From Singulisphaera sp. (GTDB taxonomy: Bacteria > Planctomycetota > Planctomycetia > Isosphaerales > Isosphaeraceae): a DNA stretch of 35,443 nt. Shown here in pieces: positions 1 to 35,443 of this stretch (within the stretch, counting starts at the first letter, position 1; the number at the start of each line of letters is the position of its first letter). The notes under the pieces are model-generated. The model ran no database searches. It was not told the origin of the DNA and saw only the letters and a list, made by a program, of their open reading frames with translations. Made by a program: the position numbers and the translations under genes. The stretch lies in assembly GCA_027451445.1 (NCBI GenBank), contig DAIDJG010000534.1, forward strand, positions 1 through 35,443, read 5' to 3'.

Positions 1-20
1 AAAACACAGAAGCATCAGAA

Positions 21-126
21 CTCCCTCCCCCCTTGTGGGGGAGGGTTGGGGTGGGGGGTTCCGGGCAACCAGTAACCGTGCGACGGCCCCCCCACCCCAG
101 CCCTCCCCCACGATGGGGGGAGGGAG
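21..126. repeat. G/C-run inverted repeat
   Basis: Two near-identical arms face each other: 21-58 (C-runs, then GTGGGGGAGGG, then G-runs) and 88-126, which is its reverse complement apart from one substitution and about one inserted base in the small central loop. The spacer is 29 bp. Each arm is itself partly palindromic, so the whole can fold as a cruciform. It lies 141 bp past the end of the superoxide dismutase gene, on its 3' side, and could end that transcript. Similar G-run blocks recur at 1021-1541, which suggests a dispersed repeat family. No coding capacity is credible here. Confidence 0.75.
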
Positions 127-266
127 GATGCTTTACCCACGCCCGTAACGTTAAGGCGCGTCCAGAAGTTTGGGATGATGTAGAGCCGGGACCGTCGGTG
201 GCTGATCGTGTGCAACCCAACCGTTAAGCGCTCTAGGTTAACGCTTATGGCCATCCGCCTCCACGT

Positions 267-833
267 TCACTCGCCCTTGGCCACGCCGATCACGGCGCAC
301 GCGACGCGACCGCCAGCGTCGCCGGTGGGCTGGGTCTTGAGGTCGTCGGCCTTCTCATGGACGATCAGGCCGCGGCCGATGATCGAAGTCGCGCCGGAAA
401 AGCTAATCAGCTTGTCGACAGCCTCGTAATCCACGTTCCCATCGGCATCGGCTTCGATGTTGCCCAGGTCCCCGACGTGACGCTTGGCCGAATGCGGGTC
501 GCCGTGGTCGAGCTTCTGCGGGTTGAAGTGACCACCGGCCGACTTGGCGTCAGGCGAGCTGCAATCGCCGAACTCGTGGACGTGGAAGCCGTGCTTGCCG
601 GGTGTCAGCCCGGCGATCTTGGCGTGAATCTTGACCCCGCCCTCCACCTTCGTAAAGGTGACGGTGCCGTGCGCATGGCTCCCCTTGGTCGAGTGCAGCA
701 CCGCGATCGCCTTGGTGATGCTGCCCGCCGGCATGGCATGCTTCGGCTCCTGGGCGCTCGCCCAGAAGCCCATCGAGGCGAATGTGAAGAGAGTGCCCAC
801 CGCGAGTGTCGGAATGAACTTCTTGAACGACAT
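267..833 (-). CDS. sodC: Cu/Zn superoxide dismutase, exported
   Basis: The 188-residue product disproportionates superoxide to hydrogen peroxide and oxygen, probably in the periplasm. Residues 1-27 form a signal peptide (KK, hydrophobic core, ASA|Q-type cleavage site). The mature part carries the family fingerprint: HGFHVHEFGDC at 81-91 (copper ligands H84 and H86), H102, H110, H119 and D122 as bridging and zinc ligands, GRGLIVHE at 153-160 (copper ligand H159), and GGRVACA at 175-180 with the active-site arginine R177. C91 and C179 are placed for the conserved disulfide. AGGAGA six bases before the ATG supports the start. All metal ligands are present, so it should be active. It appears to be a single-gene unit with long non-coding flanks. 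Confidence 0.96.
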   Translation of the reverse strand: MSFKKFIPTLAVGTLFTFASMGFWASAQEPKHAMPAGSITKAIAVLHSTKGSHAHGTVTFTKVEGGVKIHAKIAGLTPGKHGFHVHEFGDCSSPDAKSAGGHFNPQKLDHGDPHSAKRHVGDLGNIEADADGNVDYEAVDKLISFSGATSIIGRGLIVHEKADDLKTQPTGDAGGRVACAVIGVAKGE

Positions 834-1690
834 TCAGTCTCTCCTGTGTTCGAGGGTCTGGGAAATCCCAGGTGAAGAGCCGACCCATTGAGCACCCGGG
901 CGGTGCCCAAAGCCCGTTGCAAGTTAGCCAGCACCAACTCGGCTCACAAGAGGCTGCCGCCGAGAGCGGATGGCGATTGGGTTGCACGCGACCGGCCCGC
1001 TCTGCACGCAAGGGCGGATTATATAACCCCCCCCTTGGGAAGGGAGGGTAGGGGTGGGAAGTTGAAGAGTCCCGATGGGTGTCGTTGCGAGTTCCGTCAT
1101 TTCTGTTGCGCCCTTGGCCCTGAAAGGGCCAAAAAAGGCACCGTCGCGCCACGTTTTTCGCGCAGAAGAGGGCGAGAAAACCGTGACGCGACGCCGACTT
1201 TTCAACTCCCCAGGGTAGGGGGGGTGGACAGTGGCCTCCGCTCTCGGTTCTTCGCTTTGCCATCGCAAGTGAGTCGTTTGTCCGGAAATGATGTCGCTCT
1301 ATGCGTGCGCTCGAATCGAGGATGACAAAGGTTTCCGTCATGATGTCTGTCTGCCGTGGCGTTTCGCCGTAAAGCGAGGCTTCATCTTTACCGGTAGTAG
1401 GAGGGTGCCCGGAGCGGAACGGGGCGCCGGTGGCGGAGGCCAACACCGCTCCCCGGGGGCTTTAAACGCATGCGGTTCGTGGCGGAATTGCACTCGTCGG
1501 ACGGCCACTGTCCACCCCCCTTCCCAAGGGGGGAGTTATATGTTTTCCTCACGTGAGGGATTGGGCGTAGCGTTAAGTTAACGCGTATGCCTCCCCTTCC
1601 CATGGATGGGGATTCACATATTTTATTCGTGCATAGAACCGCCGATCGCCGAAGCGCGGGAGCCCTGATTTGCACGCAATGAGCGTGCCG
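834..1690. other. Non-coding region with nested inverted repeats
   Basis: This 857-bp stretch lies between the sodC start and the 3' end of the LptA-like gene. None of the open frames resembles a protein: they read through G/C runs. The region between 1021 and 1541 is listed separately as a repeat. At 1570-1590 a short palindromic GCGTTAAGTTAACGC occurs, followed by a second C-run/G-run hairpin around 1590-1612. The sodC promoter must lie close to 834-900, but no convincing -35/-10 pair was seen. Confidence 0.6.
1021..1541. repeat. 520-bp non-coding element with terminal inverted repeats
   Basis: The ends match in inverted orientation: 1021-1043 (ATATAAC, C-run, TTGGGAAGGG) and 1519-1541 (CCTTCCCAAGG, G-run, AGTTATAT). 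Further complementary pairs sit inside: 1219-1236 against 1503-1520 (18 of 18 bases, containing GTGGACAGTGGCC), 1053-1071 against 1195-1212 (around AAGTTGAAGAG), and 1142-1161 against 1172-1193 (around CGTCGCG and TTTTTCGC). The nested layout could be a small non-autonomous (MITE-like) element, a structured RNA, or a composite of several repeat insertions. No protein is encoded and no target-site duplication was recognised. Confidence 0.55.
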
Positions 1691-4600
1691 TTATTGCCCG
1701 CTGAACCCTCGGCGCTCGAGCGTACTGCGGCCGGGGAGACGTCCGCGAGGCTTCGAGCGCGTGGGTGGCGCGGGCTTCGGGGGATCAACCGGCGTGGGGC
1801 GGACACCCGTCTTGGCGTCGATGAGTGCGATATCCTTGGGATCGACGACCTCGGCGGCCCCGGTCTTGTTGTTGAGCCAGGCGGCCCGGGCGCGGTTCGT
1901 CGAGGCCGGTTGGCCCACGCCGTGGTACTGCTGCATCACGACGTCGCGGCCGTCATTGCCATAGGCGTAGTAGAGGTTCTTTTCGGAGTCGAAGGTGACG
2001 ACGTCGGCGTGAATACCCGAATCCAGGCGCCGAACGTACGCGTTGTCGAAGGCTTTCAAGAACGTCCGGCTGGGCGTTCCCTTGGCGGCGTCGACGGGCG
2101 GCGGTTCAGTGATGGCACGCATCGATTGGGCTGTGAGGTAAGAGAAGCCGGTCGGTGGCTTATCGGCGTTGAACCGAACATAAGTGTTCTTCACAGGAGC
2201 ATGCAGGGCCTCGACGTCTCCGAAGAAGTGGGCCGTACGCGGCTCGTGCTCGCCTTCCTTGCCGATCAGAAACCGGCCGTTCATTTGCTTGCGGAACGTG
2301 ATCTGGGTCATCTCCAGCGGCAGCCGTTCTTCGGACTCGCCAGCATTCGGATTCGTGGTACGCCCCACCGGCTTCGAACCATTGGTGTTGCGGCTGACGA
2401 CGGGTGTGCCCCTTGTCGGATTGGAAGCGCGCGTCACCGGTGCAGGACGCGACGCGCCTGGCGGAGGATCACCCGGCGCGCTTCGGGCAGGCTCGGCGCC
2501 CGGTCCCGGACCCATCGTCGGACCTTCACCCGCACGGTTCCAGTACCAAACCTGGCCCTTACCGGGGACGACGAACTCGCCGGTAACCTTGTTGTAGATC
2601 AGCTTGCTGCCCTCGATCCGTTCCTGCTGAAGCAGCGTGTGGGTGTCCGGATCGACCTTGCGGGCCGCCGCTGTGACGTTGGCGAAGCACTCGATCAGGT
2701 GCACGTCGTGCTTCGGCTCGGCCTCCACCGGGCCAGCCTTCGCATCGGGGCCAGTAGGCCCGACGTTTGCGCCGGGCATCGCCTTCAATCGCGCGAGCTT
2801 GATCGGTCGGTCGAAGTAGACCTTCATGGCTTCACTATAGAGCACACCGTCGTCGCCGTTCTTCGCCAGTACGCCATCAAAGAACTCGGCTCGTGCCGTG
2901 GGGCGGCCGCTCGGGTCGGTCGACTGGCCGAAGAATTTCATCTGATCGCGCCAGGTGATTGTCAAAGGAACCTTCTTGGCGGCAGGTTTGGCCTTGTCTC
3001 TCGCTTCGCCCTTGGTGTCTTTTTGGACCACGGTCTGACCCTGAACCGGTTTCGCCGCGTTCCGGGTCTGGGCGCCCTTCGGATCGCCGCCCGGATTGGG
3101 CGCGACCGGCGTGGCGCCATCTTCGGTCAGCAGCCCCCGCTCCGTCTCCATTTCGAGCTGGCCCGGTCCCCAAACCCAGGCTTTGTCCGTGGATTGCTCG
3201 ATGCCAATCTCCGGCCCTTCGACGGTCATTTCCTTGGTCACCACACGCGCAGGGATCAAGGGGCGGAGCAAGTCGCCGATCGGCGTGCTCAGCGGGTCGA
3301 GGCCCCTGGGCCGTGTGGGATCGTCGTCGAAGACCTGGAACCGCCACAGGCCATTGCCTTCGTGATCGCCCCGGCACGCTTCGCCTGTGACGTCCGTGCC
3401 CCTCGACTCACCGGGGGCAGGATCCTGGTGGAACTTGACCTGGCCGGTCAGAAAGAGCTCCTGGACCTCGCTCTTCGTCCCCTTCGCACCGCCCAGACCC
3501 ATTTTCGCGTTGCCAGGCGCGGGGCCCTGGGCCACTTTCGTGTCGCTCTTGGACTTCGTGTCGGGCGCGTCGACCGGTCGCTGCACGATCTTGGCCCAGA
3601 CGCGATTCGCCTGCACAAACACGTCGGGGTCCGCGGGTTTCGGCTCCTGGTTGGGATCCTTCGCAGGCGCCTTCGCATCCTCCGCGAACGGATCACTCGC
3701 CACGACGAACTTGGACTTCGGCGGCGGGGAGGCGGGAGCCGCGGCTGGGGCGGCTGGCACCGCCGTTGCGGTGGGCGGAGTGTGCTCGAATGTGGCGTCG
3801 AGCCGCTCATTGGCCGTCACGTACCGCCCGGGTGCATTCAGGTGCACGTCCCGCGTCGCGAGCAACTGATCGAGCTGGAGCCCCTGCGGCTTGGGAGTCA
3901 GGTAGGCCACGATCTTTTCGCGGGCGTCGAGCGTCGTCTGCTCGGGGATGTCGTGCAGTTTCGGGAAGCTGGTGAGCGTGATCTGCTTGAGCAGCTCGCC
4001 TTTCGCGTTGTGGACCGGATGGAACACCAACCCATCATTCCAGACCGCCGTGCGCTCAACCGGCTTGTCGAGCCCCGGCCGGGTCTCGAGGATCCCTGGG
4101 CCCCGCGCGATCACATCCGACTCGTTTTTCCCCTTCTCCGTCTCGAAGATCGTGGCGTCCACGCACCGGATGTGCATGACGTTGACAACCTTGCCTTTGT
4201 CCGGTCCTTGAGCCGGGATGTCGAGCTTCTCGACGAACAGCTTGGAGGTCGAGTCGCTCCGCATGTAGGTCTCGTCCGCCGCATACGGGAGCAGTTTCTT
4301 ATAGATGAGCTCGTTGCAGTGACTGACCTTTGCGTTCTGGGACGGGGAAATCAAGACCACCGAGTGGCCGGTGGCGTTTGCCTGTCGAAGGGCGAGATCG
4401 GCAAGCGCTCCGCCTGCACCTTCGTCTGCAGCTTCCTCGTCGTCCGCCTCAGTTCCCGTGCGGGGCGCCTTCGGCGTCTCGACAGGCGCCGTCTTCGCGA
4501 CCGCCACCGCCGAACCCTGGGCCGGCGCCACGGGTTGCTTGTCGCTGGGCATCAACATGAGCCTAAGGTGGTCGCAGAAGAGACGATCCGGCTGTTCGTT

Positions 4601-5560
4601 GAGCTTCCCGCGCACGACCTCCACGTTCCGGCCGAACTCGGCAAACGTGGGCGCCGGCGGAGCAGGGGGGCCGACGGCCACGGGCAGCCGGGGCGTGGGA
4701 AGATCGATCCGCATCATGCCGTCGCATCGCAGGTCGAGCGGGGTCTTGCCCTTGGGTGCGGTTGGGCTCGGGGCGGCCGTACCCGGCATGATGCCGGAAC
4801 GCCCCACATCCTTGATGACGATGTGCACGTTCTTTTGCAGGAACATCGTCTGCGCACCATCGAATCCGCCCGGTTTGCCCGGCACCGGCGACCCCTTGGG
4901 CCGGAGCACGATGTCCATGATCTCGCCGGAAACCCGCATGTCGCGGTCTTCAATCGTGACATACGAGTCGTACGCGATTCGTTCCTTCTTCTCGTCGAAC
5001 TCAATATAGCGGAGTCCCTGGTTCTCACGGCCAAAGATCCGCAGGTCGTCGTCGCGAGTGGGCGTCCCCTTGTCGTCGCGGAGGAATACATTTCTTTCCA
5101 ATCGCGCGTTGACGACGTGCATCTCGCCACTGCCGCCTGGCTTCATCGCCCCGTCGATCGGTTGATCGAGCAGGAGGATCGCCTTGTCGCTGGTCGCGAC
5201 CTTCACGCTCTTCTTGTCGCGCGACTGCCAGATGAGCGCGAACGGCGTGAGAATCAGGCGCTTGCCCTCGTTCTCACGCTCCACGTTTTCCGCAAAGATC
5301 CACCATCCGCGCTCAGCATTGTAAATCCGGAACATGCTCGCCGAGTCACTCGAGGCCCAGTAATCCGGGCCAAGGCTGCGGACCGCGAGATCGATCGCTC
5401 CCTGCAAGTTCACCGACCGCTTCTTAGCCTGAATGAGAACCGGACGCTGCTGCGACGCCTGAAGCGTCGCTGCCACGAACGCGAACGCACGGTCGTAGCT
5501 GACGTATCCCGCCAGCAACAGGCCGAAGGTCATCGCGACTCGGAGGGCTCTGTTAAACAC
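1691..5560 (-). CDS. Giant LptA/LptC-like (OstA-type) envelope protein
   Basis: The product has 1289 residues. Residues 10-32 form a single hydrophobic segment (signal anchor or uncleaved signal), so the rest is periplasmic. The body alternates strand-rich blocks with Pro/Ala/Lys-rich linkers (about 295-380, 595-690, 810-865 and 1010-1080). The strand blocks have the look of OstA/LptA modules: short alternating strands with phrases such as RVSGEIMDIVLRP (209-221), WWIFAENVERE, LIYNKVTGEFVVPGKG (987-1002) and HADVVTFDSEKNLYYAYG (1184-1201). It lies 228 bp downstream of kdsC on the same strand, where E. coli carries lptC-lptA. I infer a role in carrying LPS across the periplasm. LptA is about 185 residues and LptC about 190, so this is a very large variant. 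The start is a GTG at 5560; an ATG at 5533 is an alternative, and neither has a strong ribosome site. The homology call is by eye. Confidence 0.75.
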   Translation of the reverse strand: MFNRALRVAMTFGLLLAGYVSYDRAFAFVAATLQASQQRPVLIQAKKRSVNLQGAIDLAVRSLGPDYWASSDSASMFRIYNAERGWWIFAENVERENEGKRLILTPFALIWQSRDKKSVKVATSDKAILLLDQPIDGAMKPGGSGEMHVVNARLERNVFLRDDKGTPTRDDDLRIFGRENQGLRYIEFDEKKERIAYDSYVTIEDRDMRVSGEIMDIVLRPKGSPVPGKPGGFDGAQTMFLQKNVHIVIKDVGRSGIMPGTAAPSPTAPKGKTPLDLRCDGMMRIDLPTPRLPVAVGPPAPPAPTFAEFGRNVEVVRGKLNEQPDRLFCDHLRLMLMPSDKQPVAPAQGSAVAVAKTAPVETPKAPRTGTEADDEEAADEGAGGALADLALRQANATGHSVVLISPSQNAKVSHCNELIYKKLLPYAADETYMRSDSTSKLFVEKLDIPAQGPDKGKVVNVMHIRCVDATIFETEKGKNESDVIARGPGILETRPGLDKPVERTAVWNDGLVFHPVHNAKGELLKQITLTSFPKLHDIPEQTTLDAREKIVAYLTPKPQGLQLDQLLATRDVHLNAPGRYVTANERLDATFEHTPPTATAVPAAPAAAPASPPPKSKFVVASDPFAEDAKAPAKDPNQEPKPADPDVFVQANRVWAKIVQRPVDAPDTKSKSDTKVAQGPAPGNAKMGLGGAKGTKSEVQELFLTGQVKFHQDPAPGESRGTDVTGEACRGDHEGNGLWRFQVFDDDPTRPRGLDPLSTPIGDLLRPLIPARVVTKEMTVEGPEIGIEQSTDKAWVWGPGQLEMETERGLLTEDGATPVAPNPGGDPKGAQTRNAAKPVQGQTVVQKDTKGEARDKAKPAAKKVPLTITWRDQMKFFGQSTDPSGRPTARAEFFDGVLAKNGDDGVLYSEAMKVYFDRPIKLARLKAMPGANVGPTGPDAKAGPVEAEPKHDVHLIECFANVTAAARKVDPDTHTLLQQERIEGSKLIYNKVTGEFVVPGKGQVWYWNRAGEGPTMGPGPGAEPARSAPGDPPPGASRPAPVTRASNPTRGTPVVSRNTNGSKPVGRTTNPNAGESEERLPLEMTQITFRKQMNGRFLIGKEGEHEPRTAHFFGDVEALHAPVKNTYVRFNADKPPTGFSYLTAQSMRAITEPPPVDAAKGTPSRTFLKAFDNAYVRRLDSGIHADVVTFDSEKNLYYAYGNDGRDVVMQQYHGVGQPASTNRARAAWLNNKTGAAEVVDPKDIALIDAKTGVRPTPVDPPKPAPPTRSKPRGRLPGRSTLERRGFSGQ

Positions 5561-5788
5561 TCGTGCGTCCGTGAGGGCCTTGGAAATCCCACATTACTCG
5601 GCTATGAGCATTCTAGCGGGCGGTCAAGGTCGAGGGGCGAATCGGGAGGTAAGACGGCAGTTGCGAGATGACCTGCAGCAAATCCCGGAGCGCAGACGAC
5701 GAATCAGGGAATGGCATAAGAAACATAACACCAATAAGCGGCGAATCACGCACGACCGGGGGCATTTTGTAAAGATTTCCTCGGCACC

Positions 5789-6328
5789 TCAAGCGGGAAC
5801 CTGGTAACTGGCGACAAGGTTTTCCCAAACCCCCTGGCATTTCAAAATGAGTTCCACGACCTCGCGAATGACGCCTCGGCCACCATGCGAATCGGTGATG
5901 AAGTGGGACGCGGCGCGGACTTCCGCAGCAGCGTCGCCGGGGCAGGCGGCGAGGCCGACCGCGCCGAGCACAGGGAGGTCGGGCAGGTCGTCGCCGACGT
6001 AGCAGACCTGGCGTGCCTCGAGGCCCAGATCTCGGATCAACGCACGGAACGGCTCCCCTTTTTGCGCCGCGCCCTGAATGACCGGGCTGATACCAAGCTC
6101 CGCCGCACGGCGGTTGACCACAGGTGCCCAGCGGCCTGAGAGGATTGCGACGCGTTTCCCGGCCTTCCGCCACAGGCTGATCGCGCTGCCGTCCCGGACG
6201 TGGAAGTGCTTCGTTTCCACCCCCCGGTCGTCGAGCGCAATGACGCCGTCGGTGAGCACACCGTCCACGTCGACCAGCAAGAGCTCGATCGGCCCGCAGC
6301 GCGCGGGCAGGTCGGGGCTTGTCGGCAT
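5789..6328 (-). CDS. kdsC: 3-deoxy-D-manno-octulosonate 8-phosphate phosphatase
   Basis: The 179-residue product belongs to the HAD superfamily C0 (KdsC) group and removes phosphate from KDO-8-phosphate to give KDO for LPS inner core synthesis in the cytoplasm. Visible motifs are the nucleophile loop DVDGVLTDG at 20-28 (D20 nucleophile, D22 acid/base), LSGRWAPVVNRRAAELGI at 63-80 (motif II), K90, and VGDDLPDLPVL at 111-121 (Mg-binding D113, D114). The length is typical for KdsC, which has no cap domain and acts as a tetramer. Its start is six bases after the kdsD stop, with GAGGAG inside the end of kdsD, so the two are translationally coupled. The LptA-like gene follows. Confidence 0.95.
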   Translation of the reverse strand: MPTSPDLPARCGPIELLLVDVDGVLTDGVIALDDRGVETKHFHVRDGSAISLWRKAGKRVAILSGRWAPVVNRRAAELGISPVIQGAAQKGEPFRALIRDLGLEARQVCYVGDDLPDLPVLGAVGLAACPGDAAAEVRAASHFITDSHGGRGVIREVVELILKCQGVWENLVASYQVPA

Positions 6329-6334
6329 CGGCGG

Positions 6335-7363
6335 TCACTCCTCGACTTCAAAATCCGCAGGGACCAGGCCGATCAGGTCGGTCAGGTCGATCAGGCCGAC
6401 CAGCCGCCCGCCTCGGTCGACGATCGGCAACTCACTGATCTTCCGCGACTTGAGGGCCTCAACCGCTTCGCTCAGCGTCGCGCCCACGGTGATCTGAACG
6501 GGGTTACGCGTCATCACCTCGCTGATCGGCCGGTCGAGCTCGACCTCCCTGCGCCGTTCGAACAACCGTGCGAGGTCGCTATCGGTAAAAATTCCGAGGA
6601 GCATCTCGTCCTCGTCCTCGATCAGGATCGCCCCGGTGCGCCGGCGTGGACCGGCGAGATTGACGAACACCTCCCGCACGCTCATATCGGGCCGTGCCCG
6701 GCGGATCTGATTGCCGGTCCGCATCACATCCTCGACGCGGGTCAGCTTCCGGCCGAGACTGCCCGCGGGATGGTACAGGGCGAAGTCCTCGGCGCGGAAG
6801 TCACGCATCCGGCTCACGAGCAGTGCCAACGCGTCACCGACGGCCATCAGGACCGTCGTACTGGCCGAGGGTGCCAGGCCAAGCGGGCAGGCCTCCTCGA
6901 TCGGCCCGAGGGCGATGCAGAGGTCCGCGGCCGAGCCCAACGTGCTCGAAGCCCGCTCCGTGATGGCGATCAGGCCCGCCCCCAGTTTCCGGAGCGCGGG
7001 GAGGAGACGGGTGACCTCTTCGGTCTCGCCGCTCTGCGAGAGTGCGATCACAACGTCGTCGGCCCGGATCCGGCCGAGGTCGCCGTGGACGGCTTCCGCC
7101 GGGTGCAGCGGGAACGCCCGGGTACCGGTCGACGCGAGGGTCGCGGCAAGCTTCTGGCCGACCAGGCCCGCTTTCCCCATCCCGGTGACGATCACTCCGC
7201 CGGGACAGCGATAGATCAGGTCGGCGGCCCTCGCGATCGAGAACCCGAGCCGCTCGCGCACGCGTTCCACCGCCTGCGCCTCGATCCGCAAGACCTCACG
7301 CGCGAAGGCCAAACTATCGGCCTCCGACTCCAGCGCAAGGGACGCATCCGTGATCATGGCCAT
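6335..7363 (-). CDS. kdsD: D-arabinose 5-phosphate isomerase
   Basis: The 342-residue product interconverts ribulose 5-phosphate and arabinose 5-phosphate, the first step to KDO. The SIS domain spans about 45-185, with TGMGKAGLVGQKLAATLAS (60-78), FPLHPAEAVHGDLG (84-97) and ALSQSGETEE (107-116). The family signature YHPAGSLGRKL follows at 197-207, then two CBS domains from about 212 to 340. The open frame runs upstream to 7510, but the ATG at 7363 has GGAGG nine bases before it and gives the usual KdsD length. It is the first gene of the kdsD-kdsC-LptA-like operon. It could also be called KpsF/GutQ; the neighbouring kdsC favours kdsD. Confidence 0.94.
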   Translation of the reverse strand: MAMITDASLALESEADSLAFAREVLRIEAQAVERVRERLGFSIARAADLIYRCPGGVIVTGMGKAGLVGQKLAATLASTGTRAFPLHPAEAVHGDLGRIRADDVVIALSQSGETEEVTRLLPALRKLGAGLIAITERASSTLGSAADLCIALGPIEEACPLGLAPSASTTVLMAVGDALALLVSRMRDFRAEDFALYHPAGSLGRKLTRVEDVMRTGNQIRRARPDMSVREVFVNLAGPRRRTGAILIEDEDEMLLGIFTDSDLARLFERRREVELDRPISEVMTRNPVQITVGATLSEAVEALKSRKISELPIVDRGGRLVGLIDLTDLIGLVPADFEVEE

Positions 7364-8065
7364 ACGACTGGGCCTCCATGCCCTCGGCGACCCCATACCC
7401 TGCGAGTCGCCGCCCCGCCGAGAGAGAGTTGGAACGGCACCATAGCCCATCCCCCGCCCCCCGTCAACGCGGACCAGCACACCTCTTTGCCAAACCCTTT
7501 GAGGTTTCAACCCCGCACTCTACATCTTCGGCATTTCGCTTGTGGGTAATTGGTGAGTTTGCGCGATCTCGGCAGGAATGTCGACGACGAGCGACCGTTG
7601 CGACATGCACCTTCAAAGCGATGCGGCTCGGCCAAACCGTGGGAAATCCTTCCATGGAACACGAACTCTGGCCACAAGCAGCAAACCGCCTCACCCAGCG
7701 CTACAGTTGGCGTGATCGAACCAACTGCGCTGGCCGCGACGAAGAATTCATATCCGTTTCAGGGAATCCCATTTCATGAGCGTGAGTTGTGACCTGCGAC
7801 AGTCTCTTCGATGGTCAAGCGCGCGCCCATCTCCTTGTAGCGCTGGGCCTTACGGCTAGAAGACTGCACGCTCCCGGCGTCCTGAGCGGACAGATAGGCA
7901 GATGGTTTGGCCGTTGCAAAGCGGCGGCGGGTGTTTCCGCGCGGCAACATCTCGCAGACTGTTTCTCAATCGCGATCTACGGTTCCCTTGGTACACATCG
8001 GGACCGCGGGCGCGCGGGCTCCTTTTGAGATAGAGATCCCTCGGATTTGGAATGTGAGGCGTATC
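7364..8065. other. Divergent intergenic region, kdsD / tadE-like
   Basis: This 702-bp region separates the leftward kdsD operon from the rightward Tad-like genes, so it should carry promoters for both. The open frames inside it (for example 7550-7792) have no ribosome sites and no recognisable protein character. I saw no convincing tRNA, repeat or consensus promoter. Confidence 0.5.
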
Positions 8066-8488
8066 ATGTTGGTTCCTCAAAAAAAGTCCCGCCGACGTTC
8101 CGGCACAAGTGCCCTGGAAATGGCCCTGGTCACCCCCGTGTTTGTCGCGATGATCCTTGGGCAGCTCGAGACCTCACGGCTCGGCATGGTGGCCCAGATC
8201 CTGACGACGGCGGCCCGCGAGGGGTGCCGCGTCGCGGTGCTGCAAGGCGCCACGCAGAGTGGCGTCCAGACCCGAATCAATACGGTGCTCAGTGGGTCGG
8301 GAATCTCGGTCGGCACGATCACGCCGACGTGCCCTTCACCCTACACCTGGAACACGGCGCCGGGCGGGACGCCGATCACGGTCAGCATGAGTGTCCCCTA
8401 CAGCCAGGTGAGCTGGCTCGGTACCCCGTTCTTCCTGACGAGTGCGAACATCAACGCGTCGGCCACGATGAGCAGCGAGAACCCCTGA
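8066..8488 (+). CDS. TadE-like pseudopilin
   Basis: The 140-residue product has a basic N-terminus (KKSRRR) followed by SGTSALEMALVTPVFVAMILGQ. This is a type III prepilin signal in which cleavage after G leaves glutamate at position +5 and a hydrophobic helix of about 20 residues. The rest is a small Ser/Thr/Gly-rich periplasmic domain. TadE proteins are minor pilins or assembly factors of Flp/Tad pili, processed by the TadV/CpaA peptidase. The frame opens further upstream (7907), but the ATG at 8066 has GAGG seven bases before it and puts the signal at the N-terminus. The TadG-like gene follows 105 bp later. The ATPase, secretin and main Flp pilin of a Tad system are not in the window. Confidence 0.85.
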   Translation: MLVPQKKSRRRSGTSALEMALVTPVFVAMILGQLETSRLGMVAQILTTAAREGCRVAVLQGATQSGVQTRINTVLSGSGISVGTITPTCPSPYTWNTAPGGTPITVSMSVPYSQVSWLGTPFFLTSANINASATMSSENP

Positions 8489-8593
8489 GGTCCAAGTTCA
8501 TCGGATTTCTGGCTCGCTCCGCTTCTGCGTGAATCAGATCCTAGTCCTGGGCGATCCCGCAACACGACAGACCGCAAGCAAGGTTTTTCTCCC

Positions 8594-9775
8594 ATGCGAT
8601 ACCACTCCGGGAATTCCCATCGTCCCGCCCGTAAGGGTTATACGATCACGATGTTCGCTCTGTTGCTCCCAGTCACCGTTGGCTTCGTCGCGCTGTGCGT
8701 CGATACGGCGATGGTCGGGGTGGCACAGGGGAATCTCCAGACGGCTGCCGATGGTGGCGCGCTGGCGGGCGCGCAGCAGTTGGCCGATGATTACCGGCTC
8801 CAGGGGATCTCCGACTTGACCAACGAGGTCGCCGCTGCGAACGCGAAAGCCCAATCGATCGGCCAGGCCAATTACGTGCTCGGCCAGGCCCCCATGATCA
8901 AGCAAGACACGACCAACTCGGGCCAGGGCGATATCCTCGTCGGCTACCTCGATCCCAACGACCCAAGCTCAACGCTCAACACGAGTTCGGCCACGGAAGC
9001 GAACTGGAACTCGGTCCAGGTGACCGTGGCACGGTCGGCGGACCGCGTTGGCATTGTGCCGACCTATTTCGCCCAGGTCTTCGGATTCATGGGCACGACG
9101 GTCACCACACAGACCACAGCCACGGCGTGGCCGTACTCGATCAAAGGCTACCAGGGAAATGGTAGCAACAGCGCCAACCTGCTGCCGATCGTGCTCGACG
9201 TCACGACTTACAACGCCATGATGGCGGGGACGACGCAGGACCAGTACACCTGGAACCCATCCACCCAAACCGTGACGAGCGGGCCGGACGGGATCGCGGA
9301 GTCGGTCTTGTTCCCCGTCGGCAGCGGCTCACCAGGTAACTGGGGGACGATCAAAGTGGGGGTCTCGAACAACAGCACGTCAATCCTCGTCTCCCAGATT
9401 GAGAACGGAATCAGCCCGTCCCAGCTTGCAACATTCCCGAATAGCACGATCGCCCTCGATTACACACAAACTCCGCCCCAGATTACGTTCAGCGGCAACC
9501 CCGGCATCAGCGCCGGCATCAAGAGTGCGCTCGAATCGATCATCGGCAATCCGGTCACGATCCCGATCTACGACCAGAACGGTGGCAACGGCAATAACGC
9601 CTGGTATCGGGTGATCAAGTTCGCGGGAGTCCGGATCCTGGCCGTGAACTTCCAGGGGAACCCGAAGTACGTCATCGTCCAGCCCGCGATCGTGCGCGAC
9701 CCAACGGCGATCCCGGGCACACCCCAATCGTCCTGGACCCAGGGCGGTCTGGTCGAACTTTACATTTCACGCTGA
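8594..9775 (+). CDS. TadG-like Flp pilus assembly protein
   Basis: The product has 393 residues. The N-terminal part, RKGYTITMFALLLPVTVGFVALCVDT (13-38), is the hydrophobic TadG-type segment, followed by AQGNLQTAADGGALAGAQQL, the conserved helix of the TadE/G-like Flp pilus-assembly family (PF13400 type). The glycine before the hydrophobic stretch is kept, but position +5 is not glutamate, as is common in TadG. The remainder is a large Asn/Ser/Thr-rich periplasmic domain. I see no von Willebrand MIDAS motif, which some TadG proteins have. It lies between the TadE-like gene and the exported protein on the same strand and probably shares their transcript. Confidence 0.85.
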   Translation: MRYHSGNSHRPARKGYTITMFALLLPVTVGFVALCVDTAMVGVAQGNLQTAADGGALAGAQQLADDYRLQGISDLTNEVAAANAKAQSIGQANYVLGQAPMIKQDTTNSGQGDILVGYLDPNDPSSTLNTSSATEANWNSVQVTVARSADRVGIVPTYFAQVFGFMGTTVTTQTTATAWPYSIKGYQGNGSNSANLLPIVLDVTTYNAMMAGTTQDQYTWNPSTQTVTSGPDGIAESVLFPVGSGSPGNWGTIKVGVSNNSTSILVSQIENGISPSQLATFPNSTIALDYTQTPPQITFSGNPGISAGIKSALESIIGNPVTIPIYDQNGGNGNNAWYRVIKFAGVRILAVNFQGNPKYVIVQPAIVRDPTAIPGTPQSSWTQGGLVELYISR

Positions 9776-9801
9776 CTCTTTTTTGAGCGAGGACTGCTCC
9801 C

Positions 9802-10437
9802 ATGAGACTCATCAAACGCGTCGCTCTGCTGTCTGTCGCGCTCTTGTCGGCGTCGCTCGCCAGCGTTACGGCCCAGTCGACAGGCCCGGTTCCCGACACG
9901 GTGCAGGAAGACTGGCAACTTGTCGTCAACACACCCGACATCCCCGGCGTCGGCCCGCAGATCACGACCTGCATGCGCCCCGGCGGCCCCGCCGGAACGG
10001 CGTTCGTAGCGTTCGATCTGAACTACAAGGAGTATCCGGACTTCTCGCCTGGCGGCATGCAGGTTCAGGTCTGGTCGAACAACCAGATCATCAACGCCGC
10101 ATCGCAGAAGTCCAAGCAGCTTCAGTACCCCAACGAGACGATCACCTGGACCCAGCAGATGAGCGTCGATACCAGCGGCAACGTCTGGTATGAGATCCTG
10201 AACGGGAACTCAACCACCTGGGGTCAGTTCGGTCAAGGGTACTACCTCAACCTCGGATACTCATCAAACTTCTCCAACATGTCGGGCTACAGCCCCGACA
10301 CGTCCGTGGCCAACTCCGGCGTGACCTGGGAGAAGAACCTCGCGGGTAGCTTAATCTTGGTCCAGGTCCGTTACTACGCCAATGGCACCCTGATCTCGAC
10401 CGACACCAACCCGCGTTCGATCAACCTGAGCAACTGA
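9802..10437 (+). CDS. Exported protein of unknown function, Tad-linked
   Basis: The product has 211 residues. Residues 1-24 form a clear signal peptide (RLIKR, hydrophobic core, VTAQ). The mature protein is rich in Tyr, Trp, Asn, Ser and Gln with alternating polar and hydrophobic residues, so it is probably all-beta. There is one cysteine (about residue 57), no lipobox and no membrane segment. I do not recognise the family. It begins 26 bp after the TadG-like gene, with GAGG upstream of its ATG, and is followed by a hairpin terminator, so it is the last gene of the Tad-like unit. A role as a surface or secreted partner of the pilus is inference from position only. Confidence 0.8.
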   Translation: MRLIKRVALLSVALLSASLASVTAQSTGPVPDTVQEDWQLVVNTPDIPGVGPQITTCMRPGGPAGTAFVAFDLNYKEYPDFSPGGMQVQVWSNNQIINAASQKSKQLQYPNETITWTQQMSVDTSGNVWYEILNGNSTTWGQFGQGYYLNLGYSSNFSNMSGYSPDTSVANSGVTWEKNLAGSLILVQVRYYANGTLISTDTNPRSINLSN

Positions 10438-10461
10438 CGCGGGCTTCCTCAATTTCAAAGA

Positions 10462-10505
10462 CGAAACCGCCACGGTCGGGGAGGAGCCCGCCCGTGGCGG
10501 TTTCG
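10462..10505 (+). terminator. Hairpin terminator after the Tad-like genes
   Basis: A perfect 14-bp stem (10462-10475 with 10492-10505; CGAAACCGCCACGG and its complement) closes a 16-base loop, 25 bases after the stop of the exported-protein gene. Only a weak T-rich tail follows (TGCATTTC), so it is intrinsic-like rather than canonical. Confidence 0.75.
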
Positions 10506-10631
10506 TGCATTTCATCGTGCAGAATTGGGCCGGTCGGAATGTGCACGGCGGTGGCCGTTGCACAGCTCGACCCGCATACGTTGCCCGAGATTAACCCTCG
10601 ACTCGTGGGGGCAGATGAACTTTGGAATACC

Positions 10632-10760
10632 CGGATAGGGATGAGGATGAGGATGAAGATTAGGAGGGAGATTAATCGTAGTCGACCCCTATCCTCATCC
10701 TCATCCTCATCCTCATCTTCATCCTCATCCTCATCCTCGTCTTCGTCTTCGTCTTCGTCC
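10632..10760. repeat. GATGAG/CTCATC hexanucleotide repeat forming a palindrome
   Basis: A run of (CCTCAT)n with CTTCAT and CGTCTT variants fills 10690-10760. A shorter complementary run (GGATGAGGATGAGGATGAAG) lies at about 10638-10660. The arms can pair over roughly 20 bases across a loop of about 30. The region lies in the gap between convergent transcription units (Tad-like genes and the rhamnogalacturonan lyase) and codes for nothing credible; one frame would give poly-serine. Confidence 0.8.
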
Positions 10761-10880
10761 CATCAGCCGTTCCTAATCCGTCGTTCGAGTCCTCACTTCA
10801 CGGCACGAGGAAAAACCGCGCGTCAATCAATCGCGATCCGGTCGAACCGCATCCCGAAAGCTTGGATGTCGACCCACAAA

Positions 10881-12788
10881 TCACTCCGGCTTCGTCCGGA
10901 TCTTGGCCCGGGGCGGGGGTTTCATGCCATTACCCAGGTAATAGCTCACCTGGGTTGGCATGTTGTAGCCGACGTTCTGCGTCGCCACGCTGAGACGATA
11001 CTGGGGATCGTGCATCAACGTGGGAATCCGGTAGGTGGTGGGAATGGTCGTGGTGTAGATCCGCAGCTCCTTGTTGTTGGACGACCGCCAGATGACCTCC
11101 TCGCGCCAGTCGCCGAACAGGTCGGCGCAAAGGCAAGGGGTGCCCTTGGAACCATTGTTTGACGAGCAGTCCTCGGCCCGCAGGAGCACCGATTCCTCGC
11201 CGTTCTCCCAGTCCCACTTGCTGATCGTAATCCGGTCCAGCAACTCGCGCATGAGGTCGCCGTCCCACCACACGCCGAAGTTACAGGACCGGGGGTGAGT
11301 GGGCGAGATCGTTTCTCCCTTGGCGTTCCAGAGCCCCTCGAGCCCGTCGCCCAGGGCCCATGACTCGTAGCCCCGGTGGCGGGGGTCGAGGTCCATGGTC
11401 ATACCGCGCACGACATCGTCGGACGGTTTGCCCCAGATCACCTGTCCCGAATGGGCAACGTGGAGCTCCGCTCCGTTCGGGTGCTCGGCACGCTCGTGGA
11501 TGTCGAAGACCTCCAGGCCGGGTCGGTCGGGATCGATATCCGCGAGATGAATGGCGTCGCCGTGCCCCAGGCGCGTTGAGTAGAGACCGCGGCCGTCGTC
11601 GTCGATGCAACAGGCTCCGTAGACGATTTCATCCTTGCCGTCATTGTCCACGTCCCCGACCGCCAGGTTGTGGTTCCCTTGCCCCCGATAAGCGCGGTGG
11701 CCCCGGCCTCCATCGTCACTGTCGAAAAGCCACGCCCTGGTAAGCACCCCCTTATGCCAGTTCCAGGCGGCGAGCACCGTGCGCGTGTAGTAGCCGCGGC
11801 ACATCACGAGCGTGGGACGGCGGCCGTCGAAGTAGCCCACCGCGGCGAGGAACCGGTCGACCCGGTTGCCGTAGTCGTCACCCCAGTCGGCCGGGCGGCC
11901 GCGCGCGGGCACGTAATCGCCGGTGACCAGCGCTCGGCCAGTCTGACCATCAAAGATGGTCATGAATTCCGGCCCGTCGAGCACGTAGCCCACCGAATTG
12001 CGATGATCGGCATTGGGGTCGCCGATGACTTTGCCCTCCCCATCAACCGTGCCGTCCGCCGTGCGGCAAGCGACCTCAGCCTTGCCATCACCGTCCAGGT
12101 CGTAAACGATGAACGGCGTGTAGTGTGCCCCTTCCCGGATGTTCTTTCCGAGGTTAATTCGCCAGAGCATCGTGCCGTCAAGTTTGTAGGCTTCGAGCTT
12201 GGTCTCTCCGGTGGCGCCACGTTGAGAATTGTCCCGCGGACGCATCTCTTGCTTGAGGATGATCTCATATTCACCGTCTCCGTCGAGGTCACCCACCGAG
12301 GCATCATTGGGCGTGTGTCCCGGCAGGGTCTGGAGCGGGACCCTCAAGTACGAGCGAATGGGGGGGTTCGCGCGGAGTTTGAATGGCTCGCTCGGGGGCT
12401 GTTCGACCCCGCCCACGACCGCCCGGACGAAGTACGCCGACGGGCGGTCCAGGTTCGCAAGCTCGTCCACGAAGCATGTCTCGTAGCCCAGAGGCCTCTC
12501 ATTGAGCCTGATTGCGGCCTTCTCTCCTTCTTTGCGGTAGACGTTGAAGGCCGTTTTGACCGGATCGTCGCCGAGCAGCCGCCAGGAGACAAAAACCGAG
12601 CCATTGTCCTTCGGGATCGCCACGACGCCCCGGCCGAGCCGTTCCATGAATCGCCCTTCGGTGTCCGTATCCACCTTGGGCGCGGCCGGCGCTGGCTTGG
12701 GCTCGGCCGGCACCTGGGCGACGGCCCCCATCCGCGCCACGAGCAACGCAGACCAGAGCACGAGTAGGAAGAGCGGGAGCCGGTACAT
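10881..12788 (-). CDS. Rhamnogalacturonan lyase, polysaccharide lyase family 11
   Basis: The 635-residue exported enzyme should cleave the rhamnogalacturonan I backbone of pectin by beta-elimination. A signal peptide (MYRLPLFLLVLWSALLVARMGAVAQ) is followed by a Pro/Ala linker and a fibronectin-like N-terminal domain with GRGVVAIP and VFVSWRLLG. The eight-bladed propeller then shows calcium-loop repeats typical of PL11: DASVGDLDGDGEYEIILK, VYDLDGDGKAEVACRTADG, VGDVDNDGKDEIVYGACCID and a final DLFGDWREEVIWR. The phrases match the YesW/YesX group of Bacillus. The frame opens at 12821, but the ATG at 12788 starts exactly at the signal peptide and has GAGG eight bases before it. No transporter or other pectin genes flank it. 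The length is normal for the family. Confidence 0.93.
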   Translation of the reverse strand: MYRLPLFLLVLWSALLVARMGAVAQVPAEPKPAPAAPKVDTDTEGRFMERLGRGVVAIPKDNGSVFVSWRLLGDDPVKTAFNVYRKEGEKAAIRLNERPLGYETCFVDELANLDRPSAYFVRAVVGGVEQPPSEPFKLRANPPIRSYLRVPLQTLPGHTPNDASVGDLDGDGEYEIILKQEMRPRDNSQRGATGETKLEAYKLDGTMLWRINLGKNIREGAHYTPFIVYDLDGDGKAEVACRTADGTVDGEGKVIGDPNADHRNSVGYVLDGPEFMTIFDGQTGRALVTGDYVPARGRPADWGDDYGNRVDRFLAAVGYFDGRRPTLVMCRGYYTRTVLAAWNWHKGVLTRAWLFDSDDGGRGHRAYRGQGNHNLAVGDVDNDGKDEIVYGACCIDDDGRGLYSTRLGHGDAIHLADIDPDRPGLEVFDIHERAEHPNGAELHVAHSGQVIWGKPSDDVVRGMTMDLDPRHRGYESWALGDGLEGLWNAKGETISPTHPRSCNFGVWWDGDLMRELLDRITISKWDWENGEESVLLRAEDCSSNNGSKGTPCLCADLFGDWREEVIWRSSNNKELRIYTTTIPTTYRIPTLMHDPQYRLSVATQNVGYNMPTQVSYYLGNGMKPPPRAKIRTKPE

Positions 12789-13345
12789 CAGCAATGCCTC
12801 GTTCTTTCGTTGCAAACCCATGCAAGTGAGCCATGGATATTATGAGTCATGACGAGCGAAATTGGGAGCCGCGACCAAAACGTATCTTCGGCGGGTTTCC
12901 CTCGAGCAAATCGCTCCGGTGAGAAATTCCCTCGACTCGTTGGCGCTCGGAACGCTCCGGAACAATGTTTCAGTCGCTCGCGCTCGCCGCAGTTCCCGCC
13001 AAGCGCTACACAGGAAAGCCGATTCCCACGCAAAAACCGTCACCAAAAGTGCATTGCTCGCTGGTCACCAACTCCCTTTCGTCCTCGACGAGACGGAGCT
13101 CGGCCGCGCGATCAACGTTCGGAGTTGTCCGTGTGGATCGAAGTTGGCGTGCCTGGCGAGGTTGCGCAAGTAGGCACGGTATGTTGAACGGTCCGGAATC
13201 GCGGGTGTCCGTGGGACAACCCGCGATTCTCAGCCATCATGCAGCGCGGTAGGATAAACTTAAAGAGCGGTAGAAGCCCGCAGCCTGACCGATCTCGACT
13301 TTCGGGTTCTCGTCCGCCCCCACGAACACCGCCCATCGAGTCACC
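12789..13345. other. Divergent intergenic region, PL11 / MBL hydrolase
   Basis: This 557-bp region separates two divergently transcribed genes and should contain both promoters. Several short frames overlap (for example 12849-13187), but none has a ribosome site or protein-like composition. No repeat or RNA gene was recognised. Confidence 0.5.
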
Positions 13346-14107
13346 ATGAGCACCGTCCGACTGATACCGCTCGGCGTCGGGGAAGCCTTCACCGCGAAGC
13401 ACTATACCACGTGCCTGGTCCTGGGTGTTGACGACGATTGGCTGCTGATCGAATGCCCCCACCCGATCCGCAAGATGCTGCGCGAGGCGACGACGACCGC
13501 CGGAGTGCCGTTCGACCTCGATCGCGTCCGGGGCGTGGCGATCAGCCATCTGCACGCTGATCATGTCTGCGGTTTGGAGGACTTCGGCTTCTACTCCTAC
13601 TTCGCCCTGGGGCGCCGCGCAACGGTGCTGGCGCATCCCAGCGTTTCGGCAAAAATGTGGGATGGGGTGTTGTCGGGCGGGATGGGCGAAACGTGGGAAC
13701 AGGCAGGCGGACCCGCGGTGGAGAAGCGGTTCGAGGACTATTTTGACCTGATCGCTTTGCAGGACTCGGCCCCCGTGGCATTTGGCCCCTTTGAGATCGA
13801 GTGCCGGAGAACGCTGCACCCAATCCCCACGACCGCCTTCCGCATCCGCGCGGGCGAACGAACCCTGGGCTTCAGCGCCGACTCCGCGTTCGACCCCACC
13901 CTCGTCACGTGGCTCAGGTCCGCCGACCTGATCGTCCACGAGGTGACCACCCACGAGGCTTCGATCGTCCACACCCCCTACGCGAAACTCGCCGCCCTGC
14001 CCGAAGACCTTCAGCGGAAACTGCGACTCATCCATTATCCCGACGGCTTCGAAGACGAAGCGCGGTCGATCGAGGTGTTGCGCCAGGGGCAGTGCTATTT
14101 GGTTTGA
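13346..14107 (+). CDS. Metallo-beta-lactamase-fold hydrolase, RNase Z-like
   Basis: The 253-residue cytoplasmic protein has the MBL metal motif HLHADH at 68-73, preceded by the strand GVAIS. Further ligands are seen in TLHPIPTTAFRI (the HP.P motif of RNase Z-type proteins), FSADSAFDP (aspartate ligand) and IHYPDGF near the C-terminus (last histidine). The length fits stand-alone MBL hydrolases rather than full-length tRNase Z, which is longer and carries a flexible arm; I see no such arm. The substrate is unknown: phosphodiester or thioester hydrolysis are both possible. The gene stands alone, divergent from the lyase and convergent with DUF1501. Confidence 0.88.
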   Translation: MSTVRLIPLGVGEAFTAKHYTTCLVLGVDDDWLLIECPHPIRKMLREATTTAGVPFDLDRVRGVAISHLHADHVCGLEDFGFYSYFALGRRATVLAHPSVSAKMWDGVLSGGMGETWEQAGGPAVEKRFEDYFDLIALQDSAPVAFGPFEIECRRTLHPIPTTAFRIRAGERTLGFSADSAFDPTLVTWLRSADLIVHEVTTHEASIVHTPYAKLAALPEDLQRKLRLIHYPDGFEDEARSIEVLRQGQCYLV

Positions 14108-14123
14108 CGGGTAGCAAATGCAA

Positions 14124-14222
14124 GATGGCGAATGGCAGATGAAAAAGCATCTATGCTTTGGCATTCTGGCAACGCCCATCCAGCTTCTGCCATCTGCCAT
14201 CCGTCATCTGCCATCCGTCATC
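14124..14222. repeat. ATGGCAGATG inverted and tandem repeat
   Basis: An arm at 14124-14141 (GATGGCGAATGGCAGATG) is complementary to 14191-14208, and the right-hand unit CATCTGCCATCCGT is repeated in tandem to 14222, running a few bases into the end of the DUF1501 gene. A perfect 7-bp hairpin (AAAGCAT, 14144-14150, with ATGCTTT, 14153-14159) lies inside. It sits between two convergent genes and may end both transcripts. Confidence 0.7.
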
Positions 14223-15429
14223 CTTGGAACAAGTCCAACCGCGGGAACGGCTTGCCCAACGTCGGCTTCGACGGGCAACCCAGCCACCGCTCGAGCACGC
14301 TCGCGTAGACCGATCGGAAGTCGGTGTGATAAATCAGGTCCCCTTCGCCCAGCTTCTCGAGGCTCGGGTACTCACCGATGAGTCCCCCTTTGACCTTCGC
14401 GCCGACGAGAAACATGCACGACGCGGCACCATGGTCCGTACCGCCACTGGCGTTTTCGTCGACCCGACGGCCAAATTCACTGAACACGAGGACCGTGACG
14501 CGATCGGCCAGCTTCTGTTCGACCAGGTCGCGCTGGAATGCCGACAGCGCGTTCGCCAATGTTTCGAGCAATCCGCCATGCGCATCGGCCTGTCCTGCGT
14601 GGGTGTCGTAGCCGTCCTGCGACACGAACAAAACGCGCACGCCAAGCCCCGCCTTGAGGATCTGAGACGCCCGGCGCAGTTTCTGGGCCAGCTCGTCGCC
14701 CGGATACTCGACCGACGACTTGTAGGACTGTGTGCTCTGGCCGAGCTTGTCCGCTGTGCGGTAGAGCGTGTCCGCCTGGCGGCTGAGGAAACCGGCCGGT
14801 CCCGTCTCCGTACCGGCACCGGACGCCGCGCTCAGCTTGCGCCGGAGCGCCGAGGCGGGATTGCCGCTCGTTTCGCTGAATGAGGTGAGCTGCGCTTCGA
14901 CGGGAACAACCACCTTCGCAGCCTGGAGTGCCTGCGGAATCGATCCCGTCAGCGAGAGTCCCCGCGGAAAAGCCTCGCCGTCGGGGGCCGAGGCATCGAG
15001 GAAACGACCGAGCCATCCGGTGCTCGGGGGCGCAGGTTCGGTGCTGGCCGAATGCCAGATCTCCATCGACCGGAAATGCGAGCGATCCGGCTGGGGATAG
15101 CCAACCCCTTGCACAATCGCCACGCGCCCTTCCTTGAAAAGTTCACCGAGCGCCGCCATCCTTGGGTGGAGGCCGATCTGGTCGTTCAGTCGCACGACGT
15201 TCTTCTTGGGAATACCGAGCGTGCGCCGGTTGCGGTAGTAAAGCGGGTTCTCGTACGGGATGACGGTGTTCAGCCCGTCGTTACCGCCGGCCAGTTCCAG
15301 CACCACGAGCGCGTGGTCGTTCCGGTCCGCCCTGGCCGACTCCTCAGCGGCCCTCGCGAACAGCTCCGGCACGCCTCCCGCCAGCGACACGAATGCCACG
15401 CTGCTCGCCAAGAATTCGCGTCTGCGCAT
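14218..15429 (-). CDS. DUF1501 exported protein, first copy
   Basis: The 403-residue product begins MRRREFLASSVAFVSLAGG, a Tat-like signal, and ends its leader around ARAAEE. The body shows DUF1501 landmarks: LELAGGNDGLNTVIPY at about 43-58, QGVGYPQPDRSHFRSMEIWHSA, DGYDTHAGQADAHG and SEFGRRVDENASGGTDHGAASCMF. The family belongs to the alkaline-phosphatase-like superfamily and is exported, but its reaction is unknown. GGGAG seven bases before the ATG fixes the start. It follows the DUF1800 gene by 62 bp on the same strand, the usual partnership of these two families in planctomycetes and other environmental bacteria. Confidence 0.92.
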   Translation of the reverse strand: MRRREFLASSVAFVSLAGGVPELFARAAEESARADRNDHALVVLELAGGNDGLNTVIPYENPLYYRNRRTLGIPKKNVVRLNDQIGLHPRMAALGELFKEGRVAIVQGVGYPQPDRSHFRSMEIWHSASTEPAPPSTGWLGRFLDASAPDGEAFPRGLSLTGSIPQALQAAKVVVPVEAQLTSFSETSGNPASALRRKLSAASGAGTETGPAGFLSRQADTLYRTADKLGQSTQSYKSSVEYPGDELAQKLRRASQILKAGLGVRVLFVSQDGYDTHAGQADAHGGLLETLANALSAFQRDLVEQKLADRVTVLVFSEFGRRVDENASGGTDHGAASCMFLVGAKVKGGLIGEYPSLEKLGEGDLIYHTDFRSVYASVLERWLGCPSKPTLGKPFPRLDLFQG

Positions 15430-15491
15430 CAGAGGTCTCCCTGAGTGGAGTCAGCGGTGTCCACGCTACGCACTGATGAAATCTTTTTCGC

Positions 15492-16877
15492 TTAACAGGC
15501 ATGATATTCCGGGAGGCCGAGAACGAGCTCGATCGCTCCCCGCAGTCGGTTCTGCCGGAAGTCGTCGTCATCGCGAAAGCTTTCGAGGTTCCGGCTGCCG
15601 TCGTCGGTCGTGACCAGGAATTCCGTCAACTCGCGGCGCGTCGCGTCGGGCAACTCACCCTGGAGGAGGACCGAAACGATGGCGTCGATGGCCTTGGCGG
15701 GCTCACGCGTCTCGGCCGGCACAATTCGGTCGAGGTGCAGCGTCGCCCCGAAGGCGCTGTTGTCGTTGAGCTCGGCGATGATCTTCGCAAATTCGAGGCG
15801 GGAGGCCCACCGACTCGAGTTGATCCAGGCGCGCTCGCCGTCCCATCCCTTGACGTTCGGCGGCGCCAGGAGCGTCTGGCCCATCGCCTCGATCTGGTTT
15901 CCCGCCTCGTTGGCCGGCCAGCGCACGCCCAGCGTGCGCAAGGTGCCCACTACGTATTCCACAGGACTGCTGATCCGCGTTCGACGGCAGTCGTCCGAGT
16001 AGAACCAGCGCGACTGGAAGAGCTCGCGCAGGAACCACTTCACATCCAGCCGCGTGCGCTCCAGCAACTCGGCGGCCTCCGCGACCACGGCGGCGGAAGG
16101 CTCCGGCGCGGCGAAGAAGCGAAGTAGCTTGCGCGCGAGAAACGTGAGAGTGGCGGGCTGCTGCATCAGGATGTCGATGATGTCGCCGCCGTTGAACTTT
16201 CCCGCACGTCCGAGGAACTGCTTGCGGCCCGAGTCGTGCGCATCGGCCACGAAATTGAACTTCGCCCCGTCGCGATGCCAGCCTGTAAAGGCGCGCGCGG
16301 CCTCCTGCACGTCGGTCTCGGTGTAGTGGCCGATACCACAGGTAAACAATTCCATCAGTTCACGGGCGAAATTCTCATTCGGGTGCTCCTTCGTGCTCGA
16401 CTCCCCATCGAGCCAAACGAGCATCGCCGGGTCGCGCGCAATGGCCTGCGTGAGGTCGCGGATGTTCCCCCAGGCGTGCTTGCGAAGTGTGGCGATCTGC
16501 TGGTGCATCAGCTCCAGCTCTTCGACCTTCGCGGCACTCGTTGCAAAGTGCCCATGCCAGAAGAGCGTGAGTTTCTCGCGCAGCGGCGCCCTCGTGCGCA
16601 GCATCCGGTAGACCCACCAGCCTCGCAGTTGTGAGGGATCGGCGAAGTTGACGAGGTCCTGGTTCACCGCGTCGAACGTGGTCTGAAAGCGTTCTTCTTC
16701 GTCCTCGGCCTCATCGAAGAGCCCCTCGACGGTGGCCTCCAGGCCCTCGGTCACGGCCTTGCCGACGTCGGCTGCGGGAGCGCCGAAGCCGGCGCGCCGT
16801 AGGAGGTGTGCGGCCTTGTGCGGGTCAAACGGGTCCGTGGGGCCCGGAACGTAAGGGGCCAAGGCGGCGAGGACCAT
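15492..16877 (-). CDS. DUF1800 family protein
   Basis: The 461-residue protein has the DUF1800 pattern: HLLRRAGFGA near 24-33, LTLFWHGHFATS around 103-114, NENFARELMELFTCGIGHYTETDV around 167-190 followed by AARAFTGW, and LPNVKGWDGE-like APPNVKGWDGERAWINSS near 335-352. It has no obvious signal peptide in the chosen frame; the short hydrophobic start MVLAALAPYVPG is too weak to call. The biochemical role is unknown. It lies between the ECF sigma factor gene (138 bp upstream) and DUF1501 (62 bp downstream), all on the minus strand, so a three-gene unit is likely. Confidence 0.92.
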   Translation of the reverse strand: MVLAALAPYVPGPTDPFDPHKAAHLLRRAGFGAPAADVGKAVTEGLEATVEGLFDEAEDEEERFQTTFDAVNQDLVNFADPSQLRGWWVYRMLRTRAPLREKLTLFWHGHFATSAAKVEELELMHQQIATLRKHAWGNIRDLTQAIARDPAMLVWLDGESSTKEHPNENFARELMELFTCGIGHYTETDVQEAARAFTGWHRDGAKFNFVADAHDSGRKQFLGRAGKFNGGDIIDILMQQPATLTFLARKLLRFFAAPEPSAAVVAEAAELLERTRLDVKWFLRELFQSRWFYSDDCRRTRISSPVEYVVGTLRTLGVRWPANEAGNQIEAMGQTLLAPPNVKGWDGERAWINSSRWASRLEFAKIIAELNDNSAFGATLHLDRIVPAETREPAKAIDAIVSVLLQGELPDATRRELTEFLVTTDDGSRNLESFRDDDDFRQNRLRGAIELVLGLPEYHAC

Positions 16878-17015
16878 GACAGGAATTGCCCTCGGATTGG
16901 AGACTGGCGGTCACCGAGAACCACCAATTTCCATTAGACCCTGTGCAGGCGGGAAATTCCGCAACGTTTTCCCGAAACGGCCAGGAACACGGCCGGCCCG
17001 CTCCGCAAACGCGTG

Positions 17016-17600
17016 TCAGGGCAAACCGCGCTTGATCGTATCCACCACCCGGCGCACCGTCCGCTCGTTCAGTCCCACCCGGGTTGCAATCTCTTCGAAC
17101 GTCAGCCCTTGCCGCCGCAATTCGAGGATCTCCCCCGCGCGCGGATGTTGACCCGCCAGGAGTTTTGCGAGCCGATCCTGCGCCTCAGCATTCTCCATCG
17201 GCGAAGCATCCCGAGACGGCACGTCGCGGGGAACCTCGCGGTCCCCCCGGCGAATGTACAGCGGCTCCTGGCGCCCGAGGTCGTACTTCCGTGTCTTGGT
17301 CTGGCGCCGATGCTCCTCAAAGACCTTGTTCCGCGCCACGCCGGCGAGAAAGCCGCGCAAATGCTGTACGTTGCGGAGCCGTTCGGGATCTTCATGGAAG
17401 ACCCGAAAGAAGCTCTGCCAGACGTCCTGAACAAAATCCATCGAATCGAACTGGGTGCGCAACTCCTGGGGCAGTCGCACGCGCACCATCATCCGAATCT
17501 CTTGCTCAAGACCTTGAAGGCAATCAATCGCCTCCGTGTCACCGGACTGTGCCCGCTCGATGAGGCTCGACAGATCGACCGGGTCTCTCGCTTCCTCCAT
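17016..17600 (-). CDS. ECF-type RNA polymerase sigma factor
   Basis: The 194-residue product has region 2 at about 25-100, with DSMDFVQDVWQSFFRV (52-67) as the core-binding helix and LRGFLAGVARNKVFEEHRRQ (81-100) as the -10 recognition part. Region 4 is at 140-190, with the helix-turn-helix LTFEEIATRVGLNERTVRRVVDTI (166-189). No C-terminal extension is present. The frame opens at 17693, but the ATG at 17600 has GAGGTG five bases before it and gives the usual length. No anti-sigma factor is adjacent. Its position directly upstream of DUF1800/DUF1501 suggests that it may control or be co-transcribed with them; this is inference. Confidence 0.9.
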   Translation of the reverse strand: MEEARDPVDLSSLIERAQSGDTEAIDCLQGLEQEIRMMVRVRLPQELRTQFDSMDFVQDVWQSFFRVFHEDPERLRNVQHLRGFLAGVARNKVFEEHRRQTKTRKYDLGRQEPLYIRRGDREVPRDVPSRDASPMENAEAQDRLAKLLAGQHPRAGEILELRRQGLTFEEIATRVGLNERTVRRVVDTIKRGLP

Positions 17601-18062
17601 GGTGCCACCTCGCTGTAGGGCTGTCGCGACACCGCAAACCATCTTTTGAGCAATATTAAAGATTTCTCCGCGTCGGGAACAGTTGTGCGGCAAAAAAGGA
17701 ACACCAATCGGCGCGACAATAACCGAGCGCGCTTCCCTCGAGCACGAGGACCCGGTTCATTCGAGGACGAGAGGTTGAGGAAGTGCGCGTGGCTCGTTGG
17801 ATGTAGGGCCAGCCAGGTTTTAGAGCGGTTTTCACTCGCGTTGCGCACACCCGCTCGACCCGACATCATTTTATGTTTGGCGCCTGCATGTTTTTGGGAG
17901 GGCGCGACGCGACCATAAACCGCTGTAATGGAGACGACCTCGTCCGTGGTCAATCCGCGCGAGGAATCGCGAAAACGCGCAAGGCGGCAGACCCGAGCAC
18001 GCCGGACCTGCCGCCATACGTTGTGAGAGCCATCAACAGCCAATGCGATCGGAGAACCAAAC
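17601..18062. other. Intergenic region upstream of the sigma factor gene
   Basis: This 462-bp region lies between two minus-strand genes, DUF1559 and the sigma factor. It contains a hairpin close to the DUF1559 stop (listed separately) and otherwise no recognisable gene. The sigma factor promoter should lie in 17601-17720, which is comparatively AT-rich. Confidence 0.5.
17983..18015 (-). terminator. Hairpin downstream of DUF1559
   Basis: GGCGGCAG (17983-17990) pairs with CTGCCGCC (18008-18015) over a 17-base loop. On the minus strand it lies 48 bases after the DUF1559 stop and is followed by TTGCGCGTTTTC, a weak T-tract. A modest intrinsic terminator is likely. Confidence 0.55.
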
Positions 18063-19151
18063 TCAGTACGCGTCGGCGCTGACCACCTCGCCACCCGCGC
18101 GGGTGCCGAGTTGCCAGATGACGAGTTGATTGACGGAGTTCTTGAGGAATCGCACGGAGCCGTCGCCGAACATGGCATTGGCGCCGCCGGAGTGGTAACT
18201 GCTGAAACCAATCGCGCCCCAGGTTCCGTCGGAATCGCCGCCCCAATTGACGATCACGCAACTGGGATAGGCGGAATTCGGTGCGAGCAACGTGTTACCG
18301 AGGGTGCGCGTGATCAGGCCCTGGCACCACATCTGGCCGACGAAGCTGCGCTGGCTCCCGCCACCCGCGGCCGCACATCCCGTGATCCACGTGTTGAACG
18401 GCCCGCCGCCATACGGCATGTTGCAGCCCACGGTGTTCCAACTCGTCGCATCCGATGGCGTGCTGGACGTGACGACCAGGTCGCCCGGGTTCGTGAAGAT
18501 GTTGTTGTTGTTGTCGCCCACCCGCCACTCGCCAAAGACGATGGTGTTGGAGGTCCCGTCAGTGAAATCGCGCTGGCCATATGCGGTGCCGCCGACCTCG
18601 AAGGCTCCGTTTGGGCGCGCGTTGGTGTTGTACGCGTACTGGTTCATGCTCGAACCAAGCGACGCCCAGTAGTTCGTGTAGGGCGAGGGTTTCCCGCTCA
18701 GCCAGTTGCCTGGATAGGGAAGCGACGACGGGCACTGGAATACCGTGAGCTGTGATGTCGTGGCGGTGCTGTTCATCGCCTGGCCGATGCCTTCGTCCGC
18801 ATTCGGCACGTTGAAGTTCGCCGCGTTATAAACGGACTGCTGTTCGAGGTATCCGAGCAGCAGCGCCTGGGCGCTCCAGTTTCCCCACCCGTTTCGCGGA
18901 GCCGTGGGTTTCGCAGGTGGCGTGGTGGGGCAACTGCCCATCGGGAACGCTCCGGTGGTTGAATGGTAATTGTGCAACCCCAGCCCGATTTGCTTCAGGT
19001 TGTTGACACACTGCGACCGACGCGCAGCCTCGCGAGCGGCCTGAACCGCCGGAAGCAACAAGGCAATCAGAACCGCGATAATGGCAATGACGACCAGCAG
19101 CTCGATGAGCGTGAAGCCGTGCCGACGATGCTTGATCCGCCGAATAGCCAT
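18063..19151 (-). CDS. DUF1559 type II pseudopilin-like protein
   Basis: The 362-residue product has a textbook prepilin leader: [37 protein letters not shown], with glutamate at +5 after cleavage, followed by the DUF1559 hallmark [26 protein letters not shown] (38-63). The C-terminus has H-x9-DG ([21 protein letters not shown]). The family is hugely expanded in planctomycetes, is exported by a type II/IV-like route, and its individual functions are unknown. The frame opens at 19250, but the ATG at 19151 has GAGGTG seven bases before it and places the leader at the N-terminus. A small lipoprotein gene lies 309 bp upstream on the same strand. Confidence 0.95.
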
Positions 19152-19460
19152 AAGATCACACCTCGTTTTGAAAGTCGGACGATGAAAGGAAAAAACGCTG
19201 ATTCCGAAATAGACTCGCCACCTTGGTGCGAGCGAGCCGTTGAGACTCAATCGAAAGTTCTTCGCGCGCGCGGCTCAATAATGTTCGGTGAAAAGACTTG
19301 GCTCGGCGAAATCCGCCCAGCGTTACGATGAGATCGCGCGACGCACGACCTGACTTCGGGATGACCCACGTCCCTCGCGCATTCGGGTTGGTCGCATGAC
19401 GCGCGAAAACCGTTCTCAACTCGGGTCGGAGGGCTTTGCCAGACTCGCTGAGCGGACGGC
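19152..19460. other. Intergenic region upstream of DUF1559
   Basis: These 309 bp separate the small lipoprotein gene from the DUF1559 gene on the same strand. No gene, clear repeat or terminator was recognised, so DUF1559 may be transcribed with the lipoprotein or from its own promoter. Confidence 0.45.
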
Positions 19461-19694
19461 TCACTGGGGCAGGACGTCCGGACTGCTACCGGTGGGAGCC
19501 TTCAGGTTGGTCTTGTCCTGAGCGGGAAGTTTCGGCGGATCGGGGACCTTCGCCAAGGGAATGTCCTGGGACTGATTGCAACCTGTAGCCAACCCGGCGA
19601 ACGGGCCAAGCGCGATGGCCAAAGCCAACGCCCGCCTCACCATCCGCCTTGAGCGCCCCACGCTACCGCGGGCCGCATTCACATTCTCCGCCAT
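19461..19694 (-). CDS. Small lipoprotein upstream of DUF1559
   Basis: The 77-residue product has a basic N-terminal part with GRSRRMVRRA, a hydrophobic core LALAIALGPFAGL and the lipobox-like ATGC, giving a lipid-anchored cysteine at about residue 39. The mature part is only about 39 residues, rich in Pro, Lys and Asp (VPDPPKLPAQDKTNLKAP), with no recognised domain. The frame opens at 19808, but the ATG at 19694 with GAGGAG six bases before it is much better. Small proline-rich lipoproteins are often found beside DUF1559 genes in planctomycetes, which supports that it is real. Function unknown. Confidence 0.75.
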   Translation of the reverse strand: MAENVNAARGSVGRSRRMVRRALALAIALGPFAGLATGCNQSQDIPLAKVPDPPKLPAQDKTNLKAPTGSSPDVLPQ

Positions 19695-20382
19695 ATGGTT
19701 CTCCTCGACACGGACTCGCCCACGCAGAGTGCTGTCCCTGTCCGCATGGGCCTTTTCTCTTGCGCAGCGACCGAGGACGACCGACGGCCAAGAGTCGCTT
19801 GCGTCCACCCGGGGGTAAGATCCGTGGGACGAACGGGCGCGGATCCCGCGCCATCGTCAACATCCCCGATCTTTGGACAAGGTTCAACAAACCATCTTAC
19901 TCGTCGATAGCAAATCACGTCAACTGACCAAAAGGGCGGTTTGCTATTCTTAGGCGTTTTTTTGGAGCTTGAATTTCTGCACACTATCACAGTTACGATT
20001 TATCGTATCTCAGATTTATTATGGATAATTATATTTTATGTATAACTGAAATATCACGCAATTCACGGCACTCTTTACCGTGGCCCGTGCCCGGCGTGCG
20101 GTACTCCTTCCACCACCCGACCACCCACTCCTTTTAACAGCCACTTTGCCGCGCACTCGACCAAACACGACGCAGCGCAGCCGAGGGCAGGAGCGTCTTG
20201 CATTGGGACCAGGGGCGCGGAACACTACGCCGGAACGAGAGGGACTGTCTGTTCGAGGCGTCTCCCCATGTTGCCCACAACCGGCCCGCTGGCCCTGAGC
20301 GCGCTTCCGTATCACCGGCAGGAGCTACGACCGTCCCGACTCGGACTCTCGGAACCGCGTCGAAGTCAATCGAGGACCTTTC
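19695..20382. other. Divergent intergenic region with an AT-rich island
   Basis: These 688 bp separate the lipoprotein gene (minus) from DUF1080 (plus). Bases 19960-20062 are strikingly AT-rich for this genome, with runs such as TTTATTATGGATAATTATA. The rest is ordinary GC-rich sequence with spurious frames. The AT-rich part is a candidate promoter or protein-binding region. No gene or repeat was identified. Confidence 0.5.
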
Positions 20383-21075
20383 ATGAAAACGTTTGTGACG
20401 ACGCTCATCATTCTAACGTCCTTCGCTGTCGCGAAGGGGGACGACAATGCGCTGAGCCCCGAGGAGAAAGCCGCAGGCTGGATCTTGCTTTTCGACGGCA
20501 AAACATTCGACGGCTGGAAGAACGACGCGGGAGGGCCGAGCAAGACACCGATCGAGCAAGGTGCGATCAATCCGCACAAGGCTGGCGGCTACATGATGGT
20601 CCACGAGCGCGACTGGTCAGATTTCGTCCTGGCACTCGACTTCAAAATTAGCAAAGGGTGCAACAGCGGCGTCTTCATCCGCACCTTCCCGCTCAAGGCA
20701 CGCCCCGGCAAGGACGTGGGTTTCAACGGTCTCGAGATCGCCATCGACGATACCACTGGGGCCGGTTTTCACGACACCGGCGCGCTCTACGATCTCGTGA
20801 AGCCGTCGAAGAACGCAATGAAGCCCGTCGGCGAGTGGAACCACCTCGAGGTGACGTGCGACGGTCCGAAAATCCAGGTCGTCGTCAACGGCGAGACCGT
20901 GACGCGCATGAACCTCGACGAATGGACGGCTCCCAATCGCCGGCCGGACGGCTCAGGTCATAAGTTCGACATCGCCTACAAGGACCACCCGCGCCACGGT
21001 TACATCGGTCTCCAGGATCACGGCGCCCCGTGTTGGTACAAGAACATCAAGCTCTTGCCGTTGAAGCCCAAATGA
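20383..21075 (+). CDS. DUF1080 (3-keto-disaccharide hydrolase domain) protein
   Basis: The 230-residue product has a signal peptide (MKTFVTTLIILTSFAVAKGDD) and one DUF1080 domain, a concanavalin-like beta sandwich. Landmarks are GWILLFDGKTFDGWKN (32-47), YMMVHERDWSDFVLALDFKIS, CNSGVFIRTFP, GLEIAIDD, GALYDLVKPSKNAMKPVGEWNHLEV and RHGYIGLQDHGAPCWYKNIKLLPL at the end. Some members hydrolyse 3-keto-glycosides; most are uncharacterised. GAGG seven bases before the ATG supports the start. It is a single-gene unit ending at a strong terminator. Confidence 0.93.
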   Translation: MKTFVTTLIILTSFAVAKGDDNALSPEEKAAGWILLFDGKTFDGWKNDAGGPSKTPIEQGAINPHKAGGYMMVHERDWSDFVLALDFKISKGCNSGVFIRTFPLKARPGKDVGFNGLEIAIDDTTGAGFHDTGALYDLVKPSKNAMKPVGEWNHLEVTCDGPKIQVVVNGETVTRMNLDEWTAPNRRPDGSGHKFDIAYKDHPRHGYIGLQDHGAPCWYKNIKLLPLKPK

Positions 21076-21090
21076 GGCCGCGGGAAACGC

Positions 21091-21129
21091 AAAGAGACCC
21101 GGGAGCGCTCGGAGCGTTCCCGGGTCTTT
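21091..21129. terminator. Bidirectional intrinsic terminator
   Basis: A 16-bp stem with one G.T wobble (21095-21110, AGACCCGGGAGCGCTC, with 21112-21127) is flanked by AAAG on the left and TTTC on the right, so it can work for both strands. It lies 16 bases past DUF1080 and 35 bases past the convergent metalloprotease gene. Confidence 0.88.
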
Positions 21130-21163
21130 CGTCTGGTCACGGTCGGATCAGACGTGGTTGGAC

Positions 21164-22420
21164 TCAAGGACGGCGACCATGCCGGAAGGAATGGACTTGT
21201 GCGGTCAGGCGGTCGCCGATTCCTACGATGTGACCGTGCTTGATCGTGTCAGCCGGATTGTGCGTTGACTTGTGACCGTGGTGATGACCCGCGGTGTCCG
21301 ACTGCGAGCCGCCGCCCTGGTCCGGCTGGTTGAGGACGGTGGTGTTCGGCGGAGCGACGGGCGTGAGCGTGCCGCTGCCGAGGTTCACAAGGAGTGCGAA
21401 CCCCCCTGCGCTGCCGATGGTGGTGGACGCCGACGAGGCCCGGATATAGTAGGTCTGACCGGGCGTCACGCCGCTGTAAGTCAAGGTGGCCGTGCCACCT
21501 CCCAATGTCGTGTTGGAGACGAGCTTCAGCCCGGTTCCTCCCGAGTTGTAGAGCGTGACCCTCGGCTCCAGGGAGCTGAGGTTGGTCGTTTGCATCTGGA
21601 TGGTCAGGGTTCCGTTGGTGTCGGCAGGAACGACCACCGAGTACCACTGGGCGTCGGTCGGACCGGACAGATTGAGGCCGGTGAGGATCGCCTGGTCGTT
21701 GCTGCCGAGCGTGAGCGGCGTGGCCGTGGCTTTGCTCTTGTCAGTGGTCGGGTCGGTTTGTGCGCCATAGATGGCCTGGATGCCACTGACATCGTCGCTG
21801 GTAAGCGACTGCTTGGTGCCATTGTAATACGCATACATAACCGCCGTGGTGAGGGCCGAGTGGTCCAGGCCCAGGGCGTGCCCAAACTCGTGGATCGCCA
21901 CGGTCTCCAGGTCGTAACCGGTCGATGGGTTCCAATTCACGGCGCTGTCGGTGTTGAACATGATGTCGCCCGCGACAGGGCCGCCATTCAGCGGCGGGGG
22001 CATGAAGGCGTAGGCGAGCGTGCCTCCGTTCCCCTGGTCGTAGCCGCCGATGCGAATATCCCCGAAGTTGGAAGCACCCTGTTGATCGGGTCCCGAGCCG
22101 ATCGCCGAACCGTCGTCGGAAACCTGGACGAGGTTAATATGAGCGGCCCCCTCCCAGAGCGCGGCCGCCTTCTCAATGTCGGCTTGCCAGGTGGCTTGCG
22201 ACATGATGTTGTTGAACGTCGAGAATAAGTTGGTGGGGGTGCCACCCATGCTCGTGCCGTCGGGAACGAAGCTGTAAGTAACCCGGACCGGATACGCCCA
22301 TGCGCCGCCTGAGGTGGCGAACAGCAAGAGACGGTCTTCCAGACCTTCGACCCGAGGCTGCGTTGCCCTGATGCGCGCGGGACGGACATTGGCCCGGCAG
22401 CGGTCGATAAAGAGGCTCAT
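21164..22420 (-). CDS. Matrixin-type zinc metalloprotease with PPC domain
   Basis: The product has 418 residues. The N-terminal part has no classical signal peptide; instead it has an Arg-rich stretch and VEGLEDRLLLFA (24-35), the LEPRxLL-type motif found near the start of many large planctomycete extracellular proteins. The peptidase domain (about 40-222) has ETVAIHEFGHALGLDH with zinc ligands H177, H181 and H187 and catalytic E178, and the Met-turn AVMYAYY (M195). A pre-peptidase C-terminal (PPC) beta domain follows at about 230-350. The tail (about 370-418) is His-rich (GHHHGHKSTHN). The ATG at 22420 has AAGGAG six bases before it; the frame opens further upstream without support. Probably cell-surface or secreted. 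Confidence 0.9.
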   Translation of the reverse strand: MSLFIDRCRANVRPARIRATQPRVEGLEDRLLLFATSGGAWAYPVRVTYSFVPDGTSMGGTPTNLFSTFNNIMSQATWQADIEKAAALWEGAAHINLVQVSDDGSAIGSGPDQQGASNFGDIRIGGYDQGNGGTLAYAFMPPPLNGGPVAGDIMFNTDSAVNWNPSTGYDLETVAIHEFGHALGLDHSALTTAVMYAYYNGTKQSLTSDDVSGIQAIYGAQTDPTTDKSKATATPLTLGSNDQAILTGLNLSGPTDAQWYSVVVPADTNGTLTIQMQTTNLSSLEPRVTLYNSGGTGLKLVSNTTLGGGTATLTYSGVTPGQTYYIRASSASTTIGSAGGFALLVNLGSGTLTPVAPPNTTVLNQPDQGGGSQSDTAGHHHGHKSTHNPADTIKHGHIVGIGDRLTAQVHSFRHGRRP

Positions 22421-23348
22421 CTCGGACTCCTTGGTGCGTCGAACACAAACGTTCGATGGCCTCGACCTATTCGCAACCTCCCTGGGGAGGGCGAAATCCT
22501 TGAGGCGATCACCGAAACTAAGAAGAAAAGGAGCTAGGTGCGAACTTTCACGCCTTCGCTGAAGACACGACACCTGGCGTTTGGCTTCGTTGGAGTAGGA
22601 TCCTTCCCAAAGGGGGCGTGCGCCTCCCAACTCCAATCTCAAACGCAGAGTGTAGGTCATTAGTTGCAATCGGGTCGTCGAACCGGGCAAGCTTCTTTTC
22701 GAAAATTCGCGCGATTTCTTAATTAGATGAAGCTTTGATCGATTAAACTTGCCCAGACCCGCGCGTCACCTTATAATGGCTCGCCCATGCCCTTAGTTAT
22801 TCCGCACTCGCGCGGGCGTCGAGCACCAAGGATAAGGTGGCTACAATCCATCCAACCGCATCTCAGGCGGCCTCAGCGCGAACCGAATGCGGCCATCCGG
22901 GAGTCCCTGGCCGATCCCCAGTCTCTCCGATCACAAAAAAAATCCTGGCGCCCCACAGATTGTGCGTGAATGTGGGAGACCTGGGGTGGCCGGGGTAGAG
23001 GAGGCCGGAAGGCCAACGTGCCCCGGAAGCGTCTCGCGGCCCACCGGGGCACGTGGAGCTGCGCTTCCCTTTGCCCCGGCCACCCATCCCGCTCGTCGGG
23101 GCGCACGAACTGTTAGGCGCCAGGAAAAAACGGCGCTTGCCGATGTCCAACGTTTTTGCAAAAAAGGTTCACTATCCATCTGGTGAATAGTCTCAGTTTC
23201 CCGTTTCGCCCAACTTATGAGATTTCGGGTCCGTTTCTGGAAAAAGCGCTCGTCTACTTTGGTTCGCTGCCGGGTCTCCCTGTTCTACCAGGGTTGGGAA
23301 TGCAGTATGATGGTTCTGTAAAGGACGGAACAGAGAGCGATTGCGGCA
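22421..23348. other. Long divergent intergenic region
   Basis: These 928 bp lie between the metalloprotease gene (minus) and the second DUF1501 gene (plus). Bases 22680-22790 are AT-richer and may hold the metalloprotease promoter. The GC-rich nested hairpin at 22984-23085 is listed separately. Short frames here read through that repeat and are not credible genes. Confidence 0.5.
22984..23085. repeat. Nested GC-rich hairpin repeat
   Basis: An outer 12-bp pair, GGGTGGCCGGGG (22984-22995) with 23074-23085, encloses an inner perfect 11-bp pair, ACGTGCCCCGG (23016-23026) with 23044-23054. The inner loop contains AAGCGTCTCGCGGCCCA. The two-level structure looks like an interspersed palindromic repeat or a structured RNA. 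Confidence 0.7.
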
Positions 23349-24779
23349 ATGTGTGCTACTCCACTAGGTAACCCCTTGAACGGAGTTTCGAACCGATCTC
23401 GGCGGGAGTTTCTGCGCGCAGGTGGCTTGGGGCTGTTGGGTTTCGGGCTTCCGGGACTCCTCCGAGCACGCGCAGACTCCTTGGCGGCGGGATCGACGTT
23501 CGGCCGCGCCAAGGCTTGCATCCTCCTCTTTATGTGGGGAGGACCCGCGCAACAAGAAACCTGGGACTTGAAACCCGACGCCCCCGAGCAAGTGCGGGGC
23601 GAATTTCGGCCCATCGCGACGAACGTTCCTGGCATCGCGATCTCCGAGCACTTCCCTCTCCTTGCGCGGCAGGCGCATCGGCTCGCGATCATTCGTTCGG
23701 TCCACCACGACGACGTCAATCACACCACGGCCACGCATGCCCTGTTGACCGGCCGCCCCATCCCAACTCCGGGTGGCGGCGAGTTCGGAACCGACTGGCC
23801 GCACGTCGGCGCAGTCCTCTCGCGCCTGAAACAGGGAAAGGAGCAAGGCTCCCTTCCCCCCTTCGTCCAGATGCGGCCCACCATTCCCAACGGCGCCCCG
23901 AGGTTCGTCGAGCAGAGCCACGGACAGGGCGCGGGATGGCTCGGACCCGCACTCAACCCCTTCACCATCGACGAGGATCCCTGCCGTCCAGATTACCAAA
24001 TCGGCGCGTTTCGCCTCCCCGACGATGTCGGCACCGGCCGCCTGAACGACCGCAAGCGCCTGCTTCGCCTCGTCGAGTCACAGGCGAGGATGGCCGATCA
24101 ACAACTTCAGCAGCGCGCTCTCGACGTACACTACGCCCGCGCTTACGATTTACTCACAGCCCGCCGCGCGCTCGAGGCGTTCGACCTCGCTCGCGAGGAT
24201 CCCAAACTTCGCGAACGCTACGGCTTACACCCCCACGGCCAGGCCGTCCTCCAGGCAAGACGGCTGGTCGAAGCGGGTGTTCCCCTCGTAACCGTATTCT
24301 GGCAGAACGACGGTTTAACTAACGTAAGTGTCTACTGGGACACTCATAATCGGAATTTCGTCGACTTGAAGACACGACTGATGCCCGCGAGCGACCAGGC
24401 GTTTTCCGCCCTGCTCGATGACCTTGATGCCCGTGGCTTACTGGACGAGACATTGATTGTCTGGACGGGCGAATTTGGCCGCACGCCCCGCGTGGGCCAG
24501 GGGGTTGTCGGCGGTGCGGGCGCGGGCCGCGACGGGCGCGATCACTGGCCGCATTGTTTCACGACGGTCCTGGCGGGCGCAGGGATCCGGGGCGGCACGG
24601 TCTTCGGCGCGTCCGATCGCTGGGCCGCCTATCCAGCGCGCGACCCCGTTACCCCCGCGGACATTGCCGCAACGGTCTATCACCTGCTCGGCGTCGACCC
24701 CGCGCTCGAACTGAACGACCCGCTCGGCCGACCTCTGCGACTTTGCCTGGGCACGCCCCTCTCGAGCGTGCTGAGCTGA
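23349..24779 (+). CDS. DUF1501 exported protein, second copy
   Basis: The product has 476 residues. A twin-arginine signal is present: NRSRREFLRAGGLGLLGFGLPGLL, with cleavage near ARA. DUF1501 landmarks are ILLFMWGGPAQQETWDLKPDAPEQVRGEF (57-85), ATNVPGIAISEHFPLLARQ, IIRSVHHDDVNHTTATHALLTG, VWTGEFGRTPRVG near 375 and DHWPHCFTTVLAGAGIRGG. It is a different subtype from the copy at 14218: it has the WGGPxxxETWD opening typical of the form that usually pairs with cytochrome-containing DUF1549/DUF1553 proteins, but no such gene is adjacent. The reaction is unknown. The ATG has only a weak purine-rich upstream site. Confidence 0.92.
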   Translation: MCATPLGNPLNGVSNRSRREFLRAGGLGLLGFGLPGLLRARADSLAAGSTFGRAKACILLFMWGGPAQQETWDLKPDAPEQVRGEFRPIATNVPGIAISEHFPLLARQAHRLAIIRSVHHDDVNHTTATHALLTGRPIPTPGGGEFGTDWPHVGAVLSRLKQGKEQGSLPPFVQMRPTIPNGAPRFVEQSHGQGAGWLGPALNPFTIDEDPCRPDYQIGAFRLPDDVGTGRLNDRKRLLRLVESQARMADQQLQQRALDVHYARAYDLLTARRALEAFDLAREDPKLRERYGLHPHGQAVLQARRLVEAGVPLVTVFWQNDGLTNVSVYWDTHNRNFVDLKTRLMPASDQAFSALLDDLDARGLLDETLIVWTGEFGRTPRVGQGVVGGAGAGRDGRDHWPHCFTTVLAGAGIRGGTVFGASDRWAAYPARDPVTPADIAATVYHLLGVDPALELNDPLGRPLRLCLGTPLSSVLS

Positions 24780-24860
24780 CTGCTGCACTGACCGAATGCC
24801 CTCCCTGCATTGCTTGATGTTCGTTCCTTCTTTATTGACACTTTACAACGAGATTGCCCT

Positions 24861-26351
24861 ATGACGCCCTCTCTCGAGCGGCTCGCTGAACTCGTACGGC
24901 AAGCCGAAGCGAAAACGCGAGCGAAGAAACTAGGTCAGGAAACCCAGCAGGCGGCCGAAGCGTTCCGAGTGGCCGAACAACGGGCGCGCATCGCCGCCAA
25001 GCGTGCGCGCGAAATCCGGCCAGCCCGGATTCGTGAGCTCGAGTCGGCCGATAGCGAAGAACAATACCTCAAGGAACTGATTCGCAAGCTAGCACAGTTT
25101 AAGGCGTCACTGGAGCCTGGAGTCGACGCCGAGGCCCTGATCTCAAACGCTCAGGTCGAGATCGACCGCAAGCGCAAGGAGGCGAAGGAAGAGCTCGACG
25201 CGATCGCCCGAGAGGCCGAAGAAACGCGCCGGGAGCTCCGCGTGGCGATGGAACACTACCAAAACCTGCGCAAGGAGCTCGACCGGCTCCAGCCTCAGCT
25301 CGCCGACCGCTTTTCGGGCGAAGACCGCCTCCTCTGGGATGCCGAGATGCACTTCCCCGGCGGCCAGCTCCAGGGGCTCGCACGCGAGGTCGAATCAAGC
25401 CTCCATTATTTCGGCATGCTCACCAAAATGGAGCAGTACGCGCAGCTCAAGATCTGGATCGGCCGGCTCCGCCTCCATCAGTCGACGCCCGACGGCGAAC
25501 CGATCGAAGAGCATCAGACGCTCGCCCAGCGCGTGTTTCACCATTTGAAAGGACTGTCGAAACAGTACGAGCCCGGCTATATCGAAGCCTTCAGGCATGA
25601 TTACTCAACAGACTGGGCCGTGTACGTCTCTGAGGCCCAGGAACAGCTCGTCCAGGCTACCGACAACGCCCGACGCGTCAAGGACTGGGAACAACAGCGC
25701 CAGGACCAGCAGGTTCGAGACGCCGAACGTCAGCAACAGGCCCGCGAGTCGGGTCTGATCGCGCTCGACGAGCTCAAGGCCTTCATGGCACGCACACACC
25801 TCCCCGATGAAGGCGTCGAAGAGTTCCTCACGCTCCTGAAACCGGTCGTCAATGGCCTTGGCGCCTCCGACCCGGTCGTCCTCGAGCTCGTGATGCCCTA
25901 CCGCGAGTTGATCTCCGGCGGCAACGGCCTCCGCGCCGTCCGGCGCAACCTGGACCGGATACGCCAGGAAGAGGAGAAGGACGAGGACACCCAGAAAGGC
26001 CAGTACGAAGACCTGCTCACCGTGACCCAGGGGCGCCGCGCCCTTATGATCGGCGGCGCCGTGCGCGAAGATGCCCGCCGCGCCTTGCAACGCGTCTTCA
26101 GCTTCGACCGCCTCGACTGGGAACCCTACGAGGACTCGAAACCCGCGCTGCTCGATTCACTCGAGCAGCGCGTCCGTAACCGAGGCGTGGACCTCGTCCT
26201 GATCCTCAAAAGCTTCATCAGCCACCACGTCCCCGAACGCTTCCGCCCACTCTGCGAACAACAGGGCATACCCTGCCTCATGATCGAACACGGCTACGGC
26301 CCCTCCCAGGTCGGCGAGGCACTCCGCAGAGGATTGCTGAAGAAAGAATAG
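24861..26351 (+). CDS. Coiled-coil protein with C-terminal DUF2325 domain
   Basis: The 496-residue soluble protein starts with a long charged coiled coil (about 5-155; heptads rich in Ala, Glu, Arg and Gln), then a mixed helical middle (170-260), a second short coiled coil (about 265-310) and a C-terminal Rossmann-like domain. This last part, RALMIGGAVREDARRALQRVF (about 395-415) and DLVLILKSFISHHVPERFRPLCEQQGIPCLMIEHG (about 445-480), matches the DUF2325 pattern of a GG-containing first strand and a conserved SH. No membrane segment or signal is seen. The ATG at 24861 is chosen over a TTG at 24810, although its ribosome site is weak. It may be read with DUF1501 (81-bp gap). Function unknown. 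Confidence 0.82.
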   Translation: MTPSLERLAELVRQAEAKTRAKKLGQETQQAAEAFRVAEQRARIAAKRAREIRPARIRELESADSEEQYLKELIRKLAQFKASLEPGVDAEALISNAQVEIDRKRKEAKEELDAIAREAEETRRELRVAMEHYQNLRKELDRLQPQLADRFSGEDRLLWDAEMHFPGGQLQGLAREVESSLHYFGMLTKMEQYAQLKIWIGRLRLHQSTPDGEPIEEHQTLAQRVFHHLKGLSKQYEPGYIEAFRHDYSTDWAVYVSEAQEQLVQATDNARRVKDWEQQRQDQQVRDAERQQQARESGLIALDELKAFMARTHLPDEGVEEFLTLLKPVVNGLGASDPVVLELVMPYRELISGGNGLRAVRRNLDRIRQEEEKDEDTQKGQYEDLLTVTQGRRALMIGGAVREDARRALQRVFSFDRLDWEPYEDSKPALLDSLEQRVRNRGVDLVLILKSFISHHVPERFRPLCEQQGIPCLMIEHGYGPSQVGEALRRGLLKKE

Positions 26352-26360
26352 GGGAAGTTT

Positions 26361-26453
26361 ATCCGCAGATGTCGCAGATTGACGCAGATAAATGCAATAT
26401 TTTAGAGCATTTTCTTATCCTTAAATCTGCGTTAATCTGCGACATCTGCGGAT
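26361..26453. repeat. ATCTGCG palindromic repeat between convergent genes
   Basis: Arms of 29 bases, 26361-26389 (ATCCGCAGATGTCGCAGATT...) and 26425-26453, are complementary with one mismatch and enclose a 35-base AT-rich loop. Each arm also contains tandem CGCAGAT copies. It lies between the convergent DUF2325 and solute-binding protein genes and could end both transcripts. Similar ATCTGCG repeats are common between genes in several bacterial phyla. Confidence 0.85.
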
Positions 26454-26460
26454 CGATTCT

Positions 26461-27498
26461 TCATGGATTCTCTGCGAATTCCGTGGCGAGGAAGTTTGCA
26501 ATCGAGTCGCGGAAATGCGCAGCCGTTTCGAAGTCGACGGCCATCGCATGGACCGTTTGAGGCGTCTCGGTCACTGACTTGATCTTGGACCTAGCGCCGA
26601 GGGGAATGCGCGCTTCGGCGCTGGTGGCCAGGGCTTTGGCGACGTCCGCGCTGAGCAGGAAGTTGGCAAGCCCTTCGGCGGAACGCTGATGCCGCGCGCC
26701 TCGGACAACGGCGACGGTGGTGGGGATGAAAAGCGTTCCGAGCTGGTCCGACCCTCGGTCGGGGTAGATCATCACCACGGGGCTCGCCGCGACGAGCTCG
26801 GCGATGGCATCGGACGAGTTCGTCAGACCAACCGCGATCTCACCGTTGCCCACGGCAAGGGCAACCTGCCGATTGCTCGAGAACAGCTTCACGCCATTGG
26901 CTTTGAGCTTCCGGAAGAAGTCGCGCGTCCGTTCCTCGCCCCACGACGCGCACAGGCACGCGGCGTGGGTCGCAGAGGTGCCCGAGGAGGGTCGTGCGAT
27001 CCCGATCTTCCCCTTCCACCTGGGGTCGACCAGATCCTGGATCGACTGCGGATGCGCCTCATCGGAAACAAGCTCTGTGTTCACCAGCAGCACGCGCGCC
27101 TCCGCCGCGCAGCCGTACCAGGTGCCGTCCTTGGCCTTGAACGTGGCGGGGATGTCGGCCGCATTCGAAGGCAGGAATGGAGCGAGGAGCCCTTTGTCCT
27201 TGAGCCGGATCGTGCGAGTGATGTCATTCGACCAGACGACGTCGCACTGGGCCCCTGGCGACTCGAACGGGCGCAGGTTTGCCAGCGTCCTGGCGTCGCT
27301 TTCGTTATCGAACTGGGGCAAGACCATTGTTCCGGTCCTGGTACCATACCAGCCGACGATCGACTCGGAGAGCGTCCGATCGACCGTGGTGTGGACCACG
27401 AGTTCGGGTGGCTGGCGGACGATCGTCCAGTAAAACGTCACGGCTCCCACGGCCAGGATGGCCAAAGCCGACCCGGCAAGGACCAGGCGATTCAACAT
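26461..27498 (-). CDS. ABC transporter substrate-binding protein, Fe(III)/family 1-like
   Basis: The product has 345 residues. A hydrophobic N-terminal segment (5-27) is an anchor or signal without a lipobox. The mature part follows the two-lobed family 1 (FbpA/AfuA-like) pattern: VVHTTVDRTLSESIVGWYGTRTGT near the start, DARTLANL, CDVVWSNDITRTIRLKDKGLLAPF, WKGKIGIARPSSGTSATHAACL and a late MIYPDRGSDQLGTLFIPTTVAVVRGARH. GGAGG seven bases before the ATG gives a strong start. No permease or ATPase gene is adjacent. It starts 25 bp after the LarA-like gene on the same strand, so the two are one operon. The ligand is unknown; ferric ion, phosphonate or an organic anion are open. Confidence 0.85.
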   Translation of the reverse strand: MLNRLVLAGSALAILAVGAVTFYWTIVRQPPELVVHTTVDRTLSESIVGWYGTRTGTMVLPQFDNESDARTLANLRPFESPGAQCDVVWSNDITRTIRLKDKGLLAPFLPSNAADIPATFKAKDGTWYGCAAEARVLLVNTELVSDEAHPQSIQDLVDPRWKGKIGIARPSSGTSATHAACLCASWGEERTRDFFRKLKANGVKLFSSNRQVALAVGNGEIAVGLTNSSDAIAELVAASPVVMIYPDRGSDQLGTLFIPTTVAVVRGARHQRSAEGLANFLLSADVAKALATSAEARIPLGARSKIKSVTETPQTVHAMAVDFETAAHFRDSIANFLATEFAENP

Positions 27499-27523
27499 CC
27501 GTTTGCCTCCTGCTATGCGACGC

Positions 27524-28885
27524 TCAACGCGTCGAGGGCTCCTGCCCTGTGGCGTAGGTCAAGCCTCCCTGAGGGAAGATCCGCACCGATTTCGGCCCAC
27601 CCCCGAGCGCGGCGTGTGCGGCACGCCAGAGTGCCGCCTGGTCCGCGAAGAGCCGCACCGGCCCGAGCTGCGGCCCGATGCGTTCGTACAAAGGGGGCGC
27701 ATAGACGAGGACCGTCCGATCGACGACCAGCTCGCGCGCCCAACGGAGCAGGAACTGAGCCGGCGCCTGCCGCGCCGCGGCGATGCGCTCCGCCAGTTTC
27801 AGCCCACGCCTCGCGATCCACCCGCCCGGCCGTCCCACTGCGGCGACCATTCGGAGCGAGCGTAAGGGGAACGACCGATCGATCTCCTCCGCATCGGTCC
27901 AGAAGAACCCCGCGAGCACCCCGCCGCGACGGCAGGCCGCGCGATGCTGGAGCAGAACCTTGAAACTCTGCATCGGATCGCCCGGCCAGGGATGATTCCC
28001 CGCGATCAGCAAGTCGACCGGCGCACCCTCGGGCGCCAGATAGCGACGCCTCACCTCATTCGCCAGGGCATCCTGGACCGGGTCGGGATGACCAGCCTCG
28101 ACCTCGAAGATCTCCCCGGGGGCACCGAGCAAGTGGCTGATCGAGAAACACGGTCCGAGCATCGCCGCAGCCGCGCGGATCGCCTGTCGCATCGGGTTAT
28201 GAGCCGCTTCGCCGCCGATGAGCCGCGCTGCGTCGTGCTGCTTCGGGTCGAGCCCCTGACGGTGCAGGGCGCCGAGGGTCGATCGATGGCTCGTCCCCGG
28301 GAAAATCAGCTTGTAACCGCCGCCGAAGCCCGCCTGAAGATGAGGCAAGACCGACCCGATGAGGATGCGCAAATCCGCCTCCGCCACAGGGCGAAAGACC
28401 CTCACCGGGACACCCTCGGGCGTCGTTCCCAGGTGCACGTAATGCGACAAATCGTCCACGGGCGGGCTATAGCACCGGTACGTCTCGACAACCTCGTCGC
28501 CCAGGCGCCGACGCATCGCCGAGTCGCTCACCGCGTGGTGCCGGCCGACCCCGACGCTGACCGACACATCCTCCGTGCGGACCCCCGCCCCATGCAGCCG
28601 CTTCAGAACGATCGGAAGCACTTCACGCACGGGCGTCCAGCGCGAAGGGTCGTCGACCACAATCGCGACTTTCGACCCGGCCTGCACCTGAGTTTCGATC
28701 GGTGCCGCCCCGCGCGGTTGGTCAAGTGCCCGGATGAGGGCTTCTTCGTAGTCGTCGATCGCACCTCCCACCTCGGGCCAGATGACGTCGGCCTCCGGCC
28801 AGGCTTCGGGCAAATTGAGAGTGAGCTGGTCGCGTTCGCCCCAGGGGACAGCCAGCGCTTCCGCGCGCTCGGTTGTACGGCTCAT
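27524..28885 (-). CDS. LarA-family (nickel-pincer cofactor) racemase/epimerase-like enzyme
   Basis: The 453-residue cytoplasmic protein belongs to the LarA/DUF2088 family. Landmarks are VAIVVDDPSRWTP (73-85, the D-x-x-R cofactor-phosphate motif), VGRHHAVSD (113-121), SVLPHLQAGFGGGYKLIFPG (178-197) and ALH (206-208). H116, H182, K192 and H208 have the same mutual spacing as H108, H174, K184 and H200 of Lactobacillus plantarum LarA, which are the two catalytic bases, the lysine that binds the pincer and the nickel-binding histidine. The complete set suggests an active enzyme, but LarA homologues act on several 2-hydroxy acids, so lactate is not assured. The frame opens at 29341, but family similarity starts at the ATG at 28885, which has a weak ribosome site. 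larB, larC and larE are not in the window. Confidence 0.88.
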   Translation of the reverse strand: MSRTTERAEALAVPWGERDQLTLNLPEAWPEADVIWPEVGGAIDDYEEALIRALDQPRGAAPIETQVQAGSKVAIVVDDPSRWTPVREVLPIVLKRLHGAGVRTEDVSVSVGVGRHHAVSDSAMRRRLGDEVVETYRCYSPPVDDLSHYVHLGTTPEGVPVRVFRPVAEADLRILIGSVLPHLQAGFGGGYKLIFPGTSHRSTLGALHRQGLDPKQHDAARLIGGEAAHNPMRQAIRAAAAMLGPCFSISHLLGAPGEIFEVEAGHPDPVQDALANEVRRRYLAPEGAPVDLLIAGNHPWPGDPMQSFKVLLQHRAACRRGGVLAGFFWTDAEEIDRSFPLRSLRMVAAVGRPGGWIARRGLKLAERIAAARQAPAQFLLRWARELVVDRTVLVYAPPLYERIGPQLGPVRLFADQAALWRAAHAALGGGPKSVRIFPQGGLTYATGQEPSTR

Positions 28886-29037
28886 GGTGATCGTTATCCG
28901 CGAGGGCCTCAGGCGTCGAGGTGCCATCCGTTGGCAACCTGCGCGTAGTGTAGCGAAAGGCGGTGATTTCGGGAATTGGGGATCCGTCCGGTTCCAGGGC
29001 CGTTTCGTTCTCGCACCGGAAGCCGTTCGTCCGCAGC

Positions 29038-29104
29038 AGTCCGCAGGCTTTGGAGTGCGGGGGCTTGCTCCCGCTTTCGTAGCGCCGTCGCGCTCAGAAA
29101 GGGG
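29038..29104 (+). repeat. Interspersed palindromic repeat, partial copy
   Basis: Bases 29038-29079 are identical, in reverse complement, to 32430-32471 (42 of 42; contains GGAGTGCGGGGGCTTGCTCC). The copy continues through a GC-rich loop into the first bases of the second arm (AGAAAGGG) and stops where adaptor-like coding sequence begins. In the full copy at 32386-32471 both arms are present. Confidence 0.85.
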
Positions 29105-29557
29105 TTCTTCCGGCTCTTGCGCGCGGGTAAGCTCCGCGGCGCTTCGGGCCTCGAGCTCCCTGTGACCCTGGCGCTCGTGGACGAACGCGACTACCCGCAC
29201 GGCGGCAAAGTGGTCACAGTGGACACCGTGTTCGATCCAGCGGCCGGCACAACGCGCTGGCGCGCGGTCTTCCCCAATGCGGATCGGAATCTCGTGCCTG
29301 GGATGAGCGCTCGTGTCCACGTCCCGCTGGGCCCCCCTCATCAGGCATTGCTCATTCCGCGACGCTCCGTTTTCTCAGACGGGCCCGCAAGCGTCGGAAA
29401 CTACGTCTCGGTCTCGACGGGTCAAACCGGCCCTCGCCAGTTCGAGAAGCGCCGGGTCAAGATCGGTCAGCCCCATGGAGATTGGGTCGCCGTCGTGAAA
29501 GGTCAACTGGAGCCCATCGAACGCATTTACGTGGCGCCGGAGACACCGGAGCCCTGA
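29100..29557 (+). pseudogene. Truncated RND efflux adaptor (C-terminal remnant)
   Basis: From about 29100 the frame reads FFRLLRAGKLRG, then LPVTLALVDERDYPHGGKVV, VDTVFDPAAGTTRWRAVF, PNADRNLVPGMSARVHVPLG, ALLIPRRSVF and a final beta strand region ending IERIYVAPETPEP. This is the beta-barrel and membrane-proximal part of HlyD/AcrA-type adaptors; about 150 residues remain of a usual 350-400. Everything upstream (signal, lipoyl and hairpin domains) is missing and is replaced by the interspersed repeat ending at 29104. The frame opens at 28976, but that part only translates the repeat. No ribosome site was found. It is probably a dead fragment; expression as a mini-protein is unlikely. Confidence 0.8.
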
Positions 29558-31352
29558 GTGGATTCCCCTTGAGGGGCGTACCATCGGCCGACGGCGAAGG
29601 TCGGGCAACACGCCGAGGAGTTCGGCGGACGAGGTGCCGGCGAGAACTGTCATCGAGAACGAAAAACTTACCACCCAAGAATCGCGCGAAACACCGGAAA
29701 ACACCGTGTCGGGCCACGTTCGCGAGTCGAAAAATCTAGCAGCTTACTAGGAGTATATAGATAGGGACTCGATGCGGGATGAGGAAGGAAGACGCGCGGG
29801 ACTGCTCTTCGTTAGCGAACCATTCAAGAGGGACGAGGGAGGACTTCGGGACTTGGTTATCCCTGATCCCCTAAAAGCCGCCCGAGCACAAGCGCAAGAC
29901 CGATGTTAGACAATCTTTCGAAAATAGGTGCGGACAACAGCTTTGCACAACGACAACTCGGTCGCGACGACCGCCCAAGGATGAGAGCGCGCGAGTACGT
30001 CGTCGATTCGGCTACTCGGAGCCCCAAGACCCACAAGGGTTTGCGATTCCGAGTAAGGGTTTTGGGCGGGCTATTCGTAGGGCCGGGGGATAAGAATTTA
30101 TGTAAGCGATCACCAATTGGTGCGCGGAGATGGAAAACGTTGGGTGGCCGCGGCCGAGCCCACAAGGGCGATGCCCCCCGGACGTTTGGGCCGCCCGCAC
30201 GGACCGGGGCATTGCCCTGCGGGTTCGAGCCCGGCCACCCGCCCGTGCACCTATTCGGTGGTCTGTACGAAGATATATTTCGGATATTTCGTAGGCGCTC
30301 GCCGGTTGGTGCGCGAAGCGGGAAAACGTTGGGTGCCTGGGGTCGAGCCCGCAGGGCGATGCCCCCGGACGTTTGGACCGTCCGCACGGACCGGGGGTAT
30401 CGTCCTGCGGGCTCGACCTCAGCCAACCGCTCGTACACCTATTCGGTGACCTGCACGGGGGTATATTTCGGATATTTCGTAAATCTCGGAGCACTTTTCA
30501 TGCACCTAGTCGGCGGCCTGCACGGGGGTATATTTCGGATATTTCGTGAATCTCGTAACGCTCGCCCATTGGTACGCGAAGATGGGGAACGTTGGGTGGC
30601 TGGGGTCGCGCTCGCAGCGACCCGCCCTCGACGGGCATCTGCTGAAGACATAGCGCGCACCAACTGGCGAGCGCTAAGGATTTCTCGTAAATCTCGTAAG
30701 CGCTCCCCTGTCGGCGCGAGAAGACGGGAAACTTGAGAGGGCTGGCGTCAGATCCGCAAGGGTGGCGCCTCTGGGTGTTTGGGTTATCCGCACAGACTGA
30801 GGGGATATCGCCCTTGCGGGCTCGACCCAGCCGCTCACCCTCGACGGGCATCTCCTAATGACATAGCGCGCATCAACTGGCGAGTTCCAGGAAATTTATG
30901 GCGAGATACGCGGCAGCAGAGGACAAATGAGGGTGTACATCGGTCGAAAAGCCATGCGGTTTGAGCGGGACATTGGCTCCCCCAGCCGCACTTGCGAGAA
31001 TCGCACGTTCCGAACGACGCGAGGGGACGCGTTTTGTTTTTCGGCGACTCAGCGGCTTGCAACTTCGCCGTCGTCGCGTGAGAAGCAGAATTCGGCAGAA
31101 TCACTCGAAGACTCGGTAGAGTCGTTGGTCCATACGGAGTTACCGCCTTCCGGATGGAGTTCCGAGTGCACCTCGGCGATTCGGAAGTCGGAATTCCGTG
31201 GGGGAAGCACGACAGAGGCAACGGCGGGACCGCACTCAATGCGGGTGGGACCGTCAACCCTCGGCTCGATGGTTGCGGGCTGATGCGCTTGCGATATCCT
31301 GGTGCCGTCCCCCCCTTTGGCCAACCGCGCGAAACGCCCCCGGGAGCCCACG
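29558..31352. other. 1.8-kb non-coding region
   Basis: Between the adaptor remnant and the deacetylase gene no frame looks like a gene: translations are Arg/Pro/Gly-rich and repeat every 150-200 bases. 29558-30100 holds scattered hairpins (for example TACTCGG, 30013-30019, with CCGAGTA shortly before 30060). 30104-30890 is the hairpin array listed separately. 30900-31352 shows nothing recognisable and must include the deacetylase promoter. Confidence 0.65.
30104..30890. repeat. Tandem array of long imperfect hairpin units
   Basis: Four to five degenerate units start near 30104, 30292, 30555 and 30697, each opening with GCGCTCGCC(G/A)(G/T)TTGGTGCGCGAAG-like sequence and AACGTTGGGTGG. In unit two, arms 30341-30368 and 30391-30418 pair over 28 bases with two mismatches, around an inner CCGTCCG/CGGAC stem. 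Unit one pairs 30141-30180 with 30204-30240, and unit five pairs 30739-30773 with 30799-30832. Unit four has lost most of its hairpin. Linkers TATATTTCGGATATTTCGTA recur at 30274, 30462 and 30529, and are part of three about 50-base copies starting near 30245, 30432 and 30499. A CCTCGACGGGCATCT block with ACATAGCGCGCA occurs at 30626 and 30839. No protein is encoded. Confidence 0.8.
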
Positions 31353-32321
31353 ATGCGACGCCGTGACTTTCTCACAACCGTCCTGGCCGGCACCACTGCG
31401 TTCCACCTGCAGTCATCCCGGGCAAAAGAGAGCCGCCCGGCGATCCACGTGGAGCGCGCCGCGGACGGACGGCCGCATCAGGGCAAGGTCCTCCTGGCGG
31501 TCCAGGCGCACTCCGACGACATTCCATTGCACGCCGCGGGGACGGTCGCGAAGCTCGTGCAGGAAGGTTATACGGGCTACCTCATCCGCGCGACGAACGA
31601 CGACATGGGCGACGCCCCGGGCCTGGGCACCCCGGGCACGATTGGCGACCACGTGCGGGGCAACGAGCGCGATAACGACGACGTCGCTCGCGCCCTGGGT
31701 CTGAAGCGGGTCTTCAACCTGAACTATGGCAACCACCGGATGGGTGATGCGTCGCTGAACGAGCTTCAGTGCCGCCTGATCTTCCTGATCCGGGTGTTGA
31801 AGGCCGACACCGTCGTCTGCTGGGATCCCTGGGCTCACGACGAGGAGAACCCCGACCACTGGATGACCGCCCGAGGCGTGGAGGCCGCCTGCTGGATGGC
31901 CGGCCGGGCGCACGACTACCCGGAGCAATTCGCGGCCGGCATCGAGCCGCACGAGGTGCGCGAGAAGTACTACTATGCAAGGCGCCCTGAGGTCAATCGC
32001 GTGGTGGACATCAGTGGCGTGATCGACCGCAAGATCGAGGCCAACCGCGCCAATCGTGCCAAGGGGCCGGCCGGTAACCACGGCTCCCGTCTTCGTGCCG
32101 AGCTCGCCAGGAAGGGCCAGCGGCTTCCGCTCCTCGGTGACGACGATGCCTCGGCCGATCGCAACTACATCAAGGAGTTCCTGCTGACGCGCGACCGCGA
32201 GCTCGGCCGGCAGCACGGCGTCGCCTACGCGGAGGCCTTCCACTACATCGGGCCGCCCGCCAGCGCGTCGCGCGTGGACGACTACGTGCGAGAGCACGCG
32301 GTCCCCTTGAAGGCGCAGTAG
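31353..32321 (+). CDS. PIG-L/LmbE family deacetylase, exported
   Basis: The product has 322 residues. MRRRDFLTTVLAGTTAFHLQSSRA is a Tat-like signal. The catalytic domain begins with KVLLAVQAHSDDIPLHAAGTVAKL (45-68), where H53, D55 and D56 match the zinc and base positions of the usual AHPDD motif, with Ser in place of Pro. VVCWDPWAHDEENPDHWMTARGVEAA supplies the third zinc histidine. The family removes N-acetyl groups from sugars such as GlcNAc-inositol or antibiotics; an exported member probably acts on an extracellular N-acetyl sugar. The frame opens at 31302, but the ATG at 31353 has GGGAG seven bases before it and begins the signal. It has no operon partner; a palindromic repeat follows. 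Confidence 0.9.
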   Translation: MRRRDFLTTVLAGTTAFHLQSSRAKESRPAIHVERAADGRPHQGKVLLAVQAHSDDIPLHAAGTVAKLVQEGYTGYLIRATNDDMGDAPGLGTPGTIGDHVRGNERDNDDVARALGLKRVFNLNYGNHRMGDASLNELQCRLIFLIRVLKADTVVCWDPWAHDEENPDHWMTARGVEAACWMAGRAHDYPEQFAAGIEPHEVREKYYYARRPEVNRVVDISGVIDRKIEANRANRAKGPAGNHGSRLRAELARKGQRLPLLGDDDASADRNYIKEFLLTRDRELGRQHGVAYAEAFHYIGPPASASRVDDYVREHAVPLKAQ

Positions 32322-32385
32322 CGAGCTGGGAGCGACGCTTTCATCGGCCTACGCGCGAAGTCGAATGAGCCCGACAGGGCTCCTT

Positions 32386-32471
32386 GGAGTGCGGGGGCTT
32401 GCTCCCGCTTTCGGACCGCGATCGCGCCGCGAAAGCGGGAGCAAGCCCCCGCACTCCAAAGCCTGCGGACT
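32386..32471. repeat. Interspersed palindromic repeat, full copy
   Basis: Arms 32386-32413 (GGAGTGCGGGGGCTTGCTCC plus CGCTTTCG) and 32430-32457 are perfectly complementary over 28 bases around a 16-base GC-rich loop. The right side continues to 32471 and is identical, inverted, to 29038-29079. A small GAGCCC/GGGCTC hairpin (32367-32382) precedes it. It begins 65 bp after the deacetylase gene and may end that transcript. Confidence 0.9.
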
Positions 32472-32582
32472 CCAGTATCCACGGCAGTTCATTCCCCGAA
32501 GGCGCGCCGGGTGGTCTGATCTGCCGCGACCCGATACATTCAAAGACGGAGATCACATTTCCCCGCTCAAAGGACCGATCGG

Positions 32583-32930
32583 ATGCGATGGCCTCGCATG
32601 AACGTACGGCGCTGGGCCGTTGTGGTGGCCTTTGTGGCTGCCTGGCTCGCGTTCGTCGCGCGCGCCGAGCGGCTCCGTGGGATGGCGGTCGACCACATGC
32701 GCCAAACACAGCAAGGGCCGGCCGCACAAAACACAGCAAGCAGCGACACGAAGGCCCGTGCGGCCTGGCACTTGAAGATGGCATCGGACTACAACATCGA
32801 GGCCGACTTCGTCGAGGCGTTTCAGGTCGCAGTGTTGCTCACGCTCGTGGTGTTGGGAATTGTCGTCGCAGTGCGCGACGGCCGCCGAGTTCCGGACGCG
32901 CCGTCGCGACAGAAGGATCCCGCGCACTGA
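32583..32930 (+). CDS. Small membrane protein of unknown function
   Basis: The 115-residue product has two hydrophobic segments: WAVVVAFVAAWLAFVA (11-26) and VAVLLTLVVLGIVVAV (82-97), separated by a polar loop of about 55 residues with RLRGMAVDHMRQTQQ and ARAAWHLKMASDYNIEADF. No family was recognised. AAGGA upstream of the ATG at 32583 is a fair ribosome site; an ATG at 32598 is an alternative. It is convergent with the TolC-like gene (17-bp gap). The two clean membrane segments make it more likely a real gene than a chance frame, but this is moderate evidence. Confidence 0.55.
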   Translation: MRWPRMNVRRWAVVVAFVAAWLAFVARAERLRGMAVDHMRQTQQGPAAQNTASSDTKARAAWHLKMASDYNIEADFVEAFQVAVLLTLVVLGIVVAVRDGRRVPDAPSRQKDPAH

Positions 32931-32947
32931 TGTCCGGTCATCCCCGA

Positions 32948-34582
32948 TCACCGGGCCGGAGCGGACGCCGCTCGTGCCGCAGCCGGCGCCGGCGCGGGGG
33001 TTGGGACCGGGGCAGTTGCCGGCGCCGGCGGAGCCGGTTCGGTGGCCGAGGACGATCCTTGGAGCGACCCGATCAGGTAGGGTGCACCGAGCGCCGCGAG
33101 CAGGTCAGCCTGAGCCTGCGTGGCCTGCCACAGGGCGTCGAGCTCGGCGTTTTCGAGCTGGATCAGGCGCTGGCGTGCCTGGAGCAACTGGGCCAGGTTG
33201 GCCTGGTTGGCTTGAAACATGCGCTCGAGCCGGTCGACGGGCGGCTTGAGTCCCTCGGTCAAGCCGGTGGTCTGGCGCACCAACCGGAGGGCGGCATTCC
33301 ACTTGGCCGTGGCCGACTTGACCTGCGTCACCGTACGCTGTTCGGCCTGCTGAAGCGCCATGAGACTTCGCTGGTGATCGGCCTGGCGTTGGAGGACCAG
33401 AGGCTTGCCGTTGTTCAGGGTGGGTAGGGGCATGATGAGTACCATACCGATGTACTGGACGAGCACCTCGTCACTCTGGTATTCCGGCCCGACGATGGGG
33501 GTGGGAATGCGGTCCCCTTTGGCCAATCGGACGGCCGCCTCGGCCCCGGCCGCGGCCGCACGCGCCACGTGGATCTCAGGCCGGCTCTGCAACGCGATTT
33601 GAATCAAACCGGCTTCGTCGGCATCCGGAATATTGTTCGGCAGGGCGAATGTGCCAAGCGGCTCGGCGGTCGCGGCGGTCTCGGGCAAACCGACCTGGTT
33701 GCGCAGGTCGGTGAGCGCGTTGGCATAGTCTTGCCTTGCCACGTCGACAAGTTGCCGGGTCGCCGAGTTCTCGACATCGGCCAGCGCCACATCCGCCGCC
33801 TGGACCCGGTTGGCCTCGAACCCCTTGTGCAGGCTTTGCACCAACCGGTCGTTGAAGTCAGCCAGGGCTACCGCCACGCGCAGCTTTTCCCGGCGGTAGG
33901 CGGCGGTCTGGAAGAACCGGTAGGTCTGCACCAGCGTCAGCAGCTCGGCCTGCACGACGGTCCATTGCTGTTGCGAGTAAGCGGCCTGAGCGATGTGGTA
34001 GCGGTGGGTCGTCTGGTGGCCCAGTTCGATCGGTTGCCGGAGTGAGAGGTAAAAGAAGACTTTACCGTCTACATACGGCGATGGGTGATGGCCACCCCCG
34101 CCTGCCGCGCTGCTGACAAAGGTGTCGCGGGGGATCAGGGTGATCGGCCGCAAGTCGACCCAGAGCGTGGGGTTCAGGGTGGTTGGGAACCGGCGGGCCA
34201 CCTCCACCGACTCGGCCGAGGCGACGTTGCTGTTGCGCAACGTGACGAGGTCAGGGTTGGAGGTGACCGCCCCATACAGCGCGGCCTCGAGCGTCATCGA
34301 CTGGCCGCCAAATCCGGACGGTACTTCAATCGGTCCCGTCGGCAGCGTCGCGGCGGGAATCGCGGGGGTATTGCTGGGCTGCACCTGGACCCGAGCAAGC
34401 CGTGGGTCGGTGCTCGGCCTGGCGTTATAGGGTTTGGGGACAGGGATGCCCGTTGCAATCGCGTTGGGTAGGGCGGGAACCGGTATCGGCCTCGGTGCCG
34501 CTGCACGTGGGGGGGGAGCGTCCGCGCCGGCGCAGAAGCAAAGACCGAGTGCCAATCCTGGCAAGAGGGTTAGACCGCGCAT
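32948..34582 (-). CDS. TolC-family outer-membrane efflux protein
   Basis: The 544-residue product forms the outer-membrane channel of an efflux pump or secretion system. A signal peptide (MRGLTLLPGLALGLCFCAGADA) is followed by a Pro-rich stretch to about 90, and then by the two helical OEP repeats: SMTLEAALYGAVTSNPDLVTLRNSNVASAESVEVARRFP at the start of the first, and ADEAGLIQIALQSRPEIHVARAAAAGAEAAVRLAKGDRIPTP at the start of the second, with GMVLIMPLPTLNNGKP as the strand part. A Pro/Ala-rich tail ends it. The frame opens at 34666; the ATG at 34582 begins the signal and has AGGA about 10 bases before it, and an ATG at 34591 is also possible. It is divergent from the adaptor gene, its likely partner (CusC/CzcC-like pairing). 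Confidence 0.9.
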   Translation of the reverse strand: MRGLTLLPGLALGLCFCAGADAPPPRAAAPRPIPVPALPNAIATGIPVPKPYNARPSTDPRLARVQVQPSNTPAIPAATLPTGPIEVPSGFGGQSMTLEAALYGAVTSNPDLVTLRNSNVASAESVEVARRFPTTLNPTLWVDLRPITLIPRDTFVSSAAGGGGHHPSPYVDGKVFFYLSLRQPIELGHQTTHRYHIAQAAYSQQQWTVVQAELLTLVQTYRFFQTAAYRREKLRVAVALADFNDRLVQSLHKGFEANRVQAADVALADVENSATRQLVDVARQDYANALTDLRNQVGLPETAATAEPLGTFALPNNIPDADEAGLIQIALQSRPEIHVARAAAAGAEAAVRLAKGDRIPTPIVGPEYQSDEVLVQYIGMVLIMPLPTLNNGKPLVLQRQADHQRSLMALQQAEQRTVTQVKSATAKWNAALRLVRQTTGLTEGLKPPVDRLERMFQANQANLAQLLQARQRLIQLENAELDALWQATQAQADLLAALGAPYLIGSLQGSSSATEPAPPAPATAPVPTPAPAPAAARAASAPAR

Positions 34583-34823
34583 GGAACTCATTTCCTGCTT
34601 CGGTTGGAGCCGTTCGGATCGTGTCCCACGACCGGTCGCCTCGGCGCGCTGCGCCGTTGACGACATTCTCGGCCTTACTTATCGGTCAGGCGGCGCGGCG
34701 GAGCGAAACATGAAGGAAAATTCACTGAACTTCCCGCGCGGTAGGGGGGCCTGATCCTGTATCTTATCGTAATTGCCAGGGTCCCAACTTGTCTCTAACC
34801 AAACCATCCTGGGAATTCCGCCC

Positions 34824-35443
34824 ATGATCCGATACTGGTGGATGCCGACGGTGGCATGCTTGCTGGCGGTCGTTCTGCCTGGATGTCAGCCTCCGCACGC
34901 TCCGGCAGCCGCGACGAAGCCAGCCTCGCCAGCGAAAGTCGAGTCGGCGGTCAAGGAGTCGGAGCTCGCCACGGTCAAATTGACACCCGAGGCCGAGAAA
35001 CGGCTCGGTGTGGCGACGGTTCCCGCCGAACGCAAGAAGATTGCGCGCACGACGTCGTACGGGGGCGAGGTGATCGTGCCGACGGGGCGGTTGATCATCG
35101 TCTCGTCGCCATTCAACGGGACCCTTCGGGCCCCCGAAGGCCACGCCGTGCCGACGCCGGGCGCCTCGGTGAAGGCGGGGGAGCCGGTCTTTGTGCTCGA
35201 GCCGATTCTCTCTCCTGAGTCGCGCGCGACCCTGGCCCCACTCCTCATCGAGGCTGATGGGCAGGTCAAGCAGGCTACCGAGCAATTGAAGGCTCGCAAG
35301 CTCGAACGCGACCGTGCCGAGGGGCTTGTCAAAAACCAGATCGGCAGCAGTGCCGCGCTCGAAGATGCCAGGGCCCAGTACAACGTCGCCCAGGCCGCCC
35401 TCCGCGCGGCCGAACAGCGCCGGGAGATCCTGGGCAAGCTCGC
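34824..35443 (+). CDS. RND efflux adaptor (HlyD/CusB-like) lipoprotein, partial
   Basis: The gene is cut by the window edge; 206 residues are visible. A hydrophobic start (MIRYWWMPTVACLLAVVLPGC) ends in a lipobox-like LPGC, with the lipid cysteine at residue 21; proline at -2 is unusual. A Pro/Ala linker follows, then the conserved KLTPEAEKRLGVATVPAE (about 53-70), a first lipoyl half GGEVIVPTGRLIIVSSPFNGTLRA with VKAGEPVFVLEP, and the alpha-hairpin QVKQATEQLKARKLERDRAEGLVKNQIGSSAALEDARAQY. The inner-membrane pump should lie beyond 35443. Promoters for this gene and for the TolC-like gene must share 34583-34823. The substrate could be a heavy metal or an organic compound; it cannot be told here. 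Confidence 0.88.
   Translation, partial: MIRYWWMPTVACLLAVVLPGCQPPHAPAAATKPASPAKVESAVKESELATVKLTPEAEKRLGVATVPAERKKIARTTSYGGEVIVPTGRLIIVSSPFNGTLRAPEGHAVPTPGASVKAGEPVFVLEPILSPESRATLAPLLIEADGQVKQATEQLKARKLERDRAEGLVKNQIGSSAALEDARAQYNVAQAALRAAEQRREILGKL

Follow-up and report, generated by a model that had tools for sequence, protein, structure and literature searches.

Target duplications are usually absent from REPs. These palindromes measure 20-40 bp (PMC3733652). Among prokaryotic MITEs, MITEAba12 duplicates 9 bp (PMC6382973), and the hallmarks of IS66-family insertion sequences are ends of 20-30 bp starting with GTAAGCG and an 8-bp duplication (PMC11946415).

The window (the whole stretch of 35,443 nucleotides analysed here) is contig 534 of an Isosphaeraceae genome of 10.9 Mb in 622 contigs, and contains an array of hairpins which is very probably a composite MITE: gene-less palindromic units of about 190 bp, moved in trans and generating 8-bp duplications, most likely by a transposase of the IS66 type. 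Dispersed copies, defined ends, 8-bp duplications, an empty site and recurrence in a second genus together argue for MITEs, mostly composite. The traits found were small size (790 bp here; about 190 bp in the solitary form), absence of genes, 24-bp inverted ends, a duplication of fixed length (8 bp), dispersal and an empty site.

Layout of the array

The true limits of the array were given by the element ends and the target duplications (30094-30899; Table 1). The original prediction had placed repeated hairpin units at 30104-30890, and they were found: a 72-nt left module was present in four copies (starts 30107, 30296, 30559 and 30701), with left ends of the type GTAAGCGCTCGCC.GTTGGTGCGCG at 30102, 30291, 30555 and 30696, together with three copies (65-67 nt each) of a linker carrying ATATTTCGGATATTTCGTA, two of them in tandem (67 bp) between modules 2 and 3 and a related one before module 2. 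All three linkers contained TATATTTCGGATATTTCGTA, whose fuller form, TATATTTCG-GATATTTCG-TAAATCTCG, had a period of 9 bases, and they were, as predicted, better conserved than the hairpin arms. Ordered units of about 190 bp had also been proposed; a tandem period of 188 bp was indeed seen across 30117-30481, but the module spacing was irregular (189, 263 and 142). The predicted hairpins were stable, all four units folding much more stably than shuffled sequence (z values in Table 1), but their size had been underestimated at up to 28 paired bases: in units 1 and 2 the core hairpin measured about 98 bp, its arms reaching up to 38 bp at 87% complementarity. Modules 3 and 4 were shorter or degenerate with respect to the near-perfect palindromes of modules 1 and 2. 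The open reading frames across the array gave zero Pfam matches and included no recognisable gene.

Table 1. Coordinates of the array and its parts in the window.
Feature	Position	Strand	Remarks
Entire 790-bp array, very probably a composite MITE made up of four hairpin modules plus linkers	30102..30891	+	outer inverted ends and 8-bp duplication
Left target-site duplication GAATTTAT	30094..30101	.	7/8 identical to 30892-30899; position set by the family-wide boundary
Right target-site duplication AAATTTAT	30892..30899	.	paired with GAATTTAT
Outer left terminal inverted repeat GTAAGCGATCACCAATTGGTGCGC	30102..30125	+	3 mismatches against consensus GTAAGCGCTCGCCNGTTGGTGCGC
Module 1 hairpin core, 99 nt	30142..30240	.	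fold z -5.6
Module 2 left inverted repeat	30291..30314	+	1 mismatch against consensus
Module 2 hairpin core, 98 nt (the array's best palindrome)	30331..30428	.	fold z -8.9; inverted repeat I4
67-bp linker, two copies, 9-bp-periodic motif TATATTTCG GATATTTCG TAAATCTCG	30431..30553	+	repeat family D2
Module 3, short hairpin, inverted ends on both sides	30555..30677	+	fold z -4.0
Short linker separating module 3 from module 4, GATTTCTCGTAAATCTC type	30678..30695	+	repeat family D3
Module 4, degenerate hairpin; left end 30696, outer right end 30867-30891	30696..30891	+	fold z -3.5

Two further hairpin families were observed near the array. A palindrome of the type TTGGAGTGCGGGGGCTTGCTCCCGCTTTCG... 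(119 matches in the same genome) was present at 32384-32459 and at 29038-29104, the latter copy lying between two pieces of an open reading frame and perhaps interrupting a gene. An intergenic hairpin of the type TTATCGGAAATTCGGAACCCCTT...AAGGGGTCTTCGATTCCGAATA was located beside the linker repeat at other loci (L141, L130, L144, L145 and L149), and a form related to it lay a short distance upstream of the array (30012-30060).

Copies, ends and target duplications

Copies elsewhere had been named as something to look for, and related sequences turned up on some 38 contigs of this genome; in addition, 7 of the 41 family genomes scanned contained the 24-bp end (zero for the reversed control). 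Many of the matching contigs terminated exactly inside the repeat, indicating that the family breaks the genome assembly. The smallest form was a solitary hairpin of about 190 bp with GTAAGCGCTCGCCAGTTGGTGCGC... ends and a perfect 8-bp duplication (solitary hairpins on contigs C419 and C223). Composites of two or more modules were located on C176, C253, C272, C306, C358, C425, C475, C570, C589 and C610, and composites of 400-790 bp likewise bore outer 8-bp duplications. Positions 30101-30677 of the window were 97% identical to the copy on C176, which had unrelated flanks and its own duplication, AAAAACTT. The linker motif was also found free of hairpins, within a separate intergenic repeat of the same genome. 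A pattern scan of public genomes, from which records of this genome were possibly excluded, detected the core hairpin in only one Isosphaeraceae MAG.

The mobile unit of about 190 bp ended in GTAAGCGCTCGCCAGTTGGTGCGC on the left and CCTAGCGCTCGCCAGTTGGTGCGC on the right. The MITE ends were GTA-AGCGCTCGCC on the left and, read inwards, CCT-AGCGCTCGCC on the right. The inverted end pattern had 70 matches (vs. 5 for the reversed control), and a longer version had 41 matches in the same genome (vs. 0 in the control). Of 19 end pairs, 8 had an 8-bp duplication matching at 7 or more of its positions, whereas shuffling gave 1.5 on average and did not reach 8 in any of 10,000 rounds; once the pairs whose left site was the linker motif had been removed, the count was 6 of 16 (shuffled mean 0.69, maximum 5). 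Duplications were perfect on C419 (GGCAGATT), C176, C425 (AAAAACTC) and C253 (TAAATTTC), and near-perfect on C306 (GGATTCTT/GAATTCTT) and in the window; C272 and C589 shared the duplication GATATTTC. At the scored offset the other 11 of the 19 pairs lacked a duplication, owing in part to the automatic choice of outer ends and in part to decay. Wrong outer ends were chosen in this way at C610, C274 and C570; duplications recognised by eye at C610 (GATAGTTC/GATAGTTC) and C570 (GATATTTC/GATATTTC) were left out of the statistics. Exact 8-base matches were commonest when both sides were offset by 3 bases, and far fewer exact matches extended to 9 or 10 bases; the element boundaries are thereby fixed. 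Module 4 of the window was without a duplication of its own, and the outer duplication enclosed all four modules, as fits movement of the whole block. Judged from their sequences, composites carry a single outer duplication.

When the sequences on either side of the C272 composite were joined through a single copy of the duplication, they aligned to contig C598 over 504 columns (74% identity, ungapped at the junction). C598 contained the linker motif without the hairpin and is a paralogous, not an orthologous, empty site. No readable orthologous empty site was found for the locus of the window, the only close relative of its PIG-L neighbour being in genome G005 in a different gene context. A spanning self-match for another locus (L012) was discarded from the empty-site searches.

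Some variants were recorded among the other loci. Sister MITE families with ends GTAGGCGCCCAACAGTTCGTGCGC / CCTGGCGCCCAACAG and a 102-bp hairpin (GGGTGGCCGGGGCAGAGGAGGCCGGAAGGCC...) were present at L031, L032, L035, L038, L041, L047 and L077, sometimes recombined into the same arrays. At C125:34452-34842 (L146), about 230 bp of AT-rich sequence with CCACCCCTTCCAA ends split the MITE hairpin; this insert may be a further mobile element sitting within the palindrome.

The family recurred in G027, a near-complete genome of another genus, as clean MITEs of about 150 bp with duplications CTTTTTTT and AAAAAAAG and the same asymmetric GTA/CCT ends, which are conserved across genera. MITE-linker-MITE composites of 400-427 bp in this genome had the outer duplications AAAAAAAG, AGTTTTTC and AAAAAAGG. 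The G027 elements were without the long GC-rich hairpin, which therefore seems dispensable for mobility. Their linker was a different 9-bp-periodic palindrome (TTAACCACGAATGACACAAATGACACGAATGAA...TTCGTGTCATTTGTGTCATTCGTGGTTAA); its TTCGTGTCATTTGTGTCATTCGTGGTTAA arm had 71 half-copies in G027, mostly as inverted pairs, and 20 in G010 (loci L190-L196 and L187, respectively), and by our own count 8 of 10 G027 MITE loci were at most 300 bp from one of about 38 linker palindromes. The association of this repeat with MITE copies was strong.

Transposase and rival explanations

Complete IS66 copies with PF03050 transposases were found in G010 and G027, with ends GTAAGCGCTCG / GTAAGCGTTCG and 8-bp duplications (GGGGTGCC, GCGGACGA and TCAAGAGA). 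The outer left 11 bp of the MITE (GTAAGCGCTCG) were identical to these IS66 ends of related genomes and contained the GTAAGCG start, which was absent from most right ends (CCTAGCG). As the left end and the length of the duplication equal those of IS66, an IS66-type transposase probably mobilises the MITEs. This is held as no more than probable because the right end starts with CCT (with variants), vs. GTA on both sides in most IS66 copies examined; because the inner end part CCAGTTGGTGCGC had no match in any of these copies, which end GTAAGCGCTCGAGATTCCCA / GTAAGCGCTCGAAATAGCCA; and because no autonomous partner was found: elements with the full 24-bp end in the same genome and in 45 family genomes were MITE-like or one-ended, none was detected at the six IS66 matches of the same genome, and no long element with one GTA and one CCT end was present among the fetched loci. 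The same observations, the GTA/CCT ends kept across genera against GTA/GTA in readable IS66 copies and the missing full-end partner, would suit a transposase of another family, for instance one whose right end is naturally CCT, with the 11-bp agreement due to convergence. This is conceivable and distinctly less likely than IS66-type mobilisation, given that the identity over 11 bp occurs within the same bacterial family and goes with the same 8-bp duplication. One candidate of this kind, an ISAzo13 transposase (PF07592, E 2e-145; L189:2790-4013 in G010) located beside one such end, was rejected: its own ends (AGGCGGCTCGCCAAAATAAC...) differ, so that it had merely inserted into a MITE relic.

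The original prediction had left three options for the array (mobile hairpin elements inserting side by side, a structured RNA cluster or a protein-binding array), of which the first was borne out by the dispersed copies, inverted ends, 8-bp duplications, paralogous empty site and second genus. It is extremely unlikely, for all the stability of the folds, that the array is a structured RNA cluster maintained through selection for pairing. The Rfam search of the array gave no match at gathering score, and solitary and composite copies were present at unrelated sites. Among 24 aligned hairpins (1045 pair cells), 868 cells were unchanged and 15 carried Watson-Crick changes on both sides. The arm differences had been thought to preserve structure; one-sided changes dominated instead (156 vs. 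21 both-sided cells), comprising 50 GT, 45 AC and 61 transversions, and as distinct events GT wobbles (23) were about as frequent as AC mismatches (21). GT was not spared over AC, and selection for RNA pairing is thus unsupported; such strand-symmetric change is what neutral decay of a DNA palindrome would give. The compensatory changes looked for did exceed the shuffled means (8 pairs and 15 cells vs. 3.9 and 6.3), an excess which relatedness can yield, and 8 of the 15 cells belonged to a single column pair. The hairpins are under no detectable selection as RNA, and fold stably as a side effect of the palindromic DNA.

Host bidirectional terminators or protein-binding sites, with a putative REP/BIME-like function, would agree with the intergenic position and the long GC-rich hairpins; this reading is quite unlikely, as transposon-type ends delimit the units and the copies decay individually, and the only protein binding that needs to be invoked is that of the transposase, expected at the ends. 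Plain tandem duplication by recombination or replication slippage, without transposition, could account for the 188-bp period and for the linker units in tandem at 67 bp. It is very unlikely, because dozens of unrelated sites hold the same modules with inverted ends and target duplications, and the perfect duplications of the C176 and C425 copies contradict it; slippage may nevertheless have multiplied modules inside a composite.

Proposed growth of the chains and comparison with known systems

For the composite MITE, the following course of events is proposed. Insertion of the palindrome of about 190 bp at AT-rich sites, with duplication of 8 bp, is shown by the sequences; the transposase would be supplied in trans. 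The linker holds a site which looks preferred, GATATTTC^GTAAATC, so that units would land beside linkers and beside each other; the outer ends of neighbours would then mobilise the hairpin-linker-hairpin block as one composite. Chains would grow, since composites carry linkers that may be targets themselves. After insertion the hairpins decay. More tentatively, the MITE might seed itself, its own 9-bp-periodic AT-rich linker (TATATTTCGGATATTTCG here and TTCGTGTCATTTGTGTCATTCGTGG in G027) serving as the landing site and giving rise to ever longer mobile chains. Were the linker such an element-borne preferred target, it would offer a simple model for the growth of mobile hairpin arrays.

The array belongs to a well-known class of parasite DNA, of which it is a new case, unusual in forming chains. 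The family accounts for a conspicuous repeat at which the assembly of its host genome breaks, corrects the RNA reading of the array, and adds to the planctomycetes a MITE family with the unusual habit of travelling in chains.

Like other prokaryotic MITEs (e.g. MITEAba12, PMC6382973), the array is short, gene-less and transposase-free, with imperfect inverted ends, many copies and target duplications in AT-rich sites; it differs from them in its ends, in its almost perfect interior palindrome of about 98 bp and in its many multi-module composites with linker repeats. IS66-family insertion sequences share the left end GTAAGCGCTCG and the 8-bp target duplication, but the units of the array are without transposase genes, their right end is CCT and the inner end CCAGTTGGTGCGC is unmatched. 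With REP, BIME and REPIN sequences the array has in common intergenic palindromes and mosaic arrays, whereas its units are about 190 bp long, bear 24-bp inverted ends and are flanked by 8-bp duplications. As in composite transposons, where two IS copies move the intervening DNA, two end-bearing modules flank the linker and each block has one outer duplication; in the array, however, gene-less hairpins take the place of the IS copies, and nothing but AT-rich linker is carried between them.
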